Positions 1-64,000 of a stretch of DNA of 64,000 bases are shown in pieces. The stretch spans positions 1-64,000 of the forward strand of contig NZ_MWQI01000012.1 of the NCBI RefSeq assembly GCF_002210345.1, read 5' to 3'. A program made the translations under genes and the position numbers. Within the stretch, counting starts at the first letter, position 1; each line of letters opens with the position of its first letter. The notes beneath the pieces are model-generated. The model saw nothing but the letters and a program-made list of their open reading frames with translations, did not search any database and was not told the origin of the DNA. Source of the DNA: Fibrobacter sp. UWB4 (GTDB taxonomy: Bacteria > Fibrobacterota > Fibrobacteria > Fibrobacterales > Fibrobacteraceae).

Positions 1-171
1 CAGGAATAAAAACAAGGGGTCAGCGTAAAAAAAATCAATTTTTTTTCATTTTTTTGAAAAATAATTCGATCTTTCAATAAAAATACAAGATATCAACACA
101 TTACCAACTTCAACAAAGAGTTCAACGAGGCAAAACCATCAAATTTATCATCCTATACCCCCAAAAAATAT

Positions 172-189
172 GTGGAAACGCATTTCCAC
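172..189. promoter_or_regulatory. perfect inverted repeat, possible operator
   Basis: GTGGAAA CGCA TTTCCAC has 7-bp perfect arms around a 4-bp centre. It resembles the operators of LacI-family regulators in sequence but has a wider centre. No gene start is adjacent within the window, so its target (possibly left of the window) is unknown. Confidence 0.3.
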
Positions 190-280
190 TAACAATCAAA
201 AACTTTGTACGCATGGTAGAAGCGGACATTCTCGCATAAAATGGCCCCATAAGGATCTATCGGCGTTTTACGGGATGTAT

Positions 281-302
281 GGATTCTCCTGCGGAGAATG
301 AC
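281..302 (-). repeat. GTCAT-type hairpin repeat
   Basis: A short hairpin with arms TTCTCC/GGAGAA and the terminal GTCAT...ATC signature (read on the minus strand) shared with copies at 26037, 27571, 38232, 40224, 45917, 56021 and 59091. Confidence 0.6.
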
Positions 303-383
303 GTCTTATTTCGGCAATGCATGTCATTTAATCAATTTGCATGCGGAGAATGACTTATCACCAGGGATCCCCTGCAATTAAGC

Positions 384-420
384 AAAAAAATCCTCGGCGC
401 GATTGCGTCGAGGATTTTTT
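384..420 (-). terminator. terminator of the outer-membrane operon
   Basis: Stem ATCCTCG/CGAGGAT with an inner GCGC/GCG pairing, flanked by A7 on one side and T6 on the other, so it could act on both strands. It lies about 65 bp after the stop of the GH18-like gene, the last gene of the six-gene operon. Confidence 0.8.
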
Positions 421-483
421 AAAGCGTTTGCGAATCTCGCGGAACGTTGAAAGTCCGCAGGAAATCCCGAGACTCTTCGAGAA

Positions 484-1539
484 TTACTTCTTGGAAGCCT
501 TGTAGTTCACGCCCGGGCGGAGTTCGAGGCCAACCGTCACGAGGAGCGAAACGATCGGTTCGTAGTGGTCCTGGGAGAGGTCATACACGGCAACGCCTGC
601 CATGCCTTCGCTCTTCACATGCTGGGCAACAGCCTTCACAGACGGGATACCCATGAACACGATAGATTCGGTTTCGCTCACAGCCACTTCGGACTTGGAA
701 GCTTCATCGAATGTCACCGTGTAATCCGGAGTGTCAAAGCGGTTCATGAGTTCAGCGTACGGGAGGTAGCCTTCGTTACCACTGCCCACGCCCTGATGGC
801 TAGAGCCGAGGCCCTTTGCACCGGCAAAGGACTTACCGTAGAGGAACACCACCGGAGCAAGGAGGTCCTTGTTCACGCCGGCTGCAGCAACAGCGTCAAG
901 CGTTTCCTGAACAGAGTTTGCACTCTGGTTCGGGACGAGGCTACTTTCGCTTTCATTCATGAGATCAGCCATGAAGACGTCCACGTAAGCGAGGCGGTTC
1001 AAGGCTTCGGCCTTGTAGGCGTCCATGCCGGCGGCCGGGTAAATCACGGCCGTTACCGTCGAGCCAGAAAGACCGTCGACCAAGGCGTTCACCATCTTGG
1101 CATAATCTTCGGAATCATCCGTCGTAAGGTTCTGCCAGTCAAGTTCAACACCGTCGCCGCCGTTTGCTGCAATCCAATCCTTCACGTTAGAAACGAAGGA
1201 AGAAAGCGTCTCGTCGGAGGAGGCGATAGCCTTGAGGTTCGATTCAGCTTCCATGCCACCGACGGACACGATAAGCTTCACGCCGTTGTCCTTGGACATG
1301 CTGACAAGATTCTTGAAGTTGTCGGCATCGTATTCATCGGCAAAGGCGACCGTACCTTCCGCACTCGGAGCGATCGACATGTAGTGAATGTCGGTCACAA
1401 GATTGTAGCGGATGTCCTTGGCGTAAAACTGAGAATACTGACTCCAATACGGATAGAAGCCAATCACTTTGTCAGCGGCAGCCTGGGCAGCCACAGCAGC
1501 GCCCATAGCAAGAGCCAATGTAATAACTTTAAAGTTCAT
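484..1539 (-). CDS. secreted GH18-fold protein, probably non-catalytic
   Basis: A 351-aa protein with a signal peptide (cleavage near AQA-A, residues 19-22) followed by a glycoside hydrolase family 18 (chitinase-like) TIM barrel. The start of the barrel (VIGFYPYW, residues 25-32) and the SVGG strand (92-95) are clear. The active-site motif DxxDxDxE appears as DGVELDWQ (129-136). The catalytic acid Glu is Gln136 and the middle Asp is Glu132. By family knowledge such proteins usually bind glycans without cutting them (chi-lectins), so a binding role on polysaccharide or peptidoglycan is inferred. Start: ATG with an AGAGGT Shine-Dalgarno. It is the last gene of the six-gene operon beginning at 9719. 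Confidence 0.8.
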   Translation of the reverse strand: MNFKVITLALAMGAAVAAQAAADKVIGFYPYWSQYSQFYAKDIRYNLVTDIHYMSIAPSAEGTVAFADEYDADNFKNLVSMSKDNGVKLIVSVGGMEAESNLKAIASSDETLSSFVSNVKDWIAANGGDGVELDWQNLTTDDSEDYAKMVNALVDGLSGSTVTAVIYPAAGMDAYKAEALNRLAYVDVFMADLMNESESSLVPNQSANSVQETLDAVAAAGVNKDLLAPVVFLYGKSFAGAKGLGSSHQGVGSGNEGYLPYAELMNRFDTPDYTVTFDEASKSEVAVSETESIVFMGIPSVKAVAQHVKSEGMAGVAVYDLSQDHYEPIVSLLVTVGLELRPGVNYKASKK

Positions 1540-1556
1540 TTTGATTACCTCTAATC

Positions 1557-2294
1557 CTATTGAGCCTGTTTTACTTCACCTTTTTTCTTATTTTCATTAG
1601 CCTTCACAATACGATCTACACCATTGGCTTCATCATAGCAGTACAGTCCAGTATCTACATACTGTTTATATTCAGCTTCAGATTCAACCCCATTAGATAC
1701 ATTATTTTCGTCTACAAAGACTTTTGGATCACGAATCGGCAAATTGGACTCGTCCAGACGGCACTTGCGGTATGTCCAACCATGGCCTTTACCAAACATC
1801 AGATACTGCTGAGAGATAGCCACTTCGTCAACCGGAATAGCCTGCAAAGCACCCCAGTCATCGGCAACACCCACAAAATTGTACTTCAACAGATCCTTCT
1901 GGACTATCTTAGCATCTTTTTGGGCTGCAGCGTCAGCCGAAGCAGCATTGGCAGCATACGTATTCCAGTCGGCCTCTGTTTTACCCAACATAAGCGGATG
2001 CGTATAAATAGCCTTAAGCACATCATTGTTGGCCAGGAACGAAGTTTCGTCATTGGCCTTAATCGGAGCTACATCGACGCCAAGCGCTTTCTGGGACTCC
2101 TCATAAAGCGTATTTTGATTGGAGACATAGTCTCTAATCTGCAAAATACGCAATTCAGGGTGCAACTCCATGTATTCAGCAGTGCTGAAACCAGTCGGGA
2201 AACTGTCTTCGTAAGGGCTGTCAACAATCATCGAGGAGCAGGCGCCCAAAACACCTGCAAAAAGAATCATCGTGTACTGGTAAAACTTTTTCAT
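1557..2294 (-). CDS. operon lipoprotein of unknown function
   Basis: A 245-aa predicted lipoprotein: positive N-terminus, hydrophobic stretch and lipobox LGAC at residues 17-20, then acidic, Tyr-rich sequence with no recognised domain. The ATG at 2294 is preferred over a GTG nine bases upstream because AAGAGG lies 8 bases before it. The upstream barrel gene stops inside this gene's ribosome-binding region, so translation is probably coupled. By position it may be the periplasmic or surface lipoprotein partner of the three barrels. This is inference; no family was recognised. Confidence 0.75.
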   Translation of the reverse strand: MKKFYQYTMILFAGVLGACSSMIVDSPYEDSFPTGFSTAEYMELHPELRILQIRDYVSNQNTLYEESQKALGVDVAPIKANDETSFLANNDVLKAIYTHPLMLGKTEADWNTYAANAASADAAAQKDAKIVQKDLLKYNFVGVADDWGALQAIPVDEVAISQQYLMFGKGHGWTYRKCRLDESNLPIRDPKVFVDENNVSNGVESEAEYKQYVDTGLYCYDEANGVDRIVKANENKKKGEVKQAQ

Positions 2295-2306
2295 TTTCAG
2301 CACCTC

Positions 2307-4466
2307 TTAGAAATTTACCGTTACATCGGCAAGAAGGACGTTCTTGCTGATAGAAATCTGTTTAACAACCGGATCGTTAGCCACTACGTAATCAAGGTCG
2401 TTCTTGAGCATACCGTACTGAACAGACAGGTAAGACATCGGAGCAAGCTTGACGCGGACACCGCCCAAAATGAGCTGTTCGGAAGCCTTAGTCACAGCAA
2501 GTGGGCTAAGGGGCGAGAACACGGTATTATCAAACTTCTTTTCAAATTTCTGGAAACCAGCGAGCAAAGCAACCGGTCCCCAGACATCGGCTGTAACACC
2601 CGCAACGATACGGGTTGCAGTACGCTTCATGTAGGCATCTTCCTTAGCCTGGGTAAAAGAACCCTGGAGAAGGATCTGCTGGTAGTTCGGCAAGAAGCCG
2701 CCCACGTCAACACCAACGCCGACACCGATTTCCGTGAACTTGTTTTCTCCGTAAACCAGCGTGTAAGGCATTTCGGGGTTGCCTGTTGCAGCAACATCAA
2801 TCGGAGCATCGGACTGAGTCAGCATGTTGACACGCGCATTGAAGAACACCTTGTCGGCCCAGTTGACATCGGCCTTAGCCATAATGCCCTTACGGTTCGG
2901 AGTTGCAAGGCCAAACGGCAAGGCAAGACCCACAGACGGATCAAGAACCATCAACGGATCAAGTTCGAGCTTCTTTGCAGTATTGCCCGTGTAGCCATTG
3001 CGGTAGAAGTGGCCGTTCTTGTAGTTGTTGTCCAAACGGGAATACAAATAACTGCTTTCATCATCGTCAGACAAGGTATTCGAGCTGTTCGAAGTCATCA
3101 AGTTTGTCGCCTGCAATGTCGTAGAGTTGTAGACATTGAAGTAGAGGTTTTCAAGGCTAGAGGCTCCGAACGTGGACATGATCATCGATTCATAGGAGCC
3201 TTCGGCATAAAGAGCGTTAGCATTGAGAATCGTTGAACGGCCCTGATAAACCGGAGAAGATGCCAATTCAGACCAGAAGTTGGAATCCGTCTGGAGGTAG
3301 CCGGCATTGACCTTGAAGTCAACATCCTGGATATCGCCCTTCACAAAGACATCGGCATAGATGCTCTTGCCATCTTCATCGCGGTAATCTTCGTTCACAA
3401 GAAGCGATGTAGCCAGCTTATAATACTCCTGGAGGTAAATAACAGATTTTCCATTAACGTCACCAGAAACGAGTTTATAAGAACGCACTCTTTCTTTCTT
3501 CAGGTAATCACGGTTTACCGACCACTTGGACATGGCAAATTCGCCATTGAAACCGAATGTCACCGGGAGATCCGGGAGCACCTTCTTGGAATCAAAAGAG
3601 GCATCCACAGAAAGAACCATGTTGTTATCGTAATAAATCGTATCGGAATCATCAATCTGCCTAGAACGGCGAGTCAGCTTGCGGTCAAAGAGATTGACAT
3701 AGTTCACACCAAGGTGCGCCCCATAGGCATCGGCACCGACACGCCCACCGAGGAGGTAGCGGTCAGAAAAGTCGAAGTCAAAGAACACCTGGTCTTGCTT
3801 TTTAGCCGTATTGCGGAGACGAGCACCCGTAAGCTGGGCGGTAATGTTATCGACCGGACCCACGCTACCGCTCTGGTAAGCGACGTTGAGACCCTGCAAA
3901 AGGCGACGGCTGGTCGTATCGAGGTTTCGCTTTTCAAGAGCTTCGCGACGCTTTTCTACAAAGATCTCCGGTTCCTGGAGGATTTCGGTCTGCGGCGTGT
4001 AAATGGTGAACGGGGTATAGCCCACACGCATGTAACCCAAGTTAAAGTCAACATGCTTATTCAGGATTGTACCGTCGTAGCTGAACCAGTGGCCAATCAC
4101 CGGATTGTTGTTTTCGTCGTAAGCGCTCTGCCAGTCCTTGTGCAAACGCAACTGGACATCGATCATGGTCTCAGAACTCGGACGTGCCGTCAAGCGCAGG
4201 TTCACATCCGTGAAGGCCTGGTTTTCCTGCGTCGGGGATTCCGCAGTGTACTGGTCAGAAGACGAGAAGGAAGCGAGGGCGCCAGCCTTTGCCGTACCGT
4301 TAATCTTCAAGCCCAACACTGCAGCGCTGAGAGAATCCAACTTTTCCAACAGGGACTTCTGTTGCGTAACAACCTCAGCCTGGTTATCGGCGGCAAATGC
4401 AGATGCAGCCGAGAAAGCGATTGCGGAGGTCAGTAAAATTTTGCGCATGTTCATATTGAAATTCAT
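2307..4466 (-). CDS. outer-membrane beta-barrel protein, operon barrel 3
   Basis: 719 aa with a signal peptide ending near SAFA (about residue 25), then alternating aromatic/polar strands typical of a large beta-barrel, and a C-terminal Phe (DVTVNF), the usual BAM recognition signal. The N-terminal segment resembles that of the next barrel (4482-6704): both have a motif like WxVGxFxxxLTPLTIYxP / MRVGYTPFTIYTPQTE, followed by an EPxxFxxKR stretch, so the two are paralogs. No SusC plug or TonB box is visible. A porin or polysaccharide-binding role is inferred. Start: ATG with a GGGAGG Shine-Dalgarno. Confidence 0.8.
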   Translation of the reverse strand: MNFNMNMRKILLTSAIAFSAASAFAADNQAEVVTQQKSLLEKLDSLSAAVLGLKINGTAKAGALASFSSSDQYTAESPTQENQAFTDVNLRLTARPSSETMIDVQLRLHKDWQSAYDENNNPVIGHWFSYDGTILNKHVDFNLGYMRVGYTPFTIYTPQTEILQEPEIFVEKRREALEKRNLDTTSRRLLQGLNVAYQSGSVGPVDNITAQLTGARLRNTAKKQDQVFFDFDFSDRYLLGGRVGADAYGAHLGVNYVNLFDRKLTRRSRQIDDSDTIYYDNNMVLSVDASFDSKKVLPDLPVTFGFNGEFAMSKWSVNRDYLKKERVRSYKLVSGDVNGKSVIYLQEYYKLATSLLVNEDYRDEDGKSIYADVFVKGDIQDVDFKVNAGYLQTDSNFWSELASSPVYQGRSTILNANALYAEGSYESMIMSTFGASSLENLYFNVYNSTTLQATNLMTSNSSNTLSDDDESSYLYSRLDNNYKNGHFYRNGYTGNTAKKLELDPLMVLDPSVGLALPFGLATPNRKGIMAKADVNWADKVFFNARVNMLTQSDAPIDVAATGNPEMPYTLVYGENKFTEIGVGVGVDVGGFLPNYQQILLQGSFTQAKEDAYMKRTATRIVAGVTADVWGPVALLAGFQKFEKKFDNTVFSPLSPLAVTKASEQLILGGVRVKLAPMSYLSVQYGMLKNDLDYVVANDPVVKQISISKNVLLADVTVNF

Positions 4467-4481
4467 TCTAGTTACCTCCCA

Positions 4482-6704
4482 TTAAAATTCCACATTAATG
4501 GAAGCTTCAAAAACAGACTGACTAAACTTATGCTGGTACACACCCGTTGCGCCATCACCCTTCGTGGTTTTGTTGAAGTAATCCGGCAAGTTGCGGGTTG
4601 TTGCGCCCAGAGTAGCGGTGTTATAGTCGTTTGTAACATTGATCATGCCGAAGTTGATGGCAAGCCATGCATTATCTGCAACCGTGTAGTCAAAGCCAAC
4701 CATCCACTGCATCTGCTTGCTCTTTACGAGAGGTACATCAAGACCGACGTTAGGATTGATACCTTCAATGCTACCGAGTATAGAACCGTAGTCAGTATTG
4801 ATCATCTGGAAGCCAGCCGTAAAGCCTACACGCGGCAAGAACTGGAACGAGCCGCCCACATTGATGAAGTCGCTCTTGAGCGTTCCAGAGAGGCCACTAA
4901 CCATGTTGGTCGTGCTTTCGGAATGCTTGTAAGAAGCGGCAAATTCAGCAGGCTTGCTGAGACCCGCGATCTTCGCGATGTCGGCCTTCGCGCCACCACC
5001 GAATTCCATGTAGGAGACCTTGTCTACAATACCTTCGAATTCGCTCTTCACCTGGTTAAAGACGCTCACGAGAGCCTGGGCTTCGACCTTTTCTTGCCAG
5101 TCGCCCTTGATAAGAGCGCGAACACCCATGCGGTTTGCAGTAGCAAGGCCGTTCGGCAAAACAAGCTGGAGAGCAGGATCCATCATCATGTTGATAAGGG
5201 CGAGCTGTTCCTTGGCATAGACATTGGATCCCCAGGAGTTCTTGTTGTACGGAGCGATGTTATAGCTTTCGGTCTGACCATCCCTGAAAGCGTCGTCATT
5301 TGTCTGAAGGATTCGCGGAACCGGAGAGAACTTCGGAGAATAGTGATACAAAGCATCAAAGGTCGAGTAGAGAGGTGAATTGACACCGTACTTGACCGTG
5401 TTGCCATCCTTATCGGAGTTCAACACGCGCTGTGCAAAGAAGCTCGGAGACTGCGCGAGGTTATTGAACCACTTTTCGTCGTTGCGAACCACGTCAAGGG
5501 TGATGCCAGCACTCCAGCTGTCATCCACCTTGTAGCCTGCGTTCAAGTTCACGAGGATGGCAGAACCATTCTCGCTTTCTTCGATGACAGGAACCACACC
5601 CGATACAGGATCTGCGGCACCAAGAATCTTCTTCTTGTTGATCGACATGGCGTATTCAGCCACGAGATCAAGAGTGAGGTTCTTGTTTTGCATGATACCT
5701 GCCACGTCGGCACCCGCACGTGCGCTCAGGACGAGCGTGTTCTGCGGTCCAACATCCGGGTTGATTTCCTGACGCACATAGAGACCCGACTGTGGCACAC
5801 CTTCTATATCATACAGTTCGTCCGGCTTAAATTCGTTCGGCTTGGACCCGCGACTCATCAAATGGCGGTAGGTGTACGTCTTGGAATTTTCATTGTCGAA
5901 AATGAACATCGGGGTCACGCCGACAATAATGTTCTTCTGCATCGGCAAAAGTTCGATATTGCCGCCAACAAGCCACTTGTCCGTATTGGCAGCAAGGGAC
6001 GTCGCATAGCCCGCAAGGGAATCGTTCGGAAGGATATTGCCTTCGGCACCGCTAAAGTCGAGAACCGATACGCGATTTACACGGGCAAAGAAAGCTTCTG
6101 CACGGATTTCGCCCACCATCGGGTCGATTTCCTGGCGGAACTGGAGATTTGCACCCTGGAGGTTGCGCTTGTTGCCTTCGAGGAGCTGTTCCTTTTCGGC
6201 CATGTGGCGCTTGCGAGCGAAAACCGTCGGTTCATACATGATGTCGATACCGGGGTTGTAAATCGTAAGCGGAGTAAGTTCCTGACGGAAATCACCGACC
6301 GTCCAGTAGAAATTCTTGCCGATATTGCCTTCGACATTGAGCCACTTGGCTTCAAGAGTCTTGGCTGCAGCAGCGAAGTATTCCTGCATGCCGCCGCCAA
6401 GGCGCATAATCACGTTAGCGCGGACCGTTTCATACGGGCGGAAGCCGAAGCTCAAGTCGGCCGTGACAAATTCGTTGCGTTCCACATCCGGGAACTTGTT
6501 GATGCCCGTCGGATCCTGATCTGTCGAGAAACTAGAGAGCTGGGCAACTGCACGGATGCTTCCGCCAATTTCAACACCACGCTTGGCATTGGCGCTATCA
6601 GCCTTGGCCTGCAAGGCCTTTTGATTGTCCGCAACAGCAGATGCCGATGCAGCAACCGAAGCAGTAAGAAGGGCGATTAAAATTCTTTTCATTTTCATAT
6701 TCAT
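4482..6704 (-). CDS. outer-membrane beta-barrel protein, operon barrel 2
   Basis: 740 aa with a signal peptide (ASASA-VADNQ), a barrel-like strand pattern and a C-terminal Phe (SINVEF). Paralog of the downstream 719-aa barrel: shared TIYNPGIDIMYEPTVFARKR-type segment and the GLATANRMG / GLATPNRKG motif in the second half. The ATG at 6713 directly abuts GGGAGG, so the ATG at 6704, nine bases further on, is the likelier start. The 15-bp gap to the next gene contains that gene's Shine-Dalgarno. Substrate unknown. Confidence 0.8.
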   Translation of the reverse strand: MNMKMKRILIALLTASVAASASAVADNQKALQAKADSANAKRGVEIGGSIRAVAQLSSFSTDQDPTGINKFPDVERNEFVTADLSFGFRPYETVRANVIMRLGGGMQEYFAAAAKTLEAKWLNVEGNIGKNFYWTVGDFRQELTPLTIYNPGIDIMYEPTVFARKRHMAEKEQLLEGNKRNLQGANLQFRQEIDPMVGEIRAEAFFARVNRVSVLDFSGAEGNILPNDSLAGYATSLAANTDKWLVGGNIELLPMQKNIIVGVTPMFIFDNENSKTYTYRHLMSRGSKPNEFKPDELYDIEGVPQSGLYVRQEINPDVGPQNTLVLSARAGADVAGIMQNKNLTLDLVAEYAMSINKKKILGAADPVSGVVPVIEESENGSAILVNLNAGYKVDDSWSAGITLDVVRNDEKWFNNLAQSPSFFAQRVLNSDKDGNTVKYGVNSPLYSTFDALYHYSPKFSPVPRILQTNDDAFRDGQTESYNIAPYNKNSWGSNVYAKEQLALINMMMDPALQLVLPNGLATANRMGVRALIKGDWQEKVEAQALVSVFNQVKSEFEGIVDKVSYMEFGGGAKADIAKIAGLSKPAEFAASYKHSESTTNMVSGLSGTLKSDFINVGGSFQFLPRVGFTAGFQMINTDYGSILGSIEGINPNVGLDVPLVKSKQMQWMVGFDYTVADNAWLAINFGMINVTNDYNTATLGATTRNLPDYFNKTTKGDGATGVYQHKFSQSVFEASINVEF

Positions 6705-6719
6705 CTTTAGCATCCTCCC

Positions 6720-8966
6720 TTAGAACCAGGCCTTTGTTTCGGCGGCAATGTAATGGGAATGCCAATCATTGTCAGAAATGGTTTCGTCAGAGTGCGTCAT
6801 GAACTTGTAGCGGAAGTGGAGACCCACGCGGTCAGAGAAGTCCCAGTCAAAGCCTAAGCCAATGGCGAAGTCCTTATAGTTGATCGGGGCCTTCTTGAAG
6901 TAGACATCACTAGTTTCGTAGTAGAAACCATTGTTTTTATTCAATTCGCCAACACGATACATCGCATATGCCTTTTCGGACCTGAATGTTTCAAGGCCGA
7001 GGATACCCACCATGTGGAAGGTCGGCGTCACAGCGATAGTCGGTTCAAACTGACCATAGAAGCTCGTCATGAGCATGTTGGACTGCTTTTCGGAAACAGC
7101 AATCGGAGCAAAGGATGTTGAAATACCGGAAAGAGCCACAAATGCGGTCATCATGATATTACGGTCGGTACCAAACCAGTGGCCGATATCGTAACCACCC
7201 ATGAAGGAAATGTAAGAAGACCACTTGGCATGCGTCGGGACTTCAAATTTAGAAGCCTGTTCGCCATTGTCGTAGGCAGCAAAGGATTCCCACAATTCCC
7301 AGGTACCACCATAGAGACCGCCGTTCTGACGGTACATCTTGATGCCATCTTTAAGATTTTTATTAGTGCCGACACGGCTAATATAACCAGGACCAGAACC
7401 GTTACCGGAGTCAGCCACGAAGAGCGGCTTATGCTTAGTCCAGGAGTTGGTGCTTTCCCACATGTTGCGACCGTTCAAACGGTAGTTGAAGGCCATCACG
7501 TCCTGACCGGCTTCGATCTGACGGTGCTGGGCATACTGGAAGTCAAAGTAACCGCGGTTGAAGGTCGGTTCCAACTTGAAGTTGATACCGGCCATGTTCG
7601 GGGAATAGCGAAGCGCACCTGCGTTGAGGTAAGTTTCATCCTTGCGCCAGCCCGGGAAGCGGGACGGATTGGTAAGAGAATACGGAGAGTAGAAGCCCGG
7701 CTGGAAGAACACGAGTTCTGCAGTCATCGGCCAGCCTTCAACGTACTTGCTCTGAGTCTTTACATAAAGACCAACCTTCGGAGAAGCGACACTGGACTCC
7801 TTCGAGGCGCTGGTGTAATCATCTTTGGCCTTGCCTGTCGCAACATCCACAACAGGAGTCTTATAGTAAACAGAGGAATCCGTGATGCTGATACCAAGAT
7901 CGGCCATCAAGAAGAGCTTTGGAGTGATATTGCCCTTAACATCGACAGAAGCCACATGGGTATTGAGAAGAACAGGAGTACCTCTGCCGCTCTTTTCCCA
8001 CTCGGACTTGAAATCCGGTTCGTAGATGATAGCGTCGTCAAACACGACACCCAAGTAGTTCACGCCAACTGTCAGATTATCGGCAATCTTTTCCTTGGCG
8101 ACACGGCCATGAAGGACGGAGCCACGTAAATCGATGGTGCCCATCATTTCAAGTTCGCCCGGCTGACCACCGTACAAGCGGAGACCATCACGAGTACCGA
8201 CATCGGCATCCGCCGGCTGCGACACAAGGAACTGAGCCTTCAAGTCATACGGGAGCTGGTAGATGTTGGCAAAGACACCACCGAAGGAACGGTTCGTCCA
8301 GAATGCACGACCACCTTCCTTGACCGGCTTGAATGCCTTTTCCTTATAGTAGGTAGAAACGGTCTTTTCGTCTTCGAAAAGTTCATACTGCCAAACGAAA
8401 CGCGGATTCGTTTCGCGTTCCCACATGGTAAGCGGAGAAGCATTGGCCCAGATAACACCACCAGCAGTGATGTAGGCGCCAAACACACCGGCACGGATAT
8501 CAACACCGGCATTCAATTCTTCGTTGATGGTCGATGCATAGTAGTCGGTAGAATGGTCGAACAGGACGCGTTCATCGTAGTTACCCGGGGCCTTTGTCGG
8601 ATGCTTGGCCAGGTAATTCGTATAAATGCCACTCAAGTCGAACGGGAACATCAAATTGGTAAACAACGTAATGTAGGAGTTCGGCATGGCAACGACGTTC
8701 ACGTTCAAGATAGCGTCAACGCTTGTGCGAGCCTTGTCGCTTTCAACCCAGGGACTCTGTTCGGAATAGTGGAAATTCTTCAAACGGAAAGCCATGTAAC
8801 CGGAGACTGCCAGTGGCAGATCGTCCTTACCCAGGAGTGTGGATTCCATGTTGCCGGAAAGGGTATCCAACGACGCATTCAGGGAATCAATCTGCAACTG
8901 CGGAGGAAGAGCCCACGCAGCACCGAGGCTAGACGCTAATAAAAGGGAAGAAACTGTTTTGCGCAT
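6720..8966 (-). CDS. outer-membrane beta-barrel protein, operon barrel 1
   Basis: 748 aa with a signal peptide (AAWA-LPPQ), many amphipathic strands rich in Tyr and Trp, and a C-terminal Phe (AETKAWF). It is more distant from the other two barrels of the operon but has the same size and place in the envelope. A LTMWERETNPRFVWQYE segment near residue 175 corresponds in position to the LTIYxP region of the others. AGAGGA four bases before the ATG supports the start. Probably a porin-like or binding outer-membrane protein; no characterised family was recognised by eye. Confidence 0.78.
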   Translation of the reverse strand: MRKTVSSLLLASSLGAAWALPPQLQIDSLNASLDTLSGNMESTLLGKDDLPLAVSGYMAFRLKNFHYSEQSPWVESDKARTSVDAILNVNVVAMPNSYITLFTNLMFPFDLSGIYTNYLAKHPTKAPGNYDERVLFDHSTDYYASTINEELNAGVDIRAGVFGAYITAGGVIWANASPLTMWERETNPRFVWQYELFEDEKTVSTYYKEKAFKPVKEGGRAFWTNRSFGGVFANIYQLPYDLKAQFLVSQPADADVGTRDGLRLYGGQPGELEMMGTIDLRGSVLHGRVAKEKIADNLTVGVNYLGVVFDDAIIYEPDFKSEWEKSGRGTPVLLNTHVASVDVKGNITPKLFLMADLGISITDSSVYYKTPVVDVATGKAKDDYTSASKESSVASPKVGLYVKTQSKYVEGWPMTAELVFFQPGFYSPYSLTNPSRFPGWRKDETYLNAGALRYSPNMAGINFKLEPTFNRGYFDFQYAQHRQIEAGQDVMAFNYRLNGRNMWESTNSWTKHKPLFVADSGNGSGPGYISRVGTNKNLKDGIKMYRQNGGLYGGTWELWESFAAYDNGEQASKFEVPTHAKWSSYISFMGGYDIGHWFGTDRNIMMTAFVALSGISTSFAPIAVSEKQSNMLMTSFYGQFEPTIAVTPTFHMVGILGLETFRSEKAYAMYRVGELNKNNGFYYETSDVYFKKAPINYKDFAIGLGFDWDFSDRVGLHFRYKFMTHSDETISDNDWHSHYIAAETKAWF

Positions 8967-8975
8967 AAAATCCTC

Positions 8976-9719
8976 TTAAATCTCGTTGCGGAACGGATAA
9001 TGAGCCGGGCCTTCGTACGGCTTGCCATGCTTCTTAATCACGATATCGTCAATCCAAACCTTGAAGGATTCGTTTTCATCCTTGCGGACTTCAAGACGGA
9101 AGCCCTTGAAGTTGGACCATGCGAACGGGAGCATCACTTCGCGCGTGTTCTTTGCATCCCAGTAGACACCGGTATTGCCGAAGAGCTTCAGAGGAATGCT
9201 GAAGTGCTTCCATTCAGTTGTAATTTCACCAAGGCTCTTGGAGCGGAGCTTCACCTGGAGGGATTCGCCGTTGCTCTTCACGCCATCGTCAACGAGCACG
9301 AACAAAGCGTTTTCGCCACCCTGGGCACCTTTAAGCCAAAATTCGAGAACACCTTCTTCTAAATACGGAGTCAGGTCCACGGAACCGGCAATACAGATTG
9401 CCACACCGGAATAGTCGCTTGCGATAAGTTCGATTTCCATGGAGAGTGCACCTTCCATAGCGTACTTATCCGTGAGTACCGGTTCAGGGTTTTCACGCGG
9501 GTACTGATAGGTGTAACCACCACCACGCGGAATTGCTTCACGCATGACAACGGTGACAACTTCCTTGTCTGGACGGAACGGCTTAGGATCCTTCATGACA
9601 AAGTGGGACTGGTCACGGTCACGATAATCGCTAAAACCGTAGCCAGCAAAAGAAGACGAAGCAAGAAGCATCGCTGCTAGAGCGGACTTCCAAATGGCTT
9701 TTTTTAGGTTTCCATTCAT
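8976..9719 (-). CDS. secreted jelly-roll (CIA30/CBM-like) protein
   Basis: 247 aa with a signal peptide ending near SSFA-GYG (about residue 25). The mature part reads as a beta-sandwich: strands such as SGVAICIAGSVDL, EGVLEFWLKG, ALFVLVDDG, and a final KVWIDDIVIKK. This pattern is typical of the CIA30 / CBM11 / galactose-binding-like superfamily, where the last strand carries W/FxIDDI. A carbohydrate-binding role is inferred. It is the first gene of the operon, whose promoter must lie in 9720-10048, and is followed 9 bp later by barrel 1. Confidence 0.7.
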   Translation of the reverse strand: MNGNLKKAIWKSALAAMLLASSSFAGYGFSDYRDRDQSHFVMKDPKPFRPDKEVVTVVMREAIPRGGGYTYQYPRENPEPVLTDKYAMEGALSMEIELIASDYSGVAICIAGSVDLTPYLEEGVLEFWLKGAQGGENALFVLVDDGVKSNGESLQVKLRSKSLGEITTEWKHFSIPLKLFGNTGVYWDAKNTREVMLPFAWSNFKGFRLEVRKDENESFKVWIDDIVIKKHGKPYEGPAHYPFRNEI

Positions 9720-10048
9720 AATAGGTACAAATCTCCAAATTCGGATCGTCTACAATATAGCTTGTTTTTTTGTAATTTCGATTACCCGTTTTGCAAAAAA
9801 GGCTTTGCAAAGCATGATACATCAACGAAATACCGCCATCCAAGCCACATAAACGCTGGACTCAAGCGTAAACGAAATTTTTTAGATCTGTAATGTTTAA
9901 GAATGTTTACAAATTAATTTTTTGACAGCTGTCACACTGGATTCAGGCGTAAACATAAGATAAGCATGTTTTTATTTTTCTAGCTTTTGATTTATATAGA
10001 TTTTGAGAACAGGTATTATAAGCAAGACACCAATTTTTGGGGGTTACC
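9720..10048. promoter_or_regulatory. divergent regulatory region between barrel operon and cellulase
   Basis: A 329-bp AT-rich region with no gene. It holds the promoters of both divergent units, an imperfect 18-bp direct repeat CTGGAYTCARGCGTAAAC (9856-9873 and 9937-9954, 81 bp apart), a 12-bp perfect palindrome TGACAGCTGTCA (9923-9934) overlapping a TTGACA, and two AATGTTTA repeats exactly 10 bp apart (9892 and 9902). On the minus strand a TATATT -10-like box lies about 40 bp before the operon start. Shared control of binding proteins and cellulase is inferred. Confidence 0.6.
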
Positions 10049-11194
10049 ATGTTTAAAAAGCTTCTTTCCGCAATGGCAATCGGATGTCTCCTTTGCGCAT
10101 GCGACAACGGAACCGCACCGCCGCGTTCTACACCTAAAAGCAACAGCAGCTCAGCTGTTCCTGTAGACTACACTCGCGGCAGGTACATGAACGCGATTCT
10201 CGGGCGCGGCATCAACCTGGGCAACTCCTGGGATTCCGACGGCCGTGACGATGCAGCCTGGAGCAACCCCATCCGCGACGTGGATTTCGCCATCATCAAA
10301 GCAGCCGGTTTCAACTCGGTGCGTATTCCGGTCCGCTGGCAATACAATTCGGACTACTCCACCCACACTGTAGACCCGGACCGCCTTGCAGGAGTCATTG
10401 AAGACATCAATCTCGCTATCGCCAACGGGCTTGCCGTTGTCGTGAACTTCCACCATTATGTGGAACTAAACTGCGCCGGTGGCGGACACAAGGATCGAGG
10501 CTGCAAATACGACGCCACAAAATTCGAAGAAGAAAAGAACCACTTCCTTCTCTTGTGGGCACAAGTTGCAAGCGTGATGAACGCCTTCCCCGACGACATG
10601 ATCGTGCTCGAAATCCTGAACGAGCCGGTGATCCCCAATGTCGATCTCGTCAACCAGCTGATGCTCGACGCCTACAATGTCATTCGCACACACGCCCCGA
10701 ACAAGACTATCATGTTCGAAGCGCTTCACGGCGCCAAGTTCTATGATATCGACAAGATGAAGCTGCCGCCTGACGGAAACATCATCTTTAGCGGACACTA
10801 CTACGAACCGTTCCAGTATTCCCATCAAGGCAACATGCACGGGAACGCATGCAGGGGCGATGAGGTCAAATCCATTACCGCCAGCACCGACCTGAGCAGC
10901 TACGCCACCCTCGCCAAGCAATATTATCCCGATATAAACGGCACAGACCACGTTCCGCTGAACATGGGTGAATTCGGCGTTGCCGGCGGAGACGTTAGCC
11001 CCTGCAATTGGGAAGACGGAAATGGCCCTAGCAGCGAAGGCAAGGCTGAATGGGCAAACGCAGCAGCCAAGGCAGCCATCTCCCGCGGAATGTCGTTCCA
11101 TTACTGGGGATTTAGCTACACAGGCGGATTTGACGCCTACGACCCAGGTTCCGAAAAGTGGCACACGGGATTCCCGCAGGCACTCATTTTCTAG
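10049..11194 (+). CDS. GH5 endoglucanase lipoprotein
   Basis: 381 aa. Family GH5 endo-beta-1,4-glucanase: INLGNSW (55-61), VRIPVRW (91-97), VVNFHHY, LEILNEP with acid/base Glu192, SGHYYEPF, MGEFGV with nucleophile Glu308, and HYWGFSY near the C-terminus. Both catalytic Glu are present, so activity on cellulose or beta-glucan is expected. An N-terminal lipobox (LLCAC, Cys18) and a short Ser-rich linker anchor it to the envelope, probably the outer membrane. The ATG at 10049, preceded by GGGGGG, is chosen over an in-frame TTG at 10037. It diverges from the barrel operon and probably acts with it. Confidence 0.93.
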   Translation: MFKKLLSAMAIGCLLCACDNGTAPPRSTPKSNSSSAVPVDYTRGRYMNAILGRGINLGNSWDSDGRDDAAWSNPIRDVDFAIIKAAGFNSVRIPVRWQYNSDYSTHTVDPDRLAGVIEDINLAIANGLAVVVNFHHYVELNCAGGGHKDRGCKYDATKFEEEKNHFLLLWAQVASVMNAFPDDMIVLEILNEPVIPNVDLVNQLMLDAYNVIRTHAPNKTIMFEALHGAKFYDIDKMKLPPDGNIIFSGHYYEPFQYSHQGNMHGNACRGDEVKSITASTDLSSYATLAKQYYPDINGTDHVPLNMGEFGVAGGDVSPCNWEDGNGPSSEGKAEWANAAAKAAISRGMSFHYWGFSYTGGFDAYDPGSEKWHTGFPQALIF

Positions 11195-11201
11195 AAAAAA
11201 A

Positions 11202-11215
11202 TGCGCAAAAGCGCA
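11202..11215 (-). terminator. bidirectional terminator between cellulase and lpxA
   Basis: TGCGC AAAA GCGCA flanked by A7 on both sides, in the 27-bp gap between two convergent genes. The stem is short, but the flanking A/T runs fit a terminator used from both sides. Confidence 0.55.
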
Positions 11216-11221
11216 AAAAAA

Positions 11222-11989
11222 TCACGGGCGGACGAGAGAACCGCCCCAGTGCTCGTCAAAGAAGGCTTGGAACAGAGGTTCCGGGCCTTTTTTCAGTTCT
11301 TCGATAACTTCGGCGGCCGGGCGCTTACTACGGTAAAGCTCTCGGAAAGCGCGCTCGAAAAACGCAATGCGTTCGGGCGGGAATTCATCTGCATGCAAGC
11401 GGAGCGCATGGAGGTTGAGGGATGCAAAGCGAAGCGGGTTCCCAAATGCACGGCTGCACGGAGGAACGTCGTAATCGACCTTGAGAGTACCGCCCACGAA
11501 AGCGTAGGCGCCCACCTGGTTACGCTGCTGCACCGCCGTAGTGCCGCCGAGAGTCGCAAACTTGCCAATGCGCACGTGGCCGCCGAGCTGGCATCCGTTA
11601 GCGATGACCGCCCCTTCACCAATTCGGCAGTCGTGCCCCACATGGGCGTAAGCCATGATGAGGACGCGCGGGGCAATGCATGTGCAACCGCCGCCCTGGA
11701 CCGTGCCGCGGTTGAGCGTCGTGTATTCGCGGATGATGCAATTTTCGCCAATTTCAAGATGCGTCGGCTCGCCTGCGTACTTGAGGTCTTGAGGAGGCGC
11801 CCCGAGGATTGCCCCATCGTAAACGTGCGTATTTGCCTTGATGGTCACTCCACCGTAAACGCGCACTCGCGATTCAAGCACCACATTTTCGCCAATTTCC
11901 GCATTTTCATCAACAACGCACCAGGGGCCAATAATAGCAGACTCGTGGATTTTTGCGGATGGATGAACAAAAGCGGATGGATGAAGCAT
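11222..11989 (-). CDS. lpxA: acyl-ACP--UDP-N-acetylglucosamine O-acyltransferase
   Basis: 255 aa, the normal LpxA length. Catalyses the first step of lipid A synthesis in the cytoplasm, 3-O-acylation of UDP-GlcNAc. The N-terminal two thirds is a left-handed beta-helix of hexapeptide repeats (HPSAKIHESAIIG, AEIGENVVLE, VIANGCQLGG), with the catalytic His in AYAHVGHDC and the LpxA signature RAFGNPLRFASLN before the helical C-terminal domain. The usual lpxD/fabZ/lpxB partners are not adjacent. lpxK lies far off at 59138. Confidence 0.95.
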   Translation of the reverse strand: MLHPSAFVHPSAKIHESAIIGPWCVVDENAEIGENVVLESRVRVYGGVTIKANTHVYDGAILGAPPQDLKYAGEPTHLEIGENCIIREYTTLNRGTVQGGGCTCIAPRVLIMAYAHVGHDCRIGEGAVIANGCQLGGHVRIGKFATLGGTTAVQQRNQVGAYAFVGGTLKVDYDVPPCSRAFGNPLRFASLNLHALRLHADEFPPERIAFFERAFRELYRSKRPAAEVIEELKKGPEPLFQAFFDEHWGGSLVRP

Positions 11990-11995
11990 AATTAG

Positions 11996-12030
11996 TAGGA
12001 AGTAGGAGGTAGGAAGTTAGAAGTAGACAG
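11996..12030 (+). repeat. heptad array TAGGAAG x5
   Basis: Five consecutive 7-bp units: TAGGAAG, TAGGAGG, TAGGAAG, TTAGAAG, TAGACAG. A second array of this kind lies at 55210-55230. Both are followed by a GC-rich hairpin and then by CTAGTAA heptads. Confidence 0.7.
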
Positions 12031-12032
12031 GA

Positions 12033-12045
12033 GCGCCGGAGGCGC
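12033..12045. repeat. GC hairpin inside composite heptad module
   Basis: GCGCC GGA GGCGC, a perfect 5-bp stem, sits between the TAGGAAG array and the CTAGTAA array, as does GCGGC TTC GCCGC at 55241-55253. Confidence 0.55.
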
Positions 12046-12075
12046 AGTTACTAGCAATAATTTAGTAAAAACATT

Positions 12076-12110
12076 CTAGTAACTAGTAACTCAGAACTAG
12101 TAACTAAAAT
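12076..12110 (+). repeat. heptad array CTAGTAA x5
   Basis: Units CTAGTAA, CTAGTAA, CTCAGAA, CTAGTAA, CTAAAAT in unbroken 7-bp register, 31 bp before the GT2 start codon. Because 7 is not a multiple of 3, the array places TAG/TAA stops in every frame. Confidence 0.75.
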
Positions 12111-12141
12111 TCATTATTTTGATTTTTCTAGATTTAAACGC

Positions 12142-13245
12142 ATGGGTGGCATTATTCTCGCATGCCTGACTGCGCTCTATGCGTTACTGTTCCTATTCTT
12201 TATAGTAGGACTGTTAAAGACGCATCGCTATAAAGGCCCGAAAGCGACCCCGAGCGTCTCGGTCGTGATCCCGATGCGCAACGAAGAGGAATTTGCCGAA
12301 CGTACGCTCGAAGCGGTCGCCGCCCAGGACTACGTAGGCGAATGGGAAGTGATTTGCGTCGATGACCGTTCTACCGACCGCACACGCGAAATTCTCGAAA
12401 AGTTTGCCGCCACGCACCCGCGATTCCGCGTTTTGAGCCTCCCGCAAGATTTACCGCAAATTGCAAGCCCCAAGAAGCGTGCGCTCGAAAGCGCCTTCAA
12501 GATTGCCAAAAACGAAGTGCTCTTGACGATGGACGCGGACTGCATCCCGCGCAAGAGCTGGATTACCGCCATGGCCGGGCGATTTGTCGATGGCATCTGC
12601 ATTGTGCAAGGCCCCAAGCAGAACAACGGCTCGCGTTCGATGCCGCATCTCTACCAGAAACTCGAAACGCTTGGCTACACCGCGATGGAAGCGGCAGGCT
12701 TTAGCCTTGGCCGCCCGATTGTCGCAAGTGCGGCTTGCCTTGCATACAAGAAGGACCTGTTCTTTAAAGTCGGCGGATTCGGAGACCTCATCAACCTCTC
12801 GAGCGGCGACGATGACATGCTCATCCACAAGATGATGAAAATCCCGGGAACGAAGGTCTGCTACAATCTCGACAAGGATGCCGTCATTGAGACCGCCCCG
12901 GTACACACGTGGAAACAGCTCTTTAACCAGCGCGCCCGCTGGAGCAGCAACGGCACAAACTACGAAAGCAAACCATACATCCTTTTGCTCACGCTCATTT
13001 ACACGTACTACATCTGGATGTTCGTGAGTCCGTGGTGCGCCATCTTCCTCGATTTCCCGTGGCAGTGGTGCGTGTTCAGCATTCTGCCCAAGATTGTCGT
13101 GGACTTCGTATTCTTGAGCATTGCCTCCTGGAAGCTCAAGTCCAAGCGCCGCATGCTCGCGTTCTTGCCTGTAGAGCTTATCCAAATCCCGATGATCGTG
13201 TTCTGCGTCCCCGCAGGAATCTCGGGAATGTTTAGATGGAAATGA
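12142..13245 (+). CDS. membrane glycosyltransferase, GT2 family
   Basis: 367 aa. One N-terminal membrane segment (residues 2-24), a cytoplasmic GT-A domain (about 38-270) and two or three C-terminal membrane segments (about 285-360). GT2 motifs: VVIPMRNEE, CVDDRSTD, the DxD-like MDADC, GDDD (acceptor-side Asp) and QRARW, the Q/RxxRW motif of processive and related transferases. Likely transfers a sugar from a nucleotide donor to a membrane-associated acceptor; the exact product cannot be told. Its stop is followed by an AGACGAAAG-type repeat shared with the end of cca. Confidence 0.88.
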   Translation: MGGIILACLTALYALLFLFFIVGLLKTHRYKGPKATPSVSVVIPMRNEEEFAERTLEAVAAQDYVGEWEVICVDDRSTDRTREILEKFAATHPRFRVLSLPQDLPQIASPKKRALESAFKIAKNEVLLTMDADCIPRKSWITAMAGRFVDGICIVQGPKQNNGSRSMPHLYQKLETLGYTAMEAAGFSLGRPIVASAACLAYKKDLFFKVGGFGDLINLSSGDDDMLIHKMMKIPGTKVCYNLDKDAVIETAPVHTWKQLFNQRARWSSNGTNYESKPYILLLTLIYTYYIWMFVSPWCAIFLDFPWQWCVFSILPKIVVDFVFLSIASWKLKSKRRMLAFLPVELIQIPMIVFCVPAGISGMFRWK

Positions 13246-13246
13246 T

Positions 13247-13315
13247 TTAGACGAAAGACGAGAGATTTTTAAAGCCCTCTCGTCTGTAGGCTCGTTAGAG
13301 CCGTTCTTTCGTCTG
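13247..13315 (-). repeat. AGACGAAAG-type hairpin repeat
   Basis: On the minus strand: AGACGAAAGAACG, core GGCTC TAAC GAGCC, then TACAGACGAGAG, followed by an inverted part CTCTCGTCTTTCGTCT. The same flanks with the core GGACC TGC GGTCC occur at 43159-43209. The first 20 bases code for the last residues of the cca product. Confidence 0.65.
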
Positions 13316-14647
13316 ACTCCGGACCCACGCGATTGCTTCTTCGGCGTTCTTGATTTTACCGTCGAGCTGGAGCTCAAAGCTTTGCTTGATAGTTTCGCCC
13401 ATCTGCTTGCCCGGCTTGAATCCCAGATCCATAAGCATTTTGCCCATGAGGAAGGGCTGCGGAGCTGCATTGAGCAAATCAAGATCTGCAGCAGCTTGCC
13501 AAAGCTGTTCCGGGAATTCCGGGGCGGCGGCGGCGGCGTAATACTTACGCGGGGTGGCTTTAACAAGCAGGCACAACAGCTTTAGGCCACCCAGCTTCAC
13601 CGCCATGCGGCGAAGCGCCGGCGCATCACTTACAATTGCAAAATCAAGTCCGCTATAAGCTTTCAAAAGCAGCGGGACATTCTTGACCAAGTGCGATTCG
13701 TTCGTAATGCGTTCGAGGAACTTGAGAGAAGTATCGGCACTCCCGCTGAGGAATGATGCAAACGCAAATTCCATCACCTGATCGTCCGAAAGCGGTGCGC
13801 ACTTGGCGTCACCAACAGCTTCACCGGCCGCATCAGCACTCACATTCACAAAGTTCCTGCGCAAGCCCTCCATGTTGTCGAGCATTTCAGCCAGATCTTC
13901 CCAGGAGCCACGCAGCGGTAAAACTTCCGGGAAAAACTCGTTCAGCTTGATGTCCAGGAAAGCGCGCAAGCCAAGCGACGGCTTGCCCGGCTTCAAGAGC
14001 CACTTCTTGAATTCTTCGAACAAGCGCTCGATAGAAAGGTCCTCAAGCGAAAGCGTCTTGCAAAGTTCAACCGTCTCGGGCGCAAGCCTAAGCGCAAAAC
14101 GGCTCGCAAACTGCACACCGCGCAAAATGCGCAGCGAATCTTCGACAAAGGCTGGACCCACATGGCGCAACAAGCCTTTCTTCAAGTCGTCAATGCCGCC
14201 GTACGGGTCGCAAAGCGTGAGTTCCGGCAGTTCCATGCCCATCGCATTGATGGTAAAGTCTCGGCGAAGCGCCGCTTCCTTGAACGAGAGCTTTTCATCC
14301 GTATGCACCACGAAACCGCGGTGGCCATAGCCGACTTTGCTTTCGGTACGCGGGAACGAGAAATCGAGCGAGAGGCCCTTCATCGCCAAATGAATCACGC
14401 CAAACGCTTTGCCCACAAGATTCGTACGACCGTACTTCTTTAAAATCGGGACAAGTTCATCTTGCGTGAGGTCGTAAACTTCGACATCGTAATCGCGGCA
14501 ATCCTTGCCGAGGAGCGCATCGCGCACCCAGCCGCCCACCAAGAAGGCGCGGCCACCCGCTTCGCGAATTTCGCCTGCGATAGAAAGCAGGCGCCTGGGC
14601 AAATCCGGTTCAAACGGCTTGCCCGCAAGAGTCGTTATAGTAGGCAT
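13295..14647 (-). CDS. cca: CCA tRNA nucleotidyltransferase / poly(A) polymerase family
   Basis: 450 aa. Class II nucleotidyltransferase head: FLVGGWVRDALLG (35-47) and the metal-binding DYDVEVY, then RRDFTINAM and the RILRGVQFASRFALRL neck segment. Adds or repairs the tRNA 3' CCA, or acts as poly(A) polymerase; the two cannot be separated by eye. No HD domain was noticed. The last residues (SQTKERL) are encoded by an intergenic hairpin repeat, so the C-terminus has been extended or replaced. Its ATG overlaps the stop of the upstream lipoprotein (TAATG), implying coupled translation. Confidence 0.88.
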   Translation of the reverse strand: MPTITTLAGKPFEPDLPRRLLSIAGEIREAGGRAFLVGGWVRDALLGKDCRDYDVEVYDLTQDELVPILKKYGRTNLVGKAFGVIHLAMKGLSLDFSFPRTESKVGYGHRGFVVHTDEKLSFKEAALRRDFTINAMGMELPELTLCDPYGGIDDLKKGLLRHVGPAFVEDSLRILRGVQFASRFALRLAPETVELCKTLSLEDLSIERLFEEFKKWLLKPGKPSLGLRAFLDIKLNEFFPEVLPLRGSWEDLAEMLDNMEGLRRNFVNVSADAAGEAVGDAKCAPLSDDQVMEFAFASFLSGSADTSLKFLERITNESHLVKNVPLLLKAYSGLDFAIVSDAPALRRMAVKLGGLKLLCLLVKATPRKYYAAAAAPEFPEQLWQAAADLDLLNAAPQPFLMGKMLMDLGFKPGKQMGETIKQSFELQLDGKIKNAEEAIAWVRSQTKERL

Positions 14648-15012
14648 TACTTGTCCGCCTCAACAGACTTGTAACGGTCGTAAATGCTGGTCGTCTTCTC
14701 TTCGGAAGAATCTTGCAACAACTTTGAAACGGGAACCTCGACATTTGCAGAATCCACCTTGGTTCCGTCCGTATTCGCATAGCGCTCGTAAATGCTCGAT
14801 TTAGATTCAGTCGATGCACTCTTCTTTTTTGCCTCTTCGCTACGGCATGTACGGAGTTCTTCTTCCATATAGGCGCGCTGGTCCGGAGAATACGACAACG
14901 TGTTCAAACGGTACTCAATTTCTTCACAAACAAGTCCCTGACGTTCACCAGCGCAACTCGAAACCATAAACATCGCAGCCAAAAAAGCCGTAATTCCAAT
15001 AAATTTATTCAT
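14647..15012 (-). CDS. small lipoprotein between propeller protein and cca
   Basis: 121 aa. Signal peptide with lipobox (VSSC, about residue 20), then a charged, probably helical segment with Cys pairs (CEEIEYRL, RTCRSEEAKK), and two copies of a short motif: SSIYERYANTDGTKVDS and TSIYDRYKSVEADK, the second at the C-terminus. Function unknown. The start ATG at 15012 is set by GTGAGGG nine bases upstream. It overlaps cca by one base of the stop/start and follows the propeller gene after 22 bp. Confidence 0.75.
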   Translation of the reverse strand: MNKFIGITAFLAAMFMVSSCAGERQGLVCEEIEYRLNTLSYSPDQRAYMEEELRTCRSEEAKKKSASTESKSSIYERYANTDGTKVDSANVEVPVSKLLQDSSEEKTTSIYDRYKSVEADK

Positions 15013-15034
15013 ATCAATGCCCTCACCGCAAAAA

Positions 15035-17374
15035 CTAATGGACAATCAAAAGTTTTCCTTTCTTCACCTTTGACTTTGTACGGACAACATACTGGTAAAC
15101 GCCCGGCGCCACCAGCTTTCCATTATTCATAGTTCCATCCCATTCGGCACGGCCCCCGACAAGACGGTCTCCACTAAGCGCCATAACGAGCTTGCCACCT
15201 CTATTGAAAATGCTAATCACGGCATCTTCGGCGACATTGTCAAAAACAATACGGCTATGGTTTTCGCGTGGGCGGAACGGATTCGGATACACCTTAAAGT
15301 CCTTGTTGGAATCATCGTCCATATTGCCATCGGTCCCACCGACATCCTTTCGAAGGTAAGCCGAAACGCCGTTATCATGAGCAAACCATACAACGCCCAA
15401 AACGGAATCCACGGCTACATCCTGGACTCTATCGCTAAGGAGACCTTGACGCGCCGTAAAGTGCTGCACAGAAAGCGTATCGGGATTCGTCGTACGCGGA
15501 GTCAAGCGGTAAGCGCCCTGCATCGAGGTCCCGACCCAGAGGTTTCCACGGCTATCAACATCGATGCTTGTAAAATTCGCACTCGTAAGCCCATTTGTCG
15601 AAAGAGGGGTCAACAAGGAAGTGTCCTGCTCACTCCAGTACACAAGCGACGCAGCCGTAACCATCCAGAAATATCCAGTCTTCGGCTCATATACCATATC
15701 CAGCGGAGTCGATGGAGCACCATAGTACGACTTTACATCCTTCTTTGCGACTTTCGAAATATCGCCGCCCATCTTTTTAGGCGGAAGCATTGTAATCACA
15801 TCCAGGCCACCATTGGCCTCTGTGCCCATCGTGGAGCGAGTTCCGACATATACAACCCATTTACCATCTTCATTGATGCGGGCAATCATCGGACCTGCAA
15901 TAGATGTACTTCCGATATTGTTCGCGCAGGAAACTTCTCCGTCAAGGCTTATATAGACCAGGCTATATCCCTTATTCGAAGCCGTCGCCGTCAAAAAGCC
16001 CGAATTATCAGGAGCAGGCGTCGAAGTGACCGCGATCGTATAAACAAAAGCGTCCTTTTCTGTATAATCATCTAAGCAATTATCCGTAGAACCCATGATT
16101 ACGGCCGTGGCGGAATCGCCCCAATTTGCAAATATGGAAAAACCCATGCCCCAAACATGGTAGAATACATGGCCATCAGGAAGAACAGACATCACCTTCA
16201 TGTCATGCCCGCGTGCATTCGTCATATTTCCAAGACCACTTTTCTCGTCTATTGGAAACGCCAATGTAGGCGGAGTCCATGACTGCAAGTCCCTATTGTG
16301 CGAGAAATACCCCGCTTCGGAAGCTGCGATAACGCCACCCTTCGGGATTGCCTGAAGTTCGTACACGTTACCAACAGCAAAGGGTTTATAAGTTGTCACG
16401 TCCTCAATTTTTTTTCCGTCATAATGGAATACTTTTTCAGGACCGGCCAGCAAGGCGCCCTTAGAGAGGAGTTTCACCCACTGGACCCTGTTCTTATAAT
16501 AATAATGATCAACGACGGGCACCGCCCCACCCTTTCCAGATCTCATAACGGAGTCTTTCTCGTACAGGATGGAATCCTTCAACAACTTACCACGGACAAG
16601 AATCATGGACGACGTATCGGCAAACGTAAGGAACGTATCGTTAACGACGCGCGTCTCCTTTTCATCTTCCCAGATCCACATGCCTTCTAGCGGGTAAGTC
16701 CTTATTTTCCCGTCTTTCCAGACGATGGTCTTAATCTCTTTCCCTGCGCTGGAAACATTTTTCATGACCTTCCAGGAATCGGGATCGTACAAATGCGCAT
16801 CAGCTTCAAGATTATACCAATCCATCTTGCGCAGATAGACTACGCCATCGACAGCAACAAACAGCGAGTCGCCATGCACTTCCATCGCGCTGACAGGCGT
16901 CTTGGAAAGGTTTGCATCTGAAATTCGGTCGACAGTCACAATAGACCTGTTAGAAGGGATGCTGAAGAACGAAAGGCGGTCTTCGAAAGCGATAACCATC
17001 GCAGTCCCCGCAACGCGCATCATGCCCGGAATGACACGCAAATTGTTCCCGGCATAAGAGCGGTTCAGGACTTCAAAGGAATCCCTCTCGGACATTCTAG
17101 CAACAACACCATTATCACTTAGCGCAAAAAATCCGAGATCCGAAAAAGCAACAGCACTTACAGACTGGTCGCCAAGCCCCTTCGACGTCATGTACATTGC
17201 ATCGCTTGTTGCGGTCTTAAAACGAATGCCCCCCGCAGTCGCCATAAAAAAGCCGTCGCCATAAGGAACAGCTTCCCTTACCGGGAATGGGTATGAATAA
17301 TTGAACCACTGGTCAGCAGCAAAGGTTGACGTGATCAGGGCAAGGATAAAAATTAGATTAAGCAACTTTTTCAC
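15035..17374 (-). CDS. secreted propeller protein with T9SS-type C-terminal domain
   Basis: 779 aa. Signal peptide (to about residue 19), then many WD/kelch-like blades of the two-component-regulator propeller type, for example NLWVGTSMQGAYRLT near residue 630 and VVWFAHDNGVSAY. The C-terminal 85 residues start FKVYPNPFRP and end with VAPGVYQYVVRTKSKVKKGK and a short LLIVH tail. This is the beta-sandwich sorting domain recognised by the type IX secretion system, so cell-surface export is inferred. It lies 30 bp after the sigma-factor gene and shares its operon; its ligand is unknown. Confidence 0.82.
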   Translation of the reverse strand: MKKLLNLIFILALITSTFAADQWFNYSYPFPVREAVPYGDGFFMATAGGIRFKTATSDAMYMTSKGLGDQSVSAVAFSDLGFFALSDNGVVARMSERDSFEVLNRSYAGNNLRVIPGMMRVAGTAMVIAFEDRLSFFSIPSNRSIVTVDRISDANLSKTPVSAMEVHGDSLFVAVDGVVYLRKMDWYNLEADAHLYDPDSWKVMKNVSSAGKEIKTIVWKDGKIRTYPLEGMWIWEDEKETRVVNDTFLTFADTSSMILVRGKLLKDSILYEKDSVMRSGKGGAVPVVDHYYYKNRVQWVKLLSKGALLAGPEKVFHYDGKKIEDVTTYKPFAVGNVYELQAIPKGGVIAASEAGYFSHNRDLQSWTPPTLAFPIDEKSGLGNMTNARGHDMKVMSVLPDGHVFYHVWGMGFSIFANWGDSATAVIMGSTDNCLDDYTEKDAFVYTIAVTSTPAPDNSGFLTATASNKGYSLVYISLDGEVSCANNIGSTSIAGPMIARINEDGKWVVYVGTRSTMGTEANGGLDVITMLPPKKMGGDISKVAKKDVKSYYGAPSTPLDMVYEPKTGYFWMVTAASLVYWSEQDTSLLTPLSTNGLTSANFTSIDVDSRGNLWVGTSMQGAYRLTPRTTNPDTLSVQHFTARQGLLSDRVQDVAVDSVLGVVWFAHDNGVSAYLRKDVGGTDGNMDDDSNKDFKVYPNPFRPRENHSRIVFDNVAEDAVISIFNRGGKLVMALSGDRLVGGRAEWDGTMNNGKLVAPGVYQYVVRTKSKVKKGKLLIVH

Positions 17375-17404
17375 ATTATAAAATTACGAAATTTAAGGAT
17401 TATT

Positions 17405-18019
17405 TCAACCAGCAAATTCAATTATTTCTCGCAAAGAGGCATCGCGGCCCGTTATCATTTTTATCCGTTCTTTCTGCATGGCCATTTTTTCGCGCATTTT
17501 TTGATACGCCCTCATTTTGCGTTTCGTAACCGCCTTTCTGGAAAGTCCAAAAATCGCGCTCAAGTCCGTAACCCTAAACCCTCCGACAACCGACAATTCC
17601 ACAATCATTTTTTCCAGCGGATTCAACGTCTCAAGCAAAACCGAGAACTCGCTCATGACAGACTCCATGCGGACACTACCATCAGATGGCGCACAGACTC
17701 GCTCCTCAAAGGCCCTATAGTCAGCCTGCTGATCTCTCAAACTCGAGAACGGAATTTCGCGGCCCACGTGCCTTTTGCGGTACCCACTGTAATGGCAGTG
17801 CAAAAGAACAGTCTCCAGCCACGGCAAAAGATAAATCCCGGCATCCAGATTATTAGCCCTTTGACAAAAGCGAAGCGCCACCTCCTGAAACAAGTCGTCT
17901 GCTTCATCTTTTACGCCACACTTTTGCAGGCACAATTTGTATATTCTGTAGGAATATTTTTCCCAGACAGCCCCTACCCAATCAGGGGGACGGTTACAAA
18001 GGAATCCCGTATATGACAT
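17405..18019 (-). CDS. RNA polymerase sigma factor, sigma-70/ECF type
   Basis: 204 aa. Region 2 is seen in YSYRIYKLCLQKCGVKDEAD followed by DLFQEVALRFC (about residues 24-54), and region 4 in LNPLEKMIVELSVVGGFRVT followed by DLSAIFGLSRKAVTKRKMRA (about 132-172), a helix-turn-helix. Size and layout fit an ECF-like factor. No anti-sigma factor is adjacent; the next gene codes for an exported propeller protein. It may direct transcription of its own operon. Confidence 0.85.
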   Translation of the reverse strand: MSYTGFLCNRPPDWVGAVWEKYSYRIYKLCLQKCGVKDEADDLFQEVALRFCQRANNLDAGIYLLPWLETVLLHCHYSGYRKRHVGREIPFSSLRDQQADYRAFEERVCAPSDGSVRMESVMSEFSVLLETLNPLEKMIVELSVVGGFRVTDLSAIFGLSRKAVTKRKMRAYQKMREKMAMQKERIKMITGRDASLREIIEFAG

Positions 18020-18068
18020 AAATGTTTCATTTCCGATATTTTCTACTTCTTACAATGAGATTTAATTT

Positions 18069-19982
18069 ATGAAAATTTTATACAAATTTATGGAAATTGG
18101 AAATTTTGCAAACAACCGTTTGCAAAAAACATTATTTTGCATCCTATTGTTTGCAACGGCCATTTTCGCGGAAGAGTTCAACATGAACAACATGCCACCT
18201 CCCGAAGCCGGCATGCAGTATTCCACAGGCCCATTGCAAAAAGGTTCAAGCGTCACTATCGAAATTGTCATTCCAGACAACTGGCATGTAAACGCCAACA
18301 TCGCCGCCGATGAGTTTTTAAAGCCCTCGTCTATCGAGCTTTCTGCAAAAGGGGTCCACTTTGGAGAGCCGAAGTGGCCAGAACCCATCAAGGAATATAG
18401 CGAAGCGCTCGACCTCGAAAATCTTGTCTTCAAGGGATATTTCCAGATTACGCTCCCCGTCGAAAGCGTTGACGCCGATTACGACAGCCTTACGACACAG
18501 GCGACTTTCCACTACCAGGCATGCGACAACTCCATTTGCCTTGCTCCGTCGCAAGTGACATTCGGGCTTGGACCGCTCGGTTTCACGACAAGGCGAGCTT
18601 CGCGAGACGGCGCAGGGAACGCCACGGAAAAAGCAGCCGCAAGTGCCACGAGCGAAGCGAAGGAGTCATCGCCTTCGGCAACCTCAAATGTACTGAAAAG
18701 TGCCGCCGGGAACGCGGCGGAAGGCGCTACCGGAACATTCATCCTGCTCCTTTCGGCACTGTTCGGTGGCTTAATTCTGAACTTGATGCCGTGTGTGCTG
18801 CCGGTGCTTTCGCTAAAGCTTTTCAGCCTGATCAAGCAGTCTCGCGAGAGCCGCAAGCGACTGCTCGTACTTGGAACGTCAACAACGCTCGGGATTCTCG
18901 CAAGCTTCTGGGCGCTCGCCGGGATTGTCGCCGCCGTCAAAGCCGGCGGCGGGAATGCGGGCTGGGGCATGCAATTCCAGAGCGCAGGATTCATCGCGTT
19001 CATGGTCGTGATTCTGAGCGCTTTTGCCATGAGCTTTTTCGGGGTCTTTGAAATCTGGCTCCCAGGAAGCGCCACCACCAAGATGGACAAGGCCGGGCGC
19101 AAGCAGGGCTTCTGGGGCGCATTTTTCACAGGCGCGCTCCTCGTGCTTTTGAGCACCCCGTGCTCCGCGCCGTTTCTCGGCACGGCGATGGGTTTTGCGT
19201 TTACCGCATCGACCCCCGTGCTGTTTTTGTTTTTCACGGCCGCAGGCGTCGGGCTTGCTCTCCCCTACATGCTCGTGAGCGTGTTTCCGAAAGTCCTGAA
19301 AGCATTCCCAAAGCCGGGCGCCTGGATGGTCACGCTCCAGAAAATCATGGGCGTTCTCTTGCTCGGCACTGTCGCATGGCTCCTGTGGGTCGTGCATGAA
19401 CAGGCCGGGAATGTTGGCGTTGGCATTTTTGCAGCCATTTCGCTCCTGAGCATCGCCATGAGCTTTGCGATAGGGAACATCGCCCCGCCAGGCGTCGCGT
19501 TTTTTCGCGAAGTGCTCTCCGTTGGCAGCGCCGTCGTGATTCTCGCCGTCATCTGGTTTGCATTAGCATCGCCAAAATTCGAAGCCGAAGTCGATGCGAT
19601 TTTCAAGGCAAGGTCAGTACAGCTTATCACCGAAGACGGCTGGTACCGCTACACGCCGGAACTCATCGAAGAATTCGCGAAGTCCGGCCGCACCGTATTC
19701 ATCGACGCCACGGCCGACTGGTGCCTCACCTGCAAGGCGAACGAAGCCGCTGTCCTCAACCGCGATGATTTCAAACATGCGATGGACAGCCTGAACGTCG
19801 CCCGTGTCAAGGCAGACTGGACCCGCGAAACGCCCGAAGTCACAGCGCTCCTGCGCAGCATGGGCAAGTCAGGAGTGCCTGCCTACGCGATCTACCCCGC
19901 TGGCGATGCAAGCAAGCAGATCGTGCTCCCAGAACTCCTTACGACAGACGGGATTGTGGAAAAAATCGCTACTAGTTACTAG
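18069..19982 (+). CDS. dsbD: thiol:disulfide interchange protein DsbD
   Basis: 637 aa. Inner-membrane protein passing electrons from cytoplasmic thioredoxin to the periplasm. Order: signal peptide (to about residue 36); N-terminal DsbD-alpha domain with ACDNSIC (about 154-160); a multi-span core whose redox Cys lie in LMPCVLP and STPCSAP; C-terminal thioredoxin-like domain with DWCLTCK. All three Cys pairs are present. The last residues (ATSY) and the TAG stop are written by a CTAG heptad array, so the original end may have been altered. A terminator follows at 20013-20032. Confidence 0.94.
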   Translation: MKILYKFMEIGNFANNRLQKTLFCILLFATAIFAEEFNMNNMPPPEAGMQYSTGPLQKGSSVTIEIVIPDNWHVNANIAADEFLKPSSIELSAKGVHFGEPKWPEPIKEYSEALDLENLVFKGYFQITLPVESVDADYDSLTTQATFHYQACDNSICLAPSQVTFGLGPLGFTTRRASRDGAGNATEKAAASATSEAKESSPSATSNVLKSAAGNAAEGATGTFILLLSALFGGLILNLMPCVLPVLSLKLFSLIKQSRESRKRLLVLGTSTTLGILASFWALAGIVAAVKAGGGNAGWGMQFQSAGFIAFMVVILSAFAMSFFGVFEIWLPGSATTKMDKAGRKQGFWGAFFTGALLVLLSTPCSAPFLGTAMGFAFTASTPVLFLFFTAAGVGLALPYMLVSVFPKVLKAFPKPGAWMVTLQKIMGVLLLGTVAWLLWVVHEQAGNVGVGIFAAISLLSIAMSFAIGNIAPPGVAFFREVLSVGSAVVILAVIWFALASPKFEAEVDAIFKARSVQLITEDGWYRYTPELIEEFAKSGRTVFIDATADWCLTCKANEAAVLNRDDFKHAMDSLNVARVKADWTRETPEVTALLRSMGKSGVPAYAIYPAGDASKQIVLPELLTTDGIVEKIATSY

Positions 19983-20003
19983 TTAATAGTTATTAGTCGT
20001 TAG
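19969..20003 (-). repeat. heptad array (CTAGTAA type) at end of dsbD
   Basis: Five 7-bp units on the plus strand: CTACTAG, TTACTAG, TTAATAG, TTATTAG, TCGTTAG, the reverse complement of the CTAGTAA family. The second unit supplies the dsbD stop codon (19980-19982). Confidence 0.7.
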
Positions 20004-20012
20004 TGATTTGCA

Positions 20013-20032
20013 CCCCGACACATCCGTCGGGG
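20013..20032 (+). terminator. dsbD terminator
   Basis: CCCCGAC/GTCGGGG stem, 6-base loop, then ATTTTTT. It ends at the stop of the convergent lipoprotein gene (20039). Confidence 0.85.
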
Positions 20033-20038
20033 ATTTTT

Positions 20039-20956
20039 TCACTCGTCTCTGTTTGTGCCAATGGCTATAATTTCAAACCCTTCAAAACCACCATACTCTT
20101 CTCTAGGCGTCGTCTGGAAAAAGAACACGACCTTTTCTACATGCTTTGCAGCTTCTTCACCAGAAATAGTTTCGTGTTCGGTATCCGTTTCAGGCTGTTT
20201 AAACTGGCCCCAATCAAAACATTGCGGTTCTTTTGAAGACTCCACCTTTAGCGACGGCAAGGCGTTTCCCAGCTTCCGATTGAGCGATTCACCGAGATCC
20301 AGTTGCAAAGTCGTTCCAATAGTTCCTAGATAAAAAAGGCATAAACCGTTCCAATTGGTCACATCGGCCGATAGCGCAGCGCCACTAGAATCAAAGCCCG
20401 CCACATAAAAACCTATTTTAACAAAAGGATCGTATGTAAGGCTCCCTTTTGCAAATCGCACGTCAGCCTCCAACATTCCTTCAAATTCAGGAACAACAAA
20501 ATATCCATCAGTCCATTTAATAAATGATTCCCCGCCTTCTAAGGAATCGGTTTCAAAGAAAAATTCCCCGGCTCGGTCTCCAAATTTAGAGGAATCCTCC
20601 AGATAAACATTTGTTCTTACTTTACGATCTAGTCTCGACCACAAATCGCCCTCGCCATGGGAAGGAGTGGGAAGGCAACCACTCTCCCTCCAATGGCCAC
20701 TTACTTTGCATAGACTCAAATGAGACGAAGAAGAGCTAGACTCCACCACAGATGAACTTGATTCTATTTCGGAAGAGCTGCTCTGTGCATTTAACGAAGA
20801 ACTTGACACGTCTATTTCCAGACTGCTTGACGAATTATGTTTTGCAGTCCCTGCGCCAGGGTCGTCGAATGGTTCCGTAATGCTACCGTTTTCGCTTGAA
20901 CACGCGAGCATCACAAGCGCAAACGCTCCTAAGGCCATACAAAGTTTATTGTTCAT
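20039..20956 (-). CDS. Ser-linker lipoprotein, unknown function
   Basis: 305 aa. Lipobox MLAC (about residue 19), then about 60 residues rich in Ser runs, the linker style common in secreted Fibrobacter proteins, then a roughly 220-residue globular domain starting at HWRESGCLP. The domain reads as a beta-sandwich with strands such as EFFFETDSLEGG, FVKIGFYVAGFDSSG, GLCLFYLG and VVFFFQTTP, and may bind carbohydrate. That is inference; no family was recognised. ATG at 20956 chosen over one 15 bases upstream because the signal peptide then begins MNNK. Confidence 0.7.
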   Translation of the reverse strand: MNNKLCMALGAFALVMLACSSENGSITEPFDDPGAGTAKHNSSSSLEIDVSSSSLNAQSSSSEIESSSSVVESSSSSSHLSLCKVSGHWRESGCLPTPSHGEGDLWSRLDRKVRTNVYLEDSSKFGDRAGEFFFETDSLEGGESFIKWTDGYFVVPEFEGMLEADVRFAKGSLTYDPFVKIGFYVAGFDSSGAALSADVTNWNGLCLFYLGTIGTTLQLDLGESLNRKLGNALPSLKVESSKEPQCFDWGQFKQPETDTEHETISGEEAAKHVEKVVFFFQTTPREEYGGFEGFEIIAIGTNRDE

Positions 20957-21064
20957 ATCACGCCTCCTCATTCATAATGAATATACTCTAAAATTTATCA
21001 CAAATCAACATGCGACAATCCGAAAATTCAAATTATTCATAAACTTACACATTCAAGTCTACGT

Positions 21065-24000
21065 TTAAAACAAGTCAGGAACAAGCGAGCCACGCCTCCC
21101 ATACGCCACCTGCATTGCGTCTTTCGGAGCAAAATCGACTCGGTAGAACTTTGCAAACTGGTGTACAACAACATTGCGAGCCAGAACACGACCGTAAATA
21201 GCCTTTGAGACCTGTCCCATCGTAACAGATGCAATAGGCGCATAAATCGTGCCAGCCCACATGCCATCCAAAAAGAACCGTTGTGATGAATGATGTACAA
21301 GCTTAAATCCCTTAGCGACACTGACCCAATATTGAGTATTGCTTACAGGCTCACTGTTATAAGTATTCCAAATAATTTTTCCATTTGTATGGAGAACGGT
21401 CTCCCTACCCGGTTCTGCAAAACGAATCGTCGCACCCGCATCGATTTGTAAAAGGGATTCGACAAACATCCTGCCCGGTTCAATTATCAATGTACCCCCA
21501 GCCTGGACTGTCAACGAATTTAAAAGCTCTCTATCCTTCAAATGGTAGATTTCTCCATTTTGAACAATCCTGTTTTTAGATTTTGGGATTTCAGGCATAT
21601 CTATAGAATAGGCGAAAATAAGACTATAAGGCCAAACAGTTCTAAAATAGAGTTTAACATTTCCTTGTATCAAAGATCCATTCTGTCGTGAAAAACACTC
21701 AGAAATATCATGTGTTTTCAAGACCTCTTCTCTCATCTTTTCAAGATCATAATCATATTTCTTTAAATCATCATTAGAGAAGGTGTGAAAAAAAGCGAAC
21801 GCATTGAGATTTCCATGGACTACCGCAGAACTACGGGCAATAGCCTTTTCTCGTTTATTAGGATAAGCCTTAGTAATGGGGTTACTTACAAAATCAATAT
21901 TACCAACATGGGCCCTAGCCCCAATACTAATCGGCGTATACGAAACCCCATACGAGAAAATATCTTCATCGGCAGAAGCTATATTGCAATAGGAACCACT
22001 TTCTGTTTGAGTGTTATAGCATCTGACATTATCATTAATTTTCACATATTCACGCCCGAAAATAGCATAGTCTCCAGGAATATCCATATTTTCAATCGCA
22101 GGCGTACTCATAAACCTATGATGATAGTTCACAAGGCCGTCAACAAAGCCATCTCCGTCGTTATCCGGGTCAATTTCTGCATATTTTCCATCGCAATCTT
22201 TATCACCACTATCATTAAGTCCAAGAAAAGCCAGATAAACAGGACTAAGCATCGTGACTCCATCAATTTCAACAACACTAGCATACCCATGCGTTACACT
22301 GCATTTCGGGTTATCCAGCGGTTTCGCAGATACCGTATATTCATAAATTTCACGCTTATCTTCTATACCGTCATTATCTGTATCCACCATATTTGGATAC
22401 GTATGGAATCTATTTACTTCTTCAAAATCCGTAATTCCGTCACCATCAAAATCCCTATGGACTAGCTCATCAGACATCTGCACATTGCCATACGTAACAT
22501 CAGGAATTAAATAAAAAGTAATATTACGAGAATATCGTGCTATGGGAAGATTGCCTTCATTATCTACAAACGCATAATAAAACGCATAATTATCAGCCGC
22601 CCCTACGTAGCCATAAATAACCATGACATGCATCGGTATCCCTACAAAAACAAGTTTATTATGGTCTATTGCATTCTTAACGGTTTCATAAGAAGGTGCT
22701 CCTTTAGTATAATTCAACTTTTCCACTTTCAACGCCCATTTCATAGCTTCGACAGAACCACCAGTAGGATCACCCGTTAATGGATCTAATGTTTTATAAT
22801 TTATATCCCCACCAGAATTAAAAAATGGAGCTACATGAGAATCGTAATCAAGGATTTCTCCCTTATAAACAATTTCATCCTGAGTCAAGTTTCCGCCATA
22901 AAAATGATTCATGACTTGTATAGCGATGGCCCAGCACCTATTTTCTTCATGATACTCTAATCTATCCGCTTCAACATTAGGCCTATCCCATGAATACCTA
23001 CCTATTTCATTCAAGTATCCAAGGTTCAGCATTCTTGTATCCCGACGGGCCTTAATTTTTTCAATTTTTAGCTGTTTATAAATACGCGTATCTATACCCG
23101 CCTCAACAACCCCAAAATTGAACGTATTAACAATTTCAGCACCATACTCATCCCTTGATTTCGTCGTAAACTCTTCATCTCCAATCACGGTCCAAGAATA
23201 ATTCCCCTGATTAAGAGGTAGCACAACAGAAGTTTTCGACGTTGTTTGGTTATATACATCACTACCATTTTGATCACGAACAATAACCCTGTACGTTTCT
23301 ACCCCCTTTACTGGGAGCCAACTGAAAAGCACTTTGTTTTCACCAGGAATCTGCTTAACAACATGTTCAATTGGAAATGTCATGATTGGCAATGGAGTAG
23401 AAACAACTTTCGCCGGATCGTCGTTACTCGTGAAACTAAACCAGTCGTTCGTTTCTACACCTGATTTTTGGGGATTAAGGCGGAAGTACGTATTTTTAGT
23501 ATAATCAGCGTTATGCAGTCGGACACGCTCTTCAGCAGGGAAAAAATCCTGAGAGTCTTTCCACAATCCCGCTCCAATTGCGGCAGCGGAGTGAGTTCCA
23601 GCCTGGCCCCACGCAACATACGATACCATAGATGAATCTTTTTTCAACATTGCCTCACCAACATCATTCCACTCAAAGTCAGGCAAAACCAATGTCTTTG
23701 AAGATTCGCCACAAGCTGCTTGGCTCTGACAAATTCGAATAACGTCACCTGCAGCGAGAGAATCATTCCCAAGAGAAAAATCAGATTCGCTAGAGCCAAC
23801 AAGCTTAAGATCGGACAATGCAGCCGTAGACTTGCCGACATTCTTTAGTTCCAGCCAAGAATGTTCAGAAAACTTAAGTCCAGAAATTTTAACATTCATA
23901 GATCCAGGCTTTTCTTGTACATTCGGCATTTCACCAAAAATAACATCATCTCCCGAGAGTAAAACGATCTTCGTATTTTTCACAAACGATGAAGAACTCT

Positions 24001-24373
24001 GATAGCTATAATCCTGAGTTTTGCCCCAAATGGGTTCTTTACGCAACGCAAGACTAAATCCAGCCATATCAGGATAATAGCCAACCGGTATTGATGGGAT
24101 ACTCAGTTCAAAATATGCAAGATTATCATTTATGTTTGACGAAGATACAGTCGCATTGGATAAATAATATTCTTCAACAACATACGGAGATTCTGTCCTA
24201 TGGAAATAATAACGCAATTTAGCGTTATTGATAGGCGACCCAGAATCATTATTTATTCGTATTCGAACACCCGTTATATCAGGATTATTCTGCTGCTCAT
24301 CGTAAAAATCTACAGAGATGGCAAAAATTTGGCTCACCATAACTAAAGCAAGCACTATGCTTTTTATTTTCAT
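21065..24373 (-). CDS. large secreted multidomain protein with papain/C39-like peptidase domain
   Basis: 1102 aa. After a signal peptide: a beta-sandwich (about 20-135) with ITGVRIRINNDSGSPINNAK then LRYYF, resembling CBM3; a lamin-tail-like domain (about 155-300); an Fn3-like domain (about 335-400); a cysteine-peptidase-like domain with RCWAIAIQVMNHFYGG (Cys480), MHVMVIYGY (His582) and VDNEG (Asp604); then Ca-binding TSP3-type repeats (DFDGDGITDFEE, DTDNDGIEDK, DPDNDGDG); and a C-terminal region of unknown fold. Base composition is more AT-rich than its neighbours. A secreted, surface-bound protease or bacteriocin-like peptidase is inferred. ATG at 24373 preferred over an upstream TTG. Confidence 0.72.
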   Translation of the reverse strand: MKIKSIVLALVMVSQIFAISVDFYDEQQNNPDITGVRIRINNDSGSPINNAKLRYYFHRTESPYVVEEYYLSNATVSSSNINDNLAYFELSIPSIPVGYYPDMAGFSLALRKEPIWGKTQDYSYQSSSSFVKNTKIVLLSGDDVIFGEMPNVQEKPGSMNVKISGLKFSEHSWLELKNVGKSTAALSDLKLVGSSESDFSLGNDSLAAGDVIRICQSQAACGESSKTLVLPDFEWNDVGEAMLKKDSSMVSYVAWGQAGTHSAAAIGAGLWKDSQDFFPAEERVRLHNADYTKNTYFRLNPQKSGVETNDWFSFTSNDDPAKVVSTPLPIMTFPIEHVVKQIPGENKVLFSWLPVKGVETYRVIVRDQNGSDVYNQTTSKTSVVLPLNQGNYSWTVIGDEEFTTKSRDEYGAEIVNTFNFGVVEAGIDTRIYKQLKIEKIKARRDTRMLNLGYLNEIGRYSWDRPNVEADRLEYHEENRCWAIAIQVMNHFYGGNLTQDEIVYKGEILDYDSHVAPFFNSGGDINYKTLDPLTGDPTGGSVEAMKWALKVEKLNYTKGAPSYETVKNAIDHNKLVFVGIPMHVMVIYGYVGAADNYAFYYAFVDNEGNLPIARYSRNITFYLIPDVTYGNVQMSDELVHRDFDGDGITDFEEVNRFHTYPNMVDTDNDGIEDKREIYEYTVSAKPLDNPKCSVTHGYASVVEIDGVTMLSPVYLAFLGLNDSGDKDCDGKYAEIDPDNDGDGFVDGLVNYHHRFMSTPAIENMDIPGDYAIFGREYVKINDNVRCYNTQTESGSYCNIASADEDIFSYGVSYTPISIGARAHVGNIDFVSNPITKAYPNKREKAIARSSAVVHGNLNAFAFFHTFSNDDLKKYDYDLEKMREEVLKTHDISECFSRQNGSLIQGNVKLYFRTVWPYSLIFAYSIDMPEIPKSKNRIVQNGEIYHLKDRELLNSLTVQAGGTLIIEPGRMFVESLLQIDAGATIRFAEPGRETVLHTNGKIIWNTYNSEPVSNTQYWVSVAKGFKLVHHSSQRFFLDGMWAGTIYAPIASVTMGQVSKAIYGRVLARNVVVHQFAKFYRVDFAPKDAMQVAYGRRGSLVPDLF

Positions 24374-24405
24374 CACACTCAACCCATTTTATTTATAATA
24401 TAAGC

Positions 24406-24420
24406 GTTGAAATTTTCAAC
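24406..24420 (-). promoter_or_regulatory. palindrome overlapping a putative promoter
   Basis: GTTGAAA T TTTCAAC, perfect 7-bp arms. On the minus strand it contains a TTGAAA -35-like box, followed 16 bases later by TATAAA, so a protein bound here could control the 1102-aa gene. Confidence 0.35.
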
Positions 24421-24591
24421 AAGCTCACTATAAATATATGACAAAATAATTAAAATAAACAATAAAACAAATAAAAAGCAAAAAGCACAAAACTCTAGTG
24501 TTTAAAATTTATTCAAAATCGCTTGTTTGTTTAGTTTTTTTTTACAAAATAAGCATGTTTTTCAAATTGCCATTTTCAATGGCTATACAAG

Positions 24592-24617
24592 AAAAGGTGG
24601 CTTGTGCGCCACCTTTT
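24592..24617 (-). terminator. terminator of glycogen synthase gene
   Basis: AAAAGGTGGC/GCCACCTTTT, a 10-bp perfect stem with a 6-base loop and a T-rich end in the minus direction. Confidence 0.75.
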
Positions 24618-24637
24618 GATTTTATGAAAAACAATCA

Positions 24638-24679
24638 GATCCTTCGACTCCACGCCTACGGCGTTTCGCTCAGGATGAC
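24638..24679 (-). repeat. GTCATCC-type hairpin repeat
   Basis: On the minus strand GTCATCCTGAGC ... GAAGGATC around a core ACGCC GTA GGCGT. The flanks match 45824-45864 and 45955-45994, where the core differs but still pairs. Confidence 0.7.
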
Positions 24680-24720
24680 ACGTTCAAAGAGATCGTCCAA
24701 GAATAACTCCAAAATGACAA

Positions 24721-25953
24721 TTAAACTCTCTTGCCTTCGCGCTTGTAGCGTTCGATGCATTCCTGGTAGAAGTCGAAAGTCTGCTTGGCAATCGTCTTCC
24801 AGCTGAACACGTCTATTGCGCGCTTGCGGCTGACTTCGCCCATCTTCTTTGCAAGTTCCGGGTTCTCGAGAATTTTGTTAAGCTTGTTTGCAAAGTCCGT
24901 CTGGAAAGCCTTCGGGTCTGCCGGTTCGAAGTTCGTTGCAGACACGGCCTTGAGCGGCACGAGGTAACCCGTTTCGCCATCGACGATAATTTCCGGGATG
25001 CCACCGACGGCGCTACCTACAACAGGCGTTCCGCAGCTCATGGCTTCGAGATTGATGATGCCGAACGGTTCGTAGAGCGACGGCGTTGCAAAAACGGTCG
25101 CATGGCTGTAGAGCACACGAAGTTCCGTATGCGGCACAGCGTCCTGAATCCACACGACGCCATCGCGCGTCTTCTGGACTTCTTCAATCAAACGCTTGCA
25201 TTCGTCGGCAAGTTCCTGAGTGTCCGGCGCACCGGCGCAGAGCACCACCTGGGCGTTCTTGTCGATCTGCGGGATAGCCTGAATGAGCTGGCTGATGCCC
25301 TTCTGGCGCGTAATGCGGCCCACAAAGAGCACGAACGGACGCTTCGGATCCACGCCCCACTTCTTCAAGATTTCTTCATCGAATGTCGGCTTGTAAAAGT
25401 CCGGATCGATACCGTTGTAGATAACCTTCACGCGGTCTTCCGGCACTCCGTACAACTTCATTACATCGCGCTTCATGCCTTCGCTCACGGCAATCACGCC
25501 GTCAGCAGCTTCGTAAGCGGTGCGTTCAATCCAGCAACTCATGTTATAGCCGCCGTCACCGAGCTGTTCCGCTTTCCACGGACGGTGCGGTTCAAGAGAA
25601 TGCGTCGTGAGGATCAGCGGGCACTGCAAAAGACGGCTTGCCACCACGCCACCGAAATGGCTGTACCACGTATGGCAATGAATCACGTCAATATCCTTGA
25701 GCGAGGACATCCACTGCAAATTAATATCGAGTGGCTTCAAGATTTTCTTGAAGCGTTCATCAGCCGGATTGTGATCTAGCTTCTGGCTAAAACCAATGGC
25801 TCGGATATTGTCTGCATCGTCGTTCTGCGGGCCAAAGCAGCGGGCTTCGATGTGGCAGAGCTTGGAAAGTTCCTGGCTCAAGAACTTGACGTGGATACCT
25901 GCACCGCCATAGATTTCCGGCGGGAATTCATTAGTAAGAATAGCAGCGTTCAT
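24721..25953 (-). CDS. glgA: glycogen synthase, GT4 (actinobacterial GlgA/GlgM) type
   Basis: 410 aa. GT-B retaining glycosyltransferase of family GT4. N-terminal NEFPPEIYGGAGIHVKFL, then ADGVIAVSEGMKRDVMKLY, and FVGRITRQKG with the C-terminal E-x7-E motif region EPFGIINLEAMSCGTPVVGS. This matches the Corynebacterium-type glycogen synthase family rather than the E. coli GT5 type. Members use ADP- or UDP-glucose; some make maltose-1-phosphate (GlgM), so the exact reaction is open. Cytoplasmic. The start is the ATG before MNAAILTNEF; the 20 upstream in-frame residues are not family-like. No other glg genes are adjacent. Confidence 0.88.
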   Translation of the reverse strand: MNAAILTNEFPPEIYGGAGIHVKFLSQELSKLCHIEARCFGPQNDDADNIRAIGFSQKLDHNPADERFKKILKPLDINLQWMSSLKDIDVIHCHTWYSHFGGVVASRLLQCPLILTTHSLEPHRPWKAEQLGDGGYNMSCWIERTAYEAADGVIAVSEGMKRDVMKLYGVPEDRVKVIYNGIDPDFYKPTFDEEILKKWGVDPKRPFVLFVGRITRQKGISQLIQAIPQIDKNAQVVLCAGAPDTQELADECKRLIEEVQKTRDGVVWIQDAVPHTELRVLYSHATVFATPSLYEPFGIINLEAMSCGTPVVGSAVGGIPEIIVDGETGYLVPLKAVSATNFEPADPKAFQTDFANKLNKILENPELAKKMGEVSRKRAIDVFSWKTIAKQTFDFYQECIERYKREGKRV

Positions 25954-26036
25954 AGTACAGCAAACAGTGTTTAGTGGACAGGGGTTAGGTAGATGCCCGC
26001 AAACTGTTTTCATGAATAATTATAAAAAATTGCATA

Positions 26037-26066
26037 GGGAGATGCCCGCTCAGAGGCGGGCATGAC
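26037..26066 (-). repeat. GTCAT-type hairpin repeat
   Basis: GGGAGATGCCCGC TCAGAG GCGGGCATGAC, 6-bp GC stem plus outer pairing. A half copy (AGATGCCCGC) lies at 25991-26000. Confidence 0.7.
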
Positions 26067-26100
26067 AAGAATATTTACGGGCAAGACAAGCATAAAAAAA

Positions 26101-26125
26101 CACCTCGACCACACGGATCGAGGCG
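26101..26125 (-). terminator. terminator of esterase-like gene A
   Basis: CACCTCGA/TCGAGGCG stem ending in T7 on the minus strand. The equivalent stem after the paralogous gene B (27666-27690) has a different but still pairing sequence, so this part was duplicated with the gene. Confidence 0.75.
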
Positions 26126-26150
26126 CTTGGTGTTTGGAGTGTTTAAGTGA

Positions 26151-27422
26151 TTAGAAGTTCTTGCACTGGCCTTTCCAATGGCCACGTTCACCGATGATTT
26201 CACCGTTGATGTAACGACCGCTCGTACCGACGAAATCTGCCTTGCGGAAGTCTTCGCCACCGAGGTGCCAACGCATCCAGGCAACCGTTGCTGCCATGCC
26301 GCCCCACGGGCCAGAACCATGACCCCAGCCGCATTCGCCCTGCTGGCATTCATTGCCCTGGCCGCCCGTCATCTTGATGAGGCATGCCGGAGCCTTGACG
26401 CCCTGGTTGTTATAGTCCGCTTCGGCGTTCGGGCGTTCCATGCCGCCTTCGCCATAAACGATACCGATAGTCTTGCTTGTCGAAACCTGAGACATTGCCG
26501 TATGTCCGAGGTCGCCGCTGTTGTTGAGCATGGCAGTAATCACGCGATCGTCCTTAATGAGAGCTTGTTCAGATTCGAGGCCGCCCATCGAGTGACCAGA
26601 GCACCCGACCTTCGTCATGTCGAGCTTTTGATACAAAGGATCGTTCGGATCGTTATTCTTCTTTTCGAGCCAGTTGAGGGCCGGAATTGCCTGAGTGGCG
26701 TTACCCGGAGATTCGCGGAGCGCAATCACGACAAAGCCGTGAGATGCGAGACGACGGATAATACCACCGTATGCACCCGGTTCCGTGCCGCCACCCGGAC
26801 CCCACACGACAACAGCGTGCTTCTGGTCGTTAGAAAGCTGTTCCGGATAAGCAAGGATTCCACCGCCATCGTGACCGGTGCGTTCAATGTACTTGACCTT
26901 CAACTGGTCCTTCGTTTCATCCGCGCCTTCAGCAAGGAAAACGCCCTTCGGCTTTGCAGCTTCGCTAGAGCTAGATTCGACCTTCTTTTCGGAGCTAGAG
27001 CTTTCAACCTTTGCGGAACAGGAAACCGGCGCGACATCGGAACTAGAGCCTGGATTTTGTTCAGAACTGGAAACCGGCGCGACATCGGAACTAGAGCCTG
27101 GATTCTGTTCAGAACTGGAGCTTGCAGCAACATCTGCAGAAGATTCTGCGCCCGGAGTAACAGCGCTGCTAGACTGCACCTGCGACCCAGCATCCGCACT
27201 GGAACCCGGAACAATCTCGTCACCACCCTGCTGAACAGCAGAGCTAGAAATTTCCGTGCCAGAGGCACCCTGAGAGTCAGAACTTTCGCCCGGCAGAGTT
27301 TCAACTGAGCTAGACGAAAGGTTTCCATAATTCGGAATCGACGGCAATGCTGCGTCATCACCGCAATTCAGGAAGACCAAAGAACTGGCCAACACCACCG
27401 TTTTTAAGAGTTTAGATTTCAT
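26151..27422 (-). CDS. alpha/beta-hydrolase (esterase-like) lipoprotein A
   Basis: 423 aa. Lipobox FLNC (Cys20), then about 130 residues of Ser-rich linker with two perfect 16-residue repeats (coded by 27022-27117), then an alpha/beta-hydrolase domain from about residue 160. The oxyanion/strand segment VVVWGPGGGTEPGAY and the nucleophile elbow CSGHSMGG (Ser278) are clear; the catalytic His is probably in CGWGHGSGPW. It resembles the dienelactone-hydrolase / polyester-hydrolase-like group, so an esterase acting on acylated plant polysaccharide is inferred. Paralog of the gene at 27727-28896. Confidence 0.82.
   Translation of the reverse strand: MKSKLLKTVVLASSLVFLNCGDDAALPSIPNYGNLSSSSVETLPGESSDSQGASGTEISSSAVQQGGDEIVPGSSADAGSQVQSSSAVTPGAESSADVAASSSSEQNPGSSSDVAPVSSSEQNPGSSSDVAPVSCSAKVESSSSEKKVESSSSEAAKPKGVFLAEGADETKDQLKVKYIERTGHDGGGILAYPEQLSNDQKHAVVVWGPGGGTEPGAYGGIIRRLASHGFVVIALRESPGNATQAIPALNWLEKKNNDPNDPLYQKLDMTKVGCSGHSMGGLESEQALIKDDRVITAMLNNSGDLGHTAMSQVSTSKTIGIVYGEGGMERPNAEADYNNQGVKAPACLIKMTGGQGNECQQGECGWGHGSGPWGGMAATVAWMRWHLGGEDFRKADFVGTSGRYINGEIIGERGHWKGQCKNF
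27022..27117 (-). repeat. 48-bp tandem repeat within linker of esterase A
   Basis: Two 48-bp units, 27022-27069 and 27070-27117, differing at one base. They code for two 16-residue copies of a Ser-rich segment (SSSEQNPGSSSDVAPV). Confidence 0.9.
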
Positions 27423-27570
27423 TTTGTTCTCCTATTTTACCATAACCTGTATATAAGCTACCTTATAATTTCACAGATTTTTCATGTTTCGAACAAAGTC
27501 TCGTTGATAAAAAGTCCAAGGGTAAATTTTCAATTTATAAGAAAACGCATCGACAATTCGAGACGTGTAA

Positions 27571-27597
27571 GGAGATGCCCGCCTGCGCGGGCATGAC
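27571..27597 (-). repeat. GTCAT-type hairpin repeat
   Basis: GGAGATGCCCGC CTGC GCGGGCATGAC with the same flanks as the copies at 26037 and 56021. Confidence 0.7.
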
Positions 27598-27665
27598 AGC
27601 AAAGTTCGCGCTTGCCGATACAATAGATAACCGAGAAACCCGCGGGCATGACACTGTAAAGAAAA

Positions 27666-27690
27666 CGTCTCGATCGAAATGACCGAGACG
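27666..27690 (-). terminator. terminator of esterase-like gene B
   Basis: CGTCTCG/CGAGACG stem followed by TTTTC on the minus strand. It corresponds in position and flanks to the terminator at 26101-26125. Confidence 0.7.
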
Positions 27691-27726
27691 CTTGGTTGTT
27701 GGAGTGTGGAAATGATTATGAATTGA

Positions 27727-28896
27727 TTAGAAATTCTTGCACTGGGTTTTCCATTTGCCCTGCTTGCCAATGATATTCCCATCGATATACTTGCCGCTCG
27801 TGCCCACGAAATCCGCCTGACGTTCGTTCTCGCCGCCAAGCTGCCAGCGCATCCAGGCAATCGTTGCCGCCATGCCATCCCAAGAGCCGGAGCCGTGACC
27901 GTAACCGCCTTCGGAATTGTTTTTCGGGCCGCCCGTCATTTCAATCAGGCACGACTTGATATCCGTAGCCGTTTCGTAATCCTTGATGGCGTTCGGCTTT
28001 TCCATGCCGACTTCGCCATAAAGCACTGCAGCCGTCTTTTCTTTCGGGAAATTCTTGATGACGCCGCCATTCTTGTCGCCGCTATTGTTGAGGAATGCGG
28101 TAAATACGCGCTTGTCCTTGATAGCCGCCTGTTCCGATTCCAGGCCGCCCATCGAATGCCCGGAACAACCGACCTTCGTCAGTTCGAGCTTCTGGTAGAA
28201 CGGGTCGTTGGAATCCTTGTTCTTGTTTTCGAGCCAGTCAATCGCCTTGGTCGCCTGGCTAGCATCGCCCGGCGAAACGCTCAAGGCAATCACGACAAAA
28301 CCATGCGAAGCGAGTCTGCGAATCATGCCTTCATAGGCACCCGGTTCCGTGCCGCCACCCGGCCCCCACACGACAACGCCGTGCTTCTGGTCGCTAGAAA
28401 GCTGTTCCGGATAAGCTAAAATACCCTTATTATCCCAACCCGTATTTGTCTTGTAAACGACCTTCAGCTGGTCCTTTTCTTCTTCCTTGCCACTCGCGAG
28501 GAAGATGCCCTTCGGGGCTTCGCTTGAACTAGAGACTTGTTCGCTAGAGCTAGAAACCTGTTCGCTGGAACTCGACTGCACTGCGGAAGAACTTGAGGCT
28601 ACGTCGCTTGAGCTTGGCTGTACGTCAGAGGAGCTGCTTGGCGCATCCGCCGAACTCGCCGGAGTTTCGTCGGAACTTGAGGCCGGCGCAATTTCGGAGC
28701 TAGAAGTCGGAGCGATCTCGCTAGAAGAGCTTCCGACAGACGCCACATCGGAGCTGGAACTTTCAGCCGGAGCTTCTACGCTAGAAGAAGAAATATCGCC
28801 AGTAGGCGGAAACGGAGACGTTACAGAATCGTCCCCGCAGTTGATAAAGGCAATGGCACTTGCCAAAATCACACCCTTAAAAATCTTTGATTTCAT
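27727..28896 (-). CDS. alpha/beta-hydrolase (esterase-like) lipoprotein B
   Basis: 389 aa, paralog of gene A just downstream. Lipobox FINC (Cys20), Ser-rich linker to about residue 125, then the hydrolase domain: VVVWGPGGGTEPGAYEGMIR, nucleophile elbow CSGHSMGG, and GYGHGSGSWDGM probably bearing the catalytic His. The linkers differ strongly while the catalytic domains are close, and both upstream and terminator segments are shared, so the whole transcription unit was duplicated in tandem. The ATG at 28896 is chosen over one nine bases upstream, giving MKSK as in gene A. Surface esterase is inferred. Confidence 0.82.
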   Translation of the reverse strand: MKSKIFKGVILASAIAFINCGDDSVTSPFPPTGDISSSSVEAPAESSSSDVASVGSSSSEIAPTSSSEIAPASSSDETPASSADAPSSSSDVQPSSSDVASSSSAVQSSSSEQVSSSSEQVSSSSEAPKGIFLASGKEEEKDQLKVVYKTNTGWDNKGILAYPEQLSSDQKHGVVVWGPGGGTEPGAYEGMIRRLASHGFVVIALSVSPGDASQATKAIDWLENKNKDSNDPFYQKLELTKVGCSGHSMGGLESEQAAIKDKRVFTAFLNNSGDKNGGVIKNFPKEKTAAVLYGEVGMEKPNAIKDYETATDIKSCLIEMTGGPKNNSEGGYGHGSGSWDGMAATIAWMRWQLGGENERQADFVGTSGKYIDGNIIGKQGKWKTQCKNF

Positions 28897-28987
28897 TTTA
28901 GGCACTCCTTTTTACCAAGACCGTAATCCCATCCTTCAATAAAATACCCACGAAAAAGCCCCATGATCAAAATCACGGGGAACGTTT

Positions 28988-29012
28988 CATTGACAAAAAG
29001 TCCAAAGGTAAA
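28988..29012. repeat. upstream segment shared by the two esterase-like genes
   Basis: This 25-bp segment matches 27502-27526 at all but a few positions, including the common TGAYAAAAAGTCCAARGGTAAA. Each copy lies 80-95 bp before one of the paralogous genes, so the promoter region was copied too. Confidence 0.6.
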
Positions 29013-29014
29013 AA

Positions 29015-29096
29015 GGAGATTCCCTCCCCATACGCGGATCATGACTACTAAGCAGCGGAGCTGCAAGTAGTCAAAGAACTCGGAGGCGGGAATGAC
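29015..29096 (-). repeat. long hairpin repeat (82 bp)
   Basis: Outer arms GGAGATTCCCTCC and GGAGGCGGGAATGAC, inner hairpin GACTACT ... GCAGC GGA GCTGC ... AGTAGTC. The other copy at 62644-62727 keeps the flank TACGCGGATCATG but has an inner stem AGTGC TTTA GCACT. Both stems pair. Confidence 0.7.
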
Positions 29097-29119
29097 AATA
29101 ATGGATAGGGGAATGACAA

Positions 29120-29686
29120 CTAACGCGGGGCGTAGATGCGGGACATGAACTCGGCGCGGGTCTTTTCGTCCGTCTTGAAACGGCCAAGGAGCTGCGTCGT
29201 GACCATCATGGCACCCGGCTTTTTCACACCGCGCATCGTCATGCACATGTGCGAAGCTTCGAGAACCACGGCAACGCCCTTCGGCTGGAGCACCTTCTGG
29301 ATGAGTTCCGCGATCTGGCGCGTCATGCGTTCCTGAATCTGCGGCATGCGGGCGTAATATTCCACCACGCGCGGGATTTTCGAGAGACCAACCACGCAAT
29401 CACCCGGAATATAGGCCACGTGAGCCTTGCCTGTAAACGGCAAAAAGTGGTGTTCGCACATGCTCGCAAACTGGATGTCCGGCACGATAATCATTTCATC
29501 GTACTTTTCGTGGAAACGCGTCTTGAGGATGTCTTCGGCCTTCATTTCGCCCGTAAGGCTTGTCATGAGCTCAGCGTACATCTTAGCAACACGCTTCGGC
29601 GTATCGATAAGGCCTTCACGGTTCGGGTCTTCGCCCATGCCTTCCAGAATCATCCGGAAGCCGTCTTCCATTTTCTTAAAATCCAT
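29120..29686 (-). CDS. folE: GTP cyclohydrolase I
   Basis: 188 aa. Converts GTP to 7,8-dihydroneopterin triphosphate, the first step of folate (and pterin) synthesis. Family signatures: [20 protein letters not shown] (Zn ligand Cys and substrate His), [12 protein letters not shown], and [15 protein letters not shown] with the second Zn Cys. Full length for the short bacterial form. ATG at 29686 chosen because family similarity starts at [10 protein letters not shown] and the preceding residues are unlike the family. folD lies 9 kb away. Confidence 0.96.
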
Positions 29687-29787
29687 AATGCACCCGCAAG
29701 CGATGAGGTAAGAGGTCGGTTGCCTAGCATCCTGATATTTAGAAAACACCAAGAATCACCAAAGCGACGTAAAGATAGAAAAAAACT

Positions 29788-29815
29788 CTAGTAACTATTG
29801 ACTAGTATCTAGTAA
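29788..29815 (+). repeat. heptad array CTAGTAA x4
   Basis: CTAGTAA, CTATTGA, CTAGTAT, CTAGTAA in strict 7-bp register, followed directly by the hairpin AGCGGC AAA GCCGCT (29817-29831), which includes the nitroreductase stop codon. Confidence 0.75.
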
Positions 29816-29816
29816 C

Positions 29817-29831
29817 AGCGGCAAAGCCGCT
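29817..29831. repeat. GC hairpin at nitroreductase stop
   Basis: AGCGGC AAA GCCGCT perfect 6-bp stem overlapping the TAG stop of the nitroreductase. It has no T-run, so it is more likely the hairpin part of the heptad module than a terminator. Confidence 0.5.
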
Positions 29832-30420
29832 ACACGAACACGACTTCGTTGCCAATTCGCGGCGTTTCCGTACGGTTCGGGAGTCCCGATTCCGTATCGG
29901 CATAGCCAATCGCAACAGAGGCGTATACGCGTTCATCTTCCTTAAGGCCAAGGCCGCGCAAGTACGCGAGAAGCGTCGGGTCTTCGTTCAGCCACTTGAG
30001 CTGATTGATATAGCAACTGCCAAGGTCGAGCTCATTGGCGGCAAGCATCATGTTTTCGACAGCGCAGGCGACATCGGCCATATTATTGCCGTATTCCTTC
30101 TTGTTCGCAACCACGATAAGCACAGGCGCCGTATAGCAGAAAGAATAATTGCCCTTGCGCGAAAGAGTGATGGAGTTCTTGAGGCTCTTGTAAAGGTCTT
30201 CGCGGAGTTCCATCGCTGCAAATGCGGACTGCACAAGTTCCTTGAGCTTTGCAATGACCGATGCATCCGAAATCACGAAAAAGTGATTCCCCTGTGCATT
30301 ACCGCCCGTGGGACCAAACTGCCCCGCTTCGGCAATCAGTTTCAACTTTTCGATTTCAACAGGCTGAGCCTTGAACTTGCGTGTACTGCGACGGGTCTTG
30401 ATGGCTTCAAGCGTATTCAT
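29830..30420 (-). CDS. nitroreductase-family protein
   Basis: 196 aa. FMN-dependent nitroreductase fold: N-terminal KTRRSTRKFKAQPVE (FMN phosphate-binding Arg residues), FGPTGGNAQGNHFFVI, and a later VACAVENMMLAANELDLGSC segment. It probably reduces small nitro, quinone or flavin substrates with NAD(P)H; the substrate is unknown. Cytoplasmic. Only 2 bp separate it from the end of the upstream lipoprotein gene, so it may be co-transcribed with the two giant lipoproteins. Confidence 0.88.
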   Translation of the reverse strand: MNTLEAIKTRRSTRKFKAQPVEIEKLKLIAEAGQFGPTGGNAQGNHFFVISDASVIAKLKELVQSAFAAMELREDLYKSLKNSITLSRKGNYSFCYTAPVLIVVANKKEYGNNMADVACAVENMMLAANELDLGSCYINQLKWLNEDPTLLAYLRGLGLKEDERVYASVAIGYADTESGLPNRTETPRIGNEVVFV

Positions 30421-30422
30421 TT

Positions 30423-32552
30423 TCAGTCCTCTTTTTTCTCCACCATTTTCGTATAGCTCACGTTCATTATAATATAATCATCCCAGCCGCTTTTTTTCTT
30501 GCGATTCCACAAGAATTCCTTAAATCCGTACAGAACGCCATCTACTTCAACTTCGTAAGTATTATTGTCGATGAACCTTCCCTTAGAAAACGGCTTCTGC
30601 CCGACAGAATCTATGATTTGCTGCTTCACGGAATCCTTCGATGAAGCAACGATTCTCGCCCATTCATAGGTCTTATTTTCATCATACACGCAACCATACA
30701 TAGACTGGGCGGAGTCGCTCCATAAAACAAACAGCCCGACACGATCAACAATGCAGAGATTCGAATAATTCTCTTTGTAGCGATAAAGCTCCCTTTCCTG
30801 AATTGTCGATGCACTCCAGTGATTCGAAGACTGGATATCAGACGTTCCAACACGACAAGTAAAGTATTCATCTCCATACTTCTTTATTTCTGACGCACGA
30901 TTTTCATCACAGACATAGCCTTCCAGCACAGGCTTAATAACTTCATCCTCAGAAACTTCGCTCCATTTCCCGTCAGCGCAATAAAAATACCTGTCGTCAT
31001 ATTTCTTATACGTCGAATCTGACTTCCAGTCACACAGTTCTCCCTTCGCTTCTGGAATAGTAATAGAAACCCATCCCTCATAGCCACATTTGTAATAGTT
31101 CCCTTCCGGCATCATGCCAATCTTGCCAAACTTACCACCGGGGCAAACGCCCATGTGGAACGCCAAAGAATCTATCTTAACCCACTTGTAATTAGAACAT
31201 TGAACATACAAGCTATTCAACTGTTTTACAGCGCCGCCGAAATGGAGCACCTCTTTGCATTTACCAAAGCGTTCCGTCGCCAGCAAGTCCAGGTTTTTCG
31301 CATAGGCAGAATCTCCAAGCGAAAGGGCTTCGACAACTTTCCATTCGCACTTATCTTCATCATCGCAGTAGCATACAAAAGAAGTATCCTTTATATAGGC
31401 CGACTGTCCTTCCATGCCATAGCGTTCGGAACAAGTACCATACTTAAACATCATCAAGGTATCTATATTTGATTCCATTTCCCATTGATGCGCACTATTC
31501 CTGCAAACATAATAGACGCCTTGACGCTCTGCAATTTTTGTTTTACCGTGAACACACGCCCCAATAGAATCTTCAAGAGGCGTCTGTATGCGCCATTTGT
31601 GATAGAGATAGCTGTTCGAAGGATTATAAAGCATATCACTCACTAAAGACCGCCCATAAAACGCGCTGGACTTCTTCTCAATTTTCACCGTCGAATCTTT
31701 TGACCATAAACATTTTAATCCGTAGGCATTTTGGAAAAACAACGTATCCAAATTTCTCAGGCCTTCCGACGTATCTCTAGTAACACCTTCAAAAAGGTAT
31801 TTTTCCTTATCGCCAGACGACAGTTCAAATGTCGCAAGCCACGCATCCGCCGCGCGAACAATCATGGAAGAATCGATCGTTCCCTTTTTAGCAAATTCAT
31901 CGCGGAATTCCAGATAATCACTATAAAAAACACTATCCGAAATTTCATGTCTGCAAATAACATAAGGAGCAAGCACATTCCATCTTTCAATTTCCCGGCT
32001 ATAGGAATCCTTGTAATTTGAAAAATTGTTGGCGCGATAGCTAGCCATATTGATATTGAGCAATGTTCCCAATTCTTCATACGCCTTATCTTCGGCCTCT
32101 TCGATACTGTAATTTTCTTTCCGCACCAGAGTTTCTATGCGACTTGCCACAAGCGCCCCGTGAAAAACCAGCCTCAAGCTTTCGTTATAGCTAGACAGGC
32201 GCACGTATTGCGAAAATTCCATCAGCTTGTCATTCGACGTCGGGAAAAAAGCCACGATTTTCACAAACGGGACATCATAATCCCGGGAGGCTACGCTAAA
32301 ATTATAATAGCACAAATTGATATGATGTTCGGTCACTTCAAATGAATCGAGCGCATTCAGCTGATAGTCTACAGGGACCACCATCAATTTTTCTGGCTCT
32401 ATATAAAGCAAATATTCCACCGACCCTTTCAACACTGTCGGAGAAAATTTTTGACCATCACCATTATATCTAGCGACAATTTCATCAGGTCCGCCAGAAC
32501 ACGCAACAAGCCACAGCATCACAAATATTAAAGCTACACCCTTAAATTTCAT
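30423..32552 (-). CDS. giant lipoprotein with YxC...W repeats (709 aa)
   Basis: 709 aa. Lipobox LVAC (about residue 18), a helical N-terminal region of about 280 residues, then roughly seven repeats of about 45-60 residues, each with the pattern aromatic-Tyr/Phe-x-Cys followed by a Trp 5-15 residues later, e.g. YYKCGYEGWVSI, RYFYCADGKW, SMYGCVYDENKTYEWARI. Paralog of the next gene upstream in both parts: RFSPTxLxGxxxYL and SRDYxxPxVKIV are shared. Function unknown; surface protein inferred. ATG at 32552 chosen over one 45 bases upstream because it starts the signal peptide (MKFKG). Confidence 0.75.
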   Translation of the reverse strand: MKFKGVALIFVMLWLVACSGGPDEIVARYNGDGQKFSPTVLKGSVEYLLYIEPEKLMVVPVDYQLNALDSFEVTEHHINLCYYNFSVASRDYDVPFVKIVAFFPTSNDKLMEFSQYVRLSSYNESLRLVFHGALVASRIETLVRKENYSIEEAEDKAYEELGTLLNINMASYRANNFSNYKDSYSREIERWNVLAPYVICRHEISDSVFYSDYLEFRDEFAKKGTIDSSMIVRAADAWLATFELSSGDKEKYLFEGVTRDTSEGLRNLDTLFFQNAYGLKCLWSKDSTVKIEKKSSAFYGRSLVSDMLYNPSNSYLYHKWRIQTPLEDSIGACVHGKTKIAERQGVYYVCRNSAHQWEMESNIDTLMMFKYGTCSERYGMEGQSAYIKDTSFVCYCDDEDKCEWKVVEALSLGDSAYAKNLDLLATERFGKCKEVLHFGGAVKQLNSLYVQCSNYKWVKIDSLAFHMGVCPGGKFGKIGMMPEGNYYKCGYEGWVSITIPEAKGELCDWKSDSTYKKYDDRYFYCADGKWSEVSEDEVIKPVLEGYVCDENRASEIKKYGDEYFTCRVGTSDIQSSNHWSASTIQERELYRYKENYSNLCIVDRVGLFVLWSDSAQSMYGCVYDENKTYEWARIVASSKDSVKQQIIDSVGQKPFSKGRFIDNNTYEVEVDGVLYGFKEFLWNRKKKSGWDDYIIMNVSYTKMVEKKED

Positions 32553-32580
32553 TTTTTCTCCTTTAGCGGTAAAAGCAAAA

Positions 32581-35364
32581 TCAATCATCCTGGACACACA
32601 GCGTTTGCACCATCGGGTACAGATCCTTCGGGCAATCTACAATGCGGCGGTCCTTTTCATCTTTGTAAATATGCCATGCCGTTTCATAGCACTGCTGAGT
32701 TTTTTTATCCTTTTCGGAACTTGTCCAGAAAATATCAAAGAAAATGGTATTGTCACGATTGCATCCGATTTTGTTCATTTTATAATTCCACAAAACCGGG
32801 GTATCGTTACGGATTGTCATTTCATAAGTCTTATACGCAATAAAATCATCCTGCATAAACTCTTCCGAAGAAGGGATGTGGAAGCCCTCGGGGCAGAACG
32901 CACTTGCTCGTGTCCAGTTCATGAAAGCGTCTTCATTATAGCGCGCCACATAGACAGAAGTATCGACAGCTATAGTCGTATCAGAGCACTCGCTACATTT
33001 CTTTGCCCAGGATTTCCAGCTTGCAAAAAAGCCGTCATAGCTTTCGCTCTTATTCTTTATGGAATCAATATGGACTTGTTCCGTTCCACGTTCGCTATGC
33101 AAGAAAAGTCTTTCATTGTAGAAATAGGCATCATAACCTTTGCCCGCAATGACCACATGGGAAAGCGGCCAGTTCTTCTCGAAAATCGAGAAACGGTATG
33201 CAACGCCATCCACGGTCACCGTATAAGTGGAATCACGATCCACCACGCCGCCTGCAAACTTCCTCTTTTCAAAAGACTTCGGCATCGTATAATTTAAGCC
33301 AGGTGCAAGATAAATCTGCGTCCAATCATATCCCGTTTTGCCTTTTAAACATCCAAAGTAGGATGAACTTTTTTCATTCCAGTAAAGGCTCTTTTTCGAA
33401 ATCGTGTCACAGCTACCCAAGCTATCGCGATAGTACAGCAATGCAGATTCAACAGCAGGCATTTCTCTCCACTGGTTCACATAGCCGCACTCATAATAAG
33501 CGTCCCCATATTTCTTTACCGTTCCATATAAATCGGGCGTACAGATATGTCCATCCCTTTCTGGAGGCAACAGCGAATCTTTTTCAACCGGGTACCATCT
33601 ATAGAATAAGTCCCGATTATCGCATTCATAATATGCACCATCATAAATCACTTTTAAATTTTCACGATCGCTATTGCACACATCCATATTGATCACTGGA
33701 GGGATCGCCTCAGCGCTATCCAGTTTGTTCCAGAAAGTCACAGATTTGCTATAACCATTTTTATCAAGCTTTGTTCTTGTATAACACGCAAAATAATAGT
33801 CGCCATATTTCTTGACATAAAGTGCTCCCACTTCTATGGAATGGCAATCCTCGTCCAAATAAGCGGGTTCCGGTATTTCGCTCCAATTTCCGCCAACCAC
33901 TCCATATTCTTCATAGTCCTTACAAGCGTAATACACGCCTTGGTGCTCTCCCTTTGCATTCTCTTCAGAGCACATGCCCAAGTAATAATCCAAAGAATCC
34001 ACAACTTCCCATTTATTGTCCTTCTTAGAGCACAATACATAATCGTCATTGACCTTCTTTATCTCGCCATACAGTTTTTGCCCGCACAAGCCAAACTCGC
34101 GTATAGCATTTGCAATAACATAGGAGGGATAAATAGGATCATCTTTTTTAATCACCGATTTTGCATACTTATCCGTCCAGGCGCATTTTTTATCTTCACA
34201 GGTACAAACAAACAGGGAATCGCCCACATAACCGGCACGGCCAATATTCATGGCTGCGCTACCGCAAGTTCCATAAGTCTGTTTCAATATGGTATCACGA
34301 TCCGTTTCTTCTTTCCATTCCACCGAGCCTTTTGCACAACGGTAATACTTTCCTTCATGTACGACGATCGAGTCCTTCCGGGAATAGCATATGCCAAGTG
34401 AATCGTCTAGCGGCATAGCCAATCGCCAAAGAGTTTCCGACTTGTCGTAAATAAACTTGCGACCATTAAACTGGCTCAGCTTATTATCGATCTTTGCAGG
34501 CGAATTCTCGTTCCACAAAAACTGGATTCCATATACACTCGCAAAAAATTCACTATTAAAACCATTTGCACCAACAGACGAATCACGTGAAACGCTTTTG
34601 AATTTCACATAGCCATTTTTATCCGTCACCACTTTAAAAGTCGAAAGCCACACATCCGCAGCATGGACAAGAAATGAAGAATCTACAGAGCCTTTTTTCG
34701 CAAAATCTTTACGCAGTTCCTCAAACGTTTTATAGAACAGACTGTCCGAAATTTCGTACTGGCAATAAATAAATGTCCATGACTTTTTCATTAACATTAA
34801 AGAATAATACTCAGACATGTCCGAAGCTAAACGGGAAGCTTCTTCTTTTTCTTTTATAATATCAAGCGCCATGATAAGTTCTGCAACAGCCTGAATCCGG
34901 GCGCTGTCGAAACTGCAATCTTTTTCACGCACCAGCTCTTCAGTACGCTCTGCAGCGAGAGCTTCAAACAAATTTAATTTCAGGTTATCATTACGTTTAT
35001 CCAGCCGCACATATTGAGGGAATTCCATTTCAGTTCCATTGTCCTGCTCAAAAACAGGTACAATCTTTACAATCGGGTATTCATAGTCACGGGAGCCAAC
35101 TTCAAAAGCACGGTTCTTCGAGTTGCCGGAATCCACCGAAACCTCGAAGGAATCAACAGGATTCAGCAGCTCATCGACATTTACGACCTTCACATATTTC
35201 GGAGCCATCGCCGGCAAATAATCTATCGTTCCCTGCAATTTTGTGGGAGAAAAACGAACTCCCGCAGCATCCTCACGATAAAGGATTTCATCTTCGATAT
35301 CGGAACACGCGACCAGACTAAGCGCAACAAACAGTGCCAACAAAAAAGCTTTCTTTAAATACAT
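32581..35364 (-). CDS. giant lipoprotein with YxC...W repeats and FISUMP-like end (927 aa)
   Basis: 927 aa. Lipobox LVAC (about residue 20), N-terminal region homologous to the 709-aa protein, then about eight YxC...W repeats (e.g. YYRCAKGSVEWKEE, AYYECGYVNQWREM, SYFGCLKGKTGYDWTQI). The last 90 residues (NWTRASAFCPEGFHIPSSEE, then WTSSEKD) match the FISUMP paralogous domain (TIGR02145), also seen at 52804-53691. It heads an operon with the 709-aa paralog 28 bp downstream and perhaps the nitroreductase. A role as a surface or cell-wall polymer-binding protein is a guess. Confidence 0.78.
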   Translation of the reverse strand: MYLKKAFLLALFVALSLVACSDIEDEILYREDAAGVRFSPTKLQGTIDYLPAMAPKYVKVVNVDELLNPVDSFEVSVDSGNSKNRAFEVGSRDYEYPIVKIVPVFEQDNGTEMEFPQYVRLDKRNDNLKLNLFEALAAERTEELVREKDCSFDSARIQAVAELIMALDIIKEKEEASRLASDMSEYYSLMLMKKSWTFIYCQYEISDSLFYKTFEELRKDFAKKGSVDSSFLVHAADVWLSTFKVVTDKNGYVKFKSVSRDSSVGANGFNSEFFASVYGIQFLWNENSPAKIDNKLSQFNGRKFIYDKSETLWRLAMPLDDSLGICYSRKDSIVVHEGKYYRCAKGSVEWKEETDRDTILKQTYGTCGSAAMNIGRAGYVGDSLFVCTCEDKKCAWTDKYAKSVIKKDDPIYPSYVIANAIREFGLCGQKLYGEIKKVNDDYVLCSKKDNKWEVVDSLDYYLGMCSEENAKGEHQGVYYACKDYEEYGVVGGNWSEIPEPAYLDEDCHSIEVGALYVKKYGDYYFACYTRTKLDKNGYSKSVTFWNKLDSAEAIPPVINMDVCNSDRENLKVIYDGAYYECDNRDLFYRWYPVEKDSLLPPERDGHICTPDLYGTVKKYGDAYYECGYVNQWREMPAVESALLYYRDSLGSCDTISKKSLYWNEKSSSYFGCLKGKTGYDWTQIYLAPGLNYTMPKSFEKRKFAGGVVDRDSTYTVTVDGVAYRFSIFEKNWPLSHVVIAGKGYDAYFYNERLFLHSERGTEQVHIDSIKNKSESYDGFFASWKSWAKKCSECSDTTIAVDTSVYVARYNEDAFMNWTRASAFCPEGFHIPSSEEFMQDDFIAYKTYEMTIRNDTPVLWNYKMNKIGCNRDNTIFFDIFWTSSEKDKKTQQCYETAWHIYKDEKDRRIVDCPKDLYPMVQTLCVQDD

Positions 35365-35427
35365 TTTTATCCTACATTTTTTTTAAATATACAAACTACA
35401 GTTCGAACAGAGTATATAAAAAAGACA

Positions 35428-35447
35428 ATCCGGCCTGATGGCCGGAT
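35428..35447 (-). terminator. argA terminator
   Basis: ATCCGGCC TGAT GGCCGGAT, 8-bp perfect stem, then TGTCTTTTTT on the minus strand, about 45 bp after the argA stop. Confidence 0.85.
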
Positions 35448-35492
35448 GAAATGTATGGCACGAGACGCGCTCAGTCTATAAATGCGCGCGGA

Positions 35493-36851
35493 TTATTTTT
35501 CCAGCGGAAGCATCAAGATACGCGACTTGCGCTTTTGATTGTAATGCTCGCGCTTGCTCTTTGGCAGCTCTTCGACAGTGCCGTCTTCAAATCCGAGCTG
35601 GTAGAACCAATCAAGAGCCTGTGTCGTAAGCAAGAACAGCTTCTTGTAACCCTTCATGCGTCCAAGAGAAATCAAGTGACGCACAATCGCTTCGCCGATG
35701 CCCGACTTGCGGTAGTTCGCACCGACAGCAATGCCAGCGACTTCGGCCATGCCGTCTTCGAACGCGTGGAGCGCACCGCAGCCATGGATGCTATTGTCAA
35801 TGCTATAGACAACATAATCATCAAGCTTTTCAGAAATGGAATCCTGCGTACGCGGCACGAGATAGCCCTTCGCAATGTAGTCCTGCATGATGCGGAGGAT
35901 ATCCGGGATGTCTTCGATTGTCGCCGGACGAATGCTGGAGTACTGGTTAGCATACACCATGGTTCCGTCACCGCGGGCCGAGAACACTTCCTGCAGCACA
36001 CTGCCCTGAAATTCACCGCTCAGCAAATGCACACGGTTCGCGCCCGCTTCGCAGGCGTTGATGGCGTTCATCAGGTAATCCATCTGCGCAAAGTCGAGCA
36101 CATCGGAATTGAGTTCCAGAAGTTCCTTTGCCTGGTCCACGTCCATTGCAGAAATAAGCCCGTTATCCGTCGGTTCAAGATACTTCGTGTTCTTGCCCGT
36201 TACAAGACCTTCGAGCTTGATGCCGCTTTCACTTCCAATAAAGAACAGCTTCCCGACTTTAAGGTACTTGCAAAGTTCAGTAGCAAGTTCCGTACTCGAA
36301 ATATTGTAGGCGCGACCAATCTTGTTCCAGCCAATCGGCGGGATGATCGGCACGAACTTCTCGTTCATGAGCTGTTCCAGGAGGTCGCGCTGGATGCGCT
36401 CGATGCGGCCGGTGCGCATGTAATCGACACCGTTAATCACGCCCATGCTGCGCGCCAAAATCCAGTTGCCCTGGATGCCGCTGAGGCCGCTCGCCGTGAG
36501 GTGGCTCATGATGCGCTGAGCCACTCCCAAAGACGCCTGCTCCACAAGCGGGAGCGCCTCTTCGTTCGTGAGTCTTACGCCGTTATGAAATTCCGTCTCA
36601 AGGTCCCAGGCCTTGAGCTGAGCGTCGATGCTATTTCGCGTTCCCGGCACGATAATGATGCGAATGCCCGCCTTGTGCAAAAGGGCGATATCGCGCATCA
36701 GCACGGGGAACATCGGATGGTCCATCAGGCTATCGTCAATCTTCAGGACGAAAAGCTGGCCCTTGAACCTATCCATGTAGCCAAACACTTCCCGGATGAA
36801 CCCGGCCACTTCGAAGTGCTGAGAATAAAAATCGGACGCTGCGTTATTCAT
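35493..36851 (-). CDS. argA: amino-acid (glutamate) N-acetyltransferase
   Basis: 452 aa. Fusion of an amino-acid-kinase-like N-terminal domain (FVLKIDDSL, IRIIIVPGTRNSID; about residues 30-290) and a C-terminal GNAT acetyltransferase domain (about 310-452) with the acetyl-CoA-binding AVGANYRKSGIGEAIVRHLI. This is the layout and length of ArgA, which makes N-acetylglutamate at the start of arginine synthesis and is usually feedback-inhibited by arginine through the kinase-like domain. No other arg genes are adjacent. Confidence 0.92.
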   Translation of the reverse strand: MNNAASDFYSQHFEVAGFIREVFGYMDRFKGQLFVLKIDDSLMDHPMFPVLMRDIALLHKAGIRIIIVPGTRNSIDAQLKAWDLETEFHNGVRLTNEEALPLVEQASLGVAQRIMSHLTASGLSGIQGNWILARSMGVINGVDYMRTGRIERIQRDLLEQLMNEKFVPIIPPIGWNKIGRAYNISSTELATELCKYLKVGKLFFIGSESGIKLEGLVTGKNTKYLEPTDNGLISAMDVDQAKELLELNSDVLDFAQMDYLMNAINACEAGANRVHLLSGEFQGSVLQEVFSARGDGTMVYANQYSSIRPATIEDIPDILRIMQDYIAKGYLVPRTQDSISEKLDDYVVYSIDNSIHGCGALHAFEDGMAEVAGIAVGANYRKSGIGEAIVRHLISLGRMKGYKKLFLLTTQALDWFYQLGFEDGTVEELPKSKREHYNQKRKSRILMLPLEK

Positions 36852-36876
36852 GTGCTAAAAAGTAGCAACAGAAAAA

Positions 36877-36899
36877 GCGAAGGACAGAAAATCCTTCGC
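36877..36899 (-). terminator. terminator of FKBP lipoprotein gene
   Basis: GCGAAGGA/TCCTTCGC stem, 7-base loop, then TTTTTC on the minus strand, in the 72-bp gap before argA. Confidence 0.8.
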
Positions 36900-36923
36900 C
36901 ATTTGAACAAAAATTCGGCATTT

Positions 36924-37739
36924 TTACTTCGCCGGGAAAACCTGCAACAGCTCCACCTCGAACACGAGGAGCGAATTGGGCGGAATTGAAGGCGGAGCGC
37001 CAGCCTCGCCATAGGCAAGCGAACTCGGAATCCAGGCTTTCACCTTTTCGCCGACCTTCATTTCCAGGAGCAGATCCTGCCAGCCCTCAATCACGGAAGT
37101 CACCGGGAATTCCATCGGGGCACCGCGCTTGACGCTATTGTCAAATTCGGTTCCGTTGAGGAGCGTACCCACGTAATGGACCTGGACCTTGTCGGTCGCC
37201 TTGGGCTTAACGCCTGTACCTTCCTTGAGCATTATATATTGCACACCCTTCTTTGTGACCCACACTCGCGGGTCCTGGATGTTTTTCGCAAGGAACGCCG
37301 CCTGATCGCTAAGCGCCTTACGGGCAGCAGCAGCTTCATCGACCTCCTTCTGGATCTGCATCTGGTTGAGCAAATCCTGAAGCGCCACTTCGGACTGCGA
37401 ATCCGTCATGAGGATTTCACGGGTAGAATCGATAACATCTCGCATGGCACCGATAAGGACTTCGAGCTTTACCGGCACGTTGATATTGGAAACGGCCTTG
37501 CCAAAGTCAACACCGAGCGCATAGCTGTAACGGTCAACAGCGTTGTCCAGAAACACCTTCTGTTCTTCAGCCGGTTTCGGTTCGGGCACAGGCACCAAGT
37601 CAGGAACGACAGGTTCATTGACCGCAGGCGCATTCACCGGGGTAGCAACAGGATCAACAACTGGTGCTGGTTTATTACCACCACAGGCAACAAGCGCTCC
37701 CACTCCCAAAATTATCGGAAAATAACGAAAAACTTTCAT
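36924..37739 (-). CDS. FKBP-type peptidyl-prolyl isomerase lipoprotein
   Basis: 271 aa. Lipobox VACG (about residues 18-19), a Pro/Val-rich spacer, a helical FkpA/Mip-like dimerisation domain (YSYALGVDFGKAVSN onward, about 75-165) and a C-terminal FKBP domain (about 175-268): VQVHYVGTLLNGTEFDNS, VIEGWQDLLLEMKVGEK, IPSSLAYG and PPNSLLVFEVELL. A periplasmic or outer-membrane folding helper of the FkpA/Mip group. The start at 37739 begins the signal peptide; an in-frame ATG 33 bases upstream is not family-like. Confidence 0.92.
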   Translation of the reverse strand: MKVFRYFPIILGVGALVACGGNKPAPVVDPVATPVNAPAVNEPVVPDLVPVPEPKPAEEQKVFLDNAVDRYSYALGVDFGKAVSNINVPVKLEVLIGAMRDVIDSTREILMTDSQSEVALQDLLNQMQIQKEVDEAAAARKALSDQAAFLAKNIQDPRVWVTKKGVQYIMLKEGTGVKPKATDKVQVHYVGTLLNGTEFDNSVKRGAPMEFPVTSVIEGWQDLLLEMKVGEKVKAWIPSSLAYGEAGAPPSIPPNSLLVFEVELLQVFPAK

Positions 37740-37801
37740 AAAAAACGGATCCAATCCTAATTTTAGTTCCATTAAAATACCTTTTTATACACAAAAACGC
37801 C

Positions 37802-37829
37802 AAAAAATGTGCTTTTTGCCACATTTTTT
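37802..37829. other. hairpin between divergent FKBP and 82-aa genes
   Basis: AAAAAATGTG ... CACATTTTTTTT, a terminator-shaped stem with A/T flanks. It sits upstream of both genes, where a terminator is not expected, so it may be an attenuator, a remnant or a regulatory structure. Confidence 0.4.
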
Positions 37830-37909
37830 TTGTAAATGTAAATAAAAACACACAGGTCCCCTTTAAAAGAACTTATTTTTTTACTACTTTTACACTCAAA
37901 GGTAAAAAA

Positions 37910-38158
37910 ATGAAAAAAAGCTTTAAGTGTTATATCGATTCTGCAACAGCACAGAAAAAGCTGTTCGACGAATCCATCGGTAGCGTTAAAGACTCTCTGG
38001 TCAGGACTATTTCGGAATCTACTTCCAATAGCTGCAATGTGCAACTTTTTAAGAAGCCGGAACCGGCTTACTCGACCACAGGCTGGCTTAAAGGCGCCCT
38101 TTCTTACCCGTGGGCAATCGTAAGCGTCATCATCCCGTCGATTCTCGAAAACCTTTAA
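37910..38158 (+). CDS. 82-aa protein of unknown function
   Basis: 82 aa, no signal peptide; polar N-terminal half (KCYIDSATAQKKLFDESIGS) and a C-terminal 25 residues that are hydrophobic with Trp and Pro (GWLKGALSYPWAIVSVIIPS). Believed real because an AAAGG ribosome-binding site lies 6 bases before the ATG, upstream sequence is AT-rich and promoter-like, and a dedicated terminator follows (38187-38203). No family was recognised. Membrane-associated small protein is inferred from the tail. Confidence 0.65.
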   Translation: MKKSFKCYIDSATAQKKLFDESIGSVKDSLVRTISESTSNSCNVQLFKKPEPAYSTTGWLKGALSYPWAIVSVIIPSILENL

Positions 38159-38186
38159 TTTAAAGCTCATAATTTCATTCCAAGAC

Positions 38187-38203
38187 GCCCGCCCCAAGCG
38201 GGC
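38187..38203 (+). terminator. terminator after 82-aa gene
   Basis: GCCCGC/GCGGGC stem with a 5-base loop, followed by TTTGCTTTTTT. Confidence 0.75.
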
Positions 38204-38231
38204 TTTGCTTTTTTAAAGCGTCTTTTTATTT

Positions 38232-38260
38232 GTCATGCCCGCCATCGAGCGGGCATCTCC
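38232..38260 (+). repeat. GTCAT-type hairpin repeat
   Basis: GTCATGCCCGC CATCGA GCGGGCATCTCC, followed by TTTTTT, so this copy could also terminate transcription before folD. Confidence 0.7.
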
Positions 38261-38326
38261 TTTTTTAGAAAAGATCCCTTTAGCGGCGAATCCAAATTTT
38301 TTAAATTTGCAAAAAACGGAGATTTT

Positions 38327-39166
38327 ATGGCAGCACTCATTCTCGATGGCAAGGCTCTTGCCAAGACTACTGAAGAAGAACTCAGCGCCCGCGTGGCAAA
38401 GCTCAAGGAAAAGACCGGCAAGACCCCGATTCTTGCAACGATTCTCGTGGGCGACGATCCGGCTAGCGCCACTTACGTCAAGATGAAGGGCAACGCCTGC
38501 GCCCGCGTCGGCATGGAAAGCATCCGCGTGGTGATGGACAAGAACACCACGACCGAAGAACTCCTCAACAAGATTCAGGAACTCAACGAGAACCCGAACG
38601 TGCACGGCATCCTTTTGCAGCACCCGGTTCCGCGCCACATCGACGAACGCGCCGCTTTTGAAGCTATCGACGCCCGCAAGGACGTGGATGGCGTGACCTG
38701 CCTCGGCTTTGGCCGCATGTCCATGGGCGAAAAAGCTTACGGCTGCGCAACACCGGCCGGCATCATGCGTCTCCTCAAGGCTTACAACATTCCTCTCGCC
38801 GGTAAGCATGCCGTGGTCGTTGGCCGTAGCGCCATCCTCGGAAAGCCGATGGCCATGATGCTCTTGAACGCAAACTGCACCGTGACCATTTGCCACAGCA
38901 AGACCGAAAACCTCCCGGAATTCGTGAAGCAAGCTGACATCCTGGTCGGTGCCGTTGGCAAGCCGGAATTCATCAAGAAGTCCTGGATCAAGCCGGGTGC
39001 AGTCGTCGTGGACGCTGGTTACCATCCGGGTGGCGTGGGCGATATCGAGAAGGGTCTCGAAGAAGTCGCTTCCGCATACACTCCGGTTCCGGGCGGTGTA
39101 GGCCCGATGACCATCAACACCCTCATCTACCAGAGTGTGGAATCCGGCGAATCGTTGATCAAGTAA
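38327..39166 (+). CDS. folD: bifunctional methylenetetrahydrofolate dehydrogenase/cyclohydrolase
   Basis: 279 aa, normal length. Interconverts 5,10-methylene-, methenyl- and 10-formyl-tetrahydrofolate in the cytoplasm. Family motifs: [21 protein letters not shown] (catalytic region with Tyr and Lys), [41 protein letters not shown] (NADP binding) and [18 protein letters not shown] lies about 6 bases before the ATG. Its TAA stop overlaps the ATG of the next gene (TAATG), so the SGNH protein is translationally coupled. Confidence 0.97.
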
Positions 39167-40131
39167 TGTTCAACGCGACGCGACAGATAAAGCAATTGAA
39201 AGGCGCCCTCGTGGCGCTTTTCGCTTTATGCACTTTGTGGCCTGCACAAGCTTTTGCCGCTTCCGAACTCCAAAAGCAGATGGTGCGTGACATGAAGAAA
39301 TGCGGCAGCACCACCGAAGAAGTCGCATGCGCTGTCGAAGGCAAGGACGGCTGGCTCTTTTTGCAAGAAAGTTTGCTGAACGCCACCAAGCGCTGGAACG
39401 ACAACACACCACAGATTATCGCGTTCAAGGACTCGCTCGAAGCCCGCGACATCAAGCTCATCGTCGTCCCCGTTCCAGACAAGCTGTTGACCGTACCCGA
39501 GCTGTATTCCGACAAGGCGAAAAAAGGAATCAAGCTCCCGCAATACAAAAAATGGGTCGAGAAGCTCCGCAAGCATAACGTCACCGTCATCGACGCGCTC
39601 GACAAAATTAAAGAACTTCACAAGAATCTGGGCACAGAAACGCCCATGTTCGAACCGTACGAAAGCCACTGCACAGGCCCCGCAAGACTCGTACTCGCGA
39701 ACATGGCCGCCGATTCCATCGCGCCTCTCCTCTACGGTATGAACCGTAAGCGCTACCCGATGCACGACACCATTGTCGATGGCACCGGAAATCTCTACGA
39801 CTTGCTCCACGGCGAAGAAATTAAATACAAAATAAAAGAGCAAAAAGTTTTGGGCACCGATGGCTACAAATATCGCGGTTCCAAAAAAGCACCGATCATC
39901 GTCATTGGCGACAGCAATGTAGGCCAAGGCAAATCCTACGGTGCACAAATCGGCGCGTACATCGCGGCAGCGACAAGCGTCGAAACATATTCCATCAGCA
40001 AAGTCGGCGGCGGCAACATCGGCCCGCAAATGTTCAAAGGCAAGAGAAGATTTTTAGAAGGCAAAAAAGCAGTCGTCTGGGTATTCGACGGCCGCGAACT
40101 CTACGGGCATTTCAAAGCGCCGGAATTTTAA
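39166..40131 (+). CDS. AlgJ/AlgX-like SGNH acetyltransferase-type protein
   Basis: 321 aa. Signal peptide (PAQAFA, to about residue 31), then a domain like the alginate O-acetyltransferase AlgJ/AlgX group: EGKDGWLFLQES (58-69), LIVVPVPDKLLTVPELY (98-114), the DxH region as ESH (166-168) where the family usually has DTH, and GDSN (248-251) holding the nucleophile Ser250. An O-acetylation role on a secreted polymer is expected, but no MBOAT partner gene is present in the window, and the D to E change makes activity less sure. Coupled to folD. Confidence 0.75.
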   Translation: MFNATRQIKQLKGALVALFALCTLWPAQAFAASELQKQMVRDMKKCGSTTEEVACAVEGKDGWLFLQESLLNATKRWNDNTPQIIAFKDSLEARDIKLIVVPVPDKLLTVPELYSDKAKKGIKLPQYKKWVEKLRKHNVTVIDALDKIKELHKNLGTETPMFEPYESHCTGPARLVLANMAADSIAPLLYGMNRKRYPMHDTIVDGTGNLYDLLHGEEIKYKIKEQKVLGTDGYKYRGSKKAPIIVIGDSNVGQGKSYGAQIGAYIAAATSVETYSISKVGGGNIGPQMFKGKRRFLEGKKAVVWVFDGRELYGHFKAPEF

Positions 40132-40223
40132 ATCGAAGAACCAATCACTCTGGATGGCATGAAGCACCCGATTGAGTCTATTATTTTTCATATAGATCCT
40201 ATACTTGGATGACAGTACAATTC

Positions 40224-40249
40224 GTCATTCTCGCGTAGGCGAGAATCTC
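40224..40249 (+). repeat. GTCAT-type hairpin repeat
   Basis: GTCATTCTCGC GTAG GCGAGAATCTC. Same flanks as the GCCCGC copies with a different, still pairing, core. Confidence 0.65.
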
Positions 40250-40311
40250 AGACCATCTTTTTTTGTATTTTGCACAAAGTCCGAACAAAGCCAATTTCAT
40301 CCATAAATTTT

Positions 40312-42078
40312 ATGAAAGATTCAATTTTTCCTGAAGAAATGCATAGACAAATCTTACTCGTCGTATTAGCCATGCTTTTGTTCATGTTCGGCACAAGCCA
40401 TGCTTTGGTTAGAATGGGTTCCGGTTCTCCTTGTCCTACAGGTTTTGAATGGATTGAAGGAGAGATTAACGAAGATCTAGAAGGAGATTTAAGTCATGAA
40501 CCAGGAAAATGTGTAGAAAAAACTGTCACAGATTCCATCGTAAAAATAAACAATGATTCATTACAATTTTTTCTCGATTTTGGCAAAAACTATAAAATTC
40601 CGTATATCGGAGAAAAGATAAAAATAAAAGGCGTCGAGTATAACGTTTTAGAACTTTTTAACCAAATTGACAAAGTCTGGACAAACATTACGCAAGCATT
40701 GCAAATCAAACGAATTTCAGGGGCTCAAATTCAATTTAACTTGCGAGAAGTAAAAAAATTAGTCAAATCATTGAAAAACAAAGACAATCTATTTTCAGCT
40801 ATTAATCTAACATTTGCAAAACGATGGAGATCGAAAGAAAAACCTATCAAAGTAGAGCTTTTCAAAAATCACGACGAATACTGCACATTTAATATTGACG
40901 GTTTATCAATAGAAATTGAATTTGTTCTAAAACCAGGTTTTCAAGAAGTTCAATTTGAATCGTTAACAAAAAAGTCAAAAATCAATTCTTCTTTATTATT
41001 CGAATTAGAATTTGAATGGGGAAAAGATGGATTTGAACTGATAACCAAGTTTAAGTCATGGACTATAAAAGCCCCCGGATTATCGAGAAAAAACACCAGT
41101 TCATTGCCTTACGAGCCTTATTACGTCAACGGAAACCAATTGGAAATTTACATAACTTCTAATGAGGTAAGCACCAATGTCGCCGATTATCCCATAGGGT
41201 TACAATCTTGCGCCATCAAATCTTTGGATAAAGTTAGCATTCCTTTTTTCGGAAAAGTACAGTTTGCTAAAGACGGCAAACGATTAAGTACAATAGAAAT
41301 TTTTAAAATGATAAGAACATTCCAAGTGCACATGCAACTAGCGTTAGAATATGGTTTAACGTTTGATAAAAGCGGAAACGAAGGATATATAAATATTAAT
41401 GAAATAAAGGATGTTTTTGACAAAATTCCCAAAAAGAAATTTCCGCTAGGTAGTATCGCTGTACTTAATGGGTCTTTGGTCGAAAGATCTGATAGATATG
41501 ACAATCTCCAATTTTACAATGTTATGGAACAGGAAGACCTAAGCAAAATAAAAGAAGCTAAACTACACAACAAATACAATGTTGCATTGTACAAAGTAAC
41601 TATCGATTCACTTCAACTCGATAAGAATGTAGATACGAGTTTAATGGAGACTAGCGATTTTAAAGTGAGTTTAGATGCTTATATTGGAATTGATTTTCGA
41701 ATTTCTGATGGAAATTTCTTCATGAACAATTCTTGTTTTATAGGCCAGATTGTTTTGACCATCACCTCAGATGTTAAAGAACTGAATATTCAACCCTATA
41801 AAATCCAAATGGGGGATGAAAATTCAAAGAATTATGGCAAACTACGTTACTCCGTAAGCATTGGTGCAGATAATTTTTGGTGTGAGTCGATAAAAATTTT
41901 TAACCCCTCCATGGTTATAGATTTCGAATCTTTATCGCTAAAGGATGATTCGACAACAGTACCTTTGAACGGAGAAAACAAAATCAACCGTTTTATTTAT
42001 GACTTTGAACGCAACGAATGGAATTTCCCCGAAATTCTAAAAACACATAAGTCCATCTCAAATGAGGCTTCTAAGTAA
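40312..42078 (+). CDS. AT-rich orphan secreted protein
   Basis: 588 aa from ATG 40312, or 579 aa from ATG 40339. The second start gives a clean signal peptide (MHRQILLVVLAMLLFMFGTS, then HA), has GAAGAA close by and is perhaps the real one. The mature part is rich in Lys, Asn, Ile and Phe; two regions share a segment: IGEKIKIKGVEYNVLELFNQ (about 110) and FGKVQFAKDGKRLSTIEIF (about 340), followed in each by similar helical text, so it seems to have an internal duplication. The gene is far more AT-rich than its flanks. No family was recognised; secreted or surface location is inferred. Confidence 0.7.
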   Translation: MKDSIFPEEMHRQILLVVLAMLLFMFGTSHALVRMGSGSPCPTGFEWIEGEINEDLEGDLSHEPGKCVEKTVTDSIVKINNDSLQFFLDFGKNYKIPYIGEKIKIKGVEYNVLELFNQIDKVWTNITQALQIKRISGAQIQFNLREVKKLVKSLKNKDNLFSAINLTFAKRWRSKEKPIKVELFKNHDEYCTFNIDGLSIEIEFVLKPGFQEVQFESLTKKSKINSSLLFELEFEWGKDGFELITKFKSWTIKAPGLSRKNTSSLPYEPYYVNGNQLEIYITSNEVSTNVADYPIGLQSCAIKSLDKVSIPFFGKVQFAKDGKRLSTIEIFKMIRTFQVHMQLALEYGLTFDKSGNEGYININEIKDVFDKIPKKKFPLGSIAVLNGSLVERSDRYDNLQFYNVMEQEDLSKIKEAKLHNKYNVALYKVTIDSLQLDKNVDTSLMETSDFKVSLDAYIGIDFRISDGNFFMNNSCFIGQIVLTITSDVKELNIQPYKIQMGDENSKNYGKLRYSVSIGADNFWCESIKIFNPSMVIDFESLSLKDDSTTVPLNGENKINRFIYDFERNEWNFPEILKTHKSISNEASK

Positions 42079-42104
42079 AACATTCGCCATCGAAATAAAG
42101 CACA

Positions 42105-43088
42105 TTAAAGGTTCTTTATAAACTCTTTTGCGTCGCAGGACTCGACAAGTTCTTCGCCGAGCAGTTTCTGCAAGCGCTCTAGGTCATGACGGCCATCGTG
42201 TTCAAATACAACGACTTTCTTGAATCGGTCACGGTGGCGCAACAGGAATTCCAGATTATTGATATCCGTCTTCGGGAAACCGTAACCGATAAAGTAAATT
42301 TCTTCGGCGTTTTTCAAATAGTAATCGGCCTTGGACCAAAGCAAATTGAAAAGGCTTCCGCGCAAGAACGATTCCTTTGCATGCGCCATCGGAATGAAGA
42401 TGGGAGTATCTTCGCAGTAGATGGGAAAACTGCGGTCTTGCGGTTCAACTTCGCAAACGTTTTTCAAGTCGAGTTCATCACTTGCGCCCTTGACGGGGAA
42501 CCAGTTGAGCGAGCCGTGCAATTTGATAAGGTCTATGGTGCGGCTGGATTTGCCGCGTTTTGCCGAGCGGTCGGCAGGGTCAATTTTCACGCCGTAATCC
42601 ACAGAAACTTGTTCGCTAAGTTCCTTATCCTTGGCAATCGCAGTTTCAATAAGCGTGTCGTAATTGAACGAGAGCAAGAGTGTTTCACGGGAACCCGATG
42701 CCGAATCGTTTTCGCACGAAACGAGAAACTGTTTGAGAATCGCTGCAGCGGATTCGTCAAGCACATCGTTGTCGCGGCGAATGACGCTTGCAATAAAGCG
42801 CAACAGTTCAAAGCGGAGCGACGCATGGTAAAGACGTTCACGCTCGCCCGGAAAAATCTGCGCCGAGAGAATCGACGTCGCCAAAGGCTCGATGCCAAGG
42901 TAATCGCTATCGCCGTTGCAAAGCGTCAAAAAACGCTTGCAGTAATCGCGAAAATGCGGAAACTCGTCCGGGATTCCAAAAGGGATAAGCTCGTTCAAGT
43001 CGCGGAGCGTGGGCATCTGCGGCGAGAAGGACTTGCTGAAACCAGAACCAAGTACAAAAATACGGCGATAACAATTCGACTGCATCAT
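42105..43088 (-). CDS. SIR2-like protein
   Basis: 327 aa. SIR2-like fold (SIR2_2 group): GSGFSKS (14-20) for nucleotide binding, LSFNYDTLIE (139-148) in place of the sirtuin TQNID, LHGSLNW (190-196) with the conserved His, and IGYGFPKTD near the C-terminus. By family knowledge such domains, often in anti-phage systems, hydrolyse NAD. It stands alone here between repeats, with no Argonaute, TIR, HerA or other defence partner in view, so a defence role is only a possibility. Start has a weak ribosome-binding site. Confidence 0.75.
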   Translation of the reverse strand: MMQSNCYRRIFVLGSGFSKSFSPQMPTLRDLNELIPFGIPDEFPHFRDYCKRFLTLCNGDSDYLGIEPLATSILSAQIFPGERERLYHASLRFELLRFIASVIRRDNDVLDESAAAILKQFLVSCENDSASGSRETLLLSFNYDTLIETAIAKDKELSEQVSVDYGVKIDPADRSAKRGKSSRTIDLIKLHGSLNWFPVKGASDELDLKNVCEVEPQDRSFPIYCEDTPIFIPMAHAKESFLRGSLFNLLWSKADYYLKNAEEIYFIGYGFPKTDINNLEFLLRHRDRFKKVVVFEHDGRHDLERLQKLLGEELVESCDAKEFIKNL

Positions 43089-43107
43089 ACCGTTAATGTA
43101 TAAAATT

Positions 43108-43209
43108 AGACGAAAGAACGCTTCGCTCGCAGACTAGAGACTAGAGATTATTTAATAAGATATTTCTTTCGTCTCTCGTCTATAGGACCGCAGGTCCGTT
43201 CTCTCATCT
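43108..43209. repeat. pair of AGACGAAAG-type repeats with CTAGAGA heptads
   Basis: AGACGAAAGAACG (43108-43120), then CTAGAGA twice (43134-43147), then an inverted copy (43159-43209) with core GGACC GCA GGTCC and AGATGAGAGAACG flank on the minus strand. The inverted copy starts directly at the TAG stop of the histidine phosphatase gene. Same family as 13247-13315. Confidence 0.65.
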
Positions 43210-43912
43210 AAAAATGCAACCAGCCGGTTTCAAGTGCGGTCACGGGAGTTACTTTCACATTGCCTTTTTCGGGCACCTCAAAAGCAAGCCCTGTCAAAAA
43301 GTTCATCCAGCATTTCGGTTCGAACTTCAATCCGCAAAAATGCGAAAGACACGGTACAACCCAGGCATCATGCGTCACAAAAACATTGAACCGCGACTGA
43401 GCCTTTTCAAACATCATCTCGCGCATCTGCTCGGCACGTTCATGAAGCGGCCAGAACGCGCCATGTTCACCCGATTCCAGCCACTTGCAGATACCTTCGT
43501 AAAAGCCTTCTCGCAATGTCTGCTCATATGCAGGCACATCACGAACAAAGAAATCGCCAAGTTCATTGAGCGGCGTGACATTTACACTGTCCGCAGCAGC
43601 ACCCGATGCAACTCCTGGAATCGCGAAGTTTCCAAAGCCAGCGAGTTTGCGGCCTTCGCTAATGCACTTCGCCGTTTCCATGCAGCGCCCGACCGGGCTT
43701 GAAAAATACACCGCATCGCCAATCGCAGGAATCATTTTTCCAAGCGCTACCGCCTGACGGCGCCCACGATCCGTAAGCCCCACATGCGCACCAAAGTCCT
43801 TGTCGCCGGGCGTGATGTGGTTGCGTTCTGCATGGCGCAAGAGCAAATAAATTTTAGAGTTCCAGTCAGCCTGGGCAAAAAAGTCAGAAAGCTGTACGAA
43901 GTCGTTTGTCAT
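43208..43912 (-). CDS. histidine phosphatase-family protein
   Basis: 234 aa. Phosphoglycerate-mutase/acid-phosphatase fold: LLRHAERN (24-31) with the catalytic His of the RHG-type motif written RHA, LTDRGRRQAVALG, FSSPVGRCMETA, and a second His in VFVTHDAWVVPCL. Cytoplasmic by lack of a signal peptide. Substrate unknown. It follows the PAP2 phosphatase gene upstream by only 6 bp and is likely co-transcribed with it, so both may act on a phosphorylated lipid or sugar. Confidence 0.85.
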   Translation of the reverse strand: MTNDFVQLSDFFAQADWNSKIYLLLRHAERNHITPGDKDFGAHVGLTDRGRRQAVALGKMIPAIGDAVYFSSPVGRCMETAKCISEGRKLAGFGNFAIPGVASGAAADSVNVTPLNELGDFFVRDVPAYEQTLREGFYEGICKWLESGEHGAFWPLHERAEQMREMMFEKAQSRFNVFVTHDAWVVPCLSHFCGLKFEPKCWMNFLTGLAFEVPEKGNVKVTPVTALETGWLHF

Positions 43913-43918
43913 CGGTCG

Positions 43919-44464
43919 TTAGCCAGCAATTGCAGCAGACAGCGGAACCCAGATAGCATGTCCAAGAGCAAAGCTCAAGATTCCAAGCAAGAACCCGCCC
44001 AGGATATCCGAAATCCAATGAACGCCAAAGTACACGCGCAAAAGGCCCCATGTAAACGGCAAGAGAATCATGAACCAGCCATACTGAGGTACACAATAAA
44101 ACACTGTACTCGCAACGGCCAGATTGTTCATCGTATGCCCAGACGGGAAGCTATACTTGTCCAGCGGCGGCACCTCGGCGGTAATATGCGGAATGGCATC
44201 AAACGGACGCGAGCGCTTGACCTTCAGCTTCACCACCCAGTAAATCAGGAGGCTCAACGCAAGCGATACCAGCGCCTGCCAGAGGATCGGGAGGAAACTA
44301 TCCCACCCGACTTTCCAAATAAGAAACACAATGAAAAGTGCCCAAATGTAACCATCTCCCAGGCGCACATAAAGACGAAGCCAGCGGTTCGTCTTTTCCG
44401 AAAAGTGGCGGTTTGTCCAATAAGCCGACACCCGGTTATCAAATTCTATAATTTTCCTAAACAT
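43919..44464 (-). CDS. PAP2-family membrane phosphatase
   Basis: 181 aa with about five membrane segments. The three PAP2 motifs are present: KLKVKRSRPF (KxxxxxxRP), YSFPSGHT (PSGH) and RVYFGVHWISDILGG (RxxxxxHxxxD). Such enzymes remove phosphate from undecaprenyl pyrophosphate, phosphatidylglycerophosphate or phosphatidic acid; which one applies here cannot be told. First gene of a two-gene unit with the histidine phosphatase. Confidence 0.9.
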   Translation of the reverse strand: MFRKIIEFDNRVSAYWTNRHFSEKTNRWLRLYVRLGDGYIWALFIVFLIWKVGWDSFLPILWQALVSLALSLLIYWVVKLKVKRSRPFDAIPHITAEVPPLDKYSFPSGHTMNNLAVASTVFYCVPQYGWFMILLPFTWGLLRVYFGVHWISDILGGFLLGILSFALGHAIWVPLSAAIAG

Positions 44465-44625
44465 CCATTTAAATGTAGTTAATAAAATCCTATTATTTAC
44501 AAAAAGAGGTGACGGTCATCTGGTTTGTTCTACACTTCATCGGCGAAAAATGCTGTGAAGGGTAAAAATTTAAACAACCTAAGCCCCAACCGCTAAACAT
44601 TAATCTCTAACCACCGGTTATAACT

Positions 44626-45807
44626 ATGCGCGTACTCGTTTTAAACTGTGGCAGCTCCTCCGTGAAATTCGCTGTCATCGATACAAAAACCAAGGAATCC
44701 ATCGCAAGCGGCCTCGTCGAAAATATCGGCGTGAACGGCCACACAAAGGCCAAGGGTCCTGAAGGCAAGATTGACTTCAACTTCGACTGCCCCACGCATG
44801 CCGAAGCTGTGGACCAAGTCAAGAAGTTCCTCGATGCACAGAAGCTCACAGATACGATCGAAGCCATCGGCCACCGCGTCGTGCATGGCGGCAAGTACAT
44901 CAAGAGCGAAAAGGTCTCGCAGGAAGTCATCGACTACATCCGCAGCATCACGCTCTTTGCCCCGCTTCACGAACCGGCTCACGCCACCGGCATGGAATGC
45001 GCCACCAAGTTCTTCCCGGGTCTCCCGCAGGTCGCCGTGTTCGATACGGCTTTCCACCAGACCATGCCGCAGAAGGCATTCCTCTATGGCATTCCGTACA
45101 AGTTCTATGAAAACGACCGCATCCGCCGTTACGGTGCTCACGGCACAAGCCACCGCTTTGTGACTGCCGAAGCTTGCAAGGTTCTCGGTACTAAGCCGGA
45201 AGAAACCTGCCTCATCACGGCCCACCTCGGCAACGGCTCCAGCTGCTCCGCCATCTTGAACGGCCAGTGCGTCGATACCACGATGGGCTTCACACCGCTC
45301 GAAGGCCTCATCATGGGCACCCGCTCTGGTAGCCTCGACCCGGCCATCCTTTTCTACATCGCAAAGAAGTACAGCAAGGAATACGGCACTATCGACCAGC
45401 TCGATCACCTCGTGAACAAGGAATCTGGCTTGCTCGGCCTCTCTGGACTTTCGAACGACATGCGTACGCTTACGCAGGCCGCAAGCGAAGGCAACAAGCA
45501 GGCTCAAATCGCCCTCGATGTCTTCTGCTACCGCCTCACCCGCGAAATCGGCGGCCTCGCCATGGCTCTCCCGCGCATTGACGCGATCGTCTTCACGGGC
45601 GGCATCGGCGAAAACAGCTTCTACGTCCGCAAGCAGGCTCTCGACAACCTGAAGCTCCTCGGCTATGAGGTCGATGAAGAACGCAACCTCAAGAGCGGTA
45701 AAGAATCCAACCACCTCATCACGAAGGACGGCACTCCGAAGGCTATCGTCGTTGCAACAAACGAAGAACTGCTCATCGCTCTCGACACCGAAGCATTGGT
45801 GAAGTAA
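44626..45807 (+). CDS. ackA: acetate kinase
   Basis: 393 aa, normal length. Interconverts acetyl phosphate + ADP and acetate + ATP, the energy-yielding end of acetate fermentation, fitting a rumen or gut fermenter. Motifs: VLNCGSSSVKF (4-14), AIGHRVVHGG, FDTAFHQTMP, YGAHGTSHRFV, LGNGSSCSAI, DTTMGFTPLEGLIMGTRSG and FTGGIGENS. No pta is adjacent. The 160-bp upstream region shows no clear ribosome-binding site or riboswitch. Confidence 0.97.
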   Translation: MRVLVLNCGSSSVKFAVIDTKTKESIASGLVENIGVNGHTKAKGPEGKIDFNFDCPTHAEAVDQVKKFLDAQKLTDTIEAIGHRVVHGGKYIKSEKVSQEVIDYIRSITLFAPLHEPAHATGMECATKFFPGLPQVAVFDTAFHQTMPQKAFLYGIPYKFYENDRIRRYGAHGTSHRFVTAEACKVLGTKPEETCLITAHLGNGSSCSAILNGQCVDTTMGFTPLEGLIMGTRSGSLDPAILFYIAKKYSKEYGTIDQLDHLVNKESGLLGLSGLSNDMRTLTQAASEGNKQAQIALDVFCYRLTREIGGLAMALPRIDAIVFTGGIGENSFYVRKQALDNLKLLGYEVDEERNLKSGKESNHLITKDGTPKAIVVATNEELLIALDTEALVK

Positions 45808-45823
45808 CGCTCGTAAAACGAGC

Positions 45824-45864
45824 GTCATCCTGAGCAGCTTAATAGCTGCGAAGGATCCAGTTAA
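45824..45864 (+). repeat. GTCATCC-type hairpin repeat
   Basis: GTCATCCTGAGC, core AGCT TAAT AGCT, then GCGAAGGATCCAGTTAA. The inverted partner at 45955-45994 has identical flanks and a different core. Confidence 0.8.
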
Positions 45865-45878
45865 ATTCTAAAAGAAAG

Positions 45879-45896
45879 GCTCCGCATTGCGGAGTC
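45879..45896 (+). terminator. ackA terminator
   Basis: GGCTCCGC AT TGCGGAGTC stem followed by TTTGTTTTT. Confidence 0.8.
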
Positions 45897-45916
45897 TTTG
45901 TTTTTATATAAAAAAA

Positions 45917-45944
45917 GTCAACCCCGGAACAAGTCCGGGGTGAC
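45917..45944 (-). repeat. GTCAT-type hairpin repeat
   Basis: CCCCGGA ACAAG TCCGGGG inside GTCA ... TGAC flanks. Confidence 0.6.
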
Positions 45945-45954
45945 ATCATAAACA

Positions 45955-45994
45955 TTAACTGGATCCTTCGCGGTCCATGACCGCTCAGGATGAC
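45955..45994 (-). repeat. GTCATCC-type hairpin repeat, inverted copy
   Basis: On the minus strand GTCATCCTGAGC, core GGTC ATG GACC, then GCGAAGGATCCAGTTAA. The flanks are identical to 45824-45864 over 29 bases. Confidence 0.8.
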
Positions 45995-46007
45995 CGCGCA
46001 CAGCGCC

Positions 46008-49000
46008 TTACTTAATCGTCCATGTCTGGCTGTTGACGCGGAGGATCTTGCGGCCCTGCACCTTGGCAGAAGCGTTCATCACCTCAGCCGGGTTCACCGG
46101 GAGCTTTGCGTTCCAGACCACACGGCCCTGCATATCGATCATCTTAACAGCGCCACGCTTTGCCATCACAGCGTTCTGCCAGCTCGCCTTCGGCTGTGCA
46201 AGCTGCGGCTTCAATCCAATAGGCGGCTTGCCGACGATGATATACAAAGGAACGGTCACATTCTGCTTGCTGGGGTCAGAAACCTTCACGCCGATACCAA
46301 ACTTTTGATCGTCCTTAAGCTTGACGCCATCATTCGCCTTGACCGTAAGCACAGAACCATTCATCGAAATAGTCAGGTACTTCGTCAAGACGCTTGTTTC
46401 ATTCGGTGTATAGGTCAGCTTGTCACCATCAGGATCATAGACAAGCGAATCAAGATTCCACTTGACCGTCCAGCCACTATTCGCGACATAGGCCGTATCA
46501 CCATGCACAACAACAGGCTTGTCGTTCACAGGAGTGATGTTCACGCAGAATTCAAAGCTCTTGGAGCCAGACTTCTTGTCCGTTGCAGTTACAACCACAT
46601 AAGCCTTGCCCGAGGAATCCTGGACAGAATTGATTTCAAGAATCCCCTTGTCCGTAATTTCAACCTTAAGCTTACCATCCTTGCTCTTTGCAGAATAGGT
46701 CAGCGGGTCGCCTTCCGGATCCTTGAACCAGGATGCGACGACATCCTTCATGTACTTCAGCGCCTTCGAAGTCGGGAAGTCTTCCGTGACGGTAGTATCA
46801 AGCGTTGCCGGCTTTACGACGACGGTCGGGAGCATATTACGCTTTTCGACCACGATAGTCACAATGGCTGGCTTAGACTTCGTACCATTGATTACATCAT
46901 AGTAACCAAAGTAATCAACACCTTCAAAGCCTTCTTCCGGAACATACTTGAAACTGCCATCCTTATTGAGGGTAAGCGTTCCGTGAGCAGGCAACTGAGC
47001 AACTTCGGCTTCCATGCCCTTCGTTACACCTTCAGGATAGGTATCGTTGGCAAGTACGCCCTTCTTTGCATCTACCGTAAGAGCACTATCGTTAAATGTA
47101 GTGTACTCGTCCTTTTCCGCATGAGCAACGTCCTTCGGCGCAACAAGCTTGACATAAAGGTTGACACCCACAGAGTCAAAGTCATCCGTCGCATAGAAGA
47201 AGATCGTTGCAATGCCATTCGCACCCGTCACCGGCTTTAAAGAAATATAGTGGTAATTTGCATTTGAACTATCAACATCTGCAACAATCTTTGTACCGGC
47301 AGCTTTATAGGTAAACTTCTGCGAACCGTCACTCACTTCGATATCGCTAAAGGTTAAAGACTTTGTCGGGATCTTTATTTGCGATACGGTATCTTCATCG
47401 AAGTCTGCATCAATAACCAGCGTGTCCTTGATGAACGCACTATCGAGCACTGTAACTGTGGGAGCGTCATTGACCGGTTTCACGTGGATAACGACAGTAC
47501 CCTTGTTACTAATCATATCGTGATTGTCCAGTTCCACAAGCACATAGGTAAGCGTATCGTCACCGTAGAAGTCCTTTTCCGGCGTATAGGTAAACGCACC
47601 CATCTGGTCAAAGCCAATCAAAGAACCATGCTTGGTCGAATCAATCGGAATGACGACAAAGTCATCCCCATCCGGATCCGAGCACATGACCTTAAGACCG
47701 CGAAGGAACGGAACAATAAGGGATTCATCTTCATTGACTGTGTACGACGTATCGACAACCACAGGCGCCCTGTTCATATCCTTGATTTCGATAAATATTT
47801 TACTGTAGACAGAAGCTTCCTTATCCGCAGCATAAACAGCAATGAGTATCGTAGTATCCTTCTTAACGCCTGTAGGAATAATCTTAAGCGTATCATTCAA
47901 AGTAGCCTTGTCAAGCGGAGTCAAGACCTTGATCAGCGGAGCCGACATGTCAACAACAAATGTGAGCTTATCATTATCTTCGTCAGTGAACATCTTAGAA
48001 AGCGGAAGCTTGAGCGTATCCACCTCGTCCATCTTTATCGTCTGGGCGACATCGTAAGGTGCAAGTACTTTAGGCGGATGGTTTTCTGAAGGAGGATCAT
48101 CCGGACAACTCGGGTCACCCGGGCAAACTGGACCATCCCCAACATCCTTGATTGTGATGTTGAACAGGGCCTTTATGGATTCCCCGCCCATCAAGGCATA
48201 AACAGAAAGCAAAAAGGTCGTGTCCTTATCGACATTTCTGGGAACATAAACAAGTTCGTCCTTCAAGGTTGGCGCACCCGTGGGCTTTACCAAAGTCAAC
48301 AAATTTGCCGGCAAGGAGGTCGCAATCGTAATCTCGGCACCTTCATCTGCGGCAAAGACCTTCGAAAGGTCGATCTTCAAGGAATCCGTGTCGTTAACCG
48401 TTATTGACTGGGTCTTGTCATAAGGTTCAAGAACCCTAAAGCCCGGTTGAACAGTCGATTCGCATTCACCGAAAGAGAATGCAGAAATGGTAATGACGTT
48501 CTTGTTCCTGTTTGCGTCACTAGCATCAAGCTGCTGCGCAATGCCGGCCTTGTAGCTAATCTGGATGGCCAACTGCTTTGTCAAATCCAGATTAGCCTTC
48601 TGGCCCCAGCCTTCTTCCTGGGCAAATTCCTGGAAGGTAAGGTATTTCGCCGAAAAATCTGTCGAAGCCGGAAGGACGACGCCGTAGTAGTTGTAGTCCG
48701 TAATCGTTGACTGCTTCAAATCCAGACGGAACGGACGATCGGCCTTGTAAGTAAAGCAAAAACCTGAATATGCCGAAAGATCTACCGGGACATCTTCGCT
48801 ATTGGCCTGCTTCCAGGTAAACCCGAAACCTGCTGTACTGTATTCTTCAGAATTGAGGTCCAGCGTCGCGGAAAACTGCATATAGCCTTCAGCAGTAATA
48901 TCGCGTACGCCCGATGCATTCGGCTGTGGTTGCGCATAGCTATACCAATATGCCGGCTGCATATCATTGCCTTTCGGCTTATCATAACTCCAAACCGTCG

Positions 49001-49064
49001 GACCAGCATAACCCATCGTCATGCCTGCCAACGCCATCACCATTGACAAAGATAGCGATTTCAT
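46008..49064 (-). CDS. secreted cadherin-like repeat protein
   Basis: 1018 aa. Signal peptide (to about 20), an N-terminal jelly-roll like carbohydrate-binding domains (about 22-200: YMQFSATLDL, GFCFTYKADRPFRLDL), then six or more beta-sandwich repeats of the cadherin/Big type with DxDxD calcium-type motifs (FTDEDNDKLTF, CSDPDGDDF, VYDPDGDKLTY) and VNDAP/VNDKP linkers. The C-terminus (VKMIDMQGRVVWNAKLPV ... RVNSQTWTIK) resembles a secretion or sorting tail. An extracellular adhesin or polysaccharide-binding protein is inferred. AGAGGAG before the ATG supports the start. Confidence 0.8.
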   Translation of the reverse strand: MKSLSLSMVMALAGMTMGYAGPTVWSYDKPKGNDMQPAYWYSYAQPQPNASGVRDITAEGYMQFSATLDLNSEEYSTAGFGFTWKQANSEDVPVDLSAYSGFCFTYKADRPFRLDLKQSTITDYNYYGVVLPASTDFSAKYLTFQEFAQEEGWGQKANLDLTKQLAIQISYKAGIAQQLDASDANRNKNVITISAFSFGECESTVQPGFRVLEPYDKTQSITVNDTDSLKIDLSKVFAADEGAEITIATSLPANLLTLVKPTGAPTLKDELVYVPRNVDKDTTFLLSVYALMGGESIKALFNITIKDVGDGPVCPGDPSCPDDPPSENHPPKVLAPYDVAQTIKMDEVDTLKLPLSKMFTDEDNDKLTFVVDMSAPLIKVLTPLDKATLNDTLKIIPTGVKKDTTILIAVYAADKEASVYSKIFIEIKDMNRAPVVVDTSYTVNEDESLIVPFLRGLKVMCSDPDGDDFVVIPIDSTKHGSLIGFDQMGAFTYTPEKDFYGDDTLTYVLVELDNHDMISNKGTVVIHVKPVNDAPTVTVLDSAFIKDTLVIDADFDEDTVSQIKIPTKSLTFSDIEVSDGSQKFTYKAAGTKIVADVDSSNANYHYISLKPVTGANGIATIFFYATDDFDSVGVNLYVKLVAPKDVAHAEKDEYTTFNDSALTVDAKKGVLANDTYPEGVTKGMEAEVAQLPAHGTLTLNKDGSFKYVPEEGFEGVDYFGYYDVINGTKSKPAIVTIVVEKRNMLPTVVVKPATLDTTVTEDFPTSKALKYMKDVVASWFKDPEGDPLTYSAKSKDGKLKVEITDKGILEINSVQDSSGKAYVVVTATDKKSGSKSFEFCVNITPVNDKPVVVHGDTAYVANSGWTVKWNLDSLVYDPDGDKLTYTPNETSVLTKYLTISMNGSVLTVKANDGVKLKDDQKFGIGVKVSDPSKQNVTVPLYIIVGKPPIGLKPQLAQPKASWQNAVMAKRGAVKMIDMQGRVVWNAKLPVNPAEVMNASAKVQGRKILRVNSQTWTIK

Positions 49065-49153
49065 TTTTCAAACTCCTCTCAAGTTAACACCATGACCCAT
49101 CAGGATAAATCTATATTATCCCATGAGGTTTGTCACTAGGGGAGCAAAAAAAA

Positions 49154-51010
49154 TTATCCCAAATTGTCAAGTGCCTCGAAGCGTTCGTAGGCCTGTTCGA
49201 GCAGGGCCTCGTCATCGGCAATCTTTTTCTGGAGTTCCACGATGAGGGTCGCGTTCGTGTAGACTTCGGGCTTGGAAAGTTCCAGCTGGTAGTCGGCAAT
49301 TTCCTTCTCGAGCTTTTCGATTTTTTCGGGGAGGGCTGCGTATTCGCGCTCCTCGTTGTAGCTGCGCTTTTTCTTTTTCGCGGGCGCGGGGGACGCGGAG
49401 GCGGCGCCGGCGCCAGCATTTGAGCGGGCCTGCTTTTCGGCTTCGCGTTCGGCGGCCAGGCGGGCGGCCTGGGCGGCTTCCTTGTCGCGGAGCTTCTTGT
49501 TCGCCTCGTAATCGGAGTAGCCACCGACCGCTTCAAAGACGTGGCCATCTTCTTCGATGGCGAGGATGCCGGTTGCCACGGAATCCAAGAAGGCACGGTC
49601 ATGACTGACCGTCAGGACGGTGCCGTTATAGTCGGCCAGAAGTTCGGCCAAGAGGTCGAGCGTTTCCATGTCCAGGTCGTTCGTCGGTTCGTCAAGCACC
49701 AAGACGTTGCTCGGGTGGCTAAAGAGGCACGCGAGCAAAAGTCGGTTGCGTTCACCGCCACTAAGCGCACTGATCGGGCCGCGGGCGCGATCAGCCGAGA
49801 ACAGGAAGTCTTGCAAATAACTTAACACATGGCGTTTCACGCCGTTCAAGGTTATGTAAGCTTGTCCGTCACCAATGTTCTCGATGAGCGACTTGTCTTC
49901 GCGCAGGCGGGTGCGCATCTGGTCGAAATACGCAATATGGAGGTTACTGCCCAGGCGTACTTCACCCGATTCCGGCTGGAGTTCGCCAAGAATCAAGCGC
50001 AAGAGAGTCGTCTTGCCGGAGCCATTCGGTCCCACGATGCCGATGCGGTCACCACGGCTGATTTCGGTCGAGAGGTCGCTAATGAGCGGGCTTCCGTCAT
50101 AGGAATAGCTCACGTTCTTGAGGCGCGCAACGAGGCGCCCGGAACGGTCGGCTTCCGTAATCTGCATGTTCACGTTGCCCGTACGGGAGCGGCGGGCCGC
50201 GCGTTCTTCGCGCATCTTGATGAGGGCGCGGACTCGCCCCTCGTTGCGCGTACGGCGAGCCTGGATGCCCTTGCGGATCCAAACTTCTTCTTCAGCCAAT
50301 TTCTTATCGAAAAGCGCATTCGCCTTTTCTTCTTCGGCAAGCGCCTGGTCCCTGAACTGCACGAACTTGTCGTACGGGAAATCCCAACTGCGCACACGGC
50401 CACGGTCAAGCTCGAAAATGCGGGTCGCCGTACGGCGGACAAACGCACGGTCATGGCTCACGAACATCACCGCGCAATTCAATCGCGTCACAATCCCTTC
50501 CAGCCACTGGATGGCGGGAATGTCGAGATGGTTCGTCGGTTCGTCGAGCAAAAGTAAGTCCGGGTCTTCGGCCACGGCACGTGCGAAAAGCACACGACGC
50601 TTCTGGCCACCGCTCAGGCTGTCGTAAGGCGCATCCGCATCAATGCCCGTCTTCCCGAGAATCGCCTCGGCCGTCGCATTGTGCGCGCCATCGTCCAGAA
50701 TCTTCTTGGAAATCACGGAACCGCCGCTCACCACGGACACGCGGCCCATCACAATATCACGCACGGTCCCGTCGAGATGCGCCGGAATTTCCTGGATCAT
50801 GCGGCTCACGCGAAGCCCAGTCTTCTTTACGATTTCGCCGGAATTCGCTTCCATCTCGCCGGTCAAAACCTTCAAAAGCGTACTCTTGCCCTCGCCATTG
50901 CGGCCCACAAGGCAAATGCGGTCTCCCGCCTCGATATCGAACGAGACATTGTCCAAAAGCGGCGGACCGCCAAAACGCAACAAAATATTCTGAACCGACA
51001 AAATGGGCAT
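49154..51010 (-). CDS. uup: ABC-F ATPase, Uup type
   Basis: 618 aa. Two ABC domains: Walker A GRNGEGKST (about 37-45) and GPNGSGKTT (about 324-332), signatures LSGGQKRR and LSGGERNR, Walker B LLLLDEPTNHLD and VLVLDEPTNDLD. A linker between them, no membrane segment, and a Lys/Ala-rich plus coiled-coil C-terminal domain typical of Uup. ABC-F proteins act on ribosomes; Uup is linked to DNA-transposon excision and ribosome quality. ATG at 51010 preferred to one 6 bases upstream because family similarity begins at MPILSVQNI. Confidence 0.9.
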   Translation of the reverse strand: MPILSVQNILLRFGGPPLLDNVSFDIEAGDRICLVGRNGEGKSTLLKVLTGEMEANSGEIVKKTGLRVSRMIQEIPAHLDGTVRDIVMGRVSVVSGGSVISKKILDDGAHNATAEAILGKTGIDADAPYDSLSGGQKRRVLFARAVAEDPDLLLLDEPTNHLDIPAIQWLEGIVTRLNCAVMFVSHDRAFVRRTATRIFELDRGRVRSWDFPYDKFVQFRDQALAEEEKANALFDKKLAEEEVWIRKGIQARRTRNEGRVRALIKMREERAARRSRTGNVNMQITEADRSGRLVARLKNVSYSYDGSPLISDLSTEISRGDRIGIVGPNGSGKTTLLRLILGELQPESGEVRLGSNLHIAYFDQMRTRLREDKSLIENIGDGQAYITLNGVKRHVLSYLQDFLFSADRARGPISALSGGERNRLLLACLFSHPSNVLVLDEPTNDLDMETLDLLAELLADYNGTVLTVSHDRAFLDSVATGILAIEEDGHVFEAVGGYSDYEANKKLRDKEAAQAARLAAEREAEKQARSNAGAGAASASPAPAKKKKRSYNEEREYAALPEKIEKLEKEIADYQLELSKPEVYTNATLIVELQKKIADDEALLEQAYERFEALDNLG

Positions 51011-51084
51011 AATCAAACCCTTCTATAATTACTTTTTCCTATTGAAAAATAGAAAAATCGTTTATTTATCTAAATTTGGGCAAA

Positions 51085-52221
51085 ATGCGTTTCTTGATCC
51101 AAAAGCTACTGACTTTAACAGCCTTTGCCCTCCCCGCTTTTGCAGCGGCGGAAAATGCCCAAACAGCTCCAGCGGACAGTTCTGCGCCCAACGCCGTAAC
51201 GGATTCAGCAAACTACTTTCAGCGTTTTTCAGCAGTCCCTGTGCTTGGCTATACCGAGGAAACCCAGTATCAATTTGGCGCAATGGCCATCATCTTTTTC
51301 AAGCCTTCGTTCGAAGGCGGGAACGCATCTGAACTAGACCTTTCTTTTTACGGCACCTCACGCAAGCAGGTTACAGGTTCCATTTCGCCCAAGTTCTACC
51401 TTCTGGACGACCAGATTTCGGGCGACATCGACATCCACTACGAGGACTGGGTCGGCAACTATTTTGGAAATCGCAACGACCCCGACATAGACAACTTCCG
51501 CAAGTTCGACCGCCAGACATTCTACGTCCAGACGCTTGTTGAAACAAACTACGGAACAAAGCGGTGGCTCCCCGACCTCCGGTACGGGCTGTTCCTGGAA
51601 CTGAACCATACATACGTAGATTTCAGCAACTACCACTACCACGGAGATATAAAGCTCCCCGAAAACACCAACGGTTGGCGAAACGGCATCGGCTACCACT
51701 TGTCGATCGACACCCGTGACAACACCAACTGGGCCCGACATGGGTACCTGGTCCAATGGGGGCATTACTTTTACAACAAGGGAATGGGCGATTTCAGCTA
51801 CACCCACCAGGAACTCGATGTCCGCGGTTACTCCGAATTCATCTGGAACACATCCATGGCCGTCGGTTTCCTCTGGCAGCGCGTGGACGGAGACGCCCCC
51901 TTCGACAAGCTTGCCGGGTCGGACGGCCTCAAGCGCTTCCGTGGAGTCGAAAAGAACTACTTCTACGGAAATCAGGCGATGTTCCTGCAAGTCGAATTCC
52001 GCAAGAAGCTGTTCTGGCGACTGGCCGGGGACATCTTCTTTGAAGGCGGAAAGACCGGGGACTACTTTAGCGACCTCATGCGCAACAAGTGGCACAGAAG
52101 CATAGGCTTCGGAGGGCGGTTCGCCCTCAACAAGAAAGAAAACCTGTACGCCCGCTGCGAACTTTCATGGGTGGACTTCAAGAACGTCGGCATGACGATG
52201 TACGTCCGCGACGCCTTCTAA
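51085..52221 (+). CDS. Omp85/BamA-superfamily outer-membrane barrel
   Basis: 378 aa. Signal peptide (FALPAFA, to about 21), no POTRA domains, then a barrel of the surface-antigen (D15) type: LKRFRGVEKNYFYGNQ carries the RxRG-type motif of the L6 loop, IFFEGGKTGDYF and KWHRSIGFGGRFAL follow, and the protein ends in Phe (YVRDAF). POTRA-less Omp85 proteins are known, often paired with enzymes or lipases; no partner is adjacent. ATG at 51085 (MRFLIQ) preferred to one 9 bases upstream. Confidence 0.8.
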   Translation: MRFLIQKLLTLTAFALPAFAAAENAQTAPADSSAPNAVTDSANYFQRFSAVPVLGYTEETQYQFGAMAIIFFKPSFEGGNASELDLSFYGTSRKQVTGSISPKFYLLDDQISGDIDIHYEDWVGNYFGNRNDPDIDNFRKFDRQTFYVQTLVETNYGTKRWLPDLRYGLFLELNHTYVDFSNYHYHGDIKLPENTNGWRNGIGYHLSIDTRDNTNWARHGYLVQWGHYFYNKGMGDFSYTHQELDVRGYSEFIWNTSMAVGFLWQRVDGDAPFDKLAGSDGLKRFRGVEKNYFYGNQAMFLQVEFRKKLFWRLAGDIFFEGGKTGDYFSDLMRNKWHRSIGFGGRFALNKKENLYARCELSWVDFKNVGMTMYVRDAF

Positions 52222-52236
52222 CACTAGACTTCACTG

Positions 52237-52265
52237 GTCCCTTCTGGCTTCGCCATCAGGGTGAC
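52237..52265 (-). repeat. variant GTCATCC-type hairpin repeat
   Basis: On the minus strand GTCACCCTGA, core TGGC GAAG GCCA, AGAAGGGAC. A diverged member of the family at 45824, lying right after the barrel gene. Confidence 0.45.
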
Positions 52266-52278
52266 GATAAACAAAAAA

Positions 52279-52308
52279 GCGGACGCAAACCCAAGGTCTG
52301 CATCCGCC
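52279..52308 (-). terminator. nuoA terminator
   Basis: GCGGATGCAGACC ... GGTTTGCGTCCGC stem and TTTTTTG on the minus strand, about 35 bp after nuoA. Confidence 0.8.
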
Positions 52309-52340
52309 ATTTTGAGATAGAATAATCAACGGTTTAAGGA

Positions 52341-52733
52341 TCAGTCCTTAACGCTGTTCCAGTCCAGGACGCCCTTCTTGAGGAGGTAGATATAACCGGC
52401 TTCAAGAATCAGGAGGAATCCGAGGAGGATGAACAGCAATTCCCAGCCTCCAGCGAGGAACTGGATAGTCCAGGGATAGATAAAGGCGACTTCGAGGTCA
52501 AACACCAGGAAGAGCATGGCCACCATGTAGTACTTCACCGGGTAGCGTTCGTTTGCCGTACCGGAAACGTGAGCGAGACCGCATTCGTAGGCAGAACCCT
52601 TGATAATGGTTTGCTTGATCTTGCCCGGGTGCAAGAACCAGTTGGCAAGAAGAAGGACTGTAGGAATGCAGAGGGCCATGATCACGAGGATCGTCATGGC
52701 GAAGGTGGTGTCGAAAATTTCAACATTGCTCAT
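52341..52733 (-). CDS. nuoA: NADH-quinone oxidoreductase subunit A
   Basis: 130 aa with three membrane segments. Complex I subunit A: NWFLHPGKIKQTIIKGSAYECGLAHVSGTANERYPVKYY contains the conserved ECG (about residue 50) and the loop before it; FLVFDLEVAFIYPW (about 77-90) is the family signature. Inner membrane. It is unusual that nuoB-N do not follow; it is a single-gene unit with its own terminator, flanked by a barrel gene and a lipoprotein gene. Confidence 0.93.
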   Translation of the reverse strand: MSNVEIFDTTFAMTILVIMALCIPTVLLLANWFLHPGKIKQTIIKGSAYECGLAHVSGTANERYPVKYYMVAMLFLVFDLEVAFIYPWTIQFLAGGWELLFILLGFLLILEAGYIYLLKKGVLDWNSVKD

Positions 52734-52803
52734 AGTGATCCCAAAGATAGTAAAAAAGTTTTTGCTACATCAATACCTTTTTGTAAACTATATTTGGTAT
52801 ATC

Positions 52804-53691
52804 ATGAAGAAAAGTCTACTTTCTCTTAGTTTCTTAGGGTTAACCGCCCTCTTTTTCGGTTGCTCCGACGATATAACGGCTCCGGGGGATTCTCCCATTG
52901 CCGAAAATTCATCGTCTTCAATCGCGACCGATCTGTCGTCATCCGGCGCCCAGCCAGGGAACATCTCCTCTTCTACAATCGTCATCGGCAGAAAGGATAC
53001 CGTAGAAAAGCACGAAACAGTCACTATTCCCGGTTCAAAGATCCCGTACCCTGACATAGTCACCGAACCGGTGGTCTGCATCTGGACACCTAATTGCGCC
53101 GTCGAGCCGCCTTCATCTTCATCCAAGGCAACCCCCAAGTCTTCCTCTTCGCAGGGCGGCATTTCAATCGACCTTCCAGAAAACAAGCCGCCTGTAGTGA
53201 ACGGCACGACGATGACCGACCAGCGCGACAACAAGACCTACAAGCTTATGCAGATCGGCGGAAAGCTCTGGATGGCACAGGATATCAACTACGAAGTTGC
53301 CAACAGCGAATGCTACAACGAACAGAACGAAAACTGCGCCACAAACGGCAGGCTCTATACGTTCAACGCCGCTCAGCGCGCATGTCCTACCGGCTGGAGA
53401 CTTCCGAACAGAGAAGAAACCCAGGCAGCTCTCAACGACGAGTCTGTCCCTTGGAGCTACAGCGGACGCTGCAAGGACGGCACCTGCGACTTCCTCGGCG
53501 ACATGGGATTCCACTGGACATCGGGCGACCCTCAACCAAACGACAAGAAATACGATGAAAATGGCGGCAGCAACGGAGCCCTCATCATCGTGGAAAAGTC
53601 TCCGGACTACGTCAAGGAAGGCGACGACCAGAAGTTCTTCCAGGTTGACCAGAAGACAAAGCGCTTCAGCGTACGCTGCGTCCAGGACTAG
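52804..53691 (+). CDS. FISUMP-domain lipoprotein
   Basis: 295 aa. Lipobox FFGC (about residues 17-20), Ser-rich linker with runs of SSSS, then a C-terminal FISUMP domain (TIGR02145): MTDQRDNKTYKLMQIGGKLW, MAQDINYE, RLYTFNAAQRACPTGWRLPN, and a closing SVRCVQD. Surface-exposed lipoprotein of unknown function, in a family greatly expanded in Fibrobacter. ATG at 52804 starts the signal peptide. Shares a divergent 70-bp promoter region with nuoA. Confidence 0.85.
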   Translation: MKKSLLSLSFLGLTALFFGCSDDITAPGDSPIAENSSSSIATDLSSSGAQPGNISSSTIVIGRKDTVEKHETVTIPGSKIPYPDIVTEPVVCIWTPNCAVEPPSSSSKATPKSSSSQGGISIDLPENKPPVVNGTTMTDQRDNKTYKLMQIGGKLWMAQDINYEVANSECYNEQNENCATNGRLYTFNAAQRACPTGWRLPNREETQAALNDESVPWSYSGRCKDGTCDFLGDMGFHWTSGDPQPNDKKYDENGGSNGALIIVEKSPDYVKEGDDQKFFQVDQKTKRFSVRCVQD

Positions 53692-53717
53692 TTTTTTCAA
53701 TTTTCCTCCTTACATTA

Positions 53718-53741
53718 AAGACTCTGCGGAAGCAGGGTCTT
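53718..53741 (+). terminator. terminator of FISUMP lipoprotein gene
   Basis: AAGACTCTGC GGAA GCAGGGTCTT stem followed by TTCCTTTT. Confidence 0.75.
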
Positions 53742-53790
53742 TTCCTTTTACTACAGAAAACGGCCACTCAACTTTACTAAATTCGTTCTT

Positions 53791-55194
53791 ATGCTACGTT
53801 CAAAGTACCAGATGCTCGCGGACTCACTCTCCGAGAACATTTTCAAGACAAAGACCCAGGCAAACCCCATCATGCTGGTGGTACTCGCCTATCTTTTGCT
53901 CATTGCTGTCGGCACCGCACTTTTGAGCCTGCCGCAAGCTGGGGAGCGCCCAGTAAGCCTCATCGAAGCATTCTTCACGTCCATGTCAGCCGTCTGCGTC
54001 ACCGGGCTTTCCGTCGTCGATATTTCTTCTACATACACAGATGTTGGGCACTGGTTCATCGTCGTCCTGATGCAGCTTGGCGGGCTTGGCATCATGACCG
54101 CATCTACGACACTCATCTTGCTTGCCGGCATGCACCCCGGCTTTAGCCACCAGTCCGTATTCTTCTCCGAGTTCACGCAAGAAGGAAACATCGATGCAGG
54201 CCGCATCCTCCGAGCCGTGATCCCATTCACGTTTGTCCTTGAACTCATCGGCGGCGTAGTCTACTTCACGCAGTTCGAGTCCATGGATATGTACAACCGC
54301 ATTCTCTGCTCGACATTCCAGGCCGTGAGTTCCTTCTGCGGCGTAGGTTTTACACTGTTCCCCAACTCGCTTGAAGGTTTCCAGTACAACCCCGTCATGA
54401 ACATCACCACCTGCATCCTCGTACTGGCAGGCGGATTCGGATTCCTGGCCATTGCAGAGCTGCGCTACATCTTCGACTTCAAGCACAAGGAGATCCGCCG
54501 AGTTTCATTGCACACCCGCATTGCGACGTACGGAACCATCATCGTCATCCTCGCAAGCATTCTCATCTTTTCCTTCACCGAATGGAACAACCTCTTTAGC
54601 GGCCACACCATTGGCGAAAACGCGCAATCCGTACTGTTCATGGCATTCACGAGCCGCACAGCAGGACTCAATTCCGTGAACATCCCCGACCTCACGCAAG
54701 CATCGTTATTCTTCTTTATCATCATCATGTTCATCGGCGCAAACCCAGGCAGCTGCGGAGGCGGCATCAAGATTACGACGGCGGCAGTCATTGGGCTTCT
54801 CGGCCTAAACAGGCTCCTCGGCAGGGAAAAGACCCAGGTCCTCGGACGCACCATACCGAACAACACCGTAGACAAGGCCATTCGAATATTCGTGGTCGCC
54901 ATGGTCGTGATTGCAGGTGCCACCCTGGTCCTGCTCTGCACCGAAATTCCATCCGGCACAGCCTACTCCGCAAACAGCTCCCCGTTCCTCAAAATCCTAT
55001 TCGAAGTCGTAAGCGCGTATGCCACGTGCGGACTTTCCATGGGACTCACCGAAGAGCTTTCCACGGTCGGGAAAATCGTCATCTGCTGCGTGATGTTCAT
55101 CGGACGCATGGGTCCCTTGTTCCTCATCTCGGCAGTTGCAGGCAAGCTCCAGGACACCGCCTATTACGCCGAAGAAGACATAATGGTGGGCTAG
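53791..55194 (+). CDS. ktrB: potassium uptake channel subunit, KtrB/TrkH family
   Basis: 467 aa, multi-span inner-membrane protein. Four P-loop filters typical of the family can be seen: SAVCVTGLS, SSFCGVGFT, SRTAGLNSV and ATCGLSMGLT. GANPGSCGGGIKITT is the conserved gating-region segment. Size fits KtrB-type channels. It is followed by the regulatory subunit after 157 bp that contain the composite heptad module. Potassium uptake. Confidence 0.92.
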   Translation: MLRSKYQMLADSLSENIFKTKTQANPIMLVVLAYLLLIAVGTALLSLPQAGERPVSLIEAFFTSMSAVCVTGLSVVDISSTYTDVGHWFIVVLMQLGGLGIMTASTTLILLAGMHPGFSHQSVFFSEFTQEGNIDAGRILRAVIPFTFVLELIGGVVYFTQFESMDMYNRILCSTFQAVSSFCGVGFTLFPNSLEGFQYNPVMNITTCILVLAGGFGFLAIAELRYIFDFKHKEIRRVSLHTRIATYGTIIVILASILIFSFTEWNNLFSGHTIGENAQSVLFMAFTSRTAGLNSVNIPDLTQASLFFFIIIMFIGANPGSCGGGIKITTAAVIGLLGLNRLLGREKTQVLGRTIPNNTVDKAIRIFVVAMVVIAGATLVLLCTEIPSGTAYSANSSPFLKILFEVVSAYATCGLSMGLTEELSTVGKIVICCVMFIGRMGPLFLISAVAGKLQDTAYYAEEDIMVG

Positions 55195-55209
55195 TTTATA
55201 ATTCGGAAT

Positions 55210-55253
55210 TAGGAAGTAGGAATTAGAAATTTTTAATTTGGCGGCTTCGCCGC
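55210..55253 (+). repeat. TAGGAAG heptads followed by GC hairpin
   Basis: TAGGAAG, TAGGAAT, TAGAAAT (55210-55230), then GCGGC TTC GCCGC (55241-55253). The same order is seen at 11996-12045. A perfect palindrome AGTTACTAGTAACT follows at 55268-55281. Confidence 0.65.
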
Positions 55254-55295
55254 AGTTCCGAATTCTGAGTTACTAGTAACTTTAAACAAAAACAC

Positions 55296-55330
55296 CTAGT
55301 AACTATTAACTAGTAACTAGTAACTGATTT
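55296..55330 (+). repeat. heptad array CTAGTAA x5
   Basis: CTAGTAA, CTATTAA, CTAGTAA, CTAGTAA, CTGATTT in strict 7-bp register, 21 bp before the ktrA start. Confidence 0.75.
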
Positions 55331-55351
55331 CCTAATAATTATATTTAAACT

Positions 55352-56011
55352 ATGGCTTCTAGACAATTCGTTATCATCGGTCTTGGAAATTCGGCAAACT
55401 ACCTAGCGCGTCACTTGACATCGCTAGGCCATGACATCATGGTCATCGACTCGCATCCCGAAAAGATCCAGGATATCGCAAGCATGGTCTCGCAAGCCGT
55501 CGTTGCCGATGGCACCCGCAAAAAGCAGCTTGCTTCCATCCCGTCACTCACCAAGGCAGACAGCGTCATCGTCTGCATCGGTAGCAACCTGGAAGCATCC
55601 CTCCTCACCATCCTGAACCTGAAGGAACTCGGGGTCAAGCACATCATCGCGAAGTCGAGCAGCGCCGAACACACGAGCATTTTGGAAAAGCTCGGCGTCA
55701 CGGACATTTTCCACCCGGAACGCGACGCCGCCATAAGCCTTGCCGAACGCTTGAACCGCCCGAACATGGTGGACTTCCTCCCGTTCATGGAAGGATACTC
55801 CATCGTCGAAATTGTCTGTCCTAAAAACTTTATCGGTAAAACACTTAAGACGCTGTCGCTCACGCACAAGTATGGCGTACAGGTCATCGCCATCCGCGAC
55901 CCACAAGAGCCGACGCCAAAGATCGGTAACATTGCAGACGTCATCCTGCAAGAAGACGACGTGCTGTTCATCATCGGACCGAACGAAGCCCTTGATAAAC
56001 TAAAAGATTAA
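55352..56011 (+). CDS. ktrA: potassium uptake regulatory subunit, KtrA/TrkA family
   Basis: 219 aa with one RCK unit: N-terminal NAD-binding Rossmann domain (FVIIGLGNSANYLARHL, MVIDSHPEKIQ, VVADGTRKKQL) and a C-terminal TrkA_C domain (about 140-219: YSIVEIVCPKNFIGKTLKTL, LQEDDVLFIIGPNEAL). Length fits KtrA rather than the double TrkA. Binds nucleotide and gates KtrB. Its TAA stop overlaps the stop of the convergent perR gene in the palindrome TTAA. Confidence 0.92.
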   Translation: MASRQFVIIGLGNSANYLARHLTSLGHDIMVIDSHPEKIQDIASMVSQAVVADGTRKKQLASIPSLTKADSVIVCIGSNLEASLLTILNLKELGVKHIIAKSSSAEHTSILEKLGVTDIFHPERDAAISLAERLNRPNMVDFLPFMEGYSIVEIVCPKNFIGKTLKTLSLTHKYGVQVIAIRDPQEPTPKIGNIADVILQEDDVLFIIGPNEALDKLKD

Positions 56012-56454
56012 TTTTCGACTGTCATGCCCGCCTCTGAGCGGGCATCTCCATCTCCGACCGCGCACTTGTCGCACAGTCCGAACATATAGAGCGAGGTCCC
56101 CTGCAAGGTAAATCCCGGGGGAATCATTTGTGTGCAATCCGGAGGCGCCACAAAGATGTCGTAGACCTTGCCGCACTTTTTGCACTTGAAATGGCTATGC
56201 GGCGAGCAGTCCGCATCGTAGCGCAAGAACCCGTCGCCAAAATCGAGCGATATCGCAAGGCCCTTTTCGAGCAGCTGTTCCAAAGTATTGTAGACCGTCG
56301 TGCGTGAAAGCGACGGATATTCCGGCAAAAGCGCCGAATAAATTTCATCGACCGTCGGATGTGTCTTGACGCTCCGCAGGTAACGATAAACACAGACCCT
56401 CTGTAGCGAAGGCCTAATGCCATGATCCTTGAGTATGCTTGCTGTTTCTTGCAT
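56008..56454 (-). CDS. perR: Fur-family regulator, PerR-like
   Basis: 148 aa. Winged-helix DNA-binding domain (about 10-75: YPSLSRTTVYNTLEQLLEKG), the metal site segment PHSHFKCKKCG and two CxxC Zn pairs (CKKC, CDKC) as in PerR and Fur. The neighbouring rubrerythrin and the PerR-like box before it favour peroxide response. ATG at 56454 is chosen over a GTG six bases upstream because GAGGG lies 7 bases before it. The last 13 residues (GDARSEAGMTVEN) are coded by a GTCAT-type hairpin repeat. Confidence 0.87.
   Translation of the reverse strand: MQETASILKDHGIRPSLQRVCVYRYLRSVKTHPTVDEIYSALLPEYPSLSRTTVYNTLEQLLEKGLAISLDFGDGFLRYDADCSPHSHFKCKKCGKVYDIFVAPPDCTQMIPPGFTLQGTSLYMFGLCDKCAVGDGDARSEAGMTVEN
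56021..56049 (+). repeat. GTCAT-type hairpin repeat inside the 3' end of perR
   Basis: GTCATGCCCGC CTCTGA GCGGGCATCTCC. Read on the minus strand it encodes the last residues of the PerR-like protein. Confidence 0.75.
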
Positions 56455-56490
56455 ATTCACACCCTCTTCTCAAACATTCCAACAAAAAAA

Positions 56491-56524
56491 GCGGCCCCAC
56501 GCGCTTGATACGCGCGGAACCGCC
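56491..56524 (-). terminator. rubrerythrin terminator
   Basis: GCGGYYCC(A)CGCGC type stem (about 14 bp, one or two mismatches) with a 6-base loop and T7 on the minus strand. Confidence 0.75.
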
Positions 56525-56539
56525 CTACACCTCAAAAAA

Positions 56540-57097
56540 TTACTTGAAGTAACGACCGAGCAAGCCCTGGAAAGCAGAGCCATGACGGGCCTCGTCCTTG
56601 CACATTTCATGAACAGTGTCATGGATGGCATCGTAGCCGAGTTCCTTGGCGCGCTTCGCGAGAGCGAGCTTGCCTTCGGTAGCGCCAGCTTCGGCAGCTA
56701 CGCGGAGTTCCAGGTTCTTCTTGGTATCGGCATAGACGACCTCACCCAGGAGTTCCGCAAACTTGGCAGCATGTTCCGCTTCTTCGAAAGCGATGCGCTT
56801 GTACGCTTCTGCCACTTCCGGGAATCCTTCGCGGTCCGCCTGGCGGCTCATCGCGAGGTACATGCCCACTTCGGTGCACTCACCCGCAAAGTTCTCACGG
56901 AGGCCCTGCACCACTTCAGCATCGAGTCCCTGAGCAACACCGACCTTGTGTTCGTCAGCCCAGACGATCTTGCCTGCCGCAGGCTGTTCAACCTTTTCGA
57001 AGAACTTGCTCTTCGGGGCATGGCACTGCGGGCATTCATCCGGGGCTTCCGGACCCATGTGGACATAACCGCAAACTTTACAAACCCAGACCTTCAT
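56540..57097 (-). CDS. rbr: rubrerythrin with N-terminal rubredoxin-like domain
   Basis: 185 aa. N-terminal rubredoxin-like Fe site ([20 protein letters not shown]; residues 4-25), then a ferritin-like four-helix domain with the diiron ligands in [26 protein letters not shown] and [10 protein letters not shown]. Domain order is the reverse of classical rubrerythrin, as in reverse rubrerythrins. Reduces hydrogen peroxide in anaerobes. GGAG lies 6 bases before the ATG. A PerR-type box lies at 57159-57173. Confidence 0.93.
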
Positions 57098-57158
57098 ATC
57101 GACTCCTTTTCCGCTATGCGGAATTTGATGAAAACTATAATTAAATTTGTTCTTGTTT

Positions 57159-57173
57159 TTGTAACGATTACAA
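57159..57173. promoter_or_regulatory. PerR/Fur-type box upstream of rubrerythrin
   Basis: TTGTAACGATTACAA matches the PerR box TTATAATnATTATAA at most positions in a 7-1-7 layout. It lies about 60 bp upstream of the rubrerythrin start, near the -35 region of a TATAGT -10 box on the minus strand. Confidence 0.55.
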
Positions 57174-57260
57174 ATATATAATTATTTTAAGAAATGTCAA
57201 TAGGTTGGAGAAAAAAAATTTCGAACCACCGCATTCGCCGAAACGAACGCATAAAAAAAA

Positions 57261-57276
57261 CGACCCATTCGGGCCG
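57261..57276 (-). terminator. terminator of 193-aa secreted protein gene
   Basis: CGACCC ATTC GGGCCG stem followed by T8 on the minus strand. Confidence 0.8.
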
Positions 57277-57300
57277 ATTCGCATTATCTTTCTTGAACTT

Positions 57301-57882
57301 TTAGAACGCTGCCGCTTCCGGAGCCTTTTCACGGACCCGCTTGGTAGATTCGGTTTCCGTAGCAAGCTGGCGATGCGTTACAGAACCCACGGCATAATAG
57401 CGGTTGCCTTTCTGGATCACGGCCGTATAGGCGTCGAGGGCCTTCACCGAGAACCATTCCTGGTAAAGATTATGGACGTTTTCCTTAAGGCTTGAAGTTT
57501 CGTTAATCGCCGGAGCGCCCGATGCCTTGCCATATTTCATAGTAAACTGGTCGGACATATAAGCTACAGCTTCAAAAGTCTTGCTCAGACGAGCACGTTC
57601 CACACGGCCCGTACGGATTTCAAAGGCGTAGAACTTGTCATTCTTGTTGAAAATAAAATCGACCTGGACCGGCAGTTCACCAAACATGTAAACAGGAATT
57701 ACCACACGTTCGCCAACGCCTGTCTGGCCGTAAGGTTCGTAACCTTTTTTCATCATTTCTTCAATGACGGTCTCACGGGAGGATCCAAACGGAATACCGG
57801 CAAAGTTATTCTGAGACTGCGCTTGCACGTGAAGCGAAAGCACAAGAATCAAAAAAGTAATGACAATGCCAAATTTGGACAC
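57301..57882 (-). CDS. small secreted protein of unknown function
   Basis: 193 aa. Starts at GTG 57882, not at the ATG 45 bases upstream, because AGAGGAG lies 6 bases before the GTG and the signal peptide (SKFGIVITFLILVLSLHVQA) then begins correctly. The mature part has an alpha+beta pattern: FAGIPFGSSRETVIEEMMKK followed by GYEPYG, then beta strands VDFIFNKNDKFYAFEIRTG, ending in a charged tail (TESTKRVREKAPEAAAF). The start resembles small periplasmic proteins that open with a GIPFGsS motif, but no family is assigned. Confidence 0.7.
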   Translation of the reverse strand: MSKFGIVITFLILVLSLHVQAQSQNNFAGIPFGSSRETVIEEMMKKGYEPYGQTGVGERVVIPVYMFGELPVQVDFIFNKNDKFYAFEIRTGRVERARLSKTFEAVAYMSDQFTMKYGKASGAPAINETSSLKENVHNLYQEWFSVKALDAYTAVIQKGNRYYAVGSVTHRQLATETESTKRVREKAPEAAAF

Positions 57883-57986
57883 AGTAAACTCCTCTAGATA
57901 TTGTAAAAGATAGTAAACTTTTTTCAAGTAAGCAAAAATTTTTCACAAAAAAAAGTTTTTTTGGCCCAGTATCTATATTTGGTCAC

Positions 57987-59072
57987 ATGTCAAGCACATT
58001 TGGAAAGATTTTTTCTGTCACTACATGGGGCGAATCCCATGGTCCTGCTGTCGGAGCCGTCCTCGACGGATGCCCCGCCGGCCTCGCCATCACCGAAGAA
58101 ATGATTCAGGCTGAACTGAACCGCAGGCGTCCGGGCCAGGGCAAACTGACCACTCCCCGTAACGAAAAAGATACGGTAAAGATCCTTTCCGGCGTTTTCG
58201 AAGGCAAGACGACGGGCACTCCTATCTCCTTTGTCGTCTTTAACGAAGACCAGCACAGCAAAGACTATGCCGACATAGCAAAATGGTACAGACCGGGCCA
58301 CGCAGACCTCTGCTACGATCTCAAGTACGGGTTCCGCGATTACCGCGGCGGCGGCAGAAGCTCCGCCCGCGAGACCATCGGTCGCGTCGCCGCAGGCGCC
58401 GTCGCGAAGGCATTCCTCAAGACCGTTGCCGGCACTGAATTCCTCTCGTGGGTTTCATCCGTCGGCACTGTCGATGGCGCCATGCCCGACCTTAACACCC
58501 TTACGCTTGACCAGATCGAAGCTTCCCCCGTCCGCTGCCCGGACGAAACCGCCAGTTCCAAGATGGAACAGGCCATCCTGGAGGCGAAGTCCAAAGGCGA
58601 TAGCATTGGCGGAACAGTCGCGCTCTTCGTGAAAAACGTCCCGGCAGCTCTCGGCGAACCGGTATTCGACAGGCTCGACGCGCTCCTCGCTCAGGCGATG
58701 CTTTCCATCCCGGCATGCAAGGGCTTTGAAATCGGCAGCGGCTTTGCCGCAGCACGCATGCACGGCAGCGAACACAACGACGAAATTTACGTAGAAGGCA
58801 ACACCTACCACACGCGTACAAACAACGCGGGCGGTAGCCTGGGCGGTATCTCCAACGGAGAACCGATCTATTGCCGCATGGCGTTCAAGCCGACAGCCAC
58901 GATTTCGCAGGCACAAAAGACAGCCGGCCGCGGCTACGAGAATGGCGAACTTGCCGCCAAGGGAAGGCACGATCCTTGTGTTGCCGTCCGCGCTCCCGTG
59001 ATTGTGGAAAGCATGGCAGCCCTTGTACTTGCAGACCTCTACTTGCAGCAAAAACGCAATTGTCTCGATTAA
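57987..59072 (+). CDS. aroC: chorismate synthase
   Basis: 361 aa, normal length. Makes chorismate from EPSP with reduced FMN, the last common step of aromatic amino acid and folate synthesis. Signatures: TWGESHGPAVGAVLDGCP (9-26), RRPGQGKLTTPRNE, DYRGGGRSSARETIGRVAAGA, and NAGGSLGGISNGEPI with FKPTATI. A TATATT -10-like box ends 7 bases before the ATG, so the message may be nearly leaderless. A GTCAT-type repeat lies in the 65-bp gap before lpxK. Confidence 0.96.
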   Translation: MSSTFGKIFSVTTWGESHGPAVGAVLDGCPAGLAITEEMIQAELNRRRPGQGKLTTPRNEKDTVKILSGVFEGKTTGTPISFVVFNEDQHSKDYADIAKWYRPGHADLCYDLKYGFRDYRGGGRSSARETIGRVAAGAVAKAFLKTVAGTEFLSWVSSVGTVDGAMPDLNTLTLDQIEASPVRCPDETASSKMEQAILEAKSKGDSIGGTVALFVKNVPAALGEPVFDRLDALLAQAMLSIPACKGFEIGSGFAAARMHGSEHNDEIYVEGNTYHTRTNNAGGSLGGISNGEPIYCRMAFKPTATISQAQKTAGRGYENGELAAKGRHDPCVAVRAPVIVESMAALVLADLYLQQKRNCLD

Positions 59073-59090
59073 GTTCTAGCTTACGAAAAG

Positions 59091-59118
59091 GCGATGCCGG
59101 AACGGAGTCCGGCATGAC
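59091..59118 (-). repeat. GTCAT-type hairpin repeat
   Basis: GATGCCGGA ACGGAG TCCGGCATGAC. The core differs from the GCCCGC copies but still pairs. Confidence 0.65.
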
Positions 59119-59137
59119 ATGCATTGAGGCACTGCTA

Positions 59138-60025
59138 ATGATATACACAACGAAGCCTTTCCGCCTTGCCGCATCCGCATTCTACCGGCTTGCATACAAG
59201 CTGCACCACAAGCTCTTTTTGCGGCCACAGCCGCCTATCCAGACTCCCGTCATCATCGTCGGGAGCTATTTAGCAGGTGGCGCAGGCAAAACGCCATTCA
59301 CCATCTGGCTTGCAAGGCATTTTTACAAACAAGGTAAGCGCATCGCAATCCTTTGCCACAGCGCCGCCTGGGACGAGTTCATCATGTTGCAGCAAGCATT
59401 CGAAAGCATCCAGTCACACTCCGCCGCATCACCGCAAATAAAAGTCTTTGCAACCAGGAACCGTTATTCCACCGCCAAGGAAATTCAGGACAAATTCGAC
59501 ATCATTCTCTGCGATGACGGTTTTGAAGACACGCGTTTTACAGGTGTGCGCCACATTTGCCTCGACTGGCAAGAACCGCCAACATCCTGGACATGCCTTA
59601 TGCCCGCAGGTCCGTTCCGCAGTCTCAGGCAGGACCATGACGAACGCGATATCATCCACCTCGCCTGCTACGGTAACACACCCGATATCCATTTTTCCAT
59701 CGAGTTTCTAACAAATTCAACAACTTATAAACAATTCACGGCGAAAATCATTTGCGGACTCGGTTCCCCCAACCGTTTCATTGAAGACATCCGCACATTT
59801 GCATCAACGGCAGGCATCCAAATAGCAGGATCCATTATCCGTCCCGATCACGACAGACGTTTTCCACAAATCGTTCAGGCAGAACTCTCGCAAGGCAACG
59901 ACATCATTATTTCACAGAAAGACGCGAGCCGTTTACCCCAGGCACTCCTTTCCCACCCAAAACTCCACGTTGCCATCCAAAAAACCGAAGTTTCAGACAA
60001 AATTCTACAGGAATTGTCCTTATAA
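59138..60025 (+). CDS. lpxK: tetraacyldisaccharide 4'-kinase
   Basis: 295 aa, somewhat shorter than the usual 325-350. Phosphorylates the 4' position of the lipid A disaccharide at the inner membrane. Motifs: VIIVGSYLAGGAGKTPFTIWLA (P-loop, about 37-58, GGAGKT in place of GGTGKT) and ILCDDGFEDTRF (LDDGFQ-type motif). The start is the ATG of MIYTTKPF, preceded by GAGG 8 bases upstream; an in-frame ATG at 59114 lies inside the hairpin repeat. Fits with lpxA in the same window. Confidence 0.9.
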   Translation: MIYTTKPFRLAASAFYRLAYKLHHKLFLRPQPPIQTPVIIVGSYLAGGAGKTPFTIWLARHFYKQGKRIAILCHSAAWDEFIMLQQAFESIQSHSAASPQIKVFATRNRYSTAKEIQDKFDIILCDDGFEDTRFTGVRHICLDWQEPPTSWTCLMPAGPFRSLRQDHDERDIIHLACYGNTPDIHFSIEFLTNSTTYKQFTAKIICGLGSPNRFIEDIRTFASTAGIQIAGSIIRPDHDRRFPQIVQAELSQGNDIIISQKDASRLPQALLSHPKLHVAIQKTEVSDKILQELSL

Positions 60026-60058
60026 AGGAACACCTAATACAACATTCTTCGTAAATAA

Positions 60059-60087
60059 TTGAAAACTTTCCCGTTTTTTATTGTATT
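60059..60087 (+). promoter_or_regulatory. putative promoter of AAA+ gene
   Basis: TTGAAA (60059-60064), 17-bp spacer, TGTATT (60082-60087), 31 bases before the start codon. AGGGAGAGAAAG forms a strong ribosome-binding site. Confidence 0.4.
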
Positions 60088-60117
60088 TTTAAAAAGCAAG
60101 AACTAGGGAGAGAAAGT

Positions 60118-61674
60118 ATGAATTTGCGTCAGCGTTTTGCCGAACTTCTTCAGATCATCACCAAGGACATTCCAGAAAGAGAATACTATGTACAGCTGGG
60201 TTTCCTCACCGCACTGATTCAGGAACCGTTCTACCTCTATGGCCGCCCAGGCTGTGGAAGTTCCCTCTTTATCCGCAGAATTTCAAGCGCATTCAAGGAC
60301 GCGAAGATTTTAAAGCTCGGCAAAAAGCAAAGACAGCTTCCCGACAACATCAACGACTTCAACCTGATTATCTTTGACAACTTCTCGCCCACCGATGAGC
60401 AGAGCAAGAATAACCTCCAGATCGTCATCCATGACCACGAGAAAAACTCCATCATCATTTCGGGCGACCAGAAGCCGGAATCCGCACTGAGCAGGTCCGA
60501 AGTAAGCGACCAGGTGACGCTTACGATCATGCTCCCCGACAGCATTTCTTCCGATGCGCTCTGCAAGTTACTCCAGCTCCACGGCACCGACAGCAACGTC
60601 ACCGTGCCCCCGTCAGTTGCCATTAGCGCCGAAGAACAGTCCGAATGGATTCAGGCCCTCAGCAAGGTGACACTTTCCCCGAACACGCTCGCCGTCATCG
60701 GCAAGGTCGCAGAGACCTGCGAAAAGAACTGCGTCTACGTGCCCATCCGCAGGTGGCTTGCCCTTTCGAACATGATCAAGGCCATCGCATTCCTCAACGG
60801 CCGCGCCGAGACAAAGCTTATCGACACGTTCTTCCTCGGAACATCCATCTGGGGGCGCAGCGCATCGAACACAGCCATTTCCGAAAGCTACAAGCAGATT
60901 CTCAAGGAGCAATTATACAAGAACACGCCGAGCCTCCTTGAAACGCCTTATGACGCAAACGGCCTGCTTATGCGCGTCAACCACCTCGTCCACAGTTCCA
61001 ACAACCTTTACGAAACCAAACCGTTCAACGGCGAAAAGTGCCTCGCCTACCGCATCACGATCGCAGGCGAATCCGTACCGCTTTACGCGCCGCTCAAGTA
61101 CATCGAAACCGACATTAACTTCAACCCGTACAACGAACTCCGCCAAGTTGAAAAGCGCGTCGTCTGCAACTATCACGGCACTTCAAACTGCACCATTTCT
61201 ATCGACCCGCAAGTCCGCACCAGCGGGCTGCGCAGTTCCGTCAACCAGTCCAATTCTACTTGCACCAAGTTCGAAGAATTCGGAACGCTCCCAACATACA
61301 TCCTGAGAGAGAACGCTCCTGAAATCATCGAAGAAAAGAAAGTCCTTCGCGATACACTTAGCGCTGAAATCAAGGAATCCATGGACCGCGAAACGGCAAA
61401 CCTCGTCGCATTGCGCAACACATATAAATTATTCAACGAATCAAAGGACGATCTTTTCTGCTTTACACAGATGTTCAACGCCGTCCAGAACGATATCAAG
61501 GCGCAGTTCGACAACACGGCAAATATCATCAAGACCATCAAGATGGCAAGTGAAGTCATCTCGTCTTTACCAAGCAACATGCTCAAGACCCCGAATCTGG
61601 TCGGCAAGCCGCAAAATAAGCCCCAGGCTCCACAAGCAACGCAAACCGCACAGTCCTCCAGTGCCGAAAAATAA
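60118..61674 (+). CDS. RavA/MoxR-like AAA+ protein with degenerate Walker motifs
   Basis: 518 aa. The N-terminal 150 residues follow the RavA/MoxR pattern: an arginine-rich helix, FYLYGRPGCGSSLFIRRISS at the P-loop and NLIIFDNFSPTDEQ at Walker B. The P-loop Lys is Ser (GRPGCGSS, residue 48) and the Walker B Glu is Asn (FDN, 87-88), so ATP hydrolysis is doubtful. The rest is a helical lid-like region, a beta-rich part (about 300-400), coiled coil (about 410-480) and a Gln/Ala/Pro-rich tail. Followed 14 bp later by a membrane protein gene; the two probably work together. Confidence 0.65.
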   Translation: MNLRQRFAELLQIITKDIPEREYYVQLGFLTALIQEPFYLYGRPGCGSSLFIRRISSAFKDAKILKLGKKQRQLPDNINDFNLIIFDNFSPTDEQSKNNLQIVIHDHEKNSIIISGDQKPESALSRSEVSDQVTLTIMLPDSISSDALCKLLQLHGTDSNVTVPPSVAISAEEQSEWIQALSKVTLSPNTLAVIGKVAETCEKNCVYVPIRRWLALSNMIKAIAFLNGRAETKLIDTFFLGTSIWGRSASNTAISESYKQILKEQLYKNTPSLLETPYDANGLLMRVNHLVHSSNNLYETKPFNGEKCLAYRITIAGESVPLYAPLKYIETDINFNPYNELRQVEKRVVCNYHGTSNCTISIDPQVRTSGLRSSVNQSNSTCTKFEEFGTLPTYILRENAPEIIEEKKVLRDTLSAEIKESMDRETANLVALRNTYKLFNESKDDLFCFTQMFNAVQNDIKAQFDNTANIIKTIKMASEVISSLPSNMLKTPNLVGKPQNKPQAPQATQTAQSSSAEK

Positions 61675-61688
61675 CGTATATTGAGGGC

Positions 61689-62639
61689 GTGAACTTAATT
61701 CTCCTCTGGGCGAGTATAGCCTTCATCTGGCTGATATGCATCTGCATGACCAAAAAAGGTCGTGCAGTTATTCGTATTCTCTGGAGGAGCATCAAGGTAA
61801 AGCTTGTTATCATTGCATGCGCTTTGGGCATTGCGGCAATCACGACCGCATACGCGACGCACCCCGAAGAAGAGCCGCGTCCCACCATCAACGAGCAGGC
61901 CGAATACCAAAAGTACACCACGTCCGCAATTCAAAAACTTTGCGATCGGGGCGAACTCATCATCGACATGAACTGCGATCTCGACAGCGCCGCCGCAGAA
62001 CTCGCCTACATCCTCCCCACAGTCATCAACAACTACAATCTCGTCGTCACGCGCCCCACAACGCCGATTCTCGAAAAAATCAAGGACACATTGCAGATAA
62101 AGATGATCGGCTACAAGAAATTCAGGAACAGGGGAATCCGCCTCACAAAAGCCCTACAGCGCGATCTCGGAATCCGCTACGATATCGAAATCATTTCCGA
62201 AGACACGGAGCACACGCTGAAAATCACATACAACGGAAAGCGCTGGGATAGTGAGCACCTCTGCAATCTCCCCATCCTTGAAGCATGCCTCCGTGAACGC
62301 ACGGACCCAGCAGTCCTCATGTCCATCATCCACCACACTTCCGGATTCCAGATGAACTACCAGGGCAAAAACAATACGTCTGGATTACTCGCGCTCAATA
62401 CAGGCAAAGGGTTAGAACAAATTGACATAGGCGCCCGCCGACTCAAAAGAATTCTCGCGACATCGCCCACGCTTGCCGATGCCATCGCACAGTTCTATCC
62501 CGATGCAGAACACCGCAACAGATTTGAGAACTGGCGCAAGGACCCGCAAAAGCATTACTGGGTCGGGCAAGTCCTCACAGACATTCAATATTACCGTAGC
62601 AACGGCATGACGCTCACCAAGCGCAAAAGAGTGGAATAA
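61689..62639 (+). CDS. membrane protein with degenerate lytic-transglycosylase-like domain
   Basis: 316 aa. Two membrane segments (about 3-20 and 38-56), then a periplasmic region. Residues 210-275 follow the soluble lytic transglycosylase layout: IIHHTSGFQ where the family has a catalytic Glu before SgF (here Thr217), then NTSGLLALNTG for the G-L-m-Q segment, and IDIGARRLKRILATSPTLAD for the repeated-helix part. The missing Glu suggests peptidoglycan binding rather than cutting. Start unsure: GTG at 61689 lies too close to GAGGG. Likely co-transcribed with the AAA+ gene. Confidence 0.6.
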   Translation: MNLILLWASIAFIWLICICMTKKGRAVIRILWRSIKVKLVIIACALGIAAITTAYATHPEEEPRPTINEQAEYQKYTTSAIQKLCDRGELIIDMNCDLDSAAAELAYILPTVINNYNLVVTRPTTPILEKIKDTLQIKMIGYKKFRNRGIRLTKALQRDLGIRYDIEIISEDTEHTLKITYNGKRWDSEHLCNLPILEACLRERTDPAVLMSIIHHTSGFQMNYQGKNNTSGLLALNTGKGLEQIDIGARRLKRILATSPTLADAIAQFYPDAEHRNRFENWRKDPQKHYWVGQVLTDIQYYRSNGMTLTKRKRVE

Positions 62640-62643
62640 ACTT

Positions 62644-62727
62644 GTCATTCCTGCCACCGAGCTCTTTGATCACTTAGTGCTTTAGCACTTATGTGAGCAT
62701 GATCCGCGTATGGGGAGGGCATCTCCC
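62644..62727 (+). repeat. long hairpin repeat (84 bp)
   Basis: Same flanks as 29015-29096 (GTCATTCC ... ATGATCCGCGTATGGGGAGG) with an inner stem AGTGC TTTA GCACT instead of GCAGC TCC GCTGC. Confidence 0.7.
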
Positions 62728-62736
62728 TTCTACGAA

Positions 62737-62764
62737 CTAATGACTAAAGACTATTAACTAGTCC
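62737..62764 (+). repeat. heptad array (CTAGTAA type) at end of ABC-F gene
   Basis: CTAATGA, CTAAAGA, CTATTAA, CTAGTCC in 7-bp register. The last unit supplies the TAG stop of the ABC-F gene (62758-62760). Confidence 0.7.
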
Positions 62765-64000
62765 AGCTTATACTTGTCTTTCGCGGCCTCGAGTTCGGCA
62801 CTCGCCTTTTCCCAGGCGGCGTAAAGTTCTTCGGTCAGCTTCTTGTTTTCGTCCATGTCTTTTGCAATGGACGTAATCGCATTGCCGTCGCCAGATTCCG
62901 AGGCGGCCACAAGCTTTGCTTCAAGTTCACCGCCGAGAGCTTCTGCCTTCGCGATTTCCGCTTCGAGACGCGCGGTCTCTTTTTCGAGCGGCTTGATGAC
63001 CTTGCTGCGTTCGGCAATGTAGTCTGCTCGCGCCCTGCGGTCTTCCTTGGTGCGCGGCGTCGAACTCACAGGCTTGTCGTCCGTGACGTCGATATTCGAG
63101 ACCTTGATGTTTGCGGAGTTCGCGCCGCCCGGCTTCTTTTCAGAAGCCCAGCCAACCTTTTCAAGGAAGTCCGCGTAAGTGCCTTCGAAGATACGGCACT
63201 TACCACCGTCGAAGACGATGAGGCGCGTCGCAAAGGCATGCAGCAGTTCTTCATCATGCGTCACGACAAGTGCGGTACCATCGTAATCTTCGAGCGCATC
63301 GATCAAGCTCTCAATGCTTTCCATGTCCAAGTGGTTCGTCGGTTCGTCAAGCAAAAGCATGTTGCTTTCGTTCGCCAAAATCTTACCCAAAAGCACACGG
63401 CTGCGTTCACCACCCGAAAGCACCTTCACCTTCTTCATGGCAGTATCGCCGCTGAACATCATCACGCCCGCGAGGCTACGCGCACGGCTCTTCTGCGACA
63501 CATCTGCAATCGCACTTGCAATTTCTTCTTCGACCGTATTTTCAAGATTCAGACGGTTGATATTCGTCTGTCCAAAGTAATTTATCTTGAGGTTCGGGTT
63601 GTAATTGATTGTACCCTGGGTCGGTTCAAATTCTTTCGCAATCAAGTTCAAGAGCGTCGTTTTACCGCGACCGTTCGGGCCGATAATCGCAATGCGGTCG
63701 CCCTTGAACACTTCCAACTCGAGATCCGAAATCAGCTCCGGACCGTAGCCGTTTTCGTTCTTGTACGCAAAATGGAGTCCATGGATTTGCAACATGCGCT
63801 TGCCCGGGAATTCCGCATTCTTGAAATTGAAATCCAGGTTGCGTTCATGTGAGAGGCGCTCGCCCGTCGCAAGCTTTGCCGCAGCCTTGATCTTTGACTG
63901 CACCATCGCCGCCTTCGCCGCCTTGTAACGGAAACGTTCAATAACCTTTTCAAGCTGTTCCTTTTTGCGCTGCTCGTTTTCTTGCGTGCGCATTGCCACT
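62758..64000 (-). CDS. ABC-F ATPase, 5' end beyond window
   Basis: About 413 residues of the C-terminal part are present; the gene runs off the right edge, so its true start and first ABC domain are not seen. It has the ABC-F interdomain linker (RKKEQLEKVIERFRYKAAKA), the second ABC domain with Walker A GPNGRGKTT, signature LSGGERSRVLLGKIL and Walker B LLLDEPTNHLD, and a C-terminal coiled coil (KPLEKETARLEAEIAKAEAL). Ribosome-associated ABC-F protein, different from the Uup-type gene at 49154. Confidence 0.9.
   Translation of the reverse strand, partial: VAMRTQENEQRKKEQLEKVIERFRYKAAKAAMVQSKIKAAAKLATGERLSHERNLDFNFKNAEFPGKRMLQIHGLHFAYKNENGYGPELISDLELEVFKGDRIAIIGPNGRGKTTLLNLIAKEFEPTQGTINYNPNLKINYFGQTNINRLNLENTVEEEIASAIADVSQKSRARSLAGVMMFSGDTAMKKVKVLSGGERSRVLLGKILANESNMLLLDEPTNHLDMESIESLIDALEDYDGTALVVTHDEELLHAFATRLIVFDGGKCRIFEGTYADFLEKVGWASEKKPGGANSANIKVSNIDVTDDKPVSSTPRTKEDRRARADYIAERSKVIKPLEKETARLEAEIAKAEALGGELEAKLVAASESGDGNAITSIAKDMDENKKLTEELYAAWEKASAELEAAKDKYKLD

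Follow-up and report, generated by a model that had tools for sequence, protein, structure and literature searches.

What can two neighboring genes still do when their products look like enzymes that have lost their catalytic residues, and do they do it together? RavA/MoxR proteins have been studied as ATP-driven chaperones, and lytic transglycosylases (LTs) depend on a catalytic Glu; in a 64,000-nucleotide stretch of DNA from a rumen Fibrobacter, Fibrobacter sp. UWB4 (hereafter the window), a RavA-like pseudo-AAA+ protein, P1 (60118..61674, + strand; 518 aa, ATG start, no transmembrane segment), is followed by a membrane-anchored pseudo-lytic-transglycosylase, P2 (61689..62639, + strand; 316 aa, GTG start). 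Rechecking of the open reading frames returned the coordinates of the initial annotation, with both genes on the + strand and separated by a gap of 14 bp. Upstream of P1 are aroC and lpxK (LpxK, tetraacyldisaccharide 4'-kinase; 59135..60025, + strand), the latter in an adjacency that is conserved genus-wide and serves here as context only; an ABC-F ATPase gene lies downstream of P2 on the opposite strand. Loci near-identical to the P1/P2 locus of the window come from F. succinogenes metagenome assemblies, and the window genome is of the Fibrobacter succinogenes type. A literature search returned no publication on Fibrobacter MoxR proteins and none that names the P1/P2 pair.

Distribution and Synteny of P1 and P2

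Among 111 genomes of the family, 84 carry both genes, 10 carry P1 alone, 1 carries P2 alone, and 16 carry neither, in keeping with long-term conservation; both or neither are thus found in 100/111 genomes, an agreement that partly reflects common ancestry. Genus g6, in which P2 is not detectable, accounts for 6 of the 10 P1-only genomes, including a single-contig genome. A search of the rest of the Fibrobacterota with the P1 profile yielded matches in a single genome, all of them partial and RavA-like, and a search with the P2 profile yielded none in the other families of the phylum; as far as such profile searches within the phylum reach, P1 and P2 were found only in the Fibrobacteraceae.

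The two genes are on the same strand in all 60 loci that contain both, and in 46 of these a GroES-like gene (PF00166) on the opposite strand lies between them. P2 is located away from P1 in 10 loci, with the GroES-like gene still beside P2 in 8 of the 10; P1 and P2 are unlinked in several complete genomes, and the upstream neighbors of P1 vary among genera. Because the window clade has no GroES-like gene here and the sole Cpn10 match in the window genome is elsewhere, the 14-bp spacing arose late (i.e., it is a derived state). In four window-clade loci, other genes (transposase-type or surface-protein genes) are inserted between P1 and P2. The short spacing, initially read as the sign of a conserved linked unit, does not stand as such, given the intervening GroES-like gene and these insertions, and a conserved two-gene P1-P2 operon is ruled out by the synteny.

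The same data bear on the possibility that P1 and P2 are functionally unrelated neighbors held together by synteny, with P2 belonging to the GroES-like region and P1 to the LpxK/chorismate synthase or ferrochelatase region. That the opposite-strand gene so often separates the two and stays with P2 where P1 is elsewhere, that the upstream neighbors of P1 change from genus to genus, and that genus g6 has P1 with P2 missing all favor such an explanation, whereas the invariably shared strand and the joint presence or absence across the family, the latter in part a matter of ancestry, speak against it; we consider it a serious possibility, somewhat short of an even chance.

Foreign genes have entered the P1-P2 gap in L064, L065, L066, and L067, namely a PD-(D/E)XK transposase-type gene, genes for PEGA/outer-membrane and PA14-type proteins, and ORFs of 1649 and 2214 aa. 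In most of the genus the GroES-like (Cpn10) protein, ∼127 aa long (L044:3200-3601, L045:3714-4097, L050:3449-3826, and others), is encoded divergently to P2; it is possibly a specialized co-chaperonin. In several other genera, its gene is adjoined by one for a 256-278-aa protein with no Pfam match (L050:3823-4593, L060:5742-6575, and 9 more loci).

P1 Is a RavA-Type Protein with a Degenerate Active Site

A P1 profile built from 34 orthologs matches E. coli RavA with E 2.4e-31, and the window protein carries the RavA lid domain AAA_lid_8 (60688..60882, + strand; Pfam PF17868, E 3.2e-9, above cut-off); the NCBIfam RavA model matches with E 1.2e-19 and 70.7 bits, far under its cut-off of 681. For an AlphaFold2 model of P1 (mean pLDDT 85.5), the top PDB match in Foldseek is RavA (E 2.2e-17, 541 alignment columns). 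The C-terminal part (61015..61563, + strand), compared with RavA in the same way, is modeled as a beta-rich domain (residues 300-397) and a long helical hairpin (residues 401-482). In our reading of the model, made by eye rather than by per-domain superposition, the order of elements would correspond to the core, lid, LARA, and triple-helical domains of RavA. The profile alignment has a gap at profile positions 77-112, opposite RavA residues 82-149 (the Walker B stretch), and P1 is missing ∼35 residues that RavA has in the segment linking the P-loop region to sensor 1. The resemblance to RavA/MoxR that had been noticed by eye is therefore upheld by the lid domain, the profile match, and the model match, and the predicted fold is of the RavA type rather than an unrelated one. 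A search for an active P1 paralog in the window genome found none. In some relatives there is a RavA/bpMoxR-like ATPase of the canonical kind, its Walker B motif reading DE; the window genome has none. At L073:2565-6065, such an ATPase is followed by a DnaJ plus vWA protein.

P1 thus has the sequence and fold that mark RavA-type members of the RavA/MoxR family (AAA+ core, AAA_lid_8, C-terminal LARA/helical part); of the catalytic residues that mark the family, the window protein lacks the Walker A Lys, and it also lacks the combination of Walker B Asp-Glu, sensor 1 Asn, and arginine finger. Both changes that had been pointed out in its motifs are present: a degenerate P-loop, GRPGCGSS (residues 42-49; 60241..60264, + strand), with Ser48 in place of Lys, and a degenerate Walker B motif, IIFDNF (residues 84-89; 60367..60384, + strand), with Asp87 followed by Asn88 in place of Glu. 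Their histories differ. Over 92 distinct orthologs, the Walker A Lys position holds Lys in 73, Ser/Thr in 18, and Arg in 1; Ser/Thr is confined to the F. succinogenes clade, and the Arg is the one further loss elsewhere. The Walker B Glu is found in only 1/92 orthologs, the sensor 1 Asn in 2/92, and the arginine finger in 11/92, so the catalytic loss is real in both motifs but is family-wide for the Walker B Glu and limited to one clade plus the single Arg case for the Lys. When the P-loop columns are left out of the P1 tree, two changes are needed to account for the absence of the Lys, consistent with one in the F. succinogenes clade and a second in L044. With sensor 1, the arginine finger, and the Walker B Glu mostly gone across the family, the Lys-to-Ser change appears as the last step: the P1 family was probably already incapable of ATP hydrolysis before the Lys was lost, and, judging from the ortholog sequences, the Ser is a late change in one clade and not a defining feature of P1. 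The loss of the Lys coincides with that of the GroES-like gene in the F. succinogenes clade; being a single event, the coincidence is weak evidence for a link between them.

In RavA, one subunit contributes A51, K52, S53, and D114 to ADP binding, and its neighbor contributes R170 (arginine finger) and R251 (sensor 2) (PMC6987120). Since the P-loop is kept in most P1 relatives, nucleotide binding may persist there, and it could be argued that P1 still uses nucleotide, as an ATP switch in the Lys-bearing relatives and through Lys-independent binding in the window clade. The P-loop glycines (G42, G45, and G47 are invariant in the 34-row alignment), the prevalence of the Lys itself, the sensor 2 Arg in 59/92 orthologs, and a Walker B Asp position that in the window clade, unlike in most relatives, is still acidic (Asp or Glu) fit this possibility, which we nonetheless find rather doubtful, with sensor 1, the arginine finger, and the Walker B Glu gone and a Ser/Thr directly after the P-loop Lys position in only 48/92 orthologs.

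P2 Is a Membrane-Anchored SLT-like Protein without the Catalytic Glu

P2 begins with two transmembrane helices (residues 2-20 and 35-57; 61692..61859, + strand), seen as hydrophobic segments with 19-residue Kyte-Doolittle means of up to 2.51 (near residues 3-21) and ∼2.07 (near residues 34-58), that flank a basic, presumably cytoplasmic loop (TKKGRAVIRILWRSIK). The loop has 6 Lys/Arg in 16 residues, which by the positive-inside rule places it in the cytoplasm; judged by hydropathy and charge, the large domain of P2 is probably periplasmic. It consists of a conserved alpha/beta domain (residues 69-186; 61893..62246, + strand) and an SLT-like domain (residues 188-305; 62250..62603, + strand).

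The kinship to SLT domains emerged from structural comparison of the model and from profile-profile alignment. The window P2 sequence, scanned alone, matched nothing in Pfam or NCBIfam, Pfam SLT included; weak SLT matches appear in 3 of 25 family members (best E 0.017), and searching PDB sequences with the P2 profile gave chance-level matches only. The AlphaFold2 model (mean pLDDT 86.5), when submitted to Foldseek, best matches MltC (5.3e-4), followed by g-type lysozymes, Slt, and MltE, with modest TM-scores; histidine-kinase matches were dismissed as look-alikes sharing a helical hairpin. Set against a profile made from 32 Fibrobacterota SLT domains, the P2 profile reaches a score of 38.4 (E 3.5e-5); as controls, 100 column shuffles gave at most 18.7, and the reversed profile gave 13.3. 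The phylum search with the P2 profile also finds, in genome G002, an ordinary SLT protein whose Glu is intact (E 1.8e-4), and hhalign aligns P2 with this active-type Fibrobacteraceae SLT at a probability of 94.9% (E 4.2e-8). The window genome itself encodes three true SLT proteins. By both fold and sequence, then, P2 belongs with the SLT family, and the two membrane segments and transglycosylase-like layout first proposed from the sequence agree with hydropathy, the hhalign result, and a predicted structure that is SLT-related (MltC best) rather than unrelated.

The catalytic residue of that family is missing. P2 has Thr217 (62337-62339), in the motif HHTSGF, where LTs have Glu, and hhalign places it opposite the catalytic Glu of RQES in the G002 protein. 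As the initial annotation had it, the Thr replaces the Glu, and the loss extends to the whole set of 77 distinct orthologs (T 28, V 27, I 14, A 2, gap 6; Glu 0). The motif I segment of the SLT part is wholly absent from the most distant P2 orthologs, and most of the invariant residues (E104, R148, Y164, Y181, W186) are in the alpha/beta domain; with G183 counted, six such residues lie in or beside it. Both observations would be expected if P2 acted mainly through its alpha/beta domain, with the SLT-like part a vestigial support, but the SLT part is on average as conserved as the alpha/beta part (0.60 versus 0.57), and we think this explanation unlikely.

P1 and P2 Are Maintained by Selection

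Within the window clade, pairwise dN/dS is 0.05-0.15 for P1 and for P2; both genes are under purifying selection. That they are decaying genes or products of sequencing error, as the missing catalytic residues taken alone might suggest, is refuted by the same states, in intact frames, in many independent genomes (Ser/Thr in 18/92 P1 orthologs, Glu in 0/77 P2 orthologs) and by these dN/dS values; the initial annotation had named nearby orthologs with normal catalytic residues as the mark of an error, and the counts speak against such an error. Synonymous divergence between the window genome and that of L064 is 0.53 in P2 but 0.09 in P1 (60118-61671 against L064:2734-4275), a difference suggestive of a recent recombination event at P1.

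Discussion

P1 and P2 are real, conserved pseudoenzymes in shared synteny and are variants of two known kinds. With catalytic residues gone and both genes nevertheless conserved family-wide, they are probably a scaffold and an anchor, not enzymes. The reading we prefer, to which we assign an even chance, is that P1 is a cytoplasmic oligomeric scaffold and P2 an inner-membrane protein that binds glycan without cutting it or regulates LTs, the two having evolved separately as pseudoenzymes. P1 would be a full-length RavA-type protein that lost hydrolysis early and kept its P-loop in most relatives, the F. succinogenes clade then losing the P-loop Lys as well, and it would most likely work as a nucleotide-independent scaffold or adaptor that presumably forms oligomers in the cytoplasm. 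P2 would be held in the inner membrane by its two helices, in the predicted topology, and would display first the alpha/beta domain and then the SLT domain, probably in the periplasm; the latter should still accommodate a glycan strand or an LT partner with no cutting, and P2 would most likely position or regulate cell-wall enzymes. Contact between P1 and P2 would be possible only via the conserved basic cytoplasmic loop of P2, and cooperation between them is a plausible hypothesis. The proposal of a scaffold or sensor tied to the cell wall is thus a fair inference for P2, with its membrane anchor, SLT fold, and probable periplasmic location, and does not carry over to P1. A stronger version, in which a fully ATP-independent RavA-type ring is coupled through the P2 loop to a glycan-sensing or glycan-holding pseudo-transglycosylase (i.e., a transmembrane scaffold of two dead enzymes, found in the Fibrobacteraceae only), seems to us quite improbable.

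Compared with RavA (E. coli regulatory ATPase variant A; MoxR family, Pfam AAA_lid_8), P1 shares the whole-length architecture and sequence similarity but lacks the Walker B Glu, sensor 1, and the arginine finger, has a gap of ∼35 residues, and in the window clade is also without the P-loop Lys. Another difference is that no linked gene for the ViaA partner or another vWA protein was seen beside P1, none recurring among the genes scanned there; in the window genome, VWA_CoxE gives a single match, under threshold. E. coli RavA is located at the inner membrane and binds phospholipid (PMC9489729), and a membrane-linked scaffold role of P1 would fit that location, as an analogy and not as evidence. 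P2 shares its SLT fold and motif order with MltC and the SLT-family LTs (GH23, Pfam SLT), and in MltC, as in P2, an alpha/beta domain precedes the SLT domain; P2 differs in having Thr/Val/Ile/Ala for Glu, GLLAL for GLMQ, and FYPD for YNAG, and in having an inner-membrane hairpin rather than a lipoprotein anchor. Two further proteins are functional parallels only. Caulobacter DipM has an inactive LytM domain that regulates active autolysins, soluble LTs included (PMC10336132); its fold is LytM rather than SLT, and kinship is not claimed. SpmX of Caulobacter/Asticcacaulis combines a muramidase-type domain with a two-pass membrane domain and serves as a positioning factor (PMC4460556), whereas in P2 the order of domains is reversed and the domain is SLT, not muramidase.

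The P1 family, in which hydrolysis was lost first and the P-loop Lys later in one clade, offers a natural series for the RavA scaffold without ATP. P2, whose membrane-bound SLT domain is conserved but has no catalytic Glu, is a possible LT counterpart to the inactive LytM regulators, in a phylum about whose cell-wall biology little is known.
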